DNA from: an uncultured Flavobacteriaceae bacterium
GTDB taxonomy: Bacteria > Bacteroidota > Bacteroidia > Flavobacteriales > Flavobacteriaceae
Length of the DNA: 64,000 nt
Direction of reading: 5' to 3'
Assembly (NCBI GenBank): GCA_943787365.1
Contig: CALSMD010000005.1
Location: forward strand, 62,001 to 126,000
A program made the position numbers and the translations under genes. Below the pieces are notes generated by a model, which saw nothing but the letters and a program-made list of their open reading frames with translations, did no database searches and was not told where the DNA came from. Shown piece by piece: positions 1-64,000 of this stretch. The number at the start of each line of letters is the position of its first letter. Position 1 is the stretch's first letter.

Positions 1-1719
1 GGGCAACTCAAATCCATCAACCACCCTGCACTGTCCGCCGCCAAAGACCCCGGGCAGGATGCCAACGACCTGTTTGGAATGCAAATTGACTACCATGCAT
101 TTGACTACGCCCGAACCCAGCGCAGCAACATCACCACCGCCGCAGTAGGTACCAACCAATACAATGGAAACATCAAAAACACCCGTTGGAACACTTCTGG
201 GAGTTTGCCAACCCCCAGAGAACACGTGTACAGTTACACCTACAACAAAAACAACTGGCTCGCCGGTGCCAATTTTTCTGCTACCGACAACACTCCCTCA
301 CCATTTCCGCCAGACATTATATCCACAGCCATCACAAACGCCGGGCAAACCCTTAACCTAAAAGCCACCAACAGCATCACCTTAAAACCAGGATTCCATG
401 CCAAAACAGGCAGTATATTCTCCGCAAAAATAGTAGAAGCCCCCCTCATCATCCCCGAAGGAGATTACGATGTCAGCAACATCACTTACGATGCCAATGG
501 CAACATCCAAACCCTCAACAGAAATGGCTATACCGGTGGTGGCAGCAACGCCATGGACAACTTCTCCTACAACTATAAACCAAAAACCAACCAACTCACC
601 ACCGTCACCGATACCAATGACAACCCTGATTCCGACCGCTACAGCGATTTAAAATCGCAAGGCAGCAGTGCCACCAACAACTACAGCTACAACAGCATCG
701 GACAACTGGTCTCCAATCTACAAGAGCAGATAAGCTATGAATACAATGCCGCAGGATTGGTCACCAAAATAAATACCTTTTCTGCAACCACAACCCCCTC
801 TTGGACCCGTATCTATGAAAACGATTTCTCATTGAATAGCGACGGAGATCCTACCTTCTGGACCTTTAGTAGCAGTAACAACCCTTCTGAACGTGTCTCT
901 TCAGTATTCTCAAACAGATATTCGACTCCTGTTAGGGGTTCAGATGTTGGAGGTTGCTCGGAACTATTAGAAACTTATGGAATGGCTGTTGCTTTAAGTA
1001 TGGACGATGCGACTGCCAAACGTGAGTTAAATGTTGCGCCCAACAAATTTCATAAACTCGACTTAGACGCCATCGTAAAACATACGTTATTTATGGACAG
1101 ACACGATCTTATTCAGGCCGCCGCAGGAGTTATCATCACCATAAAGGATGCCAATGGATTAATATTAGGCACTGTGGCACATAACAGCCCCAACCCAGTA
1201 GCAGCCTCTAATGTTGGTCCAAATAATCGAGCGTGCATACCTTATTTTACAACACACAGTAGCTTTGAATTCACGCCCACCACATCCACCATTACCATAG
1301 AAGTCCAGCGCGATTGTACATCAAGTGGAACTATTTTTATTGACAATATAAACCTGCAAGTCCCCACAGCCGCCAAACTGGCCTTTTTCTATGACGATCG
1401 GGGGCAGCGTGTACGCAAAGAAGTTTATAGTTCAGGGAATACCTATCTAACCTACTATGTACGGGATGCTTCTGGCAGTCCAATGGGCATTTATACTGGT
1501 GCGTTTGGACCCACAATACTCCAACCCACCGTGCTCAAAGAACACCCCATTTATGGCAGCAGCCGTTTGGGGGTCCACTACCGCGAGACAGGAACAGATG
1601 CCTACCAACTCACCGACCATCTTAGGAAATGTACGTGCCGTAATTATGAAAAATGGCGGAAATGCTGTATCTTTAACTGCGAAAACAGACTACTATCCCT
1701 TTGGGATGCCAATGCCTAA
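1..1719 (+). CDS. RHS/YD-repeat protein, 5' end outside window, frame broken near 1621
   Basis: The frame is open at base 1, so the gene starts upstream; the ATG at 79 is internal. The protein reads like the late part of a Bacteroidota RHS (YD-repeat) surface or toxin protein. It has a coathanger-like stretch (KPGFHAKTGSIFSAKI, about residues 95-110 from the 79 ATG), YD-type repeats such as ITYDANGNIQTLNRNGYTG and ISYEYNAAGLVTKIN, an inserted region rich in beta-strand-like sequence, then FFYDDRGQRVRKE and the start of the RHS core signature, YQLTDHL. The C at 1621 is extra compared with the copy at 4357-4383; after it the frame runs out of phase and stops at 1719. Codon use is C-rich (ACC, AAC, GCC), unlike the AT-rich cassettes downstream. 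The family assignment is firm; whether the product is a toxin carrier is inferred. Confidence 0.8.
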   Translation, partial: GQLKSINHPALSAAKDPGQDANDLFGMQIDYHAFDYARTQRSNITTAAVGTNQYNGNIKNTRWNTSGSLPTPREHVYSYTYNKNNWLAGANFSATDNTPSPFPPDIISTAITNAGQTLNLKATNSITLKPGFHAKTGSIFSAKIVEAPLIIPEGDYDVSNITYDANGNIQTLNRNGYTGGGSNAMDNFSYNYKPKTNQLTTVTDTNDNPDSDRYSDLKSQGSSATNNYSYNSIGQLVSNLQEQISYEYNAAGLVTKINTFSATTTPSWTRIYENDFSLNSDGDPTFWTFSSSNNPSERVSSVFSNRYSTPVRGSDVGGCSELLETYGMAVALSMDDATAKRELNVAPNKFHKLDLDAIVKHTLFMDRHDLIQAAAGVIITIKDANGLILGTVAHNSPNPVAASNVGPNNRACIPYFTTHSSFEFTPTTSTITIEVQRDCTSSGTIFIDNINLQVPTAAKLAFFYDDRGQRVRKEVYSSGNTYLTYYVRDASGSPMGIYTGAFGPTILQPTVLKEHPIYGSSRLGVHYRETGTDAYQLTDHLRKCTCRNYEKWRKCCIFNCENRLLSLWDANA

Positions 1720-2536
1720 CCGAAATATAGAAGGCAATTATAGGTATGGTTACCAAGGTGAGTTTGCGGAAAAGGATAAAGAGACTGGATTAAATGCGTT
1801 CCAATTGAGAATGTATGATGCTAGGATTGGGCGTTGGATAAGCCCAGATCCTTATGGAGAATTCCACTCACCTTATCTTGCAATGGCTAACAACCCAGCA
1901 AGTGTAACAGACCCAGATGGAGGGTGTACTACTAAAGGAGGTAGACCATGTGTGTTTTCAGTTATGGGAGGAACAGCGACAGATGCAGGAGGGAATATTT
2001 GGTCAGGTGCTGGAGACACACCTTCAGCGTTACATACGCCATTTGCATTAAGTGAAGTTTCTATTTCTAAAGGTAGAACTTTTTGGGATGATGTGAGTCA
2101 TGGGATATCTCTTTTTGCATCATTATTAGAAGGAAACAGTGGATCTACAATGTATGGAAATGGAACTGATAATCAAATGTCAAGAAAAGGCGATGGCGAA
2201 ATTTATGGTACTTGGGATTTTAATGAGATGATTATTCCAGGTAATAATCTCCCTTCATCCAATGGTGCTTTAAACAATATAAATGAAATAGTAGAAGCTT
2301 TAAAGCATTATAATAACCTTAAGCCTTTGATTTCGCCCCCTACAAGTGATGATACAACAGTTCAGGCTATTATATTTCATCTCCATGGTGTTATGGAAAG
2401 TAACGGTAATGTAGTGAAATCCGTAATTGATACAACTTATATAGATGTTCCTGTTACAACACCACGTACTAAAGACTCTGTTCGTCGTGCTAATGAAAAT
2501 ATGAAAAATTCAACTATTTATTGGTTAAATAACTAA
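1622..2536 (+). CDS. RHS core end and C-terminal tip A (continuation of the frameshifted gene)
   Basis: Removing the extra C at 1621 joins this frame to the preceding RHS core. It continues with LGNVRAVIMKNGG, YPFGMPMPNRNIEGNYRY and a closing core motif (ARIGRWISPDP, then YLAMANNPASVTDPDGG), the classic end of RHS cores. The variable tip begins near 1922 and is about 205 residues with no recognised domain. An open frame from 1457 overlaps the upstream part out of phase, but homology with the copy at 4356 shows the real frame starts at 1622. DNA composition changes from C-rich to AT-rich close to the core-tip junction, typical of exchangeable RHS tips. The stop is 1 nt before the next start. 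The tip may be a toxin; that is inference from architecture. Confidence 0.75.
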   Translation, partial: LGNVRAVIMKNGGNAVSLTAKTDYYPFGMPMPNRNIEGNYRYGYQGEFAEKDKETGLNAFQLRMYDARIGRWISPDPYGEFHSPYLAMANNPASVTDPDGGCTTKGGRPCVFSVMGGTATDAGGNIWSGAGDTPSALHTPFALSEVSISKGRTFWDDVSHGISLFASLLEGNSGSTMYGNGTDNQMSRKGDGEIYGTWDFNEMIIPGNNLPSSNGALNNINEIVEALKHYNNLKPLISPPTSDDTTVQAIIFHLHGVMESNGNVVKSVIDTTYIDVPVTTPRTKDSVRRANENMKNSTIYWLNN

Positions 2537-2537
2537 A

Positions 2538-3224
2538 ATGAAAAAGAAAATAATTTTACTACTGATAATATCATTTATTTACTTTTTTTCATGTAAAGAA
2601 AAAGAGTCAAAGAAAGAAAACACATATACAGAATTTGTTAATGATACTTTATTTATATATAATCAAAATGGTAGTATTAAAAGTAAAGGTCAATTAGATA
2701 ATAAATCAAAAAAAAATTGGTGGTTTTATTATGATGCTTCAGGCCATTTAAGAAGTAAAATAGAGTATAAAATAATAAATGATATTTGTTATGAAAACCA
2801 GGGTATATATTATAGAAACAACAATAGCATTGATTCTGATTTAAGTTCATTTTTTACAATTGAAATTGCAGACACTTTAAATCTTGGAAAGAATTTAGGG
2901 CAAATAAAAAGATATAATACTAATTTTAAAGGAGACGATAATTTGCTATCAGTAATTGTTAAAAATAGATATTCAGTTAACGAAGTTAAGAATGACACAT
3001 TTAGTGATGGGACCTTAACTCCATCATTTGGTATTTTTGCATTAAAAAAGGGGAAGCAGAAAATTAGTTTAATCCTTTTAGAAGAGGTTATAAATGAAAT
3101 TAAAATAAAAGAGGATTCTTCTGTGTTAAGAATTTTAAAACATAAAAAATACTTTGAGCGAGAAGTTTATGTAAAAGACACTATTGATTACCCTGATGGC
3201 GCTAGTATGTCACGTCATCGCTAG
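2538..3224 (+). CDS. lipoprotein, candidate immunity protein for RHS tip A
   Basis: A 228-residue protein begins 1 nt after the RHS tip stop codon, so the two are almost certainly co-translated. Residues 1-19 form a lipoprotein signal (hydrophobic core, then FFSC with the lipid Cys at 19). The mature part is Lys-rich, with a short motif like those of YwqK/MORN-type repeats (GHLRSKIEYK). The C-terminus DYPDGASMSRHR is encoded by a degenerate version of the first bases of the 185-bp repeat that follows, so the original end may have been replaced. Position behind a variable RHS tip is what an immunity gene would show, and a membrane-anchored lipoprotein would suit a periplasmic target. No family was recognised. 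Confidence 0.6.
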   Translation: MKKKIILLLIISFIYFFSCKEKESKKENTYTEFVNDTLFIYNQNGSIKSKGQLDNKSKKNWWFYYDASGHLRSKIEYKIINDICYENQGIYYRNNNSIDSDLSSFFTIEIADTLNLGKNLGQIKRYNTNFKGDDNLLSVIVKNRYSVNEVKNDTFSDGTLTPSFGIFALKKGKQKISLILLEEVINEIKIKEDSSVLRILKHKKYFEREVYVKDTIDYPDGASMSRHR

Positions 3225-3229
3225 TGCCA

Positions 3230-3414
3230 CCCCTGATGCCGCTAGTTTGCGCTCCCGCTAAGTTGTACTTAGTGGCGTCAGAGATTGGCAAGTCTCGCTC
3301 TCGCCACGCTATAGCGTGGTAACGTCAAAGATTAGTAGGAAGTATAGTATATGTAAAGTGAAAAGGGTTTTTAGCTAGTTTACGTCCACTAAGTACAACT
3401 TAGCGGGAGCGGGG
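3230..3414. repeat. 185-bp palindromic REP-like element, copy R1
   Basis: It begins CCCCTGATGCCGCTAG and ends TTAGCGGGAGCGGGG. The outer arms CGCTCCCGCTAAGTTGTACT (continuing TTAGTGG) and their exact reverse complement near the right end form a 26-bp perfect inverted repeat. Each arm folds on itself as a 9-bp hairpin around a TGT loop. A 16-bp perfect palindrome, CCACGCTATAGCGTGG, lies in the middle (3304-3319). It starts 5 nt after the stop codon of the preceding gene and ends exactly where an orphan RHS-tail reading frame opens. Copies R2, R3 and R4b differ from it at only a few positions, so they spread recently or are being homogenised. Confidence 0.9.
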
Positions 3415-3608
3415 AAAATATTTTCAGAAGTGCATTGGATTTACCTTTGCGTACACATTACGGTGTTTTTGATGGAAAACCATATGAGCCTTCAAAATTA
3501 TTTTGGCCAAGAGGAGCGTTTTTTCATAAACCTGTTTCAACTATTGCACCTAAACCAATAATTACTTTAGAAGTTGGACCACTAATTCAAGGAGAAATCG
3601 AACACTAA
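3414..3608 (+). pseudogene. orphan RHS C-terminal tail fragment (cassette B)
   Basis: This is an open frame of 64 residues without any start codon, running from the last base of repeat R1 to a TAA that overlaps the ATG of the next gene (TAATG). It reads ENIFRSALDL, then PLRTHYGVFDGKPYEPSKL and ends LIQGEIEH. Unlike cassettes C and D it keeps no RHS core, so it is only the 3' end of a tip whose upstream part was lost at the repeat boundary. It cannot be expressed alone. Its identity as an RHS tip is inferred from position in the array and from overlap with a lipoprotein gene, as in cassette A. Confidence 0.5.
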
Positions 3609-4171
3609 TGAAATACTTAAAAAAAATATTGATATTAGCTCTAATATTAGTTGGGTGTAAATCTGTTGACGTAAAGAGAATAAATGATTTTTACAGGGAT
3701 AAATATCCAAAAATTAATTCTTATAAGTTTACATCACATAAAGAAAAAGCAAGAAGTAAATTACTGCATTTTTATAATAAAGAGAGTAAAAAAAACAATA
3801 GTGGTTTTGCGATGATTGAATATTTTAGATATCCAAACGGTAATTTTGATGAGTTAAATACTGAAACTTTTTTTTATGAGAATGATAGTTTGGTAAAGGC
3901 TTATTACTTAAAATCGGACAAAAAAACTAAAGTTGAAAACATTACCAATGAATTAGCGATAGATACAAAAAAGACGAATGATTTGATATTGGAATTGTTG
4001 GTTAAAGGAAAATATGAGAAGTTAAGCCAATTGCATAAAGAATCTGAATACGCTGTAAGTGATGCAGGATTAATTTATGTTACTTTTTTAGATAAGAATT
4101 TAGATGTGTTACAAGGTTATATGTTTAATGAATTTATGGTAAATGAAGCTGGTGCTAGTTTATCAAAGTAA
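3608..4171 (+). CDS. lipoprotein, candidate immunity protein of cassette B
   Basis: The 187-residue protein has a clear lipoprotein signal: MKYLKKILIL followed by a hydrophobic run and LVGC, lipid Cys at 17. The rest is charged and AT-rich in codon use, with no recognised domain. Its ATG overlaps the stop codon of the orphan tip fragment (TAATG), which implies translational coupling in the ancestral operon. Repeat R2 begins at the base after its stop codon. The C-terminus AGASLSK resembles the residues that the repeat itself encodes in other genes of the array (PDGASLRSR), so an older repeat end may have been absorbed. Immunity function is inferred only from gene order. Confidence 0.55.
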   Translation: MKYLKKILILALILVGCKSVDVKRINDFYRDKYPKINSYKFTSHKEKARSKLLHFYNKESKKNNSGFAMIEYFRYPNGNFDELNTETFFYENDSLVKAYYLKSDKKTKVENITNELAIDTKKTNDLILELLVKGKYEKLSQLHKESEYAVSDAGLIYVTFLDKNLDVLQGYMFNEFMVNEAGASLSK

Positions 4172-4356
4172 CCCCTGATGCCGCTAGTTTGCGCTCCCGC
4201 TAAGTTGTACTTAGTGGCGTCAGAGATTGGCGAGTCTCGCTCTCGCCACGCTATAGCGTGGTAACGTCAAAGATTAGTAGGAAGTATAGTATATGTAAAG
4301 TGAAAAGGGTTTTTAGCTAGTTTACGTCCACTAAGTACAACTTAGCGGGAGCGGGG
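4172..4356. repeat. 185-bp palindromic REP-like element, copy R2
   Basis: Same structure as R1: 26-bp inverted ends, central palindrome and internal spacer. It differs from R1 at one visible position in the left half (GGCGAGTCTCG instead of GGCAAGTCTCG). It abuts the stop codon of the upstream lipoprotein gene with no gap. Its final G is immediately followed by RHS core sequence (TACCAACTCACCGACC), so the element replaces everything upstream of the core end in this cassette. Confidence 0.9.
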
Positions 4357-5339
4357 TGTACCAACTCACCGACCATTTAGGAAATGTACGTGCGGTGATT
4401 ATGAAAAATGGCGGAAATGCAGTATCTTTAACTGCGAAAACAGACTACTATCCTTTTGGGATGCCCATGCCTAACCGCAATATAGAAGGCAATTACAGGT
4501 ATAAATTCCAAGGACAAGAAAAAGACGCTGAAACGGGAAAAGAGGCTTTTGAGTTACGTTTGTGGGATGGACGAATAGGGCGGTGGCTGACGGTTGATCC
4601 TGCGGGGCAATATGCAAGCCCTTATTTGGGGATGGGAAATAATCCTATAAGTAGTATAGATCCAGATGGTGGATCAAGTTGTGGTGGCGAAGGAGAACCC
4701 CCATGTCCAACACAACAATTAGATGCAGTTGATTTAGGAACAATAGGAAAAAAAGGTTTTGATTTTAGTGGAATACCTAATTGGATGCAAAGTGGTCAGC
4801 CAGATTGGTGGAACACTTCATTTACAGGAAACTTATCAGATTATAACAATGATTTTGGAACTGATTATACCGAAGGAAATCAGTTAAATCAATGGCGTTA
4901 TCAAAATCATTATAAGCCTGAATACGATGATATGATTAGTAGTATACATGGGGCTACTAACCAAGCTGCTGACCTTGCTATGTACATTTTACCTACTGGT
5001 CCAGGAGTGCAAATTGGAACTAAAGCATTGCCTGTTTTAGGACGATATGCTTTAAGAGGATATAGATATGTTAAAGCAATTGCTTTAAAAATTGATGCCA
5101 TAGTGGTTCATAAATTGACGCCAAATTCAATCAAAATCTTAAGTTCTCCTTTTTCACGTCCTTCGATTGGGTATTCAGGTCAAAGAGCTTTGATAAAAAA
5201 CTTTAAAGGGTTTGTTCATACAGGAAGATATATTTTTAATAACCCAGAATCTATTTACACACCCAATACAGTAAACTATTTTAATAGGATATATACAGAT
5301 GGCAGTCGATTAAAAACAATAATAAAATCAATGTTTTAA
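4356..5339 (+). CDS. promoterless RHS core end plus tip C
   Basis: The frame begins at the right edge of repeat R2 (a GTG at 4356 is the first possible start). It encodes YQLTDHLGNVRAVIMKNGG, YPFGMPMPNRNIEGNYRY and the closing core motif DGRIGRWLTVDP with YLGMGNNPISSIDPDGG. A unique tip of about 220 residues follows, with a hydrophobic stretch near residues 210-240 (AADLAMYILPTGPGV) typical of pre-toxin regions. The first about 145 bp are nearly identical to 1602-1745, enough for homologous recombination with the main RHS gene. No promoter or signal peptide belongs to this unit, so it looks like a stored alternative tip. Toxic activity is not recognisable from the sequence. Confidence 0.7.
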   Translation: MYQLTDHLGNVRAVIMKNGGNAVSLTAKTDYYPFGMPMPNRNIEGNYRYKFQGQEKDAETGKEAFELRLWDGRIGRWLTVDPAGQYASPYLGMGNNPISSIDPDGGSSCGGEGEPPCPTQQLDAVDLGTIGKKGFDFSGIPNWMQSGQPDWWNTSFTGNLSDYNNDFGTDYTEGNQLNQWRYQNHYKPEYDDMISSIHGATNQAADLAMYILPTGPGVQIGTKALPVLGRYALRGYRYVKAIALKIDAIVVHKLTPNSIKILSSPFSRPSIGYSGQRALIKNFKGFVHTGRYIFNNPESIYTPNTVNYFNRIYTDGSRLKTIIKSMF

Positions 5340-5348
5340 CTTAGCAAA

Positions 5349-5807
5349 ATGGATTTTGAAGATAATTTTGAAAAAAAAGCAGGAAAATATATTAACACCT
5401 TTGAAAATAAAAAGATAACTTATTTTTCTGAAAAAAAAATAATAAGATTAAAGTTGTTGATTAAATACGTAAGTAATTATACACCAAAAAGTAAAATTAA
5501 GAAAGAAAAAGAGAGTGTCTTAAAATATCTATCCTTGTTAACTAATATTGATGATTCTCAAAATTTCAAGAAAAAAGACTATGCACATTTTGAAACTATT
5601 TATCTGTCATCTTCAGTAAATAAATTACACAAATTTGGTTTTAGGTTTAAATACGGTTGGGTTTTAGTTTTAATTTTAATTTTATTTATTGATTCTTTTT
5701 TCATCTATTTAATTGATATTTATAATATCCCAATAGCATCTATCATTTTTTTTATAGAACAATTAAGAAGGGACCTTAAAGCATACGAGGAAAATAAATT
5801 ATGGTAA
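5349..5807 (+). CDS. membrane protein, candidate immunity protein of cassette C
   Basis: The 152-residue, Lys-rich protein starts 9 nt after the stop of tip C. Residues 1-95 are hydrophilic and contain no recognised domain. A strong hydrophobic segment follows at about 102-123 (WVLVLILILFIDSFFIYLI), then a second short one (IPIASIIFFI) and a charged tail. Location behind an RHS tip and membrane insertion fit an immunity protein, but there is no sequence match I can name. Repeat R3 starts 1 nt after its stop codon. Confidence 0.55.
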   Translation: MDFEDNFEKKAGKYINTFENKKITYFSEKKIIRLKLLIKYVSNYTPKSKIKKEKESVLKYLSLLTNIDDSQNFKKKDYAHFETIYLSSSVNKLHKFGFRFKYGWVLVLILILFIDSFFIYLIDIYNIPIASIIFFIEQLRRDLKAYEENKLW

Positions 5808-5808
5808 A

Positions 5809-5993
5809 CCCCTGATGGTGCTAGTTTGCGCTCCCGCTAAGTTGTACTTAGTGGCGTCAGAGATTGGCAAGTCTCGCTCTCGCCACGCTATAGCGTGGTA
5901 ACGTCAAAGATTAGTAGGAAGTATAGTATATGTAAAGTGAAAAGGGTTTTTAGCTAGTTTACGTCCACTAAGTACAACTTAGCGGGAGCGGGG
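5809..5993. repeat. 185-bp palindromic REP-like element, copy R3
   Basis: Full-length copy with the variant left end CCCCTGATGGTGCTAG, otherwise matching R1. It lies 1 nt behind the stop codon of the cassette C membrane protein. Its right end runs straight into RHS core sequence (GAAATATAGAAGGCAATT), a later core position than at R2. The same element end is therefore joined to two different core breakpoints. Confidence 0.9.
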
Positions 5994-5995
5994 GA

Positions 5996-6826
5996 AATAT
6001 AGAAGGCAATTATAGGTATAAATACCAAGGACAAGAGAAAGACTCTGAAACGGGAAAAGAGGCTTTTGAGTTGAGACTTTGGGATGGAAGGATTGGACGG
6101 TGGTTGACGGTTGATCCTGCGGGAGAGTTTTTTAGCCCGTATCTAGGAATGGGAAATAATCCTATTTCTAATATTGACCCAGATGGTGGTTGTGTAAAGT
6201 GCGACCAAAATGCCGCAAATGGCTCTACATATACAGATGCATCAGGAGCAAGTTGGACAAAAGGAGCAGATGGTTGGAGTGCTGATAATTTTAGTGATAT
6301 TGGTGTCGATTTGGGTATGATTACCAACAAAGGTAATGGTGATAATCTTAATCCAGCTGTAATGTTAATGTTAACATCTGTTGAGAATTTAGGAGGAAAA
6401 GTTAAAATTCCTAATGTTGGAGATTTAGGACCAAGATTTACAAATATGTCTGGTTCTAATATAGATTTACCTAAAGGAGCTAAAATAGCTTCAGGGGTCT
6501 TAACTGCAATAAAAATAGGGGGTAATTTATATGATGTTGTAACAACTGAAGGTTCTCAGCAAGATTTAGCAGCAGAAGGTTTAGTTGCTAATATAGTAAT
6601 CGAAGGAATTAGTTATGTTTATCCTGTAATTGGGGTTGTAATAAATAGTGGACAAATTATGATGAGTACAGAAAGGTATCAAAATGCTATTCATGATTCT
6701 AGAGAAAGAGAGCAGCGAGAAAAATTAGAAGAAGGTCGCATTTTAGGTTTAGATCAACCAAAAGACCTTGAGTTTAGACAATCGGATGGTGTCATAAGAG
6801 ATTCTAATGGAAACCCTATAAACTAA
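5996..6826 (+). CDS. start-less RHS core end plus tip D
   Basis: The frame continues directly out of repeat R3 as NIEGNYRYKYQGQEKDSETG, then the closing core motif DGRIGRWLTVDP and YLGMGNNPISNIDPDGG. No ATG is available before the core motif (a TTG occurs at 6071), so the unit is probably silent. The tip of about 215 residues is new relative to A and C: a Cys pair (CVKC), a Gly/Asn-rich part (SGASWTKGADGW), a hydrophobic stretch (VIEGISYVYPVIGVVINSG) and a charged C-terminus. No enzymatic motif was recognised. It would be expressed only after recombination through the shared core into the active gene. Confidence 0.65.
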   Translation, partial: NIEGNYRYKYQGQEKDSETGKEAFELRLWDGRIGRWLTVDPAGEFFSPYLGMGNNPISNIDPDGGCVKCDQNAANGSTYTDASGASWTKGADGWSADNFSDIGVDLGMITNKGNGDNLNPAVMLMLTSVENLGGKVKIPNVGDLGPRFTNMSGSNIDLPKGAKIASGVLTAIKIGGNLYDVVTTEGSQQDLAAEGLVANIVIEGISYVYPVIGVVINSGQIMMSTERYQNAIHDSREREQREKLEEGRILGLDQPKDLEFRQSDGVIRDSNGNPIN

Positions 6827-6849
6827 TAAATAAATTAAAATTAAGGTAA

Positions 6850-7137
6850 ATGAATTTATTCAAAACCCTATTTTATGTTTTATATTCTTTTTCATATAAG
6901 ACAAATAAATCAATTGCAGAATGGTCTACTATTATAGTTATTTCTATTCTTCTAACTTTTAACTTGATAACTTTACTTGTTTTGTTTGATATACCAATAC
7001 AGAAAATTGGAAAGGGAGGGTTTAAGTTTATACCATTAGTTTTTATTGGACTTAATTGGTTATATTTTTTAAAGGGCTCCAAGTATCTTAAAATAATAGA
7101 AAATCCCCCTGATGGTGCTAGTTTGCGCTCCCGCTAA
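6850..7137 (+). CDS. small membrane protein, candidate immunity of cassette D, C-terminus supplied by repeat
   Basis: A 95-residue protein starting 23 nt after tip D. Two hydrophobic segments are visible: about 27-47 (IIVISILLTFNLITLLVLF) and about 61-73 (IPLVFIGLNWLYF). The last nine residues PDGASLRSR and the TAA stop are encoded inside repeat R4a, which begins at 7106, so the element has entered the coding sequence and the native C-terminus is gone or altered. Immunity function is inferred from gene order alone. Confidence 0.5.
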   Translation: MNLFKTLFYVLYSFSYKTNKSIAEWSTIIVISILLTFNLITLLVLFDIPIQKIGKGGFKFIPLVFIGLNWLYFLKGSKYLKIIENPPDGASLRSR

Positions 7138-7178
7138 GTTGTACTTAGTGGCGTCAAAGATTGGCAAGTCTCGCTCTC
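7106..7178. repeat. truncated 5' part of the REP-like element, copy R4a
   Basis: It matches the first about 72 bp of the full element (left end, left hairpin arm and the GTCTCGCTCT segment) and then stops at the start of another full copy. The join R4a/R4b therefore records one element landing inside another, or a recombination between two elements. It also provides the stop codon of the membrane protein at 6850. Confidence 0.85.
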
Positions 7179-7360
7179 CCCCTGATGCCGCTAGTTTGCG
7201 CTCCCGCTAAGTTGTACTTAGTGGCGTCAGAGATTGGCAAGTCTCGCTCTCGCCACGCTATAGCGTGGTAACGTCAAAGATTAGTAGGAAGTATAGTATA
7301 TGTAAAGTGAAAAGGGTTTTTAGCTAGTTTACGTCCACTAAGTACAACTTAGCGGGAGCG
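7179..7360. repeat. REP-like element, copy R4b (nearly full length)
   Basis: Complete from CCCCTGATGCCGCTAG to TTAGCGGGAGCG. Only the terminal GGG seen in R1-R3 is missing. It includes the central palindrome CCACGCTATAGCGTGG. It is the copy nearest to the transposase gene and is followed directly by diverged half-units. Confidence 0.9.
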
Positions 7361-7641
7361 ATTTAGATTGGCAGTCATTAGTTGAGGTGAAAGTGAAAAT
7401 TGTTTTAGCTAGTTTACGTCCACTAAGCGCAGCTTAGCGGTAGCGATTTAGATTGGCAGTCATTGTTGAGGTAAAAGTGAAAATTGTTTTCAGCTAGTTT
7501 ACGTCCACTAAGCGCAGCTTAGCGGTAGCGACTTTAGAGAGGCGTCATAAATTGTAGTCATGGTTTTGAAAACATAAAAATTTTGTATTTATGTAATTTT
7601 TTAATAAGTTTATGACCACTAAGTACATCTTAACGGTAGTG
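7361..7641. repeat. two tandem 85-bp half-units and one degenerate unit of the REP-like element
   Basis: 7361-7445 and 7446-7530 are tandem repeats of about 85 bp. Each ends with a diverged right arm (ACGTCCACTAAGCGCAGCTT, then AGCGGTAGCG). The arm folds as CTAAGC-GCA-GCTTAG followed by GGTAG, similar to the tetranucleotide-plus-hairpin form of REP sequences. A weaker copy lies at 7605-7641 (CCACTAAGTACATCTTAACG). The cluster ends 21 bp before the transposase start codon, as expected for sequences that a RAYT recognises. Confidence 0.75.
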
Positions 7642-7661
7642 TTTTTTATTAAATTAGTGCA

Positions 7662-8219
7662 ATGAGTAGAAACTATAAATTTCATAATAAGTCGGGCTTA
7701 TATTTTGTAAGTTTTGCAACTGTAAACTGGATAGATGTTTTTACAAGGCAGGTATATTTTGATGTTTTAGCAGAGAGTATTACGTATTGTAGAAAGGAAA
7801 AAGGCATGGAATTATATTGTTATTGTTTTATGCCAAGCCATGTACATTTTATTTTTAGGTCAGCCAAAGAACAACCCTCCGAATTATTACGAGACTTTAA
7901 GAGGCATACATCTAAAAAATTGATTGAAGCCATAGAAAACAGTCCACAAGAAAGCCGAAAAGAATGGTTATTATGGATGTTTGAGCGAGCGGGAAAAAAG
8001 AATGCAACAACCAGTAAACATCAATTTTGGCAACACCATAATAAACCTATAGAGTTATGGAGTGAAAAGGTTATTAAACAAAAAATAGATTATATCCATA
8101 ACAATCCAGTAGAAAGTGGTTTTGTAACTAATACAATAGATTGGAAATACTCAAGCGCAAGGAATTATCAAGACGATAATACTGTTTTAGAAATAGATAG
8201 TGTTGGGTTTTTAGGATAG
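7662..8219 (+). CDS. REP-associated tyrosine transposase (RAYT, HUH/Y1 family)
   Basis: A 185-residue Y1 transposase-type protein. The HUH motif is visible as SHVHF (His60 and His62) and the catalytic Tyr as Y144 in DYIHNNPVESGF, the spacing usual for TnpA_REP proteins. N-terminal residues GLYFVSFATVNWIDVF are also typical of the family. Such enzymes nick and join single-stranded DNA at REP hairpins. No partner gene such as tnpB is present, and the gene is flanked upstream by a dense cluster of palindromic repeats. The ORF is intact, so the enzyme may be active. That it moves the 185-bp elements of this array is an inference from proximity and from repeat structure. Confidence 0.88.
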   Translation: MSRNYKFHNKSGLYFVSFATVNWIDVFTRQVYFDVLAESITYCRKEKGMELYCYCFMPSHVHFIFRSAKEQPSELLRDFKRHTSKKLIEAIENSPQESRKEWLLWMFERAGKKNATTSKHQFWQHHNKPIELWSEKVIKQKIDYIHNNPVESGFVTNTIDWKYSSARNYQDDNTVLEIDSVGFLG

Positions 8220-8221
8220 TT

Positions 8222-8449
8222 TTATTGTGCTAATTTTTGCGTAAGGTCAGCTTTAAGAACAAAAGCAGAGAGGAAATCTTTAACGGTTTCTTTTTGTTTT
8301 TCAGAAAGGTTTTGAGCCTTGTTAAACAACGTGAGTAAATCATTATCTTCTATGGTGTCTTGTGCTTTATTTTCCCCGTGAGCCAATCTATCCAAAGAAA
8401 TCTCCAATACTTCTGCCATACGTTTAGCAACCTCTACGGCTCTTTTACG
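8222..8449 (-). pseudogene. truncated XRE-family regulator (C-terminal part only)
   Basis: Read on the minus strand, the sequence encodes RAVEVAKRMAEVLEISLDRL and then a helical tail (LLTLFNKAQNLSEKQKETV). This is the C-terminal half of a common XRE/HTH_3 regulator type. The helix-turn-helix itself is missing. Upstream the frame hits a TAG at 8450-8452 that lies inside a remnant of the repeat arm (ACAACTTAGCG). The gene seems to have been cut by an element end. The ATG at 8419 is internal to the ancestral gene, so a functional product is unlikely. Confidence 0.65.
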
Positions 8450-8505
8450 CTAAGTTGTCCCTTATAAGGGAATGTTTGGTATTCCATGATAAAGACTTGT
8501 AATAG

Positions 8506-8610
8506 AGGTATTTAGAAGAACATCGTTACATCAGTTCAACAGAGAGATACCAGCAAGACGATTTAGAAAATTTACATAAAACTATAAACACGTTCCATCC
8601 ATTTAGTTAA
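8506..8610 (+). pseudogene. short gene remnant, possibly an RHS-tip 3' end
   Basis: A start-less frame of about 34 codons ending at a TAA reads EEHRYISSTERYQQDDLENL and ends NTFHPFS. The STERYQ segment also occurs in tip D (MMSTERYQNAIHDS). This may be the end of another RHS tip left on the far side of the transposase. The match is short, so the call is tentative. Confidence 0.25.
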
Positions 8611-9064
8611 AATTTTTAGGGTCGAAATTTGCGACACCCAATTTTGGAGGTCACAAATTGTGATCTCCAATTTAAAAATCTATTTTCATAAACTGTAAAG
8701 CACTACAATATCTACGATTCTTTTAAGATAAAGTGGCACTCCTAAGAAATTGTGCTAGGAATGCGGTCTAAAGCCACAATGATGTTACGCCTCAAATAAG
8801 GCAGCTATTTGATACTAATTTCAGCTTTTTGCTTTGGATCTCCAAATTTTTCATATATTAGTTATCCCAACGAAAACTTAACCTAAAATGCACCTCAATA
8901 CCCCCATTGCAGTCCATTCTAAAAACTTCCTAGCGACGGCCTTCAGTGGTGGTTGCCAAAACTTGTGGCATCCCTCTAAAATTCAAAGTAGCTCCACAGA
9001 CAAAATTTATTTTGAATTGAGTTTGAAAAAAAGCCTTTTTTTTAAATACAAACACCTCAATCTT
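8611..9064. other. non-coding spacer with two hairpins
   Basis: No convincing gene is present. Two stem-loops sit next to each other: GGGTCGAAATTTGCGACACCC (8619-8639, imperfect) and an 11-bp stem at 8646-8668 (GGAGGTCACAA / TTGTGATCTCC, one G-T pair). An open frame in phase with the next gene extends back to an ATG at 8888, but the lipoprotein signal begins at 9065, so that stretch is probably 5' leader. Confidence 0.5.
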
Positions 9065-9796
9065 ATGATCAAATATAGTTGCATTGTATTGCTGATAGCA
9101 AGCTTTACAAGTTGTAGAACCCTGTCCGTTCAGCAAGAACGTCAAATGAAAACCACACAAAACATACAACTTGGTACCATAGGTGTGCACAAGAATTTTA
9201 TGTTAGAACAAGATTATAATTTTGCCGCCTTCCCACAATTCCAGCATCCGATTAAAGTGCAAGTAAATGGAGTCCCGTTTAATAAAGCCAAATTGAAGGC
9301 CTTTGAAAATGCGAAACGCACTCAAAACAAGTCTGTCGTTGTAAAGTATGTAGATTCTGTGAAGCCAAAACCCCACTTTCTAAAACTAGAAATTGCAGAC
9401 CGTGTGGCTGTTTTGAAGAGCTTAAACAGTGAGGCAAATAAAGATGTTTTTCAGTTTTTACAGACCAAAAGTAACGCACATTTAGTATCCACTATTTCAG
9501 TGGTTTTCGATGCTGAAACCGCTGCGAAATTAAGCACTGCTCAAGAAGTGTTTTTGGAACATACAGGAATCAATAACTATGTCTTAAAAACCTATGATAC
9601 CAATAAAGAACAACATTCGATACACTTTAGTGAAGGCGTTGTATTTGGGTATCAAACCTCAAAGGCATGTTGGAAAGAAAACAAAAAACGCCAACTTGAA
9701 ATTGTAGATTTCGTAGAAAGTGACGATCGCTGTCCAATCGATACCCACCGACTTGCGAAAAAAGCCAAAAAGAAAATTAACTACAAAAATTTTTAG
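9065..9796 (+). CDS. lipoprotein of unknown function, first gene of the T2SS/pilus-like operon
   Basis: I chose the ATG at 9065, not 8888, because it places a lipoprotein signal at the N-terminus (MIKYSCIVLLIASFTSC, lipid Cys at 17). The 243-residue product has no domain I recognise. It is basic near the C-terminus (AKKAKKKINYKNF) and contains two Cys residues there (SKACWKE, DDRCPID). It stands 2 nt before the next gene in a tightly packed operon with prepilins and a GspF protein, so a role at the envelope in assembly or secretion is plausible. Confidence 0.7.
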   Translation: MIKYSCIVLLIASFTSCRTLSVQQERQMKTTQNIQLGTIGVHKNFMLEQDYNFAAFPQFQHPIKVQVNGVPFNKAKLKAFENAKRTQNKSVVVKYVDSVKPKPHFLKLEIADRVAVLKSLNSEANKDVFQFLQTKSNAHLVSTISVVFDAETAAKLSTAQEVFLEHTGINNYVLKTYDTNKEQHSIHFSEGVVFGYQTSKACWKENKKRQLEIVDFVESDDRCPIDTHRLAKKAKKKINYKNF

Positions 9797-9798
9797 TT

Positions 9799-10455
9799 AT
9801 GAGAAATTTAAAACTAATGGTCCTCTTATTACTAACAATCAGTTGTGATGACATTATTGGGGTCGAAGATATTTCACAAAAAACAGTGACGGCTTTAGCC
9901 CCCACAAACAACAGTGTTTTGAGCAATGCAAATGTCACGTTTTCTTGGGAATCTCTCAAAGATGCCGTCCATTACCGTCTCCAGATTTCAACACCAACAT
10001 TTGGCGAAGCCACACAAATTGTGGTGGATTCTTTAGTCACCAGTACAAGTTTTTCAAAGGAGTTAACACCAAATGATTACCAATGGCGTGTACGAGCAGA
10101 AAACTCGGGATATACCACCGCTTTTTCAACCCAAAGTTTTTTGGTGGAATCCACGGATGATGTCGATATTTCTCAAACAATCGTGGTGCTTCTGGCGCCT
10201 GCGGATGCCGTTAGTTTTGGCACTACAGACACCATCAATTTTTCATGGGATCCCGTTTTAAATGCAGAAACCTATTCCTTTCAAATCGCCATTCCTAGTT
10301 TTGAAAATGCAACTGAAATCATTAAAAATGAAACCACTAATGCTACAGTTTTTAGTGTTTCGAACCTAGCAGTTAACAGCTATGAATGGCGTGTACGCGC
10401 TCTAAACCCTAGCTTTCAAACAAGCTATACCACTCAAAAATTCACTGTTGAATAA
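9799..10455 (+). CDS. lipoprotein with two FN3-like repeats
   Basis: A 218-residue protein with lipoprotein signal (lipid Cys at 16, LLTISC). It has two Ig/fibronectin-III-like repeats of about 95 residues. Each starts with a LAP motif (ALAPTNNSVL; LLAPADAVSF), contains a FSW strand (VTFSWESLKDAVHYRLQIS; INFSWDPVLNAETYSFQIA) and ends with YEWRVRA or YQWRVRA. It probably displays beta-sandwich domains at the outer membrane. The next gene overlaps its end by 8 nt, so it belongs to the same operon. Confidence 0.78.
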   Translation: MRNLKLMVLLLLTISCDDIIGVEDISQKTVTALAPTNNSVLSNANVTFSWESLKDAVHYRLQISTPTFGEATQIVVDSLVTSTSFSKELTPNDYQWRVRAENSGYTTAFSTQSFLVESTDDVDISQTIVVLLAPADAVSFGTTDTINFSWDPVLNAETYSFQIAIPSFENATEIIKNETTNATVFSVSNLAVNSYEWRVRALNPSFQTSYTTQKFTVE

Positions 10456-10909
10456 TAAATACAAAACATATTTGCTAGTTGCTGCGGTCCTTATTATTTG
10501 GGGGGGCATTGCCATTAAAATCAACAGTGGACTCCGTCCAAAAGAGATCCCTGTAATTGAAAATTTTCAAAACCAAGTTTTTATACCAAGTATTCATGTC
10601 GAAATTGATTCTTTCTCCATTCAAAAGATAGATCGAGATCCCTTTTTAGGAACGTTTTCAAAACCTCCTAAAAAAATTAAGAAACCATTTCGCCCGCCTC
10701 CAAAACCAAAGTCTCTCAAACAAATCACCTATGCAGGAATTGTACAAAAAACCAAGAGCAAGACCCCCGTTTTTGTGGTGAATATCAACAACCGCCAGTA
10801 TATATTAAAAAAGGGACAAACGGTGGACAGTGTGACGCTTGTAAGAGGAAGTACTAACGAAATTGTAGTGCGCTATAACCGTCAACTTCAAATCATAAAA
10901 CGTCCTTAA
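10448..10909 (+). CDS. GspC/PilP-like inner-membrane protein
   Basis: A 153-residue protein starting at a TTG that overlaps the previous gene by 8 nt; no ATG fits the frame. Residues about 5-24 are a single membrane anchor. A proline/lysine-rich linker follows (KPPKKIKKPFRPPPKPK), then a small beta domain (ITYAGIVQKTKSKTPVFVV, QYILKKGQTV, GSTNEIVVRYN). This layout (anchor, linker, homology-region domain) matches GspC or PilP, which join the inner-membrane platform to the secretin in type II secretion and type IV pili. The match is by architecture, so the exact family is uncertain. Confidence 0.6.
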   Translation: MNNKYKTYLLVAAVLIIWGGIAIKINSGLRPKEIPVIENFQNQVFIPSIHVEIDSFSIQKIDRDPFLGTFSKPPKKIKKPFRPPPKPKSLKQITYAGIVQKTKSKTPVFVVNINNRQYILKKGQTVDSVTLVRGSTNEIVVRYNRQLQIIKRP

Positions 10910-12183
10910 TGGTTTTGTTAAAACTCAAATCAGGGGCTTTGCAATTGACGCTGTTTATTTCGATTATTATAGCCGTGTTGCTGATGGGTTTTGTTTTATT
11001 GCTGCATAGCCACAAACGGTTTCAAGTACAAACGGACTTCATACTTGAAACCACAGAGAACGCTCAGAAAGGAATAGAACATGCCATGCTTCACTCCATT
11101 CGTTTGAAGGACACCGTAGCAATACCACTTGATGAAACGAATTATAAGACCTTAAAAATCCATCGTGATTTTTGGGGTATTTTTGAAATAGTCACTTCAA
11201 AATCTAAAATCAAAACCAATCATTTCCGAAAAATCGCTTTGATAGGAGCAAAGTCCAAGGCTCAAAATCGAACCGCCTTATATTTACAAGATACGCGCAA
11301 ACCGCTGGTAGTGGTGGGGAGAACCAAAATTGAGGGCGTCGTTTTTTTACCCAAACAAGGCGTAAAGGCAGGAACCATTTCGGGACACTCCTATACGGGT
11401 TCTCAACTTCTTTATGGTTCTACACAGCAGTCTGCTGCATTGCCACCTTTGACAACTGGCATCTTTGATCAAATAGAGTCGATAGAATATCAAGTTTCAG
11501 AAATTTCAAATGCTCAATTCATTACAATTAAACCTGGCCTGTATAGCAATTCGTTTTTTAAACCTGTTCAAATTCATTTCTCAAAGAGCGATATCCTTCT
11601 TAATGAGGTTCAATTAACAGGGCATATTATCGTGCAATCCAAGACGAAAATCACAGTGCAGGCGTCTGCCGTACTAAAGGACATTGTGCTCATAGCCCCC
11701 GAGATTGAAATCGAAAATAATGTCATTGCTAATTTTCAAGCTTTCGCATCAAAGAAAATGAGTGTTGGTAATTCGGTACAATTACGTTATCCGTCCGCAT
11801 TAATTTTAAATAAAAATCAAGTGGGGAGTCAATCCAATACTACGGGAATAAAAGAAAAACCTTCCATCCAAATAGGGAAGTCTTCGGTAGTGAAAGGGGT
11901 CGTTGTTTATTTAGGAAACGATCCTCCTAACAATTATAAAACTCAAATTGAACTTCAAGAAACATCTGTTTTGATAGGGGAGTTGTATTGCAATCAAAAC
12001 ACCGAATTAAAAGGAACTGTGTACGGAACCGTATTTGCCAAAAATTTTATAGCCAATCAATTCGGATCCATTTATCAAAATCATATCTATAACGGAAAAA
12101 TCAATGTGCATAAATTGCCCAAAAAATATGTAGGACTCTTGTTTAATAATTCAAAAAAGGAGGTGCTAAAATGGCTGTATTAA
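10909..12183 (+). CDS. single-pass protein with beta-rich repeats, possibly GspK/PilX-like
   Basis: A 424-residue protein whose ATG overlaps the previous stop by one base (TAATG). Residues 10-33 are a hydrophobic helix (LQLTLFISIIIAVLLMGFVL), as in minor pseudopilins, but without a clear prepilin peptidase site. The rest contains many short beta-like runs (HIIVQSKTKITVQASAVL, KDIVLIAPEIEIENNVIANF), suggesting a beta-helix or bactofilin-like fold. Its 3' end overlaps the next gene by 13 nt. Role as a structural subunit of the pilus/secretion machine is inferred from operon context. Confidence 0.6.
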   Translation: MVLLKLKSGALQLTLFISIIIAVLLMGFVLLLHSHKRFQVQTDFILETTENAQKGIEHAMLHSIRLKDTVAIPLDETNYKTLKIHRDFWGIFEIVTSKSKIKTNHFRKIALIGAKSKAQNRTALYLQDTRKPLVVVGRTKIEGVVFLPKQGVKAGTISGHSYTGSQLLYGSTQQSAALPPLTTGIFDQIESIEYQVSEISNAQFITIKPGLYSNSFFKPVQIHFSKSDILLNEVQLTGHIIVQSKTKITVQASAVLKDIVLIAPEIEIENNVIANFQAFASKKMSVGNSVQLRYPSALILNKNQVGSQSNTTGIKEKPSIQIGKSSVVKGVVVYLGNDPPNNYKTQIELQETSVLIGELYCNQNTELKGTVYGTVFAKNFIANQFGSIYQNHIYNGKINVHKLPKKYVGLLFNNSKKEVLKWLY

Positions 12184-12506
12184 AAAAAATAAAGGCTTCC
12201 ACGCTCATGGAAACTTTAATCGCGACGGTTCTTGTAGTGGTCACTTTTTTGTTGGCAAGCATGATTTTGAATAACCTTGTGTCCGATGCGGTCACCTCAA
12301 ACACGATGGCCATTGACACCCATTTAATTGAATTACAGTATTTACAGCAACACCAAAAATTAGAAATGCCTTACACAGAGCGCTTTCAAAATTGGAGCAT
12401 ATCCGTAGAACGTTTGGAAGAACACAATCAGCCCCGAATCGTTTTTGAAGCTACAGACTTAGACCGTCATAAAACCATCAGAAAAACGTACAATGCAATC
12501 TATTAA
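12171..12506 (+). CDS. prepilin/pseudopilin with type IV N-methylation motif
   Basis: A 111-residue protein with a class III signal: basic leader MAVLKKIKA, then STLMETLIATVLVVVTFLLA. The Glu at position 5 after the predicted cleavage and the long hydrophobic helix are hallmarks of type IV pilins and T2SS pseudopilins. The globular part is small (about 75 residues), as for minor pseudopilins (GspI/V-like). Overlaps both neighbours (13-14 nt), so translation is coupled. Confidence 0.8.
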   Translation: MAVLKKIKASTLMETLIATVLVVVTFLLASMILNNLVSDAVTSNTMAIDTHLIELQYLQQHQKLEMPYTERFQNWSISVERLEEHNQPRIVFEATDLDRHKTIRKTYNAIY

Positions 12507-12978
12507 AAAAATAAAAGCCTTCACAATCAGTGAATTGAGTATTGTCCTGCTTTTGACAAGTATTGTCGTAGGATTGGCGTTTACGGTGCTTGGATTGGTG
12601 CAAAAACAGATGGGAGTAATGCAAGAAAATTTCAATATTACATTAGAAATAAACAAACTAGAAACAGAGTTGTGGTTAGATTTTAATCGGTATCCTTCCA
12701 TTCGTTTTAATGCTTCTGAGGATAGATTGCTATTGAGGAACGAATTGGATTCGGTATCCTATACCTTGTCCGAATCTTATATTATTAAAGCACAAGACAC
12801 ATTTCCAGTTCAATTAGAAAGTAAGAATTTTTATTTTGATGGCGAACAGGTCACAACAAATTCAATAGATGCGATAAAGCTAATCACTACCAAAGCATTT
12901 CAAAACCGTACGTTGTTTATTTATGTAAATAATGATGCCACAGTATATATGAATGCTAAAGGACTTTTTAATCCATAA
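12493..12978 (+). CDS. second prepilin/pseudopilin (GspJ/PulG-like)
   Basis: A 161-residue protein with leader MQSIKKIKA followed by FTISELSIVLLLTSIVVGLA, the standard prepilin peptidase site with Phe at +1 and Glu at +5. After the helix there is a soluble domain of about 115 residues. Starts 14 nt inside the upstream pseudopilin gene and is followed 9 nt later by the GspF gene. Probably a minor tip pseudopilin; which one cannot be told from the sequence alone. Confidence 0.82.
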   Translation: MQSIKKIKAFTISELSIVLLLTSIVVGLAFTVLGLVQKQMGVMQENFNITLEINKLETELWLDFNRYPSIRFNASEDRLLLRNELDSVSYTLSESYIIKAQDTFPVQLESKNFYFDGEQVTTNSIDAIKLITTKAFQNRTLFIYVNNDATVYMNAKGLFNP

Positions 12979-12987
12979 AACACAGCA

Positions 12988-14121
12988 ATGGGCTTTCAAT
13001 TAAACACTCTAAAATCCAATAAGCAACATCCAGAAAATAAAGAGGTTAAGACTTCTTTTTTGCAAAAAGAAATCACCCTTTTTGGACAGTCATTTTCCAA
13101 TAAAATAAAAGAGGATTTTTATTCCGAATTGAGCGTTCTTTTAAAAGCCGGGATCACGCTTAAAGATGGTTTAGAGCTTATCGAAAATACCCTAAAGAAA
13201 AAAAAACCAAAAAAAATACTGCAAGAGTTATCGCAAGCAATTGTTTCAGGTTCGAGTCTATCGGATGCTGTAAAAAGCCATAAAGAATTCTCAAACTATG
13301 AATATTTTTCACTCAAAATTGGTGAAGAAACAGGCACCTTAGCACAAGTTACAGAGCAGTTAGGGAGCTTTTATGTCAGAAAGAATGAACAGCGTAGAAA
13401 CGTGATCACTGCATTGACCTATCCGATGATTATTTTAACAACGGCCGTGTTAGTGGTAGGGTTTATGCTACAGTTTGTAGTGCCCATGTTTCAAGATATT
13501 TTTGAACAACAAAACGTGGACTTGCCAGCCATCACAAAATTTATAATCAGTTGTTCTGAATTCATGAAAAGCTATGGGTGGTTAGTCCTTATACTGATTT
13601 TTGGGATCTTCATTTCTAGAGCATTTTTTAATAAAAAAATATGGTATAATAAGGCCAAAGATACCTTTGTTTCTAGAGTACCTTTTCTAGGAGAATTTGT
13701 AAAAAAGGTATACTTATCTCAGTTTACCCAAGCAGTGACACTGTTGACAGCTTCTAAAGTTCCTGTAGTTAATAGCATCCAATTGGTAAAACAAATGATC
13801 AGTTTTTATCCCTTACAAAAAGCGTTAGAAATCGTTGAGCAAGACCTTTTGAAAGGAAAGTCGCTAAGTGAGAGTTTAAAACCACATGCATTGTTTGATG
13901 ATAAAATGGTAGCCATGGTAAAAGTTGCCGAGGAAACCAATCAAAATGAATTTATTTTTGAACGCTTAAATACTCAATATAATTCCCAAGTTCAGCAAAA
14001 ATCAAAGCTATTGTCAACCATCATGGAACCTGTAATCATCATGTTTGTAGGAGTGATGGTGGGCGTTATTTTAATAGCCATGTATTTACCAATGTTCAAG
14101 CTAAGTAATGTATTGGGGTGA
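12988..14121 (+). CDS. type II secretion/type IV pilus platform protein, GspF/PilC family
   Basis: A 377-residue inner-membrane protein with two copies of the T2SSF domain (cytoplasmic helical bundles at about 40-165 and 245-365). Three transmembrane segments are visible near 147-175 (VITALTYPMIILTTAVLVV), 198-215 (WLVLILIFGIFIS) and 345-372 (PVIIMFVGVMVGVILIAMY). Conserved family motifs include LLKAGITLKDGLEL and the GEETGTL motif (IGEETGTLAQVTEQL). It anchors the assembly ATPase to the pseudopilus. The cognate GspE and GspD genes are not in this window. Confidence 0.92.
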   Translation: MGFQLNTLKSNKQHPENKEVKTSFLQKEITLFGQSFSNKIKEDFYSELSVLLKAGITLKDGLELIENTLKKKKPKKILQELSQAIVSGSSLSDAVKSHKEFSNYEYFSLKIGEETGTLAQVTEQLGSFYVRKNEQRRNVITALTYPMIILTTAVLVVGFMLQFVVPMFQDIFEQQNVDLPAITKFIISCSEFMKSYGWLVLILIFGIFISRAFFNKKIWYNKAKDTFVSRVPFLGEFVKKVYLSQFTQAVTLLTASKVPVVNSIQLVKQMISFYPLQKALEIVEQDLLKGKSLSESLKPHALFDDKMVAMVKVAEETNQNEFIFERLNTQYNSQVQQKSKLLSTIMEPVIIMFVGVMVGVILIAMYLPMFKLSNVLG

Positions 14122-14177
14122 AATTGTGGAGTGTTTAAGTCAAAATACTTAAGACTAATTATATGGAAATATAATAG

Positions 14178-14262
14178 TGCGCACGAGAAGACTCGAACTT
14201 CCACGGGAATAATTCCCACTAGCCCCTCAAGCTAGCGCGTCTACCAATTCCGCCACGTGCGC
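14178..14262 (-). tRNA. tRNA-Leu (anticodon GAG)
   Basis: On the minus strand an 85-nt class II tRNA: acceptor GCGCACG paired with CGTGCGC, D-arm GGCGGAATTGGTAGACGC, anticodon stem GCTAGC with loop TTGAGGG (GAG), a long variable arm and TTCGAGTC in the T-loop. No CCA is encoded. Confidence 0.95.
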
Positions 14263-14282
14263 ATTATGAATGTTAAAGGTAT

Positions 14283-14314
14283 AAAAAAAGTTAAGAATAA
14301 ACTTAACTTTTTTT
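14283..14314 (-). terminator. bidirectional hairpin terminator behind tRNA-Lys
   Basis: Seven A, stem GTTAAG, loop AATAAA, stem CTTAAC, seven T. It begins 3 nt past the 3' end of tRNA-Lys on the minus strand, so it probably ends that transcript. tRNA-Leu would then need its own promoter or read-through. Confidence 0.7.
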
Positions 14315-14316
14315 AG

Positions 14317-14389
14317 TGACCTGGCTGGGGCTCGAACCCAGGACCCTCTCCTTAAAAGGGAGATGCTCTACCAACTGAGCTACCAGGTC
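14317..14389 (-). tRNA. tRNA-Lys (anticodon UUU)
   Basis: A 73-nt tRNA on the minus strand: acceptor GACCTGG paired with CCAGGTC and discriminator A, D-arm GCTCAGTTGGTAGAGC, anticodon stem TCCCT/GGAGA-type with loop CTTTTAA (TTT), T-loop GGTTCGAGCC. All conserved positions fit. Confidence 0.95.
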
Positions 14390-14517
14390 ATTTATTTCCC
14401 TCAATGCGGCTGCAAATATAAAGGGATTAATTAATTATACAATGCTTTTTCAGATTATTTTTCGTTTTTTTGTTCTAGTTAATTTAAGAGAGGGTATAAT
14501 CAAATTATTATAGAAGT

Positions 14518-15036
14518 ATGATCGTTGTTTTGTTAGGATATATGGGATCTGGTAAGTCTACTGTTGGACAGATACTTGCAGAAAAGTTAAACACTAATTT
14601 TGTAGATTTGGACCAATTCATTGAACAAAAACAGCAGGCAACAATTTCTGAAATATTTAATTCTAAAGGCGAAATATTTTTTAGAAACCTAGAAGCCGAA
14701 GCCGTCAAACAGCTGTGTAAGCATTCCGATTCCTTAGTTTTGGCATTGGGAGGTGGGACGCCTTGCTATTCCGACACCATGCAGTTTTTGGTAAATCACC
14801 CTAATGTTGTGACGGTTTATCTAAACATTTCGATTAAAAATTTATCAGAACGCTTGATTCATGAAAAAGCAAAACGCCCGTTGATTGCCAATTTAAAAAA
14901 TGAAGACATTCCAGAATTTATAGCAAAGCATTTATTTGAGCGTTCTTTTTTTTACAACCAAGCCGAAATAGGGATACAAACCGACACCCTAAGTGTCACC
15001 GAAATTGTAGCGACCATTCAGTCTAAATTACTCTAA
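14518..15036 (+). CDS. aroK: shikimate kinase
   Basis: A 172-residue P-loop kinase that phosphorylates the 3-hydroxyl of shikimate in chorismate synthesis. Walker A is at 7-15 (GYMGSGKST). The shikimate-binding Asp occurs in VDLDQFIE (about 32-39), Arg in FFRNLEAEA (about 58) and the Gly triplet in LALGGGTP (about 78-85). The lid Arg is in KRPLI. Length and motif order are normal for AroK. The 3' end overlaps the convergent phosphoribosyltransferase gene by 9 nt. Confidence 0.95.
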   Translation: MIVVLLGYMGSGKSTVGQILAEKLNTNFVDLDQFIEQKQQATISEIFNSKGEIFFRNLEAEAVKQLCKHSDSLVLALGGGTPCYSDTMQFLVNHPNVVTVYLNISIKNLSERLIHEKAKRPLIANLKNEDIPEFIAKHLFERSFFYNQAEIGIQTDTLSVTEIVATIQSKLL

Positions 15037-15531
15037 AATCACTTTCGTTTTTTTTCCTGTAAAGATGACAGAAATATGCTCATGTATGGAGGTTGATAAA
15101 GAAATACCTTTAAAATCTGCTTTGACAGGGTATTTCTTATGATTTCTATTGACAAGCACCGCTGTTTTAAATTGTTTTAAAGGAACATCCAGAAAATGCT
15201 TGACTCCATATATTAAGGTCGTTCCAGAATTCAACACGTCATCCACCAATACCAATGATTTATTTGTGTACGCCTCTTTTGTAAGCGAGGTGCTGATGGG
15301 GTTTGTTGGATTTCTTTTGTCAATGCTTACTTTACAAAGAACAGGGTTGATGTCACAAATTTCAACCAAGGCGGCTCTTAATTTCTCAGCAAACAAATAA
15401 CCATTTGATTCGATGCCAGCAAGAATAATTTCTTGTTCTTCAACATTCGATTCATAAATCTGATACGCAATTCGTTTTACTTTATGATTTATTTCGTCGT
15501 GATTTAAAATGCAATTCTCTGTTAAATCCAT
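15028..15531 (-). CDS. phosphoribosyltransferase, PyrR-like type I
   Basis: I place the start at the ATG at 15531 (MDLTENCILN), giving 167 residues. An upstream in-frame ATG at 15597 would overlap the S4-protein gene and adds a non-conserved extension. The PRPP-binding loop VLVDDVLNSGTT lies at 94-105, and the flexible-loop region TNPISTSLTK precedes it. Related proteins are called PyrR or adenine/hypoxanthine phosphoribosyltransferase, and the exact substrate cannot be read from the sequence. Convergent with aroK (9-nt overlap) and about 46 nt downstream of the S4-domain gene on the same strand. Confidence 0.85.
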   Translation of the reverse strand: MDLTENCILNHDEINHKVKRIAYQIYESNVEEQEIILAGIESNGYLFAEKLRAALVEICDINPVLCKVSIDKRNPTNPISTSLTKEAYTNKSLVLVDDVLNSGTTLIYGVKHFLDVPLKQFKTAVLVNRNHKKYPVKADFKGISLSTSIHEHISVIFTGKKTKVILE

Positions 15532-15577
15532 AGTGTTCGTTTGTTCAAAGATAAAAAACTGTTTTATTCTTTTTGTA

Positions 15578-15958
15578 TTATTCTTTATTATCATCACTTT
15601 CTAAATACCCATCAATTTCTCGACGGTCTTTTTTAGTCGGTCGCCCTTCCCCTTTTTGACGGTAATAATCTTTTGAATATTTTAATAACTCTTGTGCTTC
15701 AAATTCAGATTTTGGTGTGGTGTCTATTCTATAGATATCCACAAGTTTAGCCCCCACACGACTGGGTGGAATGTCCAAAACCGTCAATTGATAGTTCACC
15801 TGATTCAAACGCAGCACTATTTTGTCCATTGGATAGATGTCTCTGCTTGGCTTTACAATGGCATCATTTACTCTGATATGCCCTTTTTTGCACGCTGTTG
15901 TGGCAATATTTCGGGTTTTGAAATAACGGACGCACCATAAATATTTATCTATTCTCAT
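15578..15958 (-). CDS. S4-domain RNA-binding protein (Hsp15-like)
   Basis: A 126-residue protein with an S4 RNA-binding fold in residues 1-65 (MRIDKYLWCVRYFKTRNIAT, GHIRVNDAIVKPS, YPMDKIVLRL). A basic C-terminal tail follows (RQKGEGRPTKKDRREID). This is the layout of Hsp15/YrfH, which binds free 50S subunits carrying nascent chains. Probably transcribed together with the following phosphoribosyltransferase gene. Confidence 0.88.
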   Translation of the reverse strand: MRIDKYLWCVRYFKTRNIATTACKKGHIRVNDAIVKPSRDIYPMDKIVLRLNQVNYQLTVLDIPPSRVGAKLVDIYRIDTTPKSEFEAQELLKYSKDYYRQKGEGRPTKKDRREIDGYLESDDNKE

Positions 15959-16034
15959 AAAATGCTTAAAACAACGTTAATGTATTATACAAAAATACTA
16001 TATTATTGTATCTTGCAACCCTAAATAGAAACAT

Positions 16035-17057
16035 ATGAACTATAAATATAACATACTCTTTATTTGCGCGCTGATTATTTCAGTCATCTCTTGCAGTCCT
16101 GATGATGATTCTATAGTATCCGTACCAGAAAAAGACCGTACAGAACAGCAAGTTGTAGATAGTGATACACTTGTGGCTTACCTTAATACGCATTATTACA
16201 ACTCTACAGAGGTGAGTGCTTTGGCTGATCCTAGCATGGCAGATGTGATAATTACAGAGTTGTTGGAGGGCGAAACTCTCCCTACGGATGCGACGCTTTT
16301 AATGTCAGCTGTTGAGACTAAAACAACTACCTTTAAAGACGTTGAATACGAATATTATATTTTAAGAATCAACCAAGGGACAACAACTGAGCAGTCACCT
16401 CGATTTTGTGACAAAGTACGCGTTAAGTATGCAGGATCTCTTATGGATGGTGTTGAATTTGATGAGAGTTCAACCCCTGTCAATTTTGATTTGGTCAGTG
16501 TAATTCCAGGTTGGAGTCGAGTGATGCCACAATTTAATGTGGGTACATTTATAACCAATTCTGATGGGACGGTATCTTATGACGGGTATGGAATGGGCGT
16601 CATGTTTTTACCTTCAGGTTTAGGGTATTTTGCAGTACCTAAGACAGGTATTCCTGTATATTCAAATTTAGTTTTTAAGTTTGAATTGTTGCAAACGGAA
16701 ACAATGGACCATGATTTTGATAATATCCCATCTTATATGGAAGTGATAGAAATTGATTATGATTTATATGGTAAAGATACAGACGAAGATTTAGTGGTTG
16801 ATTTTATAGATACAGATGATGATGGCGACGGAACTCTGACTAAATATGAAGTAGATGTAGAGACTTATACAGAGGATACTAGAGCTGCACTCGAAACAAG
16901 TCTCGCTGCCTTAGAGTTGGATGCTAATCAGTTGATTTCTCCTATAAAATACAATGCAAGTCGAAATAAATTTTCGGCTAATCTGATCACTCTAGTGGAT
17001 ACCAACGAAAATGGAATCCCTAATTATTTAGATGATACAGAGCAGAGTCTAGAATAG
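16035..17057 (+). CDS. FKBP-type peptidyl-prolyl isomerase lipoprotein
   Basis: A 340-residue protein with lipoprotein signal MNYKYNILFICALIISVISC (lipid Cys at 20). Around residues 130-225 is an FKBP domain: CDKVRVKYAGSLMDGVEFDE, VIPGWSRVMPQF, then MFLPSGLGYFA and LVFKFELLQT. The catalytic pocket looks complete, with an insertion before the flap strand. The C-terminal part is Asp-rich (DTDEDLVVDFIDTDDDGDG), like thrombospondin-3/EF-hand-type calcium-binding stretches. Related proteins in gliding flavobacteria include GldI; assignment to gliding is only a possibility. Confidence 0.85.
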   Translation: MNYKYNILFICALIISVISCSPDDDSIVSVPEKDRTEQQVVDSDTLVAYLNTHYYNSTEVSALADPSMADVIITELLEGETLPTDATLLMSAVETKTTTFKDVEYEYYILRINQGTTTEQSPRFCDKVRVKYAGSLMDGVEFDESSTPVNFDLVSVIPGWSRVMPQFNVGTFITNSDGTVSYDGYGMGVMFLPSGLGYFAVPKTGIPVYSNLVFKFELLQTETMDHDFDNIPSYMEVIEIDYDLYGKDTDEDLVVDFIDTDDDGDGTLTKYEVDVETYTEDTRAALETSLAALELDANQLISPIKYNASRNKFSANLITLVDTNENGIPNYLDDTEQSLE

Positions 17058-17084
17058 TAGAATAAATCCCACTATTTAGAGCAT

Positions 17085-17115
17085 AAAAAAAGAGTCGCAT
17101 TTGCGACTCTTTTTT
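17085..17115. terminator. bidirectional terminator between convergent genes
   Basis: A-tract, stem AGAGTCGCA, short loop, stem TGCGACTCT, T-tract. Lies between the FKBP gene (plus) and the transketolase C-terminal gene (minus) and can serve both. Confidence 0.85.
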
Positions 17116-17141
17116 GGTTAAAACAGTAAAGTTTGTTACCG

Positions 17142-18095
17142 TTATTTTCTCTTAATAACTTTCAATGCTTTCTCAACAATGCTATCACTGTTAAGTCCGT
17201 ATTTCTCCATCAATTGCGCAGGAGTCCCAGACTCTCCAAAGGTATCATTAGTCGCAACAAACTCTTGTGGTGTTGGGTGGTGAAGCCCTAAGACTCTCGC
17301 CACACTTTCTCCCAAACCTCCAAGGTGGTTGTGTTCTTCAGCAGTGACAATACAACCTGTTTTCGCCACAGAATCTAAAATGGCTTTATCATCTAAGGGT
17401 TTGATCGTATGGATATTAATGACCTCTGCAGAAATTCCTTGTTCATGCAATACTTTTGCGGCTTCAAGCGCTTCCCAAACAAGATGCCCAGTCGCAACAA
17501 TCGTTACATCTGAACCTTCTTGAAGTTGAATGGCTTTTCCAATTTCAAATACTTGATCAGCAGGAGTGAAAACGGGCACTGCTGGCCTTCCAAATCTTAA
17601 ATAGACAGGACCTTCATAATCCGCAATCGCAATCGTTGCTGCTTTGGTTTGGTTGTAGTCACACGTATTGATAACCACCATGCCCGGAAGCATTTTCATC
17701 AATCCAATATCTTCTAAAATTTGGTGCGTAGCGCCATCTTCACCCAAGGTTAATCCAGCGTGAGAGGCACATATTTTCACATTCTTATCAGAGTATGCTA
17801 TCGATTGTCTGATTTGATCGTACACACGACCGGTAGAAAAGTTCGCAAAGGTTCCCGTAAAGGGTATTTTACCTCCAATAGTCAAGCCAGCGGCAATAGA
17901 CATCATATTGGCTTCCGCAATTCCAATTTGAAAAAAACGTTCTGGATTTTCATCAATAAATTGATTCATTTTTAAAGACCCAATCAAATCCGCACAAAGT
18001 GCCACGACATTTGGGTTGGTTCTTCCAAGTTCTGTAAGACCAGCTCCAAAACCACTTCTCGTATCTTTTTTCTCTGTATATGTATAAGTTTTCAT
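17142..18095 (-). CDS. transketolase, C-terminal subunit
   Basis: A 317-residue protein corresponding to the pyrimidine-binding and C-terminal domains of transketolase. Visible motifs are the acidic catalytic Glu in IGIAEANMMSIAAGL, the GEDGATHQILED motif and the C-terminal TAEEHNHLGGLGESV. Paired with the N-terminal half encoded 18 nt upstream. Together they transfer two-carbon ketol units in the pentose phosphate pathway. Split transketolases are common in Bacteroidota, so this is not a broken gene. Confidence 0.93.
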   Translation of the reverse strand: MKTYTYTEKKDTRSGFGAGLTELGRTNPNVVALCADLIGSLKMNQFIDENPERFFQIGIAEANMMSIAAGLTIGGKIPFTGTFANFSTGRVYDQIRQSIAYSDKNVKICASHAGLTLGEDGATHQILEDIGLMKMLPGMVVINTCDYNQTKAATIAIADYEGPVYLRFGRPAVPVFTPADQVFEIGKAIQLQEGSDVTIVATGHLVWEALEAAKVLHEQGISAEVINIHTIKPLDDKAILDSVAKTGCIVTAEEHNHLGGLGESVARVLGLHHPTPQEFVATNDTFGESGTPAQLMEKYGLNSDSIVEKALKVIKRK

Positions 18096-18113
18096 TCTAT
18101 GTTGGTTTTGAAA

Positions 18114-18956
18114 TTAATAATCTCCTAAAGTTTCTGGATTCTGATTTAAAGCACTTTCTAACTGTTCGTCATTCGGTGCTTTTCCGTGCCATGCATGGGT
18201 GTGCATCATGAAATCAACACCATTGCCCATCATGGTTTTTAAGAGCACACAAACCGGTTTTCCTTTGCCAGTAGCAGCTTTGGCCGTTGCCATTCCTTCT
18301 AAGATGGCCTCAATATCATTTCCGTTTTCAATTTCGATAACCGTCCAATCAAAAGCTTCAAACTTCCCTTTAATACTTCCCATAGGAAGTACATCGTCCG
18401 TAGCACCGTCAATTTGTTTTCCGTTTAAATCGATGGTTGCAATGAGGTTGTCAACATTTTTTCCAGAAGCATACATGATCGCTTCCCAATTTTGACCTTC
18501 TTGTAATTCGCCATCGCCGTGAAGGCTATAAATCAAATGTGAATCTTTATTTAATTTTTTTGTTTGTGCCGCACCAATAGCCACCGAAAGCCCTTGACCT
18601 AAAGATCCAGAAGCAATTCGAATTCCCGGAAGCCCTTCATGTGTTGTTGGGTGGCCTTGCAATCGTGAGTTTAACAATCTAAACGTATTCAGTTCTTCAA
18701 CTGGGAAATACCCTGAATGTGCCAATACGCTGTAAAAAACAGGAGAAATATGACCATTTGAAAGGAAAAATAAATCCTCATCAATCCCATCCATGTCAAA
18801 GCCTTCTTTGCGATGCATGATATTCGTATAAAGTGCAACTAGAAATTCTGCACAGCCTAAAGAACCACCTGGATGTCCAGAGTTTACTTTGTGAACCATT
18901 CGTAAAATATCTCTACGAACTTGGGTTGTTAAATCATGTAAATTTTTGTTTGACAT
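18114..18956 (-). CDS. transketolase, N-terminal subunit
   Basis: A 280-residue thiamine-diphosphate-binding half. GHPGGSLGCAEF at 27-38 is the substrate/cofactor motif, and the ThDP-Mg motif starts at GDGELQEGQNWE (147-158) and ends with the Asn of DLNGKQIDG. First gene of the two-gene minus-strand operon. It ends 18 nt before the C-terminal subunit, and a terminator follows that subunit. Confidence 0.93.
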   Translation of the reverse strand: MSNKNLHDLTTQVRRDILRMVHKVNSGHPGGSLGCAEFLVALYTNIMHRKEGFDMDGIDEDLFFLSNGHISPVFYSVLAHSGYFPVEELNTFRLLNSRLQGHPTTHEGLPGIRIASGSLGQGLSVAIGAAQTKKLNKDSHLIYSLHGDGELQEGQNWEAIMYASGKNVDNLIATIDLNGKQIDGATDDVLPMGSIKGKFEAFDWTVIEIENGNDIEAILEGMATAKAATGKGKPVCVLLKTMMGNGVDFMMHTHAWHGKAPNDEQLESALNQNPETLGDY

Positions 18957-19131
18957 TGACTAGGTTTTAGATGTTAAAAAATCGATCTCCAAATATAATT
19001 TTAATTTTAAAGAGATAAAGTATTTAATCTTGTAATTTTCACAATTTAACTAACAATTTATAAAAAGGGAGAAGCAGGGTTTGAAAGTGTAATTTATTTT
19101 CTATTTTTACACATATTTTTGAACCATTCCC

Positions 19132-21060
19132 ATGTTAAAATACCTCAGACTACAAGAGTATAAAGTAATGATTTACAGGATTTTACTTGTGTATTTTTTT
19201 TATACAGTAAGTCGTTTTTTATTCTTTATTTATAATTATTCGTTTTTAGAAATTGATTCCGCATCTGAGTATATAAGACTGAGTTATCACGGACTTGCAT
19301 TTGATACCACCGCTATATTTTATTTAAACAGTTTGTTTGTGTTGTTTTCAATGCTTCCACTGAGGGTTAATACGCAAAAAGGCTATCAGAAATTTTTGTT
19401 TATTATTTACTTCTTGACCAACTTGATAGGGATGGCCTTGAACTTTGTGGATTTGATTTATTACAAATTTAACTTTAGCAGGACTACCGTTTCTGAGTGG
19501 GACGTCATTGAAAATGAAAGCAATCTCCCTCAAATGTTTGCGCGTTTTGCAGTGAGCTATTGGCATGTTTTTCTATTGTTTATTTTGACAGCCGCTTTAT
19601 GGATATTCCTTTACAAGAAGGTGAAAGTGAGCACAAAACCCTACGCGAAAAGTCTGACTGCTTACATACTTACATCAATAGTTTCGTTTTTGATCATGGC
19701 AACCCTTATGGTCGGAGGGATCCGAGGCGATTTTAAATACAGCACACGCCCCATAAATCTAGTGGATGCAAACAGGCATGCTACTAAAATTCAACATGCA
19801 GATTTTGTATTAAACACCCCTTTTGCAATTATTAGAACCTTCAATAAAAAGACCTTTAAAAAAGTATCTTTTGATTTGCAGAAATCGGTGGTTGACAGTT
19901 TAGCACAACCGATGAAAGTGTATCAGAAAACCGTCCCAAACAAACCAAACATCGTTGTTTTTATTACTGAAAGTTACAGCCGAGAATATATAGGAGCCTT
20001 TAACGATCCGACTCAAATTAAAGATTATGTAGGCTACTCTCCCTTCTTAGATTCGCTGGCAACAAAAAGTTTGATATTTAACAACGCCTTTGCAAACGGC
20101 AGAAAATCCATCCACGGAATGTCTTCCGTATTGGCAGGAATCCCTTCCTTTAAAGATGCGTTTACATCCTCTCCTTTTGCAAATCAAGATGTGGAATCGG
20201 TGGTGTCTGTTTTAAACGATGAAGGCTACGACACCTCCTTTTTCCATGGAGCTCCCAATGGGTCTATGGGGTTTTTAGGATTTTCAAACATTTTAGGATT
20301 TGATCATTATTATGGAAAAACAGAATTCAACAACGACCTCTTATTTGATGGTGTTTGGGGGATTTGGGACGATCCATTTTTTCAGTACACAAAAGAGGTT
20401 TTAGATACCAAAACGACACCGTTTTTCTCCACGATTTTTACCGTCACTTCTCACGAACCCTATATTGTTCCCAAAGAATATGAAGGGGTATTTCCAAAAG
20501 GAACTCTGCCAATGCACCAATGTGTGGGTTATACCGATTTTGCGTTCAAACAATTTTTTGAAGCCGCTAAAAAAGAGCCTTGGTTTGAAAACACGATTTT
20601 CATCATTACTGCCGATCATACAAATCAAATTTATTATAAGGAACACTATTTGAACCCTATTAATCGATATGCCGTTCCCATTTTGATTTACAGCCCTAAT
20701 GAAGAATATATAGGAGTTAATTCCGAATTGGCACAACAAATTGACATCTACCCAACCATTTTGGATATGGTCGGATATAACAAGCCGTTCAGAAGTTGGG
20801 GGCGTAGTTTAGTGGACAACAGTGCAGACAGAATGCCTCCCTATGTGATGAATTTTAACGGACATAATTATCAATACAGCAAGGGGAATATAATTTGTAT
20901 CTTTGACGGAGTAAAAGCCATTGGTTTTTATGATATAAATGATTTAAAGCTGGAAACAAATTTGATAGCGAACCGTACCAAAGAAATGGACGCTGTTGAA
21001 TTGGCTTGTAAAGCATTTTTAAAAGATTATTTTGAACGAATTATTGATAGAAATTTATAA
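19132..21060 (+). CDS. LTA-synthase-like phosphoglycerol/phosphoethanolamine transferase
   Basis: A 642-residue membrane enzyme. There are five hydrophobic segments in residues 14-200, then a periplasmic sulfatase-fold domain. Expected active-site pieces are present: metal Glu280 (VVFITESYS), nucleophile region NGRKSIHGM (Ser326 in place of the Thr of LtaS), FFHGAPNGSMGF and the late metal motif FIITADHTNQ. The family transfers the head group of phosphatidylglycerol (or PE) to glycans or lipids and releases diacylglycerol. Gram-negative bacteria lack teichoic acid, so the acceptor here is unknown. A phosphatase gene follows 17 nt later. Confidence 0.85.
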   Translation: MLKYLRLQEYKVMIYRILLVYFFYTVSRFLFFIYNYSFLEIDSASEYIRLSYHGLAFDTTAIFYLNSLFVLFSMLPLRVNTQKGYQKFLFIIYFLTNLIGMALNFVDLIYYKFNFSRTTVSEWDVIENESNLPQMFARFAVSYWHVFLLFILTAALWIFLYKKVKVSTKPYAKSLTAYILTSIVSFLIMATLMVGGIRGDFKYSTRPINLVDANRHATKIQHADFVLNTPFAIIRTFNKKTFKKVSFDLQKSVVDSLAQPMKVYQKTVPNKPNIVVFITESYSREYIGAFNDPTQIKDYVGYSPFLDSLATKSLIFNNAFANGRKSIHGMSSVLAGIPSFKDAFTSSPFANQDVESVVSVLNDEGYDTSFFHGAPNGSMGFLGFSNILGFDHYYGKTEFNNDLLFDGVWGIWDDPFFQYTKEVLDTKTTPFFSTIFTVTSHEPYIVPKEYEGVFPKGTLPMHQCVGYTDFAFKQFFEAAKKEPWFENTIFIITADHTNQIYYKEHYLNPINRYAVPILIYSPNEEYIGVNSELAQQIDIYPTILDMVGYNKPFRSWGRSLVDNSADRMPPYVMNFNGHNYQYSKGNIICIFDGVKAIGFYDINDLKLETNLIANRTKEMDAVELACKAFLKDYFERIIDRNL

Positions 21061-21077
21061 TTAAAAATAGAATAGTG

Positions 21078-21644
21078 ATGAAGAAAAAAATTGGACTCTT
21101 TCTTTTAAGTGTGATAGTAATAGGTGTTTCAAAATATGTGTACGACGTACATATCAATTATAATTTTAAAGAAATCTCAGAAAATAAGGTTTATAAATCA
21201 GGGGTAATTCCTCCCGAGAAAATCGCAACTTACATTCAAGATCATCAGATCAATAGTGTGATTGATTTACGTTTTCCTCATACCACTGACAAGGTGAACA
21301 ATCCTGAAATTCCTCAAGAATTGACTGCTGAAAAAGAAGCGGTTGAAAAACTAGAAGGGGTGACTTATTTTAATCTCGGCACCGATCAAGTTCCTACCCA
21401 AGAAACAGTTGATAAATTCTTAACCATCATGGACGATCCGTCTAACTATCCTGTATTGCTTCATTGCTATCATGGGGTGGGGCGTGCACAATTATTTTCT
21501 GCAATTTACAGAATGGAGTATGAAGGTTGGAGTAATCAAGATGCCCGAGAACAAACACGCGTACTTTTAAAAGGAAGCTCGTTTGATGAAGGTGCGCCCA
21601 AAGGCGACTACTTAATCAACTACAAGCCACGCCCAAAGAAATAA
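21078..21644 (+). CDS. membrane-anchored dual-specificity/tyrosine phosphatase
   Basis: A 188-residue protein (ATG at 21078; a GTG at 21075 is also in frame). An N-terminal membrane anchor occupies about residues 5-18. The signature HCYHGVGRA at 129-137 holds the catalytic Cys130 and Arg136 of the cysteine-phosphatase (CX5R) family, and the general acid Asp is likely in GTDQVPTQE. The domain faces the periplasm if the anchor is uncleaved. Downstream of an LTA-synthase-like gene by 17 nt, so its substrate may be a phospholipid or phosphoglycan, as for related PTP-like lipid phosphatases. That is inference. Confidence 0.8.
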   Translation: MKKKIGLFLLSVIVIGVSKYVYDVHINYNFKEISENKVYKSGVIPPEKIATYIQDHQINSVIDLRFPHTTDKVNNPEIPQELTAEKEAVEKLEGVTYFNLGTDQVPTQETVDKFLTIMDDPSNYPVLLHCYHGVGRAQLFSAIYRMEYEGWSNQDAREQTRVLLKGSSFDEGAPKGDYLINYKPRPKK

Positions 21645-21730
21645 TAGCAGTCATAAGTTTTTGTGCTTAGGGTATTAAAGTTACTTTTATACCGTGAAAA
21701 TTTTCACCATTAACCATGTAATTTAAGAGT

Positions 21731-22861
21731 TTGAAATTCGATTTACTAAAAAAAGACACGGATACGAAGGCGCGTGCAGCCACCATCACAACAGATCACG
21801 GTGTGATTGAAACTCCCATTTTTATGCCGGTTGGCACGGTGGGAACTGTTAAAGGTGTGCACCAACGCGAACTTAAAAATGACATCAATCCAGATGTTAT
21901 TTTAGCAAATACCTACCATTTATTCCTTCGCCCTGGAATAGACATCTTAGAAAAAGCAGGAGGACTTCATAAATTCATGAATTGGGATCGTAACATTCTG
22001 ACGGATTCTGGAGGCTATCAAGTGTATTCATTGTCTGCCAATCGAAAAATCAAAGAAGAAGGCGTCCGATTTAAAAGTCATATTGATGGCAGTATGCACA
22101 CTTTTACTCCAGAAAATGTGATGGAAATTCAACGCAGTATTGGCGCAGATATCATCATGGCGTTTGACGAATGTACGCCTTATCCTTGCGATTATAATTA
22201 TGCAAAACGATCGATGCACATGACCCACCGTTGGTTGGACCGTTGTATAAATCACCTCGATAAAACACCTCTCAAATACGGATTTGATCAAGCGTTTTTC
22301 CCGATTGTTCAGGGAAGTACTTATAAAGATTTAAGACAGCAATCAGCTGAATACATCGCCAATGCAGGCGCGGTTGGGAATGCCATCGGCGGACTGTCTG
22401 TAGGCGAACCAGCAGATGAAATGTATGCCATGACCGATGTTGTTTGTGAAATTCTTCCCGAAGATAAACCCCGTTACTTGATGGGTGTAGGAACGCCAAT
22501 CAATATTTTAGAAAACATTGCTTTGGGCGTTGATATGTTTGATTGTGTGATGCCAACTCGGAATGCTAGAAATGGAATGCTGTTTACAGCCCACGGCTCT
22601 ATAAACATCAAAAATCTAAAATGGAAAGATGATTTTTCTCCCATTGATGAGATGGGAATTACCTTTGTGGACACCGAGTATTCAAAAGCATATTTAAAAC
22701 ATTTGTTTAGTGTTAACGAATTATTAGGAAAACAAATCGCTACAATTCATAACTTAGGCTTTTATTTATGGTTGACTCGCGAAGCTCGAAAACATATTTT
22801 AGCAGGTGATTTTGGAACTTGGAAAGCCATGATGGTCAAACAAATGGATAATCGTTTATAG
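21731..22861 (+). CDS. tgt: queuine tRNA-ribosyltransferase
   Basis: A 376-residue TIM-barrel enzyme that exchanges guanine-34 for preQ1 in tRNAs with GUN anticodons. TTG at 21731 is the only start fitting the conserved N-terminus (MKFDLLKKDTDTKARA). Motifs: DSGGYQVYSL, AFDECTPYP, GGLSVGEPADEM, RYLMGVGTP and MPTRNARNGMLFT (nucleophile region). The usual three zinc cysteines (CxCxxC before YxxAYLxHL) are absent: the segment reads PIDEMGITFVDTEYSKAYL, while the fourth ligand His in TIHNLGFYLW remains. Followed 3 nt later by an LptF/G permease gene. Confidence 0.95.
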   Translation: MKFDLLKKDTDTKARAATITTDHGVIETPIFMPVGTVGTVKGVHQRELKNDINPDVILANTYHLFLRPGIDILEKAGGLHKFMNWDRNILTDSGGYQVYSLSANRKIKEEGVRFKSHIDGSMHTFTPENVMEIQRSIGADIIMAFDECTPYPCDYNYAKRSMHMTHRWLDRCINHLDKTPLKYGFDQAFFPIVQGSTYKDLRQQSAEYIANAGAVGNAIGGLSVGEPADEMYAMTDVVCEILPEDKPRYLMGVGTPINILENIALGVDMFDCVMPTRNARNGMLFTAHGSINIKNLKWKDDFSPIDEMGITFVDTEYSKAYLKHLFSVNELLGKQIATIHNLGFYLWLTREARKHILAGDFGTWKAMMVKQMDNRL

Positions 22862-22864
22862 CGT

Positions 22865-23938
22865 ATGAAAATTCTAGATTGGTATATATTAAAACGGTAT
22901 TTGCTCACATTTTTCATGTTGTTATTGCTGTTTATTCCTATCGGGATTACTGTAAATCTGGCTGAAAAAATTGACCGTATTCTAGAAAACGAAGTTCCTT
23001 TTGAGGAGGTCGCTTCTTATTATTTTGATTTCACAATTTATTTTGCCACCCTCTTATTTCCATTATTTTTATTTTTATCGGTGATTTGGTTTACATCCAA
23101 ACTCGCCAACAACACAGAAATTGTAGCCTTCTTAAGTTCTGGCGTGTCTTTTTCACGATTTTTACGACCTTATTTAATTGGAGCTACTTTTGTTGCTGGA
23201 CTCGCATTGATGCTAGGAATGTACTGGGCACCTATTGCCAGTAAAGGATTTAATGAATTTACATACAAATATTTAAACAGTAACAAAGTTGTTGAAACCC
23301 AACACATCTACCGACAAATAAATGATAATGATTACATTTATGTGAGTAATTTTGACACCAATACAAAACGTGGAAATAATTTCACCCTTGAACATTTTGA
23401 AGGGAATAAGTTAGCGTATAAAATTCATGCATCGGTCATTCGTTATATCGAAAAAGACAGTACCTATCAATTGACAAACTATAATTTAAGAACTATTGGT
23501 GAAAACGAAGATCAACTTGAATACATTCGTAAAAAAGACACTATTTTTAGTTTTGATTTACAAGATTTAACCCCTCCAATGTACGTCGCTGAAACACTGA
23601 CCTATGGAGAATTGATGACGTTTATTGCTCGTGAAGAAGTGCGCGGGTCTTCCAATATCAACCGTTATAAAGTAGTGCAATATAAAAAATGGAGTTTACC
23701 GGTATCGGTTTTTATACTCACCATTATTGCCGTCGCAGTTTCTTCCGTCAAACGTCGTGGAGGTATGGGCGTCAATTTAGCCTTCGGAATTGTCATTGCG
23801 ATGATATATGTATTTTTCGATAAAGTCTTTGGGGTCATGGCAGAACAATCTGATTTTTCTCCATTATTGGCCGTTTGGTTTCCAAACATTGTCTTTGGAA
23901 GTTTAGCAACATACCTCTTGTATAATGCAAAGCGATAA
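22865..23938 (+). CDS. LptF/LptG-family lipopolysaccharide export permease
   Basis: A 357-residue membrane protein: hydrophobic segments near residues 13-32, 55-75, 98-120, then a periplasmic beta-jellyroll domain (about 140-260), then three more segments up to the C-terminus. This is the LptF/G (YjgP/YjgQ) architecture. The protein links the LptB2 ATPase to the periplasmic LPS bridge. The N-terminal motif LDWYILKRYLLTFFM is typical. Co-transcribed with tgt (3 nt apart), and its end overlaps the next gene by 14 nt. Confidence 0.9.
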   Translation: MKILDWYILKRYLLTFFMLLLLFIPIGITVNLAEKIDRILENEVPFEEVASYYFDFTIYFATLLFPLFLFLSVIWFTSKLANNTEIVAFLSSGVSFSRFLRPYLIGATFVAGLALMLGMYWAPIASKGFNEFTYKYLNSNKVVETQHIYRQINDNDYIYVSNFDTNTKRGNNFTLEHFEGNKLAYKIHASVIRYIEKDSTYQLTNYNLRTIGENEDQLEYIRKKDTIFSFDLQDLTPPMYVAETLTYGELMTFIAREEVRGSSNINRYKVVQYKKWSLPVSVFILTIIAVAVSSVKRRGGMGVNLAFGIVIAMIYVFFDKVFGVMAEQSDFSPLLAVWFPNIVFGSLATYLLYNAKR

Positions 23939-24812
23939 ACTCAAAAACTATCTCCACCTTCATTTTTTGGTGCTCATTGCGGGATTTACAGCTATTTTAG
24001 GAGAACTCATTTCGATCGAAGCAACTCCTTTGGTTTGGTACCGAATGACCATCGCAGGCGTCCTCATGTTTCTGTTTATCAAGTTCAAAAAAATGTCACT
24101 TAAAGTGCCACTAAAGGCTGTCATCAGATTTTCAATTGCGGGGGTGATCATTGCTTTGCATTGGATCACGTTTTTTGCTGCCATCAAAGCCTCTAATATT
24201 TCAATCACTTTAGCCATGTTTTCAACAGGTGCCTTTTTTGCTTCCCTGATAGAACCTCTGTTTTATAAACGTAAAATCATTGGTTATGAAATTATATTTG
24301 GATTCATTGTTATTGCGGGAGTGGTCTTAATCACACAAACGGAGTTGCAATACCTTTTAGGAATAGCCCTTGGCATTTCCTCGGCCTTATTCTCTACACT
24401 CTTTGCCGTTCTCAATGGTCAATTCGTAAAAAAATATAAAGCAAGCGTCATTTCATTTTATGAATTTGTAAGTGGCGTTTTGTTTATGTCTATTTTTATT
24501 GCCTTTACAGGAGATGGATTTGACGCCTCTTATTTTCAGCTTAGCAGTTCCGATTGGATCTGTCTCTTTATTCTAGCATCCATCTGTACAGCTTATGCAT
24601 TTATAGCCTCCATTCATGTGATGAAACACATCACCCCTTATACTCTGGTGCTCACTTATAACCTAGAACCGATTTATGGAATTGTCCTTGCAGTGATATT
24701 ATTTCCACAAACAGAAACCATGCGACCGCTATTTTACATCGGTGCAGCCCTTATAATTTCCACTGTACTTCTTAATGCCATGTTTAAAAACATCAATAAA
24801 TCCAAAATCTAA
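23925..24812 (+). CDS. EamA-family (drug/metabolite transporter) permease
   Basis: A 295-residue protein with ten hydrophobic segments arranged as two EamA repeats (for example LHFLVLIAGFTAILGELISI near the start; GIVLAVILFPQTE and LFYIGAALIISTVL near the end). It contains characteristic ALHWITFFAAIKASN and YNLEPIYGIVLA motifs. Substrate unknown. Starts 14 nt inside the lptG-like gene, so it is part of the tgt operon. Confidence 0.9.
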   Translation: MQSDKLKNYLHLHFLVLIAGFTAILGELISIEATPLVWYRMTIAGVLMFLFIKFKKMSLKVPLKAVIRFSIAGVIIALHWITFFAAIKASNISITLAMFSTGAFFASLIEPLFYKRKIIGYEIIFGFIVIAGVVLITQTELQYLLGIALGISSALFSTLFAVLNGQFVKKYKASVISFYEFVSGVLFMSIFIAFTGDGFDASYFQLSSSDWICLFILASICTAYAFIASIHVMKHITPYTLVLTYNLEPIYGIVLAVILFPQTETMRPLFYIGAALIISTVLLNAMFKNINKSKI

Positions 24813-24883
24813 GCTTTGAAATCTATTTAAACCTATTAAAGTTTTATATTTGTACACTAACTAAAAACTAATCTTGAATTTCT

Positions 24884-25837
24884 ATGGAGTATCTAGAATT
24901 TGAGTTGCCTATAAAGGAACTAGAAGATCAATTACAAAAATGTCAAATTATTGGAGAGGAGAGTGACGTAGATGTCACTGAAACATGTATTCAGATTCAA
25001 AAGAAACTGGACCTCGCTAAAAAGGATATTTATAAAAACTTAACACCTTGGCAGCGCGTACAGTTGTCCAGACATCCAAACAGACCTTATACCTTAGATT
25101 ATATCAATGCCATTTGTGGAGATTCCTTTTTGGAGCTTCATGGCGATCGTAATTTCAAGGACGATAAAGCAATGATTGGCGGATTGGGAAAAATTGGCGA
25201 TCAAAGTTTTATGTTTATTGGACAACAAAAAGGATATAACACCAAAACCCGTCAGTATCGAAACTTTGGAATGGCCAATCCAGAAGGGTATCGAAAAGCA
25301 TTGCGCTTGATGAAATCTGCTGAAAAATTTGGAATTCCTGTCGTGTCCTTGATTGACACCCCTGGTGCCTATCCAGGATTGGAAGCGGAGGAACGCGGAC
25401 AAGGGGAAGCCATCGCTCGAAACATTCTTGAGATGACCCGTTTGAAAGTACCCATCATTACCATCATTATTGGTGAAGGTGCTTCTGGAGGTGCCCTCGG
25501 AATTGGAGTAGGAGATAAAGTCTTAATGCTAGAAAACACGTGGTATTCGGTGATCTCACCAGAGTCCTGTTCTTCTATTTTATGGAGAAGTTGGGAATAT
25601 AAAGAGCAAGCGGCAGAAGCCTTAAAGCTAACCGCTAAAGATATGAAACGCATGAAATTGGTGGACGAAATTGTGAAAGAACCGCTAGGGGGAGCTCACA
25701 AAGATCGCGAACAAACATTTATTACAGTTTCCAATACGATTGTGAAGTCGTATAATGAATTTAAAAACTTATCACCAAAAGAATTGGTGGATCAACGTAT
25801 GGATAAGTACTCAAAAATGGGAGTCTATAAAGATTAA
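24884..25837 (+). CDS. accA: acetyl-CoA carboxylase carboxyltransferase subunit alpha
   Basis: A 317-residue crotonase-fold subunit of the enzyme that forms malonyl-CoA for fatty acid synthesis. Key parts: the N-terminal helical segment [37 protein letters not shown], the oxyanion-hole region [20 protein letters not shown] and [15 protein letters not shown] at about 197-211. Length is normal. A Bacteroidota-type -7 element (TATATTTG, 24845-24852) lies upstream but its -33 box is not convincing. A terminator follows. Confidence 0.96.
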
Positions 25838-25854
25838 GTTGTAAGCTTCATCTT

Positions 25855-25894
25855 AAAAAAAATCAAGTCAAGTGTTTCACTTGACTTTTTTGAT
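25855..25894 (+). terminator. intrinsic terminator of accA
   Basis: A-rich lead, stem TCAAGTCAAGTG, loop TTT, stem CACTTGACTTTTTTGA with a T-run. It lies 18 nt after the accA stop codon. Confidence 0.85.
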
Positions 25895-26082
25895 GCTTAT
25901 CAACAATATTTTGGACTTATAAACAGTTCAATTGTTGAGTATCCCTTACCTTTACAACACGATTGATACCCATATTTTAAGTACTTTCGTAAGCGTTAAA
26001 CAAGCCCCTTTAAAATAGTATTACCAAAGTAATGATTGATAGCGATCTCATAGGACCGCTATAAAACAATGAATAAAATTAG

Positions 26083-27618
26083 ATGAAGCAACCAGAACCA
26101 GTAAAAGTTTACAAAAACGACAAAAGCACGCTCATTAGCTTGGAGAAAGGGAAGATTCCACCACAAGCGACTGACCTGGAAGAAGTTGTTCTTGGGGCGA
26201 TGATGATTGATAAAAAAGGAGTCGATGAAGTCATCGATATTCTTAGTATGGATGCTTTTTATAAAGATGCCCATCAATATATTTTTGAAGCAATTCTTCA
26301 ATTATTTGAAAACAGTGAACCTGTAGATTTACTAACTGTTTCAACCCAATTGCGTAAAAACTCTAAACTTGATTTAGTAGGAGGGGATTTCTATCTAATT
26401 TCATTGACTCAAAAAGTATCTTCATCGGCACATATTGAGTTTCATGCACGTATTATTTTACAAAAATTTATTCAGCGGAGTTTAATTAAAATTTCTAACG
26501 AAATTATAGAAGATGCCTTTGATGAAACCAAAGATGTTTTTGATTTATTAGACAAGGCCGAATCACGATTGTATGAAGTCACCCAAGGAAATATTAAAAA
26601 ATCCACGGAAACAGCCCAAGATTTAGTATTTCAAGCCAAGAAAAAAATTGAAGAAATTTCCAATAAAGAAGGACTTTCTGGAGTCCCTTCAGGATTTGAT
26701 AAATTAGACAAGCTAACGTCCGGTTGGCAAGAAAGTGATTTGATTATCATTGCTGCACGTCCAGGAATGGGTAAAACCGCCTTGACACTGTCCATGGCAC
26801 GTAACATTGCCGTGACTCAAAATATCCCTGTAGCGTTCTTTTCATTAGAGATGTCGTCTGTCCAATTAATTACACGTTTGATTTCTTCTGAAACAGGATT
26901 AAATTCTGAAAAACTAAGAACAGGTCGCCTCGAAAAACACGAATGGGAGCAGTTGAATGTAAAAGTAAAAGCACTCGAAAAAGCACCTTTATATATAGAT
27001 GACACGCCTTCTTTATCTATTTTTGATTTAAGAGCAAAGGCACGCCGTTTGGCTTCACAAAATGGAATCCGACTTATTGTGGTGGATTATTTACAATTAA
27101 TGACCGCTGGGGGAACTCAAAAAAGTGGAAATCGTGAACAAGAAATCTCTATGATTTCCCGAAACCTGAAAGCCCTCGCAAAAGAATTAAGCATCCCTGT
27201 GATTGCATTGTCGCAATTATCAAGAGCCGTGGAAACCCGTGGAGGAAGCAAGCGTCCGTTGCTATCGGATTTGAGAGAATCGGGTGCGATTGAGCAAGAT
27301 GCAGATATTGTATCTTTTATTTACCGTCCGGAATATTATAAGATTGATGAGTGGGATGACGAGCAACACACGCCTTCAGAAGGACAAGCGGAATTTATTA
27401 TTGCAAAACACCGTAACGGTGGGCTAGAAAACATCCGTTTAAAATTCATTGGACACTTAGGTAAATTTGATAATCTCGATGATTTTGACTCCCCATTTGA
27501 TACAGAATTTCATTCAAAAATGAATGCGGCTGCGAATGATGACACCTTTAAACAGGAGAATTTTAGGGTCGATCCAAGTGATGCATTTGGAGATTCTGAT
27601 GATGATACGCCTTATTAA
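26083..27618 (+). CDS. dnaB: replicative DNA helicase DnaB
   Basis: A 511-residue hexameric helicase. The N-terminal DnaB domain is in residues about 25-130 (PPQATDLEEVVLGAMMID), then a linker helix, then the RecA-like motor. Walker A is AARPGMGKTAL (about 224-234), Walker B LIVVDYLQLM (about 330-339), the arginine-finger region SRAVETRGGSKRP and the DLRESGAIEQDADIV motif. It ends in an acidic tail (DPSDAFGDSDDDTPY). Intact. The 245-nt upstream spacer holds the accA terminator. Confidence 0.97.
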   Translation: MKQPEPVKVYKNDKSTLISLEKGKIPPQATDLEEVVLGAMMIDKKGVDEVIDILSMDAFYKDAHQYIFEAILQLFENSEPVDLLTVSTQLRKNSKLDLVGGDFYLISLTQKVSSSAHIEFHARIILQKFIQRSLIKISNEIIEDAFDETKDVFDLLDKAESRLYEVTQGNIKKSTETAQDLVFQAKKKIEEISNKEGLSGVPSGFDKLDKLTSGWQESDLIIIAARPGMGKTALTLSMARNIAVTQNIPVAFFSLEMSSVQLITRLISSETGLNSEKLRTGRLEKHEWEQLNVKVKALEKAPLYIDDTPSLSIFDLRAKARRLASQNGIRLIVVDYLQLMTAGGTQKSGNREQEISMISRNLKALAKELSIPVIALSQLSRAVETRGGSKRPLLSDLRESGAIEQDADIVSFIYRPEYYKIDEWDDEQHTPSEGQAEFIIAKHRNGGLENIRLKFIGHLGKFDNLDDFDSPFDTEFHSKMNAAANDDTFKQENFRVDPSDAFGDSDDDTPY

Positions 27619-27654
27619 ACCATTTTAGATCATTTTTTTGAGTATATTTAGGGG

Positions 27655-28911
27655 ATGAAACACCTACTACTGAGTCTTTTTTTAGCACTGTCCTTTCAAA
27701 TCCATGCCTCGTACATTCTCATACCGATGGATGCCGAGAGTCAAAAAAATCATTTGAAAGCGTATGGGATTACGTATTGGACCTTAAATAAACAAGAAAA
27801 TGTCAAATGGCTTCTCAATTATAGAGGCGGTTCTTTTTTGTTGCCATACATAGACGCCATTGAAAAAGAATGTCTCATCCGAGGGGTTTCTTACGAACTA
27901 ATTAGTGATTCTGCAGCCGAAGCCATTCTTCTTGAAATAAGCAGTCCGAGTAAAAATATGGATGCGGTGATTCTTGAAAAAGCACCTAAAATCGCGGTCT
28001 ATTCTCCCAGTGGGAAACAACCTTGGGACGATGCTGTGACCATGGTGTTGACCTATGCCGAAATCCCTTACGAAACCATTTACGACACCGAAGTATTGAG
28101 TGATGCTCTATTGCTTTACGATTGGTTACACCTCCATCACGAAGATTTTACAGGACAATATGGTAAATTTTACAGAGCCTACAGAAATGCAGCTTGGTAT
28201 ATTGAGCAACAACAGAATGCTGAAGCACTTGCTACGGATTTAGGTTACAATAAGGTTTCTGAAGAAAAACGAGCCGTCGCTCAAAAAATCAGAGAGTATG
28301 TTTTGGGAGGTGGTTTTATGTTCGCCATGTGTAGTGCCACCGATAGTTTCGATATCGCTTTAGCCGCTCAATCGCTTGATATTTGTGAGCCAATGTTTGA
28401 TGGGGACGGTAGTACTCCCAATTATCAATCACAATTGGATTATTCTAAAACCTTCGCATTTAAAGACTTTGTTTTGGAACGCGATCCAAAAGTATATGAA
28501 TTTTCTAGTATCGATATGACCCAAAGACGTCAGATTCCCAAAGAGTTAGATTATTTCACTCTGATGGAATATTCAGCCAAATGGGATCCGATCCCCACCA
28601 TGCTGAATCAAAACCATACGGCGCTCGTAAAAGGATTTATGGGACAAACCACTTCGTACTCAAGAGACCAAGTCAAGTCCAATGTACTGGTTATGGGTGA
28701 AAACAAGTCCAATGGCGAAGCACGTTACATTCATGGAATAAAAGGGCAAGGATTTTTCACGTTTTATGGCGGCCACGATCCCGAAGATTATACCCATAGA
28801 GTAGGGGATCCTAAAACCGAATTGGATTTGCATCCTACATCTCCGGGCTACCGACTCATTTTAAACAATGTTCTATTTCCTGCGGCACGAAAGAAAAAGA
28901 AGAAAACCTAA
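27655..28911 (+). CDS. secreted protein of unknown function (often named asparagine synthetase B in flavobacteria)
   Basis: A 418-residue protein with a cleavable signal (MKHLLLSLFLALSFQIHA). Homologues in this group are frequently labelled asparagine synthetase B, but I see neither the N-terminal Cys of class II glutamine amidotransferases nor an SGGVDS ATP loop, so that name is doubtful. Visible stretches: IPMDAESQKNHLKAYGITYW, APKIAVYSPSGKQPWDDA, GGGFMFAMCSATDSFD (with a Cys in a nucleophile-elbow-like context) and GFFTFYGGHDPEDYTHRVGD. The first and third resemble glutamine-amidotransferase-like folds. A diverged copy of its last 47 codons lies at 31179-31319. Confidence 0.8.
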   Translation: MKHLLLSLFLALSFQIHASYILIPMDAESQKNHLKAYGITYWTLNKQENVKWLLNYRGGSFLLPYIDAIEKECLIRGVSYELISDSAAEAILLEISSPSKNMDAVILEKAPKIAVYSPSGKQPWDDAVTMVLTYAEIPYETIYDTEVLSDALLLYDWLHLHHEDFTGQYGKFYRAYRNAAWYIEQQQNAEALATDLGYNKVSEEKRAVAQKIREYVLGGGFMFAMCSATDSFDIALAAQSLDICEPMFDGDGSTPNYQSQLDYSKTFAFKDFVLERDPKVYEFSSIDMTQRRQIPKELDYFTLMEYSAKWDPIPTMLNQNHTALVKGFMGQTTSYSRDQVKSNVLVMGENKSNGEARYIHGIKGQGFFTFYGGHDPEDYTHRVGDPKTELDLHPTSPGYRLILNNVLFPAARKKKKKT

Positions 28912-29408
28912 TTTTTCAATTAATATGCAATGAAGTGATTTAAACTTTTATGATTTTTTAGAGAGCAATAACAATGAAAAATAGACAGTTAAACCCTATC
29001 CAGTTCCCAACTGTAGTATCAAACAGATTGTAGGAAACCGGATTTGGAAATTCTTTTTTTAAGTATTCTTGAACATAGAGCATTTACAAGTATTTGAAGG
29101 TTCTAAAACCACTTAAATGAAACAGAACGGTCATTGTAATAATCTCACTCATACGGCCACGCTTTAGCGTGGTGGAAAAAAATTAATGTTATGTTATAAA
29201 CTGTAAAAAAACATCAAAACAGATTTAACTTCTCCTCGAAGTAAAAAGAGATCATGTCAATTGCAAAACCTAGCTTGGCAAGGTTTTTGACACACTGTAA
29301 ATGATGGATTAGATTCGTTATTCAAAATCCCGAACCTGGCTTCGTTTATCGAAACGTCGATCAAAATAAAGTAATAAAATAAACAAAATTAAAAATTAAT
29401 GTAAAAGT
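28912..29408. other. non-coding spacer with a palindrome like the REP element centre
   Basis: No gene is visible in this 497-bp AT-rich stretch. At 29157-29172 the sequence CCACGCTTTAGCGTGG differs by one base from the central palindrome of the 185-bp elements (CCACGCTATAGCGTGG). The rest of that element is absent. This marks the left side of the segment that carries the broken peptidase gene. Confidence 0.55.
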
Positions 29409-30892
29409 TTGACTACTATGAAATACCTCTTTTTAACCTTAACCCTTTATTTTTCAGTATTTTTTTGTTTTTCTCAAACTCAATATGATAACAAAACAGC
29501 CTTTTTAGAAGATTTAAAAATCTATCGAGAAATTGTAGAAACGTCTCATTCGGGTATGTATTTATATACTACCAAAAATGAGTTTGCTTTGATGTTCAGA
29601 GAATCAATTAAAAAAATTGAAGCAAATAAAATTGTATCCAACAGAGATTTTTTCCTTTTAATTTCTGCAATTCACTCCAAAATAAACTGTGGTCACAGTA
29701 GCACATATCCTACAGGGAAACTATTTTCAAATTTAGAAGATAATCAGAAGTCTTTTTTTCCATTAAAAGTCAAATTTATTAAAGATACATTAATTGTAGC
29801 TTCTGATTATAAAGGTTTAAAAAAAGGAACGCAACTTATTGGGATCAACAATAAATCAATTCAAGAGATTAAAAATGATGCGTTTAAAATAATTAGCTCT
29901 GATGGTTATAACACTACTTTTAAGTATAGACAATTAGAAAATGATTTTTCTCAATTCTATTTTTTGCTTTATGGCAAGCAAGAAAACTTCGATTTAAAAA
30001 TAATACCTTATCAATCAAGCTCGTTAAGTAATGTAACTCTCGAATCTATTTCAGTACAGGAATCTGAAGAATCTAAACCAACTGAAACAATACAAAAGGC
30101 TACGGATTTGAGTTTTCCTAATGAAAAAACGGCATTATTAACCGTGAATACATTTTCAACAGAAACAAGAAAAAACCAGAGGAAATTCTTCAAGTTTTTA
30201 AACCGTAGTTTTAAAGAAATCCAAGAAAAAGGAATTGAGAATTTAATATTAGACATCAGAGAAAATACTGGAGGAGATGACGGAAATGATATGGAATTGG
30301 CTTCATACTTAATAAACAAACCTTTTAAAGAAAATAAATTTAGAAAACTAAACACCAATGAATTACCTCTATATCCTGAGTATTTACATCCGCAATGGAA
30401 ACAAATGATGGTATATCAAAAAAGAAATCATCAGAAGATATAAAGGCAGCCCTAAAAAATGAAATTAATAAGGAATTTTTTCAAGCAGAAGACGGAGCAT
30501 TTTATTTCAAAGAAAAAAGTGTTATAAGAAGAGATCCTAACCAATATTTGTTTTCTGGGAAAACCTATATTTTAACTAGCGGAAAAGTGTTTTCGGGAGG
30601 CTCACTTTTTAGCGCTTTGGTTAGAGATAAGAGCAATGCCATATTTGTAGGAGAAGAAACAGGAGGAGGCTATTATAGACATACAGGCACTATTCCATTA
30701 ATATATGCTCTACCAAACTCAGAAATAGTATTCTCACTATTTCTAGTCATAAACGAACAAGATGTCGAACAGCAATTATTTCCACAAGGCAGCGGTATTG
30801 TTCCGCATTATGAAGTTTACCCTACAATTAAAGACTTTGTTGAAAATAAAGATGCCGTACTCCAATTTGTAAAACAAAAACTTGAAGATTAA
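29409..30892 (+). pseudogene. S41-family (tail-specific) peptidase with one frameshift
   Basis: Two frames together make one S41 peptidase. The first (from the ATG at 29409; an in-frame TTG/ATG at 29418 is also possible) has a signal peptide (KYLFLTLTLYFSVFFCFS), the N-terminal region with GHSSTYPTG, and LILDIRENTGGDDGNDMELA. It leaves frame near 30400-30430 and stops at 30443. The second continues to 30892 with the active-site region YILTSGKVFSGGSLFSAL and VGEETGGGYYRHTG. A -1 shift is needed, which one missing base would explain, most easily in the AAAAAA run at about 30419-30424. Either the gene is dead or the base is a sequencing error. Confidence 0.8.
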
Positions 30893-31178
30893 ATCACTTC
30901 ATATTTATAATTAAGTATTAATAAAATGTTGGTGTTCTTTAGAGTCTTTATTAGACCATAATGTCTATCATTCTATTTGAAGCTATCTAACGATAATAAA
31001 GAGAAGTAAAGGACTAATGCGGCAGATAGTACGTTAATGAACTTGCACGAATCTTAGTTCACCTTTACTTTTCTCTTTAAAGATAATAAAATACCTTAAT
31101 ACAAAGTAAAGGCACGAATCCTTTCGTGGGGTTTATGAAGCTTATTTGGGAACGCGAAAGATTCGCGCACCAGCCGCG

Positions 31179-31319
31179 GGCCACATTCCTGAAGATTATA
31201 CGCATAGAGTAAGGGATCCTAAAACCGAATTAAATTTGCATCCAACGTCTCCAGGTTACCGACTTATTTTAAACAATGTATTATTCCCTGCGGCACGAAA
31301 GAAAAAGAAAAAGGCATAG
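31179..31319 (+). pseudogene. diverged 3' duplicate of the secreted-protein gene at 27655
   Basis: An open frame of 46 codons plus stop reads GHIPEDYTHRVRDPKTELNL, then HPTSPGYRLILNNVLFPAAR and KKKKKA. It is collinear and the same length as 28771-28911, with about 20 base differences in 141. Nothing upstream of this point matches the gene. The surrounding 560-bp spacer (30893-31452) holds no gene; it includes two hairpins, CACGAATCCTTTCGTG (31112-31127) and CGCGAAAGATTCGCG (31153-31167), just before the duplicate begins. Confidence 0.8.
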
Positions 31320-31452
31320 GACTTAGTTTACTTTTTTCAATCGTTTTATTCCAATAAGAAGAATTAACTTGTTCTGTAGTCTCATGGCATGATTTTTGTT
31401 ATAGTAGTAGAGTAATTTTTTATAAGTATTAATTTAAATCAAACCCCAAATC

Positions 31453-33936
31453 ATGATTAAATTTAGTTCCTGCCCTTACACTCTTTTTTTCTTTATTACT
31501 ATGGTTATTCCGGCCTTAGGATCATCTATTAATGGATTTACTGTAGAATCAAAAATGAAGTGTTATGAATTGCAAACAACCCAACAACACTATACTGTGA
31601 GTGGTACGATTAAGGATGCTGCTTCTGGAGAAACTTTATTAGGTGCCAACTTAATTGTAAAGGACCAAAGCAAAGGAGTTTCTGCAAACGAATATGGATT
31701 CTATTCTATCACCCTTCCCCAAAATACCTATACGTTTCAAATAAGTTACTTGGGATATGTGACGCAAGAAATAGAAATTAATTTATTAGAAAATATAAAA
31801 TTAGACATTTCGCTTTTAGTAGATTCCAATCAACTTGATGCGGTTGAGATTATTGTCGAATCAAATTCCAAAAGCCAAGTTAAATCATTACTAACAGGAG
31901 TTTCAACATTAAAATCTAAAGAAATTAAAAGCTTACCAGCTCTTTTAGGCGAACCAGATATTACCAGAGTCGTTTTAACACAATCAGGTGTAAGCTCCGT
32001 TGGTGAGGGTGCTTCGGGTTTTAACGTCCGGGGAGGAAATATCGATCAAAATTTAATTTTATTAGATGAAGCTCCCATCTATAATTCCTCCCATGCATGG
32101 GGGTTCTTCTCGATTTTTAATGCGGATGCTATTAAAAACCTAACCCTCTATAAAGGTGGAATTCCAGCACGATTTGGAGGTAGAGCCTCCTCAGTATTAG
32201 ACATTCGACAACGAGAGGGGAATGATAAGCAATTTAAAGGCGAGGGAGGAATTGGCGTATTATTTTCTAGACTCACTTTAGAAGGTCCTATTAAAAAAGA
32301 AAAATTAAGTTTCTTAGTCTCTGGTCGTCGCTCTTATTTTGATCTATTTTTCCCTTTGTCTGGTGATAAAGAGATCAAAAACAATAAAGTATATTTTTAT
32401 GACTTTAATACCAAGTTAAGCTGGAACCTAAATGAAAACAATAAACTATTTGTTTCGGGCTATTTTGGAGCGGATGTCATGAAACTTAAATTTGATGGCG
32501 ACGAAACAGTTGATGGAACTAAAGAAGCCGACCAACAAATTGATTTTAAATGGAAAAACGCCACAGCAACAGTCAGGTGGAATCACATATTTTCTCCTAA
32601 ACTATTTATGAATGTATCAGGTATTTACAGCCGATACAACTATAGTTTATCTTCTTTAAATGATTCTGGAGGTGGCCCTGTAGGCTCCTCAGGATCTTTT
32701 TTGTGGAAATCGAGTGTTGAAAATTTTATTTTTAAACCAGATTTTACATTTTATAAAGATTCTGATACCAAAATCCGGTTTGGACTTAACAGCACTCTAT
32801 ATAGATTTAGTCCTGCAAAAGTAGAAAGTGGCGAACAAGGCGTTAATAATATCGCTTTTGACGTCGAAAAAGGATTAGAAATCGCCCCTTATATTGAATA
32901 TGAAAAAAAGTGGAATCAGTTTTCTATGAATGCTGGGCTAAGATATTCCTGGTTTTCAAATCTGGGACCACAGAATGTTTCAACGTATGACCAAAACTAT
33001 CCTAAATCGATTAGTACAATTACGGAAACGACCTCTTATGGTTCTAACGAGGTCACAAAATCCTATTCAGGTTTTGAACCCCGACTAGCCCTTAGCTACT
33101 CTATTAATGATCGAAAAGGCGTTAAGTTAGGCTTCAATCGAATGTATCAATATATTCATTTAATTTCCAACACTTTCGCTGCACTTCCTTTTGATATATG
33201 GAAACCCTCAGGAAAACACATAAAACCCTTGATTGTCAATCAATTGTCATTAGGATATGCTTACGATACAGAAAACAGAAAATATAATTTTTCCGTTGAA
33301 GGCTATTTTAAAACCTTTGAAAACATCGTAGAATACAAAGACGGCGCAGATTTATTTTTAAAAGAAAATTTAGAAACTCAGTTGCTACCAGCCAAAGGAG
33401 ACTCTTATGGAATCGAATTTGGTGCTTATAAAACAAAAGGGAAATTTACAGGTCATTTTAACTATACGTATTCTGTAACTCGAAGAAAAACAACAAGTTC
33501 TTTTCAATCTGAGAATATTAGTAATGGAGACTACTTTCCCTCCAATTTTGACCGACCTCATATTCTAAATTTATCATCAAACTTTAAGTTGAATAAAAAA
33601 TGGGATATGGGATTGTTTTTCACCTACCAAACAGGAAGGCCTACAACCTACCCAACTGGAAAAATATATATTGATGGCACATCGTATTTGACCTATTCAG
33701 ATCGAAATAAATACAGAAACCCCGATACGCATCGGTTAGATTTGTCTTTTAATTATTCTTCTCACAAACCAGATAAAAATTGGCAGGGGAGTTGGTCATT
33801 TGGAGTCTATAATGTGTACGGTCGTAAAAATGCATTTTCCACCTATTCAACCTTAAATAGAGATCAATTCAAATCCTATAAATTCTCTGTTATTGGCTCT
33901 CAAATTCCTTTCATTGCTTATAATTTTAAATTTTAA
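31453..33936 (+). CDS. TonB-dependent receptor with carboxypeptidase-like N-terminal domain
   Basis: An 827-residue outer-membrane receptor. It has an N-terminal signal region, then a CarboxypepD_reg-like domain (about 47-130: YTVSGTIKDAASGETLLGAN, GFYSITLPQNTYTFQISYLG). A plug domain follows (GEGASGFNVRGGNIDQNLIL, LYKGGIPARFGGRASSVLDI), then a beta-barrel ending in YNFKF with C-terminal Phe. Such receptors import substrates too large for porins using TonB energy. Downstream by 5 nt is a DUF4249 lipoprotein gene. The same pair occurs at 56794-59959, suggesting a conserved transport module. Substrate unknown. Confidence 0.93.
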   Translation: MIKFSSCPYTLFFFITMVIPALGSSINGFTVESKMKCYELQTTQQHYTVSGTIKDAASGETLLGANLIVKDQSKGVSANEYGFYSITLPQNTYTFQISYLGYVTQEIEINLLENIKLDISLLVDSNQLDAVEIIVESNSKSQVKSLLTGVSTLKSKEIKSLPALLGEPDITRVVLTQSGVSSVGEGASGFNVRGGNIDQNLILLDEAPIYNSSHAWGFFSIFNADAIKNLTLYKGGIPARFGGRASSVLDIRQREGNDKQFKGEGGIGVLFSRLTLEGPIKKEKLSFLVSGRRSYFDLFFPLSGDKEIKNNKVYFYDFNTKLSWNLNENNKLFVSGYFGADVMKLKFDGDETVDGTKEADQQIDFKWKNATATVRWNHIFSPKLFMNVSGIYSRYNYSLSSLNDSGGGPVGSSGSFLWKSSVENFIFKPDFTFYKDSDTKIRFGLNSTLYRFSPAKVESGEQGVNNIAFDVEKGLEIAPYIEYEKKWNQFSMNAGLRYSWFSNLGPQNVSTYDQNYPKSISTITETTSYGSNEVTKSYSGFEPRLALSYSINDRKGVKLGFNRMYQYIHLISNTFAALPFDIWKPSGKHIKPLIVNQLSLGYAYDTENRKYNFSVEGYFKTFENIVEYKDGADLFLKENLETQLLPAKGDSYGIEFGAYKTKGKFTGHFNYTYSVTRRKTTSSFQSENISNGDYFPSNFDRPHILNLSSNFKLNKKWDMGLFFTYQTGRPTTYPTGKIYIDGTSYLTYSDRNKYRNPDTHRLDLSFNYSSHKPDKNWQGSWSFGVYNVYGRKNAFSTYSTLNRDQFKSYKFSVIGSQIPFIAYNFKF

Positions 33937-33941
33937 TTATT

Positions 33942-34766
33942 ATGAATCATCTTAAAAACGTATGTATTGTCCTATTTTGTTCATTTGTATTTTTTACTTG
34001 TAGTGAAGAAATAACCCTCAAAACAAATTTTGAACCCCAAACGATTATTTTCGGAAACCTTAGAAGCGGGTTACATAATTTTAGAGTCCTCATTTCAAAA
34101 TCAGTTACTGTAGACAGCCATCAAAACAATCCTGTAAATGATGCCAAAGTCTCATTATTCACAAAATCACCTGATGGAGGGGTCTCTCTAGTGCTCGAAG
34201 ATTTTACAATTGAAAATGGATATTACGACAGTGTACAGCAAATTACTCCTGTGATTGGTAATTATTACTGGATAGAAGTTACGTTAGCAGATGGCACGTT
34301 ATACAGGTCATTTGAAGAGAAACTTTTTGCTTCTGTTCCTATACATAGCCACAGTTTTAATGATAACAACTTACAGTTAGGTATTTCAGATCCAGAATCA
34401 GAATCAAATTTTTACTTAGCAGGAGTTACTTTTTATAATAATTCAGAATCTGGATTTAATACGTTTACAGTAGCAAGTGATGCTCTTTTTAATGGAAATG
34501 ACGATGCATTCATAGAAATAGAGGACGTGTTTGATACAGGGACTTCATTTGAGATAGAGCTTTCAAGCATGAGTTACAATACATTCAAGTTTTATGAAAA
34601 ACTTTTAATCCAGATTGATGTTAACAGTATTGGTGATGACCCAGGCCCCGATGCTTTATTTGCAACGCCTCCAGTTAACCTTAAAGGCAATATTGTAAAC
34701 ACGTCTAATAACATAAGCGTCATAGGAAATTTTGGAGTACTCGCTGTTACAGAATATTCAGAGTAA
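33942..34766 (+). CDS. DUF4249-family lipoprotein
   Basis: A 274-residue protein with lipoprotein signal (lipid Cys at 20, FVFFTC). It has the family layout: a beta-sandwich with PQTIIFGNLRSGLHNFRVLI, NPVNDAKVSLF and a C-terminal region with LFATPPVNLKGNIVN. DUF4249 proteins are nearly always encoded next to this class of TonB-dependent receptor, and are presumed surface partners of it. Only 5 nt separate the two genes. Confidence 0.88.
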   Translation: MNHLKNVCIVLFCSFVFFTCSEEITLKTNFEPQTIIFGNLRSGLHNFRVLISKSVTVDSHQNNPVNDAKVSLFTKSPDGGVSLVLEDFTIENGYYDSVQQITPVIGNYYWIEVTLADGTLYRSFEEKLFASVPIHSHSFNDNNLQLGISDPESESNFYLAGVTFYNNSESGFNTFTVASDALFNGNDDAFIEIEDVFDTGTSFEIELSSMSYNTFKFYEKLLIQIDVNSIGDDPGPDALFATPPVNLKGNIVNTSNNISVIGNFGVLAVTEYSE

Positions 34767-34928
34767 ATAAGTGTTAATGGATGCTATTTAAGCAGAGCTT
34801 TAATGGAGATTTAATTCTCTAGATTGAATGGAATTCATTACATCGTTAAAAAATAATGCCCTATATTGAGTTTAGTTATAATAAAAGATTATAATCACAC
34901 TTACATTAATAACTTTAAATTACCACCT

Positions 34929-35642
34929 ATGTGTCGTAAATTCTTAATTATTTTATTAGTATTTAATTTAAACTCTTGTGCTGGTTTGCAAGAAGTTGGT
35001 GACTATATATCGCTTCCTTCTAGCATCCAATTACCACAGACAGATATAGCCTCTGGACTCCGCGAGGCACTCGATAATGGTATTCAAAAACAAGTTAGCA
35101 AACTCACTCAAAAAGATGGGTTTTTTAAAAATGAACTTGTTAAAATAGTACTTCCAGAAGACTTAAAAAAAGTAGATAAAGCTCTCAGAAAAATAGGATT
35201 AAGTAGCTTAGCTGATGAAGGATTAAAAGTTCTGAACCGAGCCGCAGAAGACGCTGTAAAAGAAGCAGCTCCTGTGTTTATTTCAGCAGTAAAAGAGATT
35301 AAATTTGACGATGCCAAAACAATTTTATTAGGAGATAATACGGCTGCTACCGACTATTTATCTTCTAAAACTCAAGTAACATTATATCAAAAATTTCAAC
35401 CCGTCATAAAAAAATCATTTTCTAAAGTGGGGGCTGATAAAATATGGGCTAATTTAATTCAAAAATACAATAAGATCCCATTTACTAAATCTGTGAATAC
35501 AGATCTTACAGACTATGTGACTACGGAAGCACTAAAAGGAGTTTATAAAATGATTGCTATAGAGGAAGAACAAATTCGTACAAGGCTTTCATCTCGAACA
35601 ACAGACTTGCTTCAGCGTGTTTTTGCACTGCAAGATAAATAA
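34929..35642 (+). CDS. DUF4197-family lipoprotein
   Basis: I choose ATG 34929 (MCRKFLIILLVFNLNSC) because it gives a good lipoprotein signal (lipid Cys at 17); an upstream in-frame ATG at 34866 does not. The 237-residue product has the helical DUF4197 pattern: GLREALDNGIQKQVSKLTQK, IVLPEDLKKVDKALRKIGLS, FISAVKEIKFDDAKTILLGD, AATDYLSSKTQVTLYQKFQP. Function of the family is unknown. Stands alone with spacers on both sides. Confidence 0.88.
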   Translation: MCRKFLIILLVFNLNSCAGLQEVGDYISLPSSIQLPQTDIASGLREALDNGIQKQVSKLTQKDGFFKNELVKIVLPEDLKKVDKALRKIGLSSLADEGLKVLNRAAEDAVKEAAPVFISAVKEIKFDDAKTILLGDNTAATDYLSSKTQVTLYQKFQPVIKKSFSKVGADKIWANLIQKYNKIPFTKSVNTDLTDYVTTEALKGVYKMIAIEEEQIRTRLSSRTTDLLQRVFALQDK

Positions 35643-35771
35643 ACAGGTTTTACCTAAATAGTTTTCAATCATTTCAAAGACCTAAATTTGTAAAAGAATT
35701 AATCTTTATTAGTATATTGGTATTTTAAAATATCTAAGGTACCTTATAACCGTAATTATTCTTTTTCTAAT

Positions 35772-36611
35772 ATGAATTCAATAACATCGCTCCAAAGAAC
35801 AGATCTCGCCCAGCTGATTGTGAACAGAATTAGTCAAGAAAAAGACCGTATTAAAATACAGTACGAGGTATCAAAAAATCAAATCGGCTATTTTTTTATA
35901 GACGATTTATTGCCTCCAGAAATCACAGAATACATCAACAGTCAGTTTCCATCAAAAGTCGCCATGGTTCTCAAGAAAAGCCTTCGTGAAAACAAGTATA
36001 TAGCGGTTCAAATGGATGAATATGCACGAGTTTTAGAAGAGCTCATTTATGCATTTCAAGATGATCGTGTGGTAAACTTGATTAAAAATATTTGTGAGAT
36101 TGACGACCTTCAACCAGATGAGAATTTGTACGCAGGTGGCTTGTCTTCTATGCAACACAATCAGTTTTTGAATCCACATTTAGACAACTCTCATGACAAA
36201 GAGCGCAACCGTTGGCGAGTGTTGAATTTATTGTTTTATGTTACTCCAAATTGGAAGGACTCTAACGGGGGGCATTTAGAAATTTGGCCAGAAGGTTTAA
36301 AACAAGATCAAACCACTTTATACTCTCGATTTAATCGACTTATTGTCATGGCAACTCATGACAAATCATGGCATTCTGTAAGCCCTGTTGTAGCAGATGC
36401 TTCTCGTAATTGTGTGTCCAATTATTATTTTTCTAACACAGCTCTTTCCAATACTGATAAATTTCATGTGACCACCTTTAGAGGAAGACCCCATCAGAAA
36501 TTGCGAAATCATATTCTAAAATTTGATTCTTTTTTAAGAATGAATTTGAGGAAACTATTTAAAAAAGGAGTTATTGAAAATCCTCATGTCTATAAATCAG
36601 ACAAAGATTAA
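35772..36611 (+). CDS. 2-oxoglutarate/Fe(II) oxygenase
   Basis: A 279-residue protein with the facial triad of the 2OG-Fe(II) superfamily: His136 and Asp138 in NPHLDNSHD, distal His201 in DKSWHSVSP. The 2OG-binding Arg is likely Arg212 in DASRNCVSNYYF. The core also has WRVLNLLFYVTPNW and GGHLEIWPEG, as in prolyl-hydroxylase-like enzymes acting on proteins or small molecules. Substrate not predictable. A terminator follows at 36653. Confidence 0.85.
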   Translation: MNSITSLQRTDLAQLIVNRISQEKDRIKIQYEVSKNQIGYFFIDDLLPPEITEYINSQFPSKVAMVLKKSLRENKYIAVQMDEYARVLEELIYAFQDDRVVNLIKNICEIDDLQPDENLYAGGLSSMQHNQFLNPHLDNSHDKERNRWRVLNLLFYVTPNWKDSNGGHLEIWPEGLKQDQTTLYSRFNRLIVMATHDKSWHSVSPVVADASRNCVSNYYFSNTALSNTDKFHVTTFRGRPHQKLRNHILKFDSFLRMNLRKLFKKGVIENPHVYKSDKD

Positions 36612-36652
36612 ATTAATAATCAGTCAATGTTTTTTAGGACACGATATAAATC

Positions 36653-36682
36653 AAAAAAGCCCCGCATTGCGAGGCTTTTTTA
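36653..36682. terminator. bidirectional terminator between oxygenase gene and rplT
   Basis: AAAAAAGCC..GC, loop ATT, GC..GGCTTTTTT (one mismatch in the stem), flanked by A- and T-runs on the two sides. It can end both the plus-strand oxygenase transcript and the minus-strand infC-rpmI-rplT transcript. Confidence 0.8.
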
Positions 36683-36712
36683 TAAGCGAATATGATACAA
36701 TAGGCTAGTGCC

Positions 36713-37057
36713 TTAGTTTACTTTATCTACAATAGCTTTGAAAGCTTCTGGGTTATTCATCGCTAAATCAGCTAAAACCTTACGGTTTAATTCGATATTA
36801 TGCGTTTTGAGTTTCCCAATAAATTGTGAATACGATAATCCATGAGCTCTGGCTCCTGCGTTGATACGCATGATCCATAAAGCACGGAATGTTCTTTTCT
36901 TATTTCTACGGTCTCTGTAAGCATAAAGCATGGCTTTATCAACTGCATTCTTAGCAATTGTCCATACGTTTTTACGTCTTCCAAAGTATCCTTTAGCTTG
37001 TTTTAATACTTTTTTTCTTCGGGCTCTTTTGGCCACTGAGTTTACTGATCTTGGCAT
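36713..37057 (-). CDS. rplT: 50S ribosomal protein L20
   Basis: A 114-residue basic protein with the L20 pattern: [60 protein letters not shown]. It binds 23S rRNA early in 50S assembly. Last gene of the thrS-infC-rpmI-rplT operon, with the usual bacterial order. Confidence 0.98.
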
Positions 37058-37156
37058 TTCTTAAATGTTTTTTGTAGTAGGCGATTCAATTTTCTTGAAT
37101 ACTTTTAGCGGCCTAACTCCATGGTTTATAAAAATAATTTTTAACCTAAACAACGT

Positions 37157-37354
37157 TTACTTTAAACGTAATTGTTGCTTAATGTTTGCTTCATCATTCG
37201 CATGTACTAATGTACTGTGCGTGAGAGCAAGCTTACGTTTTTTAGACTTCTTCGTTAGAATGTGGCTTTTGAACGCATGCTTTCTTTTGATTTTTCCAGT
37301 ACCAGTTACTTTAAAACGTTTCTTGGCACTAGACTTGGTTTTCATTTTAGGCAT
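37157..37354 (-). CDS. rpmI: 50S ribosomal protein L35
   Basis: A 65-residue basic protein: [40 protein letters not shown]. Length and sequence are standard for L35. Between infC and rplT, 26 nt behind infC. Confidence 0.97.
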
Positions 37355-37380
37355 TTTCTCCTTTTATTTAGTTGCTTCGC

Positions 37381-37938
37381 TTATTTTACTTTCTTAGGGG
37401 ATATGAACATAATCATACGTTTCCCTTCTAATTTTGGCATTTGCTCTACCTTCCCTAAGTCCTCTAAATCTTGCGCTAAACGCAATAATAAAATTTGACC
37501 TTGTTCTTGATAAATGATTGAACGTCCTTTGAAAAATACAAAGGCTTTCAATTTAGCACCTTCCTTTAAAAATTTTTCTGCGTGTTTTTTCTTAAAAGCA
37601 TAATCATGATCATCGGTTTGAGGTCCAAAACGAATCTCTTTAACCACTACCTTCGTAGCTTTTGATTTGATTACCTTATCACGCTTCTTTTGTTCGTAAA
37701 GAAACTTTTTATAATCCATTACCTTACATACAGGAGGGACAGCATTAGGTGAAATTTCCACCAAATCAACCTCTTGCTCTCTAGCAATTGCTAAGGCTTT
37801 AGATAGGCTGTATACACCAACTTCAACATTGTCACCCACAAGTCTTAACTCTAGTGCAGTGATTCTTTTGTTGATCTTGTGCTGATCTTCTTTAATAATT
37901 CTTAGAGGACCTCTGTCTCTTCTTCTACGTATTGCTAT
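37381..37938 (-). CDS. infC: translation initiation factor IF-3, with non-AUG (AUA) start
   Basis: A 185-residue IF-3. The N-terminal domain includes [20 protein letters not shown], and the C-terminal domain [20 protein letters not shown] and [16 protein letters not shown]. The first in-frame GTG (37839) lies inside the conserved N-terminal domain, so translation must start earlier. Between the in-frame TAA upstream and the conserved RRRRDRG there is no ATG, GTG or TTG. The AUA at 37936-37938 is the best candidate, giving M-A-I-R-R-R-R. E. coli infC also uses a rare start (AUU) for autoregulation by IF-3. The start lies 21 nt after the thrS stop. Confidence 0.9.
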
Positions 37939-37959
37939 GGCTTTATATTTTAGTTAAAC

Positions 37960-39900
37960 TTAAAATTCTTTTAATGTTTTTTTAATTTCTTCATCTATAA
38001 TAGATGTAAATGACTCTACACTAATTGTGCCTAAATCGTCTCCACCGTGTTTTCTAACACTTATTGTCCCGTCGAGTTCTTCTTGTTCTCCAACGATAAT
38101 CATATAAGGAATTTTTTGCATTTCTGCGTCCCGAATTTTCTTACCCATGGTTTCATTTCGGTTGTCCATGAGGGCGCGAATTTCGTTATTTTCTAGCGAA
38201 TTTAAAACTTTTCGAGCGTATTTTTCATATTTCTCACTAATTGATAGTATAATTACCTGTTCTGGCATCAACCAAAGTGGAAAATTACCGCCTGTATGTT
38301 CTAATAATATAGCCACAAATCGCTCCATACTTCCAAAAGGTGCACGGTGAATCATTACGGGTCTATGTAGCTCGTTATCAGCACCTTTATAAGTTAAATC
38401 AAAACGTTCAGGCAGGTTGTAATCCACTTGAATCGTTCCGAGTTGCCACTGTCTTCCAAGAGCATCTTTGACCATAAAATCTAATTTAGGTCCATAAAAA
38501 GCAGCTTCGCCAGTTTCTATAACATAATTCAATCCTTTGGCTTCTGCAGCATCAATAATCGCCTGTTCTGCTTTGTCCCAAACGTCCGAAGCGCCTATAT
38601 ACTTCTCTAAATTTTCTGGATCGCGTACAGAAACTTGCGTTGAAAAGTTCTCAAACCCTAAGGAACCGAATACATACAGTACTAAGTCAATTACATTTTG
38701 AAATTCTTCATTTAACTGGTCAGGGGTACAGAAAATATGTGCATCATCTTGTGTAAACCCGCGAACTCTTGTCAAACCATGTAATTCTCCACTTTGCTCA
38801 TATCTATATACCGTTCCAAATTCGGCAAATCGTTTCGGTAATTCTTTATAGCTAAATGGTTTTGCGTTATAAATCTCACAATGGTGAGGGCAATTCATTG
38901 GCTTTAGTAAAAACTCTTCTCCATCTTTTGGCGTTTTGATGGTTTGAAAACTATCGGCTCCGTATTTTTCATAATGTCCAGAAGTGATATACAATTCTTT
39001 TTGACCGATATGCGGTGTGATCACCATCTCATAACCCGCTTTTTGTTGGGCTTTCTTTAAAAAGTCTTCCAATCTAGATCGCAAAGCAGCCCCTTTTGGT
39101 AACCATAACGGTAATCCTTGACCTACTTTTTTAGAGAACGTAAACAATTCTAACTGTTTCCCTAACTTTCTATGATCTCTTTTTTTAGCTTCTTCTAAAA
39201 GTATTAAATATTCAGTGAGTTCTTTTTGTTTTGGAAATGAAATCCCATACACTCTGGTTAGTTGGGTATTGTTTTCATCTCCTCTCCAGTAGGCGCCCGC
39301 AACACTTAAAATCTTAACGGCTTTAATTATGCCTGTATTTGGAATGTGGCCACCACGACATAAATCTGTAAAAGAAGAATGATCACAAAACGTAATTTCA
39401 CCATCTGAAAGATTTTCAATTAATTCAACCTTATATGTATTGTCTTCGTTTGTGTATTTTGAAAGTGCATCCGCTTTTGAAACAGATTTGATAGAAAAAT
39501 CATGTTTTCCACGCGCAATCTCAATCATCTTATCTTCAATGCGTTTAAAATCTTTATCCGAAATCACTTGATCTCCCAAATCGACATCGTAATAAAATCC
39601 ATTATCAATTGCTGGACCGATAGAAAGTTTCACACCCGGAAACAATTCTTCTAAAGCCTGTGCGAGCACGTGAGAAGACGAATGCCAAAATGCTTTTTTC
39701 CCTGCATCATCCTTCCACGTATATAAAGTAAGACTGCCATCTGTGGTTAATAGGGTAGAGGTTTCAACAGTAACATCATTAAACTTAGCCGAAATAACAT
39801 TTCGAGCGAACCCTTCACTAATATCCTTAGCAACGTCCAATACAGTAAGGTTCTCTTCAAAAGACCTTATACTTCCATCAGGTAACGTAATGTGAATCAT
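37960..39900 (-). CDS. thrS: threonyl-tRNA synthetase
   Basis: A 646-residue class II synthetase. TGS domain at 1-62; the second additional domain with HSSSHVLAQALEELFPG (editing HxxxH); the catalytic core with LKPMNCPHHCEIY (zinc Cys at about 337) and RVRGFTQDDAHIFC; motif 3 RPVMIHRAPFGSMERF; and a C-terminal anticodon-binding domain (MPEQVIILSISEKYEKYARK). Intact and of typical length. First gene of the operon with infC, rpmI and rplT. Confidence 0.98.
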   Translation of the reverse strand: MIHITLPDGSIRSFEENLTVLDVAKDISEGFARNVISAKFNDVTVETSTLLTTDGSLTLYTWKDDAGKKAFWHSSSHVLAQALEELFPGVKLSIGPAIDNGFYYDVDLGDQVISDKDFKRIEDKMIEIARGKHDFSIKSVSKADALSKYTNEDNTYKVELIENLSDGEITFCDHSSFTDLCRGGHIPNTGIIKAVKILSVAGAYWRGDENNTQLTRVYGISFPKQKELTEYLILLEEAKKRDHRKLGKQLELFTFSKKVGQGLPLWLPKGAALRSRLEDFLKKAQQKAGYEMVITPHIGQKELYITSGHYEKYGADSFQTIKTPKDGEEFLLKPMNCPHHCEIYNAKPFSYKELPKRFAEFGTVYRYEQSGELHGLTRVRGFTQDDAHIFCTPDQLNEEFQNVIDLVLYVFGSLGFENFSTQVSVRDPENLEKYIGASDVWDKAEQAIIDAAEAKGLNYVIETGEAAFYGPKLDFMVKDALGRQWQLGTIQVDYNLPERFDLTYKGADNELHRPVMIHRAPFGSMERFVAILLEHTGGNFPLWLMPEQVIILSISEKYEKYARKVLNSLENNEIRALMDNRNETMGKKIRDAEMQKIPYMIIVGEQEELDGTISVRKHGGDDLGTISVESFTSIIDEEIKKTLKEF

Positions 39901-40077
39901 AATTTATTTTATAATAAGCGACAAATATAAGTGTATATAAGGAGTCTAACAATAACTATTTATATAATTTAGGAATTAATATTTGGGGCTTTATTGTTTT
40001 ATTTAAATCTAACCACTTGTAATCCAGCAGATAGAATCGGATAAAAAAAATAAAGACAAAAACGTTTAAAATAAGTC

Positions 40078-40107
40078 TTGTTAAAGATAAAAAAGGTTGT
40101 ATGTTTG
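40078..40107 (+). promoter_or_regulatory. rRNA operon promoter P1 (Bacteroidota type)
   Basis: TTG at 40078-40080, 19-nt spacer, TATGTTTG at 40100-40107, matching the Bacteroidota -33/-7 consensus (TTG, about 19 nt, TAnnTTTG). Followed by CAGCCGCT, the same as behind P2. Confidence 0.75.
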
Positions 40108-40204
40108 CAGCCGCTAAAAAACGGTAGTAGATTGGCAGATGTTCTTTGATTAATTGTAGTGTTATAAGGTTTGAAAAAAAAGATAATTTTATTTTCAAAA
40201 AGCA

Positions 40205-40234
40205 TTGCGATAACCAAAAAAGGTTTTATATTTG
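40205..40234 (+). promoter_or_regulatory. rRNA operon promoter P2 (Bacteroidota type)
   Basis: TTG at 40205-40207, 19-nt spacer, TATATTTG at 40227-40234, then CAGCCGCT. Spacer parts AAAAAAGGTT are shared with P1, so the two are tandem copies 127 bp apart. About 190 bp of leader separates P2 from the 16S gene. The rest of the 39901-40423 spacer shows no gene. Confidence 0.75.
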
Positions 40235-40423
40235 CAGCCGCTTAGGTTCTTAGGGATCGGCGAAAAAGATAAAAAAGTTCATTAAACATATTGATTGACA
40301 GCGTAAATAATTAATTGGAAACGATTGATTAAATACAGAGAATAAACCATTTTGAGTACAACACATTAAATTTCCTTTAGTTGTTAAGAGTACAGGTTTC
40401 TTAAGAGAAACTTTAAAAATTAA

Positions 40424-41943
<1,520 letters not shown>

Positions 41944-42034
41944 TAGAGAAAGACGACTAAAGGTAAATTGTGAAGGAAAGAAATTGTTTGTTCTCATAGC
42001 TGTTAATTAAAAAAGATACCAATAAAAAAAGTAG

Positions 42035-42108
42035 AGTCTCATAGCTCAGCTGGTTAGAGCGCTACACTGATAATGTAGAGGTCGGCAGTTCGAGTCTGCC
42101 TGAGACTA
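42035..42108 (+). tRNA. tRNA-Ile (anticodon GAU)
   Basis: 74 nt: acceptor AGTCTCA/TGAGACT with discriminator A, D-arm GCTCAGCTGGTTAGAGC, anticodon stem CTACA/TGTAG with loop CTGATAA (GAT), T-arm GGCAG-TTCGAGT-CTGCC. In the 16S-23S spacer, the usual place. Confidence 0.96.
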
Positions 42109-42352
42109 CTAGTTTTCACCAAGGGCAGAGAGATTTGCCTGCTTGCCACGACGCAGGCGTGGAGACTACTAGTTTTCACCAAGGGCAGAGAGATTTGCCT
42201 GCTTGCCACGACGCAGGCGTGGAGACTACTAGTTTACACCAAGGGCAGAGAGATTTGCCTGCTTGCCACGGGGCAGGCGTGGAGACTACTAGTTTTCACC
42301 AAGGGCAGAGAGATTTGCCTGGCTTGCCACGACGCAGGCGTGGAGACTACTA
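42102..42352 (+). repeat. four tandem 60-bp repeats starting in the tRNA-Ile 3' end
   Basis: Four units of about 60 bp, each beginning GAGACTACTAGTTTTCACC and continuing AAGGGCAGAGAGATTTGCCT and GCTTGCCACGACGCAGGCGT. The first GAGACTA is the 3' acceptor strand of tRNA-Ile, so part of the tRNA was copied along with the spacer. Units differ at few positions (TTTACACC once, GGGGCAGG once). The fourth has a one-base insertion (CCTGGCTTGCC) and its trailing GAGACTACTAATTTT diverges. Within each unit CCTGC..GCAGG can pair. The multiple-of-three period makes an open frame, but codon context shows no real gene. Confidence 0.92.
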
Positions 42353-42442
42353 ATTTTTTTATATAATGGAAAATCTAGAAGTTGGGTTAGTTGCGAGTTT
42401 TTACTCAAAACTCATAACTAATAACTCATAACTTAAAGAAAT

Positions 42443-42516
42443 GGGGGATTAGCTCAGCTGGCTAGAGCGCCTGCCTTGCACGCAGGAGGTCATCGGTTCG
42501 ACTCCGATATTCTCCA
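42443..42516 (+). tRNA. tRNA-Ala (anticodon UGC)
   Basis: 74 nt: acceptor GGGGGAT/ATTCTCC (two G-T pairs) with discriminator A, D-arm GCTCAGCTGGCTAGAGC, anticodon stem CCTGC/GCAGG with loop CTTGCAC (TGC), T-arm with GGTTCGACTCC. Second tRNA of the rRNA spacer. Confidence 0.96.
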
Positions 42517-42690
42517 CAACGGTAATTAAGATTGATACTAGTTATCAGTTTTGATATACCACACGATCATTGACATATTGAAAAAGATACATGAAACATT
42601 AGATATATTTAGATATATTTAATAGAAAAAGTAAATTAAAATTGTTGCGAGCTAGCAATAATTAGAGTAAACTCATTAAAAAGACAAAAG

Positions 42691-45528
<2,838 letters not shown>

Positions 45529-45663
45529 GACGTTTTTTTATATTACGTTTACTCATTATTTACTAAGACATCATGTATTTATTTTCAATATGTTAAGAAA
45601 TTGTTCAGTCCAAGTTGGCTGAATACTGTAACGACCCTACAAATAGTAGTAAGTTACAAATAA

Positions 45664-45773
45664 CCCTAAGGTGGTTATTGCAATGGGGCTCACCTCTTTC
45701 CATCCCGAACAGAGCAGTTAAGCCCATTAGCGCCGATGGTACTACATTTGTGGAAGAGTAGGTCACCGCCTTT
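45664..45773 (+). rRNA. 5S ribosomal RNA
   Basis: About 110 nt with the bacterial 5S pattern: AAGGTGGTTATTGCAATGGG, CTCACCTCTTTCCATCCCGA, ACAGAGCAGTTAAGCCC, GATGGTACTACATTTGTGG, and the closing strand GTAGGTCACCGCCTT pairing with the 5' end. 135 nt after the 23S end. Confidence 0.93.
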
Positions 45774-45776
45774 TTT

Positions 45777-45813
45777 GAAAATCCCTAACAGAAATGTTAG
45801 GGATTTTTTGTTT
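45777..45813 (+). terminator. terminator of the rRNA operon
   Basis: Stem AATCCCTAACA, loop GAAA, stem TGTTAGGGATT and a T-rich tail (TTTTTGTTTT). It directly follows the 5S gene. The spacer from here to 46080 shows no further gene. Confidence 0.9.
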
Positions 45814-46080
45814 TATAGAAACTCTTCATTTCACCTACGGTCGATAAATGATAGAGAGAAGTAGGACACATCTCACCATCAACACTTGAAAGGTTTTGCG
45901 AGGTACCTTGCGTTTCTTGCTACTCTCAATTGCTTTATTTCACAGTTGTAGTACTAACTGTCATTTTTTTTCTTATTTTAGTTGAGAATACAACCAAATC
46001 GATAACATAATGATTCTCCCAAAACCTATTATTCTCTACACCAAATGCAAGGAATTTTCTGATATTGTTAGACGTTACAA

Positions 46081-46971
46081 ATGAAAAAATCGCCTTTAAA
46101 ATCAAAAAAACCAGACGTTTGCCAAAACTGTGACACCCGTTTCAAAGGGAATTATTGCCCTAACTGTGGTCAACAACTTAAAGAATTTAAAAAACCATTT
46201 AAGTTTTTAATGGTCGATTTGGCTGGTAATATTTTTTCCTTCGACACACGGTTGTTACGCTCCTTGAAAGATCTCATTACACGGCCTGGGTCTTATGCCT
46301 TGGAATACATTAATGGACATCGTATGCGTTATGTACCGCCCTTGCGTTTGTATGTGTTTATTAGTTTCTTGTTTTTCCTTTTACTTTCAACCTTTGTCAA
46401 TCAACAACTAATCATTAGTGAAGAAACGAAGTCTTCTATCAACTCTGAACTAGAAAATGGATTTGAAAAGAATGACATTTCAGCAGAAATAGGAGTTTTA
46501 AATATTGAAGGAAATACTGATGTTCTTTCAGGAACGAAACTCCTCAATATTATACAATCTGTTCTCAACGATCCAAGTCGCTATATGAATAGTTTTTTGA
46601 CATTCGTATCCTGGACTCTGTTTTTGCTGATGCCGTTGTATGCTTTTATTCTGTGGTTGTTTTTTAGAAAGAGTCAACCTTATTATTACTGTCATCTAAT
46701 TTTTGCGGTGAATCAACATGCATTCTTATTTTTGTTAGCAGGGGTTGTTCTAGGATTCAATCTTTTATTTCCGAATCGTCTCTCTCAACCCGAAAACTAT
46801 GCACTTTGGTTGATTCCTATTTATATGTTTATTGGCAAAAAACAGTTGTACAACAAGGGATGGATTGCCACTTTTTTTAGAATGTTAGCAGTCTTCATTT
46901 TATACCTCATGCTATTCATGGTGGTTATCTCTTTGTTGTTTGCCCTTTGGTTTGATTTGAAGTTTTTATGA
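46081..46971 (+). CDS. DUF3667-family membrane protein with zinc ribbon
   Basis: A 296-residue protein. The N-terminal zinc ribbon CQNCDTRFKGNYCPNCGQQ (about 14-32) has two CxxC pairs. Then comes the DUF3667 motif FLMVDLAGNIFSFDTRLLRS with LKDLITRPGSYALEYINGHR. After that there are four or five hydrophobic segments (for example LRLYVFISFLFFLLLSTFV; FLTFVSWTLFLLMPLYAFIL). The domain order is standard for the family, whose function is unknown. Single gene, plus strand, behind the rRNA operon. Confidence 0.88.
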   Translation: MKKSPLKSKKPDVCQNCDTRFKGNYCPNCGQQLKEFKKPFKFLMVDLAGNIFSFDTRLLRSLKDLITRPGSYALEYINGHRMRYVPPLRLYVFISFLFFLLLSTFVNQQLIISEETKSSINSELENGFEKNDISAEIGVLNIEGNTDVLSGTKLLNIIQSVLNDPSRYMNSFLTFVSWTLFLLMPLYAFILWLFFRKSQPYYYCHLIFAVNQHAFLFLLAGVVLGFNLLFPNRLSQPENYALWLIPIYMFIGKKQLYNKGWIATFFRMLAVFILYLMLFMVVISLLFALWFDLKFL

Positions 46972-47023
46972 TTACAAAACGGATCGTATACGTTAAATTG
47001 GTTCTACGATCTCTAACTTCAAT

Positions 47024-47200
47024 TCATCCCTTTCTGCTTGATATAATAGACGTTATTAAAAGTCCAATTCCCAATCCAATGAGTATCGATCCTACAAAGT
47101 AGAGGGGAGATGTTTGTAAGAAAAAAAATCCTACTCCAATCCCTAGCATCACGCCGCCTCCGATTGCCCAAGTACTCTTGTCTTTCTTTGTGTTTGTCAT
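47024..47200 (-). CDS. small membrane protein of 58 residues
   Basis: Minus-strand ATG at 47198-47200, stop TGA at 47024-47026. The product starts MTNTKKDKSTWAIGGGVMLG, has one hydrophobic stretch (IGVGFFFLQ), a second (YFVGSILIGLGIGLLITSII) and ends SSRKG. The Gly-patterned hydrophobic segments are what one expects of a two-pass hairpin protein. It lies 15 nt after the GNAT gene stop and probably shares its transcript. No family recognised. Confidence 0.65.
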   Translation of the reverse strand: MTNTKKDKSTWAIGGGVMLGIGVGFFFLQTSPLYFVGSILIGLGIGLLITSIISSRKG

Positions 47201-47215
47201 TGTGTTTAGTTTTTA

Positions 47216-47845
47216 TTAATGGCTACTTGTTTCCATTAAGGCTTTTAATGGCTGACATTTTTGTTTAAGTTCTTCTCTGATTTTACGTTTCCATTCCTTC
47301 TTTAAAATACTTAAAACAATGCTGTCTCTTCTTGTGCCATCGGACTTAGGGCTGTTACTTCGTAAGATCCCTTCTGGAGTGCAGCCTATGTTTTTCATAG
47401 CATCAATACTTTCTTTATTTTCATTATCCACTCTAAACTCAACCCTCTCAGCCTCCAGAATTTTAAACGCAAATTCTAATAAAAGAAACTTACAATGTCT
47501 ATTGACTCCAGTTCTTTGAAATTGTTTCCCATACCACGTATATCCAAGTTGTATGCATGAGTTTTCAACTTGAATGTCATAAAATCGGGTGCTGCCAGCG
47601 TAGCATTTGTTTATTTTGTCATATACAATAAACGGATATTCTTTTTGGTGTTCTTTTCCTTTTAAAGCGAGGTTCAAATAGTTTCTCAAATTTAATTCTG
47701 AGTCAGCCTTTATTAAGGAGTAGGTCCATAACTCAGGTTCACTGAGTGAGAATTTCAGCAAATCATCAAAATGACTTTCTTGTAATGGTTCTAGAATTAC
47801 AAAATCATTTTCAAGATAATAATTGTATTCAAAATTGAATTTCAT
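47216..47845 (-). CDS. GNAT N-acetyltransferase (RimJ/RimL type)
   Basis: A 209-residue protein with the acetyltransferase_3/GNAT pattern: FVILEPLQESHFDDLLKFSL near the N-terminus, IQLGYTWYGKQFQRTGVNRH (acetyl-CoA loop region, Q/RxxGxG degenerate) and AERVEFRVDNENKESIDAMK, GCTPEGILRSN near the end. Such enzymes acetylate ribosomal proteins or small amines. The actual substrate is not evident. Confidence 0.85.
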   Translation of the reverse strand: MKFNFEYNYYLENDFVILEPLQESHFDDLLKFSLSEPELWTYSLIKADSELNLRNYLNLALKGKEHQKEYPFIVYDKINKCYAGSTRFYDIQVENSCIQLGYTWYGKQFQRTGVNRHCKFLLLEFAFKILEAERVEFRVDNENKESIDAMKNIGCTPEGILRSNSPKSDGTRRDSIVLSILKKEWKRKIREELKQKCQPLKALMETSSH

Positions 47846-47878
47846 ATTTGGGAGATTTATGTGTTTACATCAGTTTTT

Positions 47879-49828
47879 CTATTTTTTCATCAGCCCATTC
47901 TGGTAGCGATAATCATTTGTCTGGTAATAGGCTATGATTTCCTCAAGTGCTGCTAGGGTTTTATTTTCGGGTTCTAAGGTGTTTGAGTCTTTGTCATATT
48001 TATAGAAGTAGGATTTATTTTGGTCACCCAAAATAGATAATTTGTCAGCCTTTAATAATCCAAGTTTTCTGTAATTTCCAATGAATGCTCTTTGGTCTGT
48101 AAACTCTATCGTATTAATGTCTTTTCCATAAAAATTAGACTGATACTCCCAACCTAAATACCCAAACAGAGTAGGGAAAAAATCTATTTGCGAGGCTTGT
48201 TTTACAATCTTAGTTTTAGGAGTATTTGGGAGGTTATATATAAGAGCAGGAATATGATATTTACCCACGTTTAATTCCCATTTACCTGCAGAATTTGCAC
48301 AATGATCCGCCATGATAGCAATGACGGTGTTATCAAACCAAGGCTTATCTTTAATGATATTTAGAAATTCCCCAATGGCAAAATCGGTGTACTTTACGGC
48401 ACCATCTCTGCCAGTTCCCGAAGGAATGTCTATTTTGTTTTCTGGATAGGTATAAGGACGGTGGTTAGAAGTAGTCATAATAAAATTAAAGAAGGGTTTT
48501 TTGGCGGCATAATTCATATCCGCTTCATGAATCACTTGTTTGTAGATGTCTTCATCACAAACGCCCCAAGCATTTTCAAACTGAATGTCTTCATCTTTAA
48601 TGTTGGTTCTTTTTGCAGTAAAGGAATCTTCAAAAAGATATCCACGCCCGCGATCGACAATATCAAATCCATTGGATCCAAAAAAGTTATTCATATTATC
48701 AAAATAGCCATCGCCTCCATAAAAGAATGTTCTAGAATACCCTTTTTCTTTAAACACGTCTCCGATGCTGTACAAACTTCGGTTGTTTTTTCGTTTGACA
48801 ATGCTTCTCCCTGGCGATGGGGGTACAGACAGCGTGATGGCTTCCATTCCTCGAACGGTTCGCGTTCCTGTGGCATAAATGTTTTCGAAAAACACGCTCT
48901 GTTTTTGTATAGCATCTAAGTTGGGTGTTATGTTTTTTTTGTTCCCAAAATGATTGAGGAAATCGGCATTAAAACTTTCCAAACAGATGAAAATCACATT
49001 GGGTTTTGTTTCGGGATTGTATGCTTTTAGTGTTCTGGAGATACTGTGATTGTCTTTAGAAACAAGAGTATCGTTTGGAGTGCGTAATTTTTCTTTTAAC
49101 GTTCTAAATGACTGCTCTAAATCCTGTGTCTTATAGAAGTCGGTGTAATTCAATTCGTTGTTTTTAAATGCTGAAAAGAAAGAGTATATCCCTGCTTTTG
49201 AAATTTCATTTTCATAACGATTCTTGGACCATTCTGCGTCGTTATTGTCTATATAAGAGCCGTATAAAAATGGAACGATTAAGACAGCAATCAATAAGAT
49301 TCGGTCTTTAGAAGTTCTTTTGGATGTAAATGTATTTTTAAATACGTTTCGTTTTTTAAGTATATAATATTGTAAAAACACCAACACAAACACTACAAAT
49401 AAAAGTAAGGGAATTGGGTAGGATTGATTGATATTCTGCACCACTTCGTAGGTGTAGATTAAATAATCGACCGCAATAAAATTAAATCTGTTCTGAAATT
49501 CTTCCCAAAACGTAAATTCTGCAAAAAATGAGAAGGTGAGTATAAGAGTTGTTAAAAAATAAAAGAAATAGGTACATGTTTTATCTACAATACTTCCAAC
49601 CCATTTGTTTGGGAACAGTATTAAATAAAGTGAGTAAAGGATTACAAAAAACGAGATGACTCCGATATCAAAAAAGAGTCCAGTGAACAGAATTCGGAAA
49701 AAACTGAGTATCGAAAAGTCAATTTCTGAGAAGGACCATACATAAAACACACATCGGACACTGAATGAAATAAGTATAAATTGTAAAATAAAGTTTTTGT
49801 AGGTAGATAAGCGGCTGTTTTTTTTCAT
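47879..49828 (-). CDS. LTA-synthase-like phosphoglycerol transferase, second paralogue
   Basis: A 649-residue protein: five hydrophobic segments in the first about 210 residues, then a periplasmic sulfatase-fold domain with VIFICLESFNADFLNHFG (metal Glu), the nucleophile region ATGTRTVRGMEAI (Thr as in LtaS), FFYGGDGYFDNMNNFFGSNG and AIMADHCANSAGKW. The dgkA gene lies 3 nt upstream on the same strand, so the two are co-translated. LtaS/OpgB-type transfer from phosphatidylglycerol yields diacylglycerol, which DgkA recycles. That supports a real phosphoglycerol-type transferase role. It is a paralogue of the gene at 19132. Confidence 0.87.
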   Translation of the reverse strand: MKKNSRLSTYKNFILQFILISFSVRCVFYVWSFSEIDFSILSFFRILFTGLFFDIGVISFFVILYSLYLILFPNKWVGSIVDKTCTYFFYFLTTLILTFSFFAEFTFWEEFQNRFNFIAVDYLIYTYEVVQNINQSYPIPLLLFVVFVLVFLQYYILKKRNVFKNTFTSKRTSKDRILLIAVLIVPFLYGSYIDNNDAEWSKNRYENEISKAGIYSFFSAFKNNELNYTDFYKTQDLEQSFRTLKEKLRTPNDTLVSKDNHSISRTLKAYNPETKPNVIFICLESFNADFLNHFGNKKNITPNLDAIQKQSVFFENIYATGTRTVRGMEAITLSVPPSPGRSIVKRKNNRSLYSIGDVFKEKGYSRTFFYGGDGYFDNMNNFFGSNGFDIVDRGRGYLFEDSFTAKRTNIKDEDIQFENAWGVCDEDIYKQVIHEADMNYAAKKPFFNFIMTTSNHRPYTYPENKIDIPSGTGRDGAVKYTDFAIGEFLNIIKDKPWFDNTVIAIMADHCANSAGKWELNVGKYHIPALIYNLPNTPKTKIVKQASQIDFFPTLFGYLGWEYQSNFYGKDINTIEFTDQRAFIGNYRKLGLLKADKLSILGDQNKSYFYKYDKDSNTLEPENKTLAALEEIIAYYQTNDYRYQNGLMKK

Positions 49829-49831
49829 TGT

Positions 49832-50200
49832 TTAGGTTCGATTTATGATATAGGGTAGATAGGTTATGACGAAAATTATGATGAATGTAAGCGCAGCAAA
49901 AGTTACCGCACCTGCAGAAATATCTTTTATAAACCCAATTTTAGGGTGGTGTTCTTTATGTACAAAATCGGCTAATTTTTCAACGGCAGTATTCATGCCT
50001 TCGATAGCCATAACTAAGCCCATAGCAATGATCTGATTGATCCAATCTTGATTAGAAATGCCAACGGTAAAACCAAGTATAATTATTAATGAAAACACAA
50101 AGGTTTGCGCCATAATGCTATGCTCTGTTTTCAATAATAAAAACAAACCTCTGAAGGCATATTTAAAACTTTGAAGCCTTCCTTTTATAAATAATATCAT
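49832..50200 (-). CDS. dgkA: diacylglycerol kinase, prokaryotic type
   Basis: A 122-residue membrane enzyme with the DgkA core: amphipathic N-terminus RLQSFKYAFRGLFLLLKTEH, catalytic motif AIEGMNTAVEKLADFVH (Glu and Asn of the NTAxE signature) and KDISAGAVTFAALTFIIIFV, with three transmembrane helices. It phosphorylates diacylglycerol to phosphatidate using ATP. Three nt upstream of the phosphoglycerol-transferase-like gene. Confidence 0.92.
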   Translation of the reverse strand: MILFIKGRLQSFKYAFRGLFLLLKTEHSIMAQTFVFSLIIILGFTVGISNQDWINQIIAMGLVMAIEGMNTAVEKLADFVHKEHHPKIGFIKDISAGAVTFAALTFIIIFVITYLPYIINRT

Positions 50201-50472
50201 TCTATTCTGAATTTTTGTAGTGTTAGTATTGGGTACTGTTTTGCAAAATTAATGATTTCGAATTAAATCCGTTTGAGTGAAAAATCACATTTTATAAATT
50301 TACATATTTGGTTTACTATAATCAACTTTTTTTCATTTTTAATATTGATATCGCCTATTTATTCAAACATATTTCAATTATCCCAAACGAAAATCCATAC
50401 CCCTCGCCCTACTATTTACAGGAGTCTTTTGTGACAATAATCTAATAAAATCCTTACTTTTCATCTAGGTTT
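50201..50472. other. spacer upstream of dgkA
   Basis: AT-rich, no gene seen. It presumably holds the dgkA promoter, which I cannot place with confidence. It runs into the left direct repeat of the restriction island; the following 217 bp (50500-50716) also show no gene. Confidence 0.4.
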
Positions 50473-50499
50473 TGAAGAATCAGATTTGAGGTCTAAGTC
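50473..50499 (+). repeat. left direct repeat of the restriction-modification island
   Basis: TGAAGAATCAGATTTGAGGT followed by CTAAGTC, identical over 27 bp to 55667-55693. Similarity continues for about 22 bp to the right at roughly three of four positions. The two copies enclose the region with the restriction system. Confidence 0.85.
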
Positions 50500-50716
50500 C
50501 GCTATAAAAGTAGTGAAAAAATTAACGTGACCCAAAAATCAAAATAGTATCATGCTCACATTGAGTTTATAGGTCTTATTATTTGACATTAAAATTTGCG
50601 TGATTCCCAAAGGAGTACCATACTGAATGATATAATAACCTTTAGATTCCTTATTAATAACTGTCTTAGCTTTAGCGAAGCTTACAAACTAACACGAAAA
50701 ACTGACATAAACTTGT

Positions 50717-50923
50717 TTAGTTTTTTGTGTTTATTTTCTGTTCTCTTCCAATTAAAAAATACAAAATCGCCCCAAAAATGCTCATAAATAGCACCACCAA
50801 CAGCCAAATTAGTTTGTCGTTTCCCCGAAATTCACCCTTACGAATGTCAACAACCGCCAAAATAGTTGGTGAAATTCCGAGGGCTAACAAGATTATGAGT
50901 ATAATTAATTCCCAAGTCTCCAT
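50717..50923 (-). CDS. small PLDc_N-type membrane protein
   Basis: About 68 residues from ATG 50923 (METWELIILI); an upstream in-frame ATG at 50941 adds six residues. Two hydrophobic segments flank the motif DIRKGEFRGNDKLIWLLVVL, followed by GAILYFLIGREQK. This pattern is that of the phospholipase_D-nuclease N-terminal (PLDc_N) small proteins, which span the membrane twice and have no catalytic part. It lies within the island bounded by the 27-bp repeats. Confidence 0.72.
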   Translation of the reverse strand: METWELIILIILLALGISPTILAVVDIRKGEFRGNDKLIWLLVVLFMSIFGAILYFLIGREQKINTKN

Positions 50924-50941
50924 CATTACCAAAATTATCAT

Positions 50942-51345
50942 TTTTTCTTTTTTTTAATTGTTATTCGTTGGTTTTTGTTTTTTTGCTAGAGTCACGTTTG
51001 TACCTTCAAACTCAAACAATTCAATATCGTATTATAATTAGATTCATTATATTCTTTTTTTACATCTTTTTTTTTATACTGGGCACGAGCAAAAGATGCT
51101 CGCGCTAGCTGGGGGAGCGGGGGAAATTCACTCAGAAACTGGTGAAAAGTGAGGCGAAATCACTTGCTTTTTATTTTTCAGAAACACCCCTCTTTATAAA
51201 GCTCTTTTGGTCTTATTTAAGGCTTCCAAAAAAACAACATCACTCACTCATCTTTTTTTAAGACATCTGGTAAAACAACTTAAAAACCTATAATTCTCAT
51301 TTTTTAAAGAGCTTGTGCAACGGTTACCATTGTTGTGCGTAGCTT
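50942..51345. other. non-coding spacer inside the island
   Basis: No gene is visible. Contains a short hairpin CGAGC-AAAAGAT-GCTCG (51086-51102) followed by GGGGGAGCGGGGGAAAT, which resembles the last bases of the 185-bp elements, and at 51313-51345 the stem GCAACGGT/ATTGTTG next to GTTGTGCGTAGC. Confidence 0.4.
51332..51341 (+). repeat. GTTGTGCGTA motif, left end of an inverted pair
   Basis: GTTGTGCGTA at 51332-51341 recurs inverted as TACGCACAAC at 52026-52035. The pair brackets the single unidentified gene 51346-52032. The left copy is preceded by a hairpin (CAACGGT-TACC-ATTGTTG). Short, so chance cannot be excluded; the exact placement at both ends of a gene is what makes it notable. Confidence 0.4.
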
Positions 51346-52032
51346 TTATTCTAGTGTAATTAGATTTCGTTTTATCATTACATTTTTATTTACTTCCTCT
51401 ATACAGTTTGAACTTATCCAAAAATTAGGTTTAGATAAATTATTATTTCTCTTAGCTTTTGATTTTTTACTTATTTCTTTGATACGCTTTACAAGTTCCA
51501 AATACAGCTTATGAGTTGAGAAGTTTTCTGTAGAACTTATTTCTCCGCTTTCTAAATTTTGAATTTCTTTTGGGTAACTTATTTCTAATCCAATATTCGA
51601 ATTGCATTTAGAGTCAAAAAAAATTACAGTTAGTCTGTTTTTATTGTCTATTTGAAGCGAAAAAGGCGAAATATTAATTACAGGTTCAATTTGAATAGCT
51701 CTTTTAAACGTTTTTATTATTCCATCTTCTTCAATTTCAAATCTCTCAAACTTTATATGTTCTATATTGTCGGTTAATGCTGTATGAATGTCTAACTTCC
51801 AATCATTATTTTTCCATTCAGTACCTGAAATGATTTTATTATAATATAGCTGATATTGTGAAAAAATAGAAGTTTTATCATTTATTTGATAATTCTCATC
51901 AACTGGAGTATTAGTGATTGCTATAAAGTATTCTAAATCATTGAATAAATTTTCAAATTCATTAGGAGTGACTGTAAACTTAAATTTTTTCCATTTTAAT
52001 CCTCTATATATCATTTTTTTTAGGTTACGCAC
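51346..52032 (-). CDS. protein of unknown function in the restriction island
   Basis: A 228-residue soluble protein. Starts possible at 52032 (MRNLKKMIYRG) or 52014 (MIYRGLKWKKFKF); the second fits better with the start of structure. No signal peptide, no membrane segment, no domain I recognise. Lys/Glu/Ile-rich with AT-rich codons. It stands alone between spacers and is bracketed by short inverted repeats. Placement next to a restriction system suggests cargo of the island; a defence role is only a guess. Confidence 0.6.
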   Translation of the reverse strand: MRNLKKMIYRGLKWKKFKFTVTPNEFENLFNDLEYFIAITNTPVDENYQINDKTSIFSQYQLYYNKIISGTEWKNNDWKLDIHTALTDNIEHIKFERFEIEEDGIIKTFKRAIQIEPVINISPFSLQIDNKNRLTVIFFDSKCNSNIGLEISYPKEIQNLESGEISSTENFSTHKLYLELVKRIKEISKKSKAKRNNNLSKPNFWISSNCIEEVNKNVMIKRNLITLE

Positions 52033-52035
52033 AAC

Positions 52036-52431
52036 GGTCTAGTATAAGAATAGTAGCGGATTTTACGCACTAACTTTTCGGTTAAACACAGACCTTTTTT
52101 ATATTTACTTACTTTCGTTTTAGCGATTAAACCGCTATTATTTTTATACATTGTTGTGTTTTCGTACTTTATTTTCCGTTCTGCTGATAGCGTTGGCAAA
52201 GACATACTCTTTTGCAATTTTTGGCTTGTGTGTTGGCTGTAGCGAATTGCAAATGTGTATGGCTTTTAGCGTTGGCTTATTTCAGATATATTTCGTTTTT
52301 CACATAACTTGCGTTTAGCCAAAAACAATGTTTTGTATATTCTGTTAGTCCTGTCAATTTATCCGCAACTGGTAAATGCATAAGTGTCTTCTGCATTTCT
52401 TGCGTGTGGTCTAACGTGACTCACTTTGTTT
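52036..52431. other. non-coding spacer with imperfect inverted repeat
   Basis: No gene seen. At 52206-52260 TAC...TTTGCAATT is matched by AATTGCAAA...GTA, giving a 9-bp perfect core plus flanking pairs. The octamer AGCGTTGG occurs at both sides (about 52189 and 52268) and again beyond the restriction genes (about 55284 and 55318, as GAGCGTTGG). Confidence 0.4.
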
Positions 52432-53670
52432 TCAGTCTTTCTTTGGAAAATAAGTTTTTCTTATACCTTTTTCAGTTACTTCTTTTACGATTTCTCCACT
52501 TGAAACAGTTTTTACCATTTCTTCCCAAACATTTTTTGCTACAAGAATATCAGAATATGGCATATTCCAAAACTTTACTTTTCTTAAAATCAAATTTTCT
52601 CCCTCAAATTGATAGAACACAAAGAAAAATTTACTTTCCAAAATGTTCTTAAAATCTGAATCTTCCCAATCGGTTTCTACAAGCTCTTGATATTCAAATG
52701 TTGGAAACGAAATATCTTCTTTTGGTAAATCATTTTCTTTAAGTCGAATAGTTTTTACTTGAATATCTGCTTTTTCAAATTCCTCTATCTTTTGACCGAG
52801 TTCAAGTCCAAGAATTGCATTTGTAAGATTTGCAAAATAACTTTTGGCGTTTTGATTTAATTCTAAAGCCAATTCTTTCTCTATCTGTTCTGCTGATTTG
52901 CCATAAAATGGATGAAATTTTAAAATTACTATTTCTTCAATTGAGCGTACTTTATCTAAAATTTCAGGTTGCTCAATAATTTTACCATATACAGCAGTTT
53001 CTTCTTGAGCAATATTTGCAATTATGTGATTTACATAACCTTGCTTTAAAGAATACGCTCTTTGTTTTGCTTGTTCTTCATTAAATGGTTGATCTCTGAA
53101 CGATTTTAGAGCAGTTGAACCTTTTGTACAAGCACCAAGATAAAACGTATCTCCTTCTGATAATTCGTGAGCTTTTCCGTCTTTTATTTTTTGATTGATA
53201 AATTCCCAATCTTGTTTGATGATTTTTAAATCTTCGTTTGGATATTGCCAACCGTCAACTAACTTTATTAAGTAGTCAAGTAAGTCTAAATCTCTGTCGT
53301 GAAGATAAAATACTAAAAGTAAATGTGCGTTTTTCTTCCAAAACGAACTCGTTTCAAATTCTTCTTTATGAACTTCTAAATAGTTTATAATATTTAAAAC
53401 AAGTCTTTCTTTTGATCGATAATCTCCATTTTTTAAAGTTTTTAATGGACTTGATTTTAGTTCAATTCCTGCTTCTTTGAAATCTGGTTCTGCATCAGAA
53501 TTTGGTTCGTAGCCAAAATAAAATTTCTCTAATATTTGACCAAAATTTCCTTTTCCTTTATAACTGTGTTTTTCTATTTCTGAACCACAAGCTTGTCTTA
53601 AAGTTTGGTTTTTAAGTTGTTTTGCAAATTCAATAATTGAATCAGCCGAAGTTATATCAAGCATATTCAA
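52432..53670 (-). CDS. type II restriction endonuclease, Sau3AI/MutH-like
   Basis: A 412-residue protein with the MutH/Sau3AI active site near the N-terminus: Glu48 in GQILEKF, Asp63 in PDFKEAG, Glu70 and Lys72 in GIELK. Their spacing (15, 7, 2) matches MutH within one residue. Sau3AI enzymes have a catalytic N-terminal and a MutH-like but inactive C-terminal half, and the length here fits two such halves (C-half with FEKADIQVKTIRLKENDLPK). The family cuts GATC, so that is the likely target. Overlaps the methyltransferase gene by 14 nt. Confidence 0.88.
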   Translation of the reverse strand: MNMLDITSADSIIEFAKQLKNQTLRQACGSEIEKHSYKGKGNFGQILEKFYFGYEPNSDAEPDFKEAGIELKSSPLKTLKNGDYRSKERLVLNIINYLEVHKEEFETSSFWKKNAHLLLVFYLHDRDLDLLDYLIKLVDGWQYPNEDLKIIKQDWEFINQKIKDGKAHELSEGDTFYLGACTKGSTALKSFRDQPFNEEQAKQRAYSLKQGYVNHIIANIAQEETAVYGKIIEQPEILDKVRSIEEIVILKFHPFYGKSAEQIEKELALELNQNAKSYFANLTNAILGLELGQKIEEFEKADIQVKTIRLKENDLPKEDISFPTFEYQELVETDWEDSDFKNILESKFFFVFYQFEGENLILRKVKFWNMPYSDILVAKNVWEEMVKTVSSGEIVKEVTEKGIRKTYFPKKD

Positions 53671-54904
53671 ATTGGTTTATCTGTTTATAAAGTTCTTCTC
53701 CAATTTTTTCAATTACTCCAACAACTAAAGCGTTTCCCATAAAAAACGCACGTTTTGTATCTGTAATTCCTTCTAATTTGGTATGATTATCTGGAAACAT
53801 ATTTAGCCTTTCTAACTCAATTGGTGTTAATCTTCTCAAACCTCTGTCAGAAACAATGACGTGTTTAAATCTTGAAGGCGATTTTCCACCTTCTCCTGTT
53901 ATAATTGTTCTTGAAGCATTGTCTAAAGCGTCTGGGTAAATCATTCCGCCTTCTGAATATTTGTAAACAAAACCATCTGGCGATTTTCGTTCAATAGTTT
54001 TTGCACCTTTCAAATATTCCCATTTATCTTTATCTTTTTCATCAATGAAAAATTCAGATGTAACTTCTCCATTTTGCAAAACGTCTGCTAAAACAGTTCT
54101 CTTTCCATCATAATTTGGTTCTGTTTTGGTAGTATAAACTTTTCCTTTAATTAGTAAACCTGTATTTTGAAAAGGGGACAACTTTCCGTTTTTATTGAAA
54201 TTGTTAGTTATTTCGACTAAATCTCCTTTTAACTCAACTTCTTGAATTGAATTTGTTTTAGCAACCGGAAAAGCATTTGCAATCGTTCCTTCTTCTGTTA
54301 GCCAATTTGTTTTATTTGATTTTTGAAGTCTTTTGTAAACATCAGTTGATTTATGATAACCAATAAAAAAAACTCTTCTTCTTCTTTGTGGCATTCCATA
54401 TTCAGCTGCATTTATCACTCGCCATTCTACTGCGTAACCCAAGTCATTCAAACTTTGCAGCATAACTGCAAAATCACGACCTCTTTGTTTTGCTGGCGAT
54501 TTTAAAAGTCTGTCAACATTTTCTAAAAACAAGTATTTTGGTTTGTTTTTTTTGTTTTCTAAAATTTGGTGAATTGACCACCAAAGAACACCTTTTTTAC
54601 CTTTTAAACCTTTCGAATTGTGCAAGGTTGTAGCAACTGAATAATCTTGACAAGGAAAACCACCAACCAATAAATCGTGATCTGGAATTTCCTCAACATT
54701 TCTTGTTACAACTTCGTTTATATCTTCGTTTGAATGATTTTCTTTTCCAAAACGAGCTTCGTAAACTTTTGAAGCGTGTTGCATTTTGGTTGACGGTTCC
54801 CATTGATTGCTCCAAACAATTTCGTAGTTGCTTTTCTCAAGTCCAAGACGAAAACCTCCAACTCCTGCAAATAATTCCGCTACTTTCATTTTCTTATTTT
54901 CCAT
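53657..54904 (-). CDS. DNA (cytosine-5) methyltransferase
   Basis: A 415-residue C5-methyltransferase. Motif I AELFAGVGGFRLGLE (9-23); motif IV GGFPCQDYSVA (81-91) with catalytic Cys85; motif VI LFLENVDRLL (125-134, ENV); motif VIII QRRRRVFFIGY (173-183); the target-recognition region between about 200 and 350; and motif X FFMGNALVVGVIEKIGEEL near the C-terminus. With the Sau3AI-like nuclease it should methylate the C of GATC. Overlaps the controller gene upstream by 11 nt and the nuclease gene by 14 nt. Confidence 0.94.
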   Translation of the reverse strand: MENKKMKVAELFAGVGGFRLGLEKSNYEIVWSNQWEPSTKMQHASKVYEARFGKENHSNEDINEVVTRNVEEIPDHDLLVGGFPCQDYSVATTLHNSKGLKGKKGVLWWSIHQILENKKNKPKYLFLENVDRLLKSPAKQRGRDFAVMLQSLNDLGYAVEWRVINAAEYGMPQRRRRVFFIGYHKSTDVYKRLQKSNKTNWLTEEGTIANAFPVAKTNSIQEVELKGDLVEITNNFNKNGKLSPFQNTGLLIKGKVYTTKTEPNYDGKRTVLADVLQNGEVTSEFFIDEKDKDKWEYLKGAKTIERKSPDGFVYKYSEGGMIYPDALDNASRTIITGEGGKSPSRFKHVIVSDRGLRRLTPIELERLNMFPDNHTKLEGITDTKRAFFMGNALVVGVIEKIGEELYKQINQFEYA

Positions 54905-55202
54905 TTGCTTGAGTTTTATAGTAATTAATTTTTTCTTCTGCTACTTTTAATATTTCGGAAGTAGACTCCGTATATTTTAGTTCGTCAGCAATTTTTTCCG
55001 AATACCAATTTATTATTAATTCACTTTCGGAAAGTCCATAAAAATTGGCAAGTCTCACGATTTGTTCCATTGTCGGTTTTCTTTCGTTTTTCTCAAACTT
55101 ACTAATCAGAGATTGGTCAATATCTACTTCAGCCGCAACTTTTCGCAGTATCAATTCTTTTTTCTCTCTGGCACATTTTAAAGTGTCTCCTAATGTTTTC
55201 AT
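54894..55202 (-). CDS. XRE/HTH controller (C) protein of the restriction system
   Basis: A 102-residue protein with an HTH_3 domain: GDTLKCAREKKELILRKVAA, then EVDIDQSLISKFEKNERKPT (recognition helix QSLISKFE). A helical tail follows. First gene of the operon, 11 nt overlap with the methyltransferase start. Controller proteins of this kind delay nuclease expression until DNA is methylated. I see no clear C-box operator, so regulation is inferred from gene order. Confidence 0.86.
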   Translation of the reverse strand: MKTLGDTLKCAREKKELILRKVAAEVDIDQSLISKFEKNERKPTMEQIVRLANFYGLSESELIINWYSEKIADELKYTESTSEILKVAEEKINYYKTQANGK

Positions 55203-55666
55203 TGGTCAAAATTGTTTTAGACAAATATTGTCCAAATTTATGAAAACATTTTGGATTTCCAACTTTTAATTCAGATTATTTCGAGCGTTGGGAAATTTTA
55301 GCTCTTTTGGTTTTTAGAGCGTTGGAATTGAGCATTGGCAAAAACCGAAAGTGCTAAAATATGCGGCTGGTAGTATGAAACACAACTAGTGAATATAAAC
55401 ACCTAAGGTGTGCATATTTCCATTATAATCAGTGTTTTGTTCAACAATACATCCCAAATTGGCGTGTATTGTTGAACTTTTTGTTTTATAAAACGTATTT
55501 AAATGTTTTTTCATTTCATTCATTTTTAACACTAAAAACTAAAGTTTATAATTCGTTAGTATGTATACTTCGTTGCTCAATCAATTTTTAAAAACTCCGC
55601 ATACGCACACACCACTGTATAAATACAGTACTCTAATATCTTACTAAAAAGTTGAATTGGTTAAAA
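55203..55666. other. spacer with three hairpins, right part of the restriction island
   Basis: No gene visible. (1) ATTTTAGCTCTTTTGGTTTTT at 55295-55315 pairs with 55340-55360 (17 of 21), loop about 24 nt. (2) ACACC-TAA-GGTGT at 55399-55411. (3) GTTCAACAATACA at 55439-55451 pairs perfectly over 13 bp with TGTATTGTTGAAC at 55465-55477 and is followed by TTTTTGTTTT, as a rho-independent terminator on the plus strand, though no plus-strand gene precedes it. The promoter of the C-M-R operon must be in the first bases left of 55295. Confidence 0.6.
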
Positions 55667-55693
55667 TGAAGAATCAGATTTGAGGTCTAAGTC
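55667..55693 (+). repeat. right direct repeat of the restriction-modification island
   Basis: Identical over 27 bp to 50473-50499. It lies 25 bp beyond the ancestral stop of the DUF6095 gene. The pair may be the remains of a target duplication or attachment site created when the 5.2-kb segment entered. Confidence 0.85.
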
Positions 55694-55717
55694 TGTTGTA
55701 AATATAGTAAAAAAAAT

Positions 55718-55952
55718 TTATTTCTGCCCAAAGAGGCTGTCCATAATCGTGCGGATCCCTTTAAAACCAAAGTAAATCGCCGCTCCACAAATCAAAACAC
55801 CTCGCAATCACCAAAGGGATGTAAAGCGGTTTATCGGGGTTGGAAAATCCAGCATGTAAAATGAAAGGGCCTAAAAATGCTAAAAACAGGGTAAGCCCCA
55901 TTGTTTTAAGTCCATCCACTAAAAGGTCTTTATTCGTTCTAGGCGTTTTCAT
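55718..55952 (-). pseudogene. DUF6095-family small membrane protein with one-base frameshift
   Basis: From ATG 55952 the frame reads MKTPRTNKDLLVDGLKTMGL, then FLAFLGPFILHAGFSN and KPLYIPLVIA, after which it leaves phase and stops at 55761. One base later the other frame continues GVLICGAAIYFGFKGIRTIM and ends DSLFGQK at 55718, giving the expected two-helix protein of about 77 residues. The total length (235) is one base more than a multiple of three, so a single extra base near 55805-55808 explains it. The start overlaps the murQ end by 14 nt, as in an operon. Confidence 0.7.
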
Positions 55953-56760
55953 TGGTATAACTTTTTAGTGCGTTACGTACGTTTTTATGAGTGTCTAGCA
56001 ACTGTTGTGCTTCGGTTTCTGAGAGGTTCAACTGATCCATCAGCATCTTAACGCCGCGGGCGACCAGTTTATCATTGTTCAGTTGCATATCCACCATTTT
56101 GTTGCCTTTGACCTTTCCAAGTTGAATCATGGTGGTAGTGGTGATCATATTCAATACCAATTTTTGTGCGGTACCCGCTTTCATGCGCGAGCTGCCTGTT
56201 AATACTTCGGGGCCTACCACCACCTCAATCGGGTAATCCGATACTTGGGCGAGCGGACTGCCTTGGTTGCACGTAATGCATCCCGTGCTGATGTTGGCTT
56301 CTTGACAGGCTTTCAGCGCCGCAATCACATAAGGCGTCGTGCCAGAAGCAGCAATACCAACCACCGCATCGTTGGTTGTTATATTGTATGCTTGTAAATC
56401 CTTCCAGCCTTGTTGGGTATCATCTTCGGCAAATTCAACCGCTTTACGGATGGCAATGTCACCACCTGCAATCAGTCCGATCACCATCTCATGTGGGACT
56501 CCAAAAGTGGGAGGACATTCAGAAGCATCCAAAATCCCGAGGCGTCCACTGGTACCAGCACCTAAATAAAACAAACGTCCGCCGTTTTTAAGGTTTTTTA
56601 CAATCTGTGCGACCAGTGCTTCAATTTGTGGAACCGCTGTGGCGACCGCCGTTGGAACGCTCTGATCTTCTTGATTGATCACGTTTAAAACATCTTTAAT
56701 AGACATTTTTTCAAGATGGTTGTAATGCGAATCCTGTTCGGTGGTTTTTGTAAAAGTCAT
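55939..56760 (-). CDS. murQ: N-acetylmuramic acid 6-phosphate etherase
   Basis: A 273-residue SIS-domain enzyme that cleaves the lactyl ether of MurNAc-6-phosphate during peptidoglycan recycling. I take ATG 56760 (MTFTKTTEQD) as the start; an ATG six nt upstream is also in frame. Motifs: RLFYLGAGTSGRLGILDASE (SIS fold) with ECPPTFGVP, GDIAIRKAVEFAEDD, VVVGPEVLTGSSRMKAGTAQ. Length is slightly shorter than E. coli MurQ. Overlaps the DUF6095 gene by 14 nt. Confidence 0.95.
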   Translation of the reverse strand: MTFTKTTEQDSHYNHLEKMSIKDVLNVINQEDQSVPTAVATAVPQIEALVAQIVKNLKNGGRLFYLGAGTSGRLGILDASECPPTFGVPHEMVIGLIAGGDIAIRKAVEFAEDDTQQGWKDLQAYNITTNDAVVGIAASGTTPYVIAALKACQEANISTGCITCNQGSPLAQVSDYPIEVVVGPEVLTGSSRMKAGTAQKLVLNMITTTTMIQLGKVKGNKMVDMQLNNDKLVARGVKMLMDQLNLSETEAQQLLDTHKNVRNALKSYTNENA

Positions 56761-56793
56761 ACACAAAAATAGAATTTTTGAAACACTTTTGTA

Positions 56794-57594
56794 CTATTCT
56801 AAAATTAAACTCGCGCTGTAAGTTTCAGAAAGTCTAAAATACCCCATCGGAAAATGCTCTGGATTGGTCATATTAGAGAGGTTGCCACGTACCGTGCTTG
56901 GCGTCGTACTAAAAGGATTTCCGCCGTCTTCGGTTTGATCGATCAAAATGGTCATAAAATTAAAATGACGTTCGTCAATCCCCATAATTTTAACAACCGC
57001 TTCGTCACCTGTGAGTAAATCTTCATAGAAATGCGAAAAGGTGAACACATTCCCTTGGTAGAACTCATCTTTTGTCGCTAAATACTTTTGAAGACCAAAA
57101 TCAAATAAATAAAAATCATCGCGCTCGGCACTGTCGGTATAGGAAATTAAAACCTCTTTTTCATTGCCTTCAAACAGTGTACCGTCTCCTTGTTCTAAGT
57201 TGTCAATAGGCACGGCATGCATTAGTTGTTCTACGGAAGATTCATAGGTTTCATTGGCATAAACAACCTTTAGCTTATAATCGGTATCAAAACTAGGAGT
57301 GAAGTTCAAGCTGTAATATTCTAGCGCAGCATCGTACACAAAATCAAATGTTTGGTTGTTTGTCAGATCCATCAGTTGTACGCTGGCATCGGACACCACT
57401 GGATTTTCTTCTTGATAAAAGCCACCTGACAAACTTAGGATCACCACTTGTGTCAAAGTTTCATTGGGTGTCATTTGAAGCGACGCATCAATCGCCAGTC
57501 GAGGTGTTTCGGTGGGTAAATCGAGTTGAATCACTTCTTCGCAAGAAGTACTTAGGAATCCGAAACCGATCAATATCATTAGTTTTTTCATCAT
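56794..57594 (-). CDS. DUF4249-family lipoprotein, second copy
   Basis: A 266-residue protein with lipoprotein signal (LIGFGFLSTSC, lipid Cys at 18) and the DUF4249 pattern: PTETPRLAIDASLQMTPNET, NPVVSDASVQLMDL, then GGNPFSTTPSTVRGNLSNMT and FPMGYFRLSETYSASLILE. Four nt downstream of the TonB receptor gene at 57599-59959. Same pairing as 31453-34766. Confidence 0.88.
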   Translation of the reverse strand: MMKKLMILIGFGFLSTSCEEVIQLDLPTETPRLAIDASLQMTPNETLTQVVILSLSGGFYQEENPVVSDASVQLMDLTNNQTFDFVYDAALEYYSLNFTPSFDTDYKLKVVYANETYESSVEQLMHAVPIDNLEQGDGTLFEGNEKEVLISYTDSAERDDFYLFDFGLQKYLATKDEFYQGNVFTFSHFYEDLLTGDEAVVKIMGIDERHFNFMTILIDQTEDGGNPFSTTPSTVRGNLSNMTNPEHFPMGYFRLSETYSASLILE

Positions 57595-57598
57595 GGCT

Positions 57599-59959
57599 CT
57601 AAAATTTAAAATTATAAGAAACGGCTGCTACGGCACCAAAAAGGGATAATTTGACGGCCTCATTTTGACCCGTCACTTGGTTTTCTCTGAAATTCAACGA
57701 TTGTGTATTTTTTCGATTGTACAGATTGTAAATACTAAAAACCCATTCGCCTTGCCATCCTTTTACTTTGTTTGGTTTAGGGGTGTAAGTCCCAGAAATA
57801 TCAAAGCGGTGGTATGCATCCAAGCGGCTTGAATTTCGAGCTTCAAACGTTGGAACGACCAAGCCATTATAATTGTATTGCCCGTTCGGGTAGGTGGTTG
57901 GCTGCCCCGTTTGAAAGATAAAATTGGCACTCAAGTTCCATTTTTTAGTCAGATCATAGGTTGATGTGATGGAAATATCATGCGTTTTGTCATAAGGAGT
58001 ATTGTACCAGTTTCCGTTATTGATACCCGGTTCTGATGCATTTTGACCTACGGTTTGTTGTTCCGATTTGGAGAGGGTATAGGCAAACCATCCTTTGAAA
58101 CGGCCTTTGTTTTTACGGAATAAAATCTCCAATCCATACGCTCTTGATCGACCATTCAACAATACTTGTTCGATGGCGTCATTGGCAATTAAATTAGCAC
58201 CATCAATATAGTCGATGCGGTTTTTAATGATCTTATAAAAGCTTTCGACCTCTAAAGAATAGTTGTTGTAATTTTTAAAATACCCGACTGCTATTTGATC
58301 CAGAATTTGAGGTTGAATAAATTTTCCACTCGGCGTCCAAACATCCAAGGGTGCTGGAGAGCTGGTGTTGGATAGCAAATGTAAATATTGGGTCATTCGG
58401 TTGTAGCTCGTTTTCAGAGAAGTATCGTCATTCAGCTGATAAGAAAGCGCAAAACGAGGCTCAATATTCATAAAGGACTTGATCACTTTTCCGTGGTTGT
58501 CACTTTCGGTTCCAATAGGATCTATTTTTTCATAGAGTTGTAAATCACTATTAAAACCAACTGCTTGGTCGTTTTCATACACATTAAGTTCATCTTGCCC
58601 CAATCGTAAAAAAGAGCTCAAACGAGCGCCATAACTAACTGCCAAACGCTCTGTTAATTGTTGATTCACATCGATATAAACTGCATTTTCAAAAGCAAAT
58701 TTATTGGTGAGTGCCTTTCTATTGATTCCTGAGTCTGGGCCATTTGGACTGATGACTCCTGGGTTGAACTGGTAGTAGGTACTGTGAACTCCATATTCTA
58801 GTTTGTAGCGGTCGTTGATGTATTGTTTAAAATCGTATTTGATGTTCATATTCTGAATCCCTGAATTCCATTCGAAACCCACAAAATTCAAATTCAAACC
58901 ATAATAATAATCAGAGTAAATAAGAGATAAATTAGAGAAAAGTCGGTCTGAAAATAAATGATTCCATCTAAAATTAACGACGGTATTACCATAGGTATTT
59001 TCAAAGCTATCGGAGACATTAAACACATCTCTACCAAAATAACCCGATAAATAAATATTGTTTTTTTCGTTCAGTTTATAACTTAACTTGGTATTCAAAT
59101 CGTAAAAATATGCAATGTTATCTACATTAAATAAAGGCAAAAGTAAGTGCGCATAAGTGGCACGTCCACCCAATAGAAACGAACCCGTTCCTTTTTTCAA
59201 AGGGCCTTCGAGCAACAACCGACTGGCAACAATTCCAACACCTCCATTGGCATGGAATTTATTTTTATTTCCTTCTTTCTGATAGATATCTAAAACCGAG
59301 GCGACACGTCCTCCGTACTTTGCAGGAATCCCACCTTTATAAAGTTTTAAACTTTTAATGGCATCTGGATTAAAAACCGAAAACAACCCAAATAAATGAG
59401 AAGAATTAAAAATGGTAGCTTCATCTAATAAAATTAAATTCTGATCTACAGCACCCCCACGAACATTGAAACCCGCAGCGCCTTCGCCACCACTGGAAAC
59501 ACCCGGTAAAAGGGTGATTGCCTTGATGACATCGGCTTCACCAAAGACGACTGGAATTTGCTTGATTGTGGATGCAGTTAATGTATTAACACTCATTTGA
59601 GGTGTTTTGATATCGATGGTTTCGATGTCTGTTTCAATCACGATTTCGTCTAAGGCTTCTAGAGACTCTGTCAGCGTAAAGTTTTGAGAAATATTTTTAT
59701 CAAGCGTGATGGTTTTTTTTAAGGAGGTGTAGCCAATCGTACTGACTGTTACTTCGTAAATTCCTTCGTTTAGGGTGATGGAGTAGAAGCCGTATTCGTT
59801 AGAAATGGTTCCTGTTTTAAGCTCCAAAATAAGGATGTTGGCACCTATCAAGGTTTCTTGTCCTTCTGCCTCAAAAATGGTTCCGCTAAGGGTGTATTTT
59901 TCTTGGGAATATCCTAATAAACTAAGTCCTATACATAGGAAAAGAAAGAGCCGTGTCAT
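57599..59959 (-). CDS. TonB-dependent receptor with carboxypeptidase-like domain, second copy
   Basis: A 786-residue outer-membrane receptor: signal peptide LFLFLCIGLSLLGYSQ, CarboxypepD_reg-like domain (YTLSGTIFEAEGQETLIGAN; YGFYSITLNEGIYEVTVSTI), plug (GEGAAGFNVRGGAVDQNLIL; LYKGGIPAKYGGRVASVLDI), barrel to the C-terminal YNFKF. The plug region is clearly related to that at 31453 but well diverged, so the duplication is old. Substrate unknown. Confidence 0.93.
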   Translation of the reverse strand: MTRLFLFLCIGLSLLGYSQEKYTLSGTIFEAEGQETLIGANILILELKTGTISNEYGFYSITLNEGIYEVTVSTIGYTSLKKTITLDKNISQNFTLTESLEALDEIVIETDIETIDIKTPQMSVNTLTASTIKQIPVVFGEADVIKAITLLPGVSSGGEGAAGFNVRGGAVDQNLILLDEATIFNSSHLFGLFSVFNPDAIKSLKLYKGGIPAKYGGRVASVLDIYQKEGNKNKFHANGGVGIVASRLLLEGPLKKGTGSFLLGGRATYAHLLLPLFNVDNIAYFYDLNTKLSYKLNEKNNIYLSGYFGRDVFNVSDSFENTYGNTVVNFRWNHLFSDRLFSNLSLIYSDYYYGLNLNFVGFEWNSGIQNMNIKYDFKQYINDRYKLEYGVHSTYYQFNPGVISPNGPDSGINRKALTNKFAFENAVYIDVNQQLTERLAVSYGARLSSFLRLGQDELNVYENDQAVGFNSDLQLYEKIDPIGTESDNHGKVIKSFMNIEPRFALSYQLNDDTSLKTSYNRMTQYLHLLSNTSSPAPLDVWTPSGKFIQPQILDQIAVGYFKNYNNYSLEVESFYKIIKNRIDYIDGANLIANDAIEQVLLNGRSRAYGLEILFRKNKGRFKGWFAYTLSKSEQQTVGQNASEPGINNGNWYNTPYDKTHDISITSTYDLTKKWNLSANFIFQTGQPTTYPNGQYNYNGLVVPTFEARNSSRLDAYHRFDISGTYTPKPNKVKGWQGEWVFSIYNLYNRKNTQSLNFRENQVTGQNEAVKLSLFGAVAAVSYNFKF

Positions 59960-59986
59960 TGGTTAAATTTTAGAATACAAATTTAA

Positions 59987-60017
59987 AAAAAAAAAGCACC
60001 TCTTAAAGGTGCTTTTA
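59987..60017 (-). terminator. terminator of the isocitrate dehydrogenase gene
   Basis: On the minus strand: stem AAAAGCACCT, loop, stem AGGTGCTTTT, followed by a run of about ten T (A on plus). Lies 25 bp past the stop codon. Confidence 0.82.
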
Positions 60018-60041
60018 ACAAAATATTTTGACAGGACTTTA

Positions 60042-62273
<2,232 letters not shown>

Positions 62274-62430
62274 TTATTTTCAATAAAAATAGGTCTTGCC
62301 TTACATAAAATAAGGTACGCAAATATATGAAATAGGAATCATTTTATGGATCAATTTAATTCTAAAAATCATCGATAAATCTAATATTAATAGTTTTAAA
62401 ATTGATGAGTTATTCCTGTAAAATTAAGAC

Positions 62431-62463
62431 AAAAAAAAAGCTCTAAATAAATAGAGCTTTTTT
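62431..62463 (-). terminator. terminator of rplS
   Basis: A-run, stem GCTCTA, loop AATAAA, stem TAGAGC, T-run. It lies 24 bp beyond the rplS stop codon on the minus strand and works in both directions. Confidence 0.8.
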
Positions 62464-62486
62464 GAGTGTTTGAATTAAAAATCGGA

Positions 62487-62837
62487 CTAACGTCTTCTTT
62501 CTTTAATTCTGGCTTTTTTACCAGTAAGTTCTCTAAAGTAAAAGATACGAGCTCTTCTTACTTTACCACGTTTGTTGACTTCAATTTTCTGTAAGGCTGG
62601 TAAGTTTACAGGAAAAATACGTTCAACACCAATGGTGCCAGACATTTTTCTGATTGTAAATGTTTCAGAACTTCCTGAGCCTCTTCTTTGAAGAACAACC
62701 CCTCGGTAGAACTGTGTACGTACTTTTTCGCCTTCTCTAATTTCGTAATAAACAGTGATGGTGTCACCAGCTGCAAATTCTGGAAAGTCTTTTTTTGCTA
62801 CAAATTCGTCTTGAACAAATTTAATTAAGGATTCCAT
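62487..62837 (-). CDS. rplS: 50S ribosomal protein L19
   Basis: A 116-residue protein: FAAGDTITVYYEIREGEKVR, TQFYRGVVLQRRGSGSSETF, TIRKMSGTIGVERIFPVNLP, ending LTGKKARIKERRR. Standard L19, at the 30S/50S interface. It follows trmD on the same strand, the usual gene pair. Confidence 0.98.
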   Translation of the reverse strand: MESLIKFVQDEFVAKKDFPEFAAGDTITVYYEIREGEKVRTQFYRGVVLQRRGSGSSETFTIRKMSGTIGVERIFPVNLPALQKIEVNKRGKVRRARIFYFRELTGKKARIKERRR

Positions 62838-62976
62838 ATTAATGGTTTTTTATGTATTTATCCGAAACAACATTCGCGATGATCGCCAGAGGTTAACTCG
62901 AAATTGGCTGCAAATATAAGTAAAAAGTAAAACCTAGAAACTTTATTATAGAAAAAGTTTTGTAACACACGGCGTT

Positions 62977-63654
62977 TTAGTCTTCCAACAAATCGGGACG
63001 TCGTGTTTTGGTGTGCTCCAACGCTTGTTCTTCTCGCCATTTTTCTATTTTTGGAAAATTACCACTTACTAAAAGTTCTGGAACCTTCCATCCTTTATAA
63101 TCTCGTGGTTTTGTATAGATGGGCGGGGCTAACAATCCATCTTGAAATGAATCGGTCAGTGCCGAAGTTTCATTTCCTAAAACTCCCGGAATGAGACGGA
63201 TAATGGAATCACAAAGAACAGCAGCTCCTAGTTCGCCTCCAGAAAGCACATAGTCGCCAATAGAAATTTCTTTGGTTATAAACTGATCGCGCACACGTTG
63301 ATCCACTCCTTTATAATGTCCACAAAGCATAATGAGATTCCCTTTCATCGATAGTTGATTGGCAATGCCTTGATTGAGTGTTTCTCCATCGGGGGTCATA
63401 TAAATCACTTCGTCATAGTCGCGTTCCGATTTTAATTTAGAAATACATTTATCAATAGGTTCTATCATCATCACCATGCCAGCACCGCCTCCAAATTGGG
63501 TGTCGTCAATGGATTTGTAATTATCGGAGGTGTAATCCCGTAAATTATGAAAATGAACACTGACCAAGCCCGCATCAATAGCGCGCTTTAATATGGATGC
63601 CTCAAAAGGGCTTTTTAGTAATTCTGGTAAAACGGTAATGATGTCTATGCGCAT
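62977..63654 (-). CDS. trmD: tRNA (guanine-N1)-methyltransferase
   Basis: A 225-residue SPOUT enzyme that methylates G37 in tRNAs. Motifs: [56 protein letters not shown] (knot region), [20 protein letters not shown]. Length is normal. Upstream of rplS, separated by 139 nt. Confidence 0.97.
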
Positions 63655-63693
63655 CTGCTAAATTTAAAGCGCAAAGATAACGAATTGAAAATT

Positions 63694-63999
63694 CTAATAG
63701 TAGGTGAATCGCCTTACTTTGGCAATGTATTTGGCCAAACGCACCACTTGATGGCTGTATCCAAACTCGTTATCATACCATATATATAAAATTATATTTT
63801 TCCCATTCGGACTCACAATGGTTGCTTTACTATCATAAATGGCGGGTGCGGTACTGCCCACAATATCGCTAGAAACAAGTTCGTCGTTGAATTCATATTT
63901 GATTTGTTCAACCAATGCGCCAGAAAGTGCGGCGGTTTTAATTACCGTATTGATCTTTTTTATATTCGTTGTTTTTTTGATTTCAAGATTTAAGATGGC
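63694..63999 (-). CDS. glyceraldehyde-3-phosphate dehydrogenase, C-terminal part
   Basis: The frame is open at the right edge of the window, so only the last about 101 codons are seen. It contains NTVIKTAALSGALVEQIKYE, LVSSDIVGSTAPAIYDSKAT and IWYDNEFGYSHQVVRLAKYI, the conserved C-terminal part of GAPDH. The ending KVRRFTYY resembles the long (about 480-residue) GAPDH of flavobacteria. The catalytic Cys lies outside the window. Confidence 0.9.
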   Translation of the reverse strand, partial: AILNLEIKKTTNIKKINTVIKTAALSGALVEQIKYEFNDELVSSDIVGSTAPAIYDSKATIVSPNGKNIILYIWYDNEFGYSHQVVRLAKYIAKVRRFTYY

Positions 64000-64000
64000 C

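Follow-up and report, generated by a model that had tools for sequence, protein, structure and literature searches.

Results

RHS tip array with REPIN-like elements at the module ends

The window (the whole stretch of 64,000 nucleotides that was analysed, from a marine flavobacterium) contains an RHS tip array, in which an RHS gene with tip A is followed by three displaced tip–immunity modules, and four copies of an element of 182–185 bp are located at the module ends, with a RAYT gene adjoining. An unexpected link between RAYT and RHS genes is real and family-wide in the Flavobacteriaceae.

All features of the array are on the + strand. The 3′ part (core) of the main RHS gene (1..1719, extending upstream (L038/L086)) stops before tip A and reached 19.4 bits with the Pfam model RHS_repeat, i.e., under the cut-off of 22. 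The Rhs_assc_core domain and tip A are encoded at 1457..2536 (TIGR03696, 55.8 bits, cut-off 32.5), out of frame with 1..1719 in this assembly. The array of tips A to D with their small genes described in the initial annotation stands, but the RHS gene counted there as one is interrupted between its core and tip A. Candidate immunity gene A (immA, 2538..3224), the terminal residues of which come from element-like DNA as judged by eye, is followed by element E1 (3230..3414). Module B consists of a tip only (63 aa, 3417..3608, without Pfam family), which starts at the right end of E1 and is followed by immB (3608..4171) and E2 (4172..4356). Module C (4356..5339; TIGR03696, 54.3 bits) comprises an RHS fragment starting with YQLTDHL and tip C, and is followed by immC (5349..5807) and E3 (5809..5993). 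Module D (5994..6826, frame read from 5999; TIGR03696, 48.6 bits, match starting at profile position 15) comprises an RHS fragment from NIEGNYRY onwards and tip D; its candidate immunity gene, immD (6850..7137), ends inside a truncated left end of the element (73 bases, 7106..7178). E4 (7179..7360), three further right-arm hairpin repeats (7403..7660, copies at 7403, 7488, and 7599), and the RAYT gene (7662..8219) complete the array. Repeated RHS core ends (above the TIGR03696 cut-off in units A, C, and D, with unit B being tip only), differing tips, and a small gene after each tip were thus all found, as in an orphan-tip array, and the downstream RHS fragments with their small genes are regarded as putative tip–immunity modules.

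The elements E1 to E4 differ pairwise at 0–3 of 182 positions, in agreement with the near-identical element of about 185 bp that had been proposed for the module ends, and the RHS fragments of the array are mutually just 84–92% alike. Left ends had been placed at or just past the immunity stop codons, which applies to immA, immB, and immC (5, 0, and 1 nt); the stop of immD, however, is within the truncated copy, whose DNA encodes the last immD codons, so that the elements in the window start anywhere between 32 nt ahead of the last base of the immunity stop codon and 5 nt past it. Right ends open into RHS-array sequence at the three proposed points (E1 into tip-only B, E2 at YQLTDHL, E3 at NIEGNYRY), but E4 opens into hairpin repeats and not into RHS sequence. 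Positions 21–46 of the element are the inverted counterpart of positions 157–182 (26 of 26 bases), and the single-strand fold has a z-score of −8.06. The element is REPIN-like, i.e., two inverted hairpin arms around a spacer, and with the RAYT gene adjoining, the borders are RAYT-linked palindromic elements as annotated. For RAYT-linked REPs, a GTAG tag beside the hairpin is described in PMC3733652. The sole GTAG in E2 is at position 106 in the spacer, not adjoining an arm, and CGTC occurs at 47, 94, and 154, beside the arms and in the sense opposite to them.

The protein encoded at 7662..8219, annotated as a RAYT flanking the array, matched NF047646 (REP_Tyr_transpos) with 92.3 bits (cut-off 80), and the IS200 model with 22.8, below its cut-off of 55. 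Its residues H60 and H62 (HUH) and Y144 were conserved without exception among the 19 proteins aligned (motif names in line with PMC6006769). Compared by eye, the motif is closest to the Bacteroidetes subclass 2.6 of that paper, where the REPs of this subclass are termed atypical. Three genomes (G036, G061, and G100) have the locus and downstream genes in common with the window (by eye), with RAYTs 79–85% identical to that of the window; the G061 copy has a stop. At G000:C2, three RAYT genes that are almost identical to one another lie between RHS pieces.

Candidate immunity genes and tips

Among Pfam and NCBIfam models, no match above the curated cut-off was obtained for the immunity candidates A to D. 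immD resembles the Bfi1 family immunity protein NF053699 (E-value 2.3e-7, 30.8 bits), below the cut-off of 100, and the label “envelope protein” for the small genes reflects signal- or TM-like stretches judged by eye. The tip-bearing frames had no Pfam family match, and, beyond the own genome, none of tips A to D had a homologue among the 180 loci fetched (E-value 1e-3). immC weakly matched a gene of the G033 array (28% identity, E-value 9e-6). In G001, tip 2 matched an RHS unit of G043 (27%), one immunity gene matched the gene just 3′ of the L177 RAYT in G106 (23%), and a second one, 3′ of an element remnant, has a 64% identical homologue in the G033 array.

The element in the genome and genus

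The own genome contains eight element loci, namely the array and seven others, and one of the seven directly adjoins an RHS remnant. Four of its five full-length copies belong to the array, and the fifth borders on an RHS remnant (E-values of the array copies in the own-genome search 1.0e-88 to 3.1e-93). The assembly is of draft quality (contamination 7.45%), although the same locus type is also present in the one-contig genome G001. The element is dispersed, multi-copy, and mostly extragenic, with certain copies overlapping gene 3′ ends. Within the genus, it was found in 3/3 genomes with an RHS hit and in 3/15 without (G012, G014, and G016; Fisher p = 0.025). Placement without preference for RHS had been named as evidence against the annotation; copies away from RHS do occur, but so does an association with RHS hits within the genus. 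The seven other loci and the copies in genomes without an RHS hit rule out that the element is exclusive to RHS. A phage origin was also considered, and a 21-base element pattern had no match in viral contigs. At the glyA locus, G001 carries two RHS-type genes, one with 1158 codons that reaches 33.5 bits with RHS_repeat (cut-off 22) and one with 1697 codons that matches the core, whereas the RHS part in G000 comprises just 49 codons and terminates at a full element. The array copies E1 to E4 share variants mostly absent from the glyA and G017 copies.

Linkage of RAYT and RHS genes across the Flavobacteriaceae

RAYT matches within 3 kb of each other were merged into one locus. Across 100 Flavobacteriaceae genomes, with RHS-bearing ones counted, 21 of 46 RAYT loci had an RHS core no more than 5 kb away (0.49 expected); near RAYTs include remnants, the query was taken from an RHS locus and favours RHS-linked kin, and the locus coordinates for these, the converse, and the control counts were entered by hand. 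All 21 were on the same strand as the RHS core and 1.1–3.4 kb downstream of it, and at least one small co-oriented ORF was located in between at 19 of them, window included (exceptions: L122 with an 813-codon gene and L126 with none of ≥80 codons). At least 17 of the 21 were independently backed by TIGR03696 among the matches listed, and an enlarged RHS list yielded 21/48. The other 25 of the 46 loci were not near RHS; the RAYTs of G000:C2 were scored likewise despite an adjacent RHS N-terminal part, given that RHS had been searched with the C-terminal core as query. In the converse direction the association is modest, 24 of 144 RHS cores having a RAYT within 5 kb and 120 having none. Among the matches listed for the same genomes, control transposases were near RHS in 1/61 (rve) and 1/83 (DDE_Tnp_1) cases, so a general transposon richness of RHS loci was not seen for these two; G068, with RHS on contig C18 only, was left out of both lists (none of its listed rows was on C18).

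On the RAYT tree, from which rows with a match under about 130 query residues were left out, 11 changes are required to explain the distribution of the RHS label, and no fewer than 6 of them are forced. On this tree, the link arose or disappeared on at least six occasions, and a single inherited RAYT–RHS fusion is ruled out. Outside the Flavobacteriaceae, 1 of 20 RAYT loci was behind an RHS core (one locus per genome from the top of the matches listed, skipping G505 (contig start) as well as G506 and G576 (partial matches), and with L205 cut about 0.5 kb upstream of the RAYT), leaving a phylum-wide spread unsupported. Several of these RAYTs, for instance those of L191, L192, and L210, come immediately after a long gene on the same strand (same-strand ORFs considered).

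REP-like hairpins were counted by a home-made criterion, with control regions selected by offset and not randomly, giving 49 in 36.0 noncoding kb at RHS loci with RAYT, 14 in 24.7 kb at those without, and 2 in 15.1 kb of controls (p = 4e-6 and 0.027). Of the RHS loci without a nearby RAYT, 11/20 had no noncoding REP-like hairpins.

Individual loci and arrays without RAYT

Four-core RHS arrays were found in G033, G056, and G080, in which no RAYT match was obtained; RAYT is therefore not needed for arrays. That the RAYT/REP system delimits modules, as annotated, is supported in the window, and the building or shuffling of modules that was also suggested there is not necessary for such arrays. 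G033 matched neither RAYT nor element, its array containing two copies of another repeat of roughly 215 bases. Movement of cassettes without the element, also named beforehand as contrary evidence, is in part what this array suggests, given the immunity homologue that it has in common with G001. At L115 and L127, an orphan module, an immunity gene, and a RAYT or RAYT remnant are located directly behind genes for an acyl-CoA dehydrogenase and TrkH, respectively, and no element was seen by eye at the 5′ border of either module. At six other loci whose 3′ side was inspected, hairpin repeats start about 35 nt or less behind the small gene (by eye). A total of 38 merged RAYT loci had first been scored as not near or were in genomes without RHS hit; 20 were examined, of which L171 is actually behind a divergent RHS unit, and no RHS match was found at the others beyond L181 and L190. 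The L181 RAYT is behind a set of PAAR, effector, and small genes (PAAR 81.4 bits), and the L190 RAYT follows a SUKH-like gene, below cut-off. No empty site or before/after strain pair was found, and therefore no module event was seen.

Discussion

We favour tip turnover by ordinary recombination, with RAYT/REP elements as settlers. Spelled out as an array of displaced tips formed by recombination, with RAYT/REP settling behind immunity genes and the copies then acting as junctions, this reading has about an even chance of being correct. New tips would be installed at the main gene through RHS-core recombination, and older tip–immunity modules would be left downstream, both by analogy with orphan rhs modules. 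In Flavobacteriaceae, RAYT/REP elements would settle time and again downstream of immunity genes in toxin modules, as the association and the gene order suggest. One REPIN-like element was copied to every module end in this genome, as four near-identical copies sharing variants show, and these identical direct repeats could then be junctions for module gain, loss, and truncation, consistent with element ends coinciding with RHS truncation points.

The somewhat unlikely alternative that RAYT/REPs are pure passengers, collecting on tolerant ground behind immunity genes and playing no part in module exchange, fits a toxin locus that is fast-changing and dispensable. The elements in genomes without RHS hit, the four-core arrays without RAYT match, the 120 RHS cores lacking a nearby RAYT, and the outside-family RAYTs directly after long genes are also in its favour, but tolerant ground does not account for rve and DDE_Tnp_1 showing no RHS excess among the matches listed, or for element ends being RHS truncation points at three window borders and at glyA.

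That RAYT and REPIN, as a domesticated single-strand transposase system, were co-opted in Flavobacteriaceae as border machinery of polymorphic toxin archives, with arm cutting behind immunity genes promoting the joining, loss, or swap of modules, appears quite unlikely. We consider it improbable that the RAYT built the archive by single-strand cleavage of the arms, with element–module–element as a RAYT-mobilised cassette. A RAYT with intact HUH and Tyr residues beside the elements, terminus-exact junctions, elements far more alike than the RHS fragments, the RAYT triplet of G000:C2, and the modules behind the acyl-CoA dehydrogenase and TrkH genes at L115 and L127 would suit such a process, and in vitro, TnpA-REP of E. 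coli processes REP as single strands (PMC8266576). Arrays without RAYT, the immunity gene relative in the element-less G033 array, the element-free 5′ borders at L115 and L127, and the single RHS-linked locus outside the family argue against it. Selection for hairpins that stabilise, terminate, or damp the toxin–immunity transcript is very improbable. The position of elements and hairpin repeats at the ends of small genes and the reported REP preference for ORF 3′ ends (PMC3733652) agree with it, but it accounts neither for the presence of a RAYT gene and of right-end junctions within RHS sequence nor for the 11 hairpin-less RHS loci.

With REPIN/BIME and RAYT (TnpA-REP), the element shares inverted hairpin arms, multiple and mostly extragenic copies, and a RAYT beside copies, but here the copies are concentrated at toxin-module ends and the sole GTAG is in the spacer. 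The E. coli Rhs elements likewise have a transposon-like element, the H-repeat, behind RHS tips; the H-repeat is a DDE-type element, whereas the enzyme here is of the HUH single-strand type, and DDE_Tnp_1 had no match in the own genome among the matches listed. The enterobacterial orphan rhs-CT/rhsI modules (PMC3967940) are similar in that 3′ fragments with immunity genes come after a main RHS gene, and that paper likens them to displaced fragments. It demonstrates that an orphan recombines into the main rhs gene, not the displacement step. In contrast to these, RAYT-linked repeats stand between the modules of the array described here, and its tips are putative toxins. Toxin–immunity pairs of Bacteroidetes are also known from the TANFOR polymorphic toxins (PMC7073777), where the Figure 1 legend abbreviates “Tnp, transposase” and the text consulted neither discusses this transposase nor names RAYT or REP; this “Tnp” is possibly an earlier sighting of the RAYT–toxin neighbourhood. 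In the literature searched, RAYT, Rhs, and REP were not found treated together.

We know of no agreed host function of RAYTs. Their recurrent, strand-consistent linkage to toxin genes provides a concrete place to ask what RAYTs do and how toxin tips are gained and stored: either RAYT/REP participates in toxin exchange, or the linkage to toxin–immunity genes shields a selfish element from loss.

Structure of the array

Window positions 1–8610 carry the 3′ part of an RHS gene, tip A and its candidate immunity gene, followed by three further units of a tip and a candidate immunity gene (modules B, C, and D) and, 3′ of the modules, by a hairpin repeat cluster and the gene of a REP-associated tyrosine transposase (RAYT, NF047646; 7662–8219). 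Core and tip A of the single RHS gene proposed by the initial annotation are both present, but their frames differ (window 1–2536) and the main gene is not continuous in this assembly, which reflects either a true break or a sequencing error. Candidate immunity gene D is similar to a curated immunity model but scores under its cut-off. The near-identical elements between the tip-immunity units were confirmed: four REPIN-like copies of 182–185 bp (E1–E4; 3230–3414, 4172–4356, 5809–5993, and 7179–7360) stand at module ends and differ at 0–3 of 182 positions, whereas the RHS fragments 3′ of them are only 84–92% alike. The element consists of inverted hairpin arms around a spacer, with 26 of 26 bases complementary, and its single-strand fold has a z-score of −8.06 relative to shuffled sequences. 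Since E1–E4 have variants in common (e.g., alignment columns 105, 118–123, 131, and 137) that are mostly missing from the copy at glyA in the same genome and from the copy in the congeneric genome G017, they were copied or homogenised locally. A further type of dispersed repeat, CCTCTACGGCTCTTTTACGCTAAGTTGTCCCTTATAAGGG with its variants, was observed at window 8430–8480, in locus L079, and near 7640 in locus L115, and borders an RHS fragment in the congeneric genome G001.

Distribution of the element in the genome and genus

The draft genome comprises 2.30 Mb in 8 contigs (completeness 88.8%, contamination 7.45%); the window lies on C5, and element DNA outside the array was found at seven loci, all on contig C1. 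Of the five full-length copies, four are E1–E4 and the fifth lies at C1:381073, where its left end adjoins the 49 codons that remain of an RHS-type gene behind glyA. At the corresponding glyA site, G001 (one contig) carries a 1158-codon gene (RHS_repeat over cut-off) and a 1697-codon gene matching the RHS core query and DUF6443. Most of the remaining partial copies fall between genes, and two of the partial copies have RAYT genes nearby (L035, L037). By eye, C1 112–150 kb and 695–725 kb (L035/L036 vs. L037/L032) are near-duplicate segments with uvrA-like, fumC-like, and other genes, which are either genuinely duplicated or, given the 7.45% contamination of the draft, derived from a mixture of strains.

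Element matches were obtained in 5 of the 17 other genomes of the genus, two of which had an RHS hit (G001, G017). Across the genus, the element was present in 3/3 genomes with an RHS hit and 3/15 without (Fisher p = 0.025), in line with a preference for RHS at the level of genomes. The element is not exclusive to RHS: copies in G001 and G017 lie partly in or within ~3 kb of RHS loci and partly elsewhere, and the element is also present in G012, G014, and G016, where no RHS hit was obtained.

Association of RAYT and RHS genes in Flavobacteriaceae

In a survey of 100 Flavobacteriaceae genomes from 100 genera, including the genome under study, the window RAYT had matches in 32 genomes, the RHS core in 33, and both in 23 (Fisher odds ratio 14.8, p = 3e-8). 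Within RHS genomes, 21 of 46 merged RAYT loci had an RHS hit no more than 5 kb away, where genome share predicts 0.49; the neighbourhood first noted at the array recurs in the family. The ratio was 20/41 (0.46 expected) with the own genome left out and 21/48 (0.53 expected) when TIGR03696 matches were added to the RHS list. Control transposases of the same genomes were near RHS at expectation among the matches listed (rve, 1/61; DDE_Tnp_1, 1/83). The reverse relation was weaker, with a RAYT within 5 kb of 24/144 RHS cores. Outside the family, an RHS core was near 1 of 20 examined RAYT loci (Fisher p = 0.0013 vs. 21/46), and on this sample the link is therefore a feature of the family and not of RAYTs at large.

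All 21 near RAYTs are located downstream of the RHS match on the same strand, 1.1–3.4 kb away, and some are broken or truncated by contig ends. When the 20 near loci besides the window were fetched (L111–L130), 19 of the 21, window included, had a small co-oriented ORF (at least 80 codons) between RHS and RAYT, the exceptions being L122 with an 813-codon gene and L126 with none. Hairpin repeats between small gene and RAYT were seen by eye in all six loci whose 3′ sides were inspected, and the noncoding DNA of RHS loci contained REP-like hairpins at a higher density than control stretches did. When 20 of the 38 remaining RAYT loci were retrieved, one further RHS case emerged (L171), along with one RAYT behind a PAAR effector set (L181; G101:C41:279000–293000), where a PAAR protein, a large effector-like gene, a small gene, and a RAYT follow in order at 2190–6921. 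At 1116–2653 in L177 (G106:C161), a RAYT precedes a gene with weak similarity to one of the G001 immunity genes. Judging from these two loci, RAYTs may also lie beside toxin-immunity sets of other kinds.

When association with RHS was mapped onto a tree of 58 RAYTs, 11 changes were required, against a mean of 14.3 for shuffled labels (14 of 500 shuffles gave a value as low), and well-supported branches force at least six, indicating repeated gain or loss of the link. One of the loci appears to be old: the window, G036, G061, and G100 have RHS, small gene, RAYT, and the same set of downstream genes (prepilin-like, by eye) in common, the three RAYTs being 79–85% identical to that of the window, with a stop inside the G061 copy. 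G001 keeps the locus with the RAYT match absent. Among 180 fetched loci, the window tips had no homologue outside their own genome.

In a search of open-access literature, no paper brought RAYT, Rhs, and REP together, and no account of a RAYT–RHS link appeared among the papers listed. The Figure 1 legend of PMC7073777 has transposase among its abbreviations and, as far as a legend can tell, the RAYT–toxin neighbourhood may have been seen earlier without comment.

Formation of the archive

The orthologous archive of G001 carries different tips; element DNA holds the ends of two of its immunity candidates, one unit starts at QLTDHL directly from a 64-base element left end, and a different repeat forms one of the borders. 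The own genome has a second RHS locus on C2, made up of an N-terminal portion of RHS, one tip-immunity pair, and additional pieces, with three RAYT genes standing between them. These RAYT genes are nearly identical and are accompanied by another hairpin family (CACGAATCCTTTCGTG) at 4075–8481 of L085 (G000:C2:18000–31000); frames from both sides run into element DNA there.

That the RAYT itself builds the archive would agree with element ends that fall where RHS sequence is truncated, both at three borders in the window and at glyA, with element copies that look younger than the modules between them, and with a hairpin repeat also upstream of the orphan fragment in L123. Insertion of elements into the RHS core followed by ordinary recombination between them would, however, give the same junctions, and terminus-exact borders are thus no proof of RAYT joining. 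Moreover, arrays need no RAYT: in G033, G056, and G080, a single contig carries a group of four closely spaced RHS cores, and the genome lacks a RAYT match. The G033 array (L136, G033:C116) yielded neither a noncoding REP-like hairpin nor an element match in the respective scans, and encodes a 64% identical homologue of one G001 archive immunity gene; two copies, 85% alike, of another repeat of ~215 bases lie at 5166–5379 and 9450–9666. In L127 and L115, an orphan module begins immediately after the stop codon of TrkH and of an acyl-CoA dehydrogenase, respectively. No element is visible at this 5′ border, and on the other side of each module come a small gene and a RAYT or RAYT remnant. Construction of the archive by the RAYT is quite improbable, and a role as border machinery of toxin archives is unlikely.

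Orphan modules in L115, L117, L119, L123, L126, and L127 start just before YYPFG/YYPGG, near the TIGR03696 domain start, as though breakage were favoured there or no shorter fragment were of use.

We favour a reading in which arrays would arise from tip displacement by recombination, with RAYT/REP systems settling behind the immunity genes afterwards, be it because the ground is tolerant, because linkage to an indispensable immunity gene protects them, or for active use. Once in place, the identical direct repeats likely affect later turnover of the modules.
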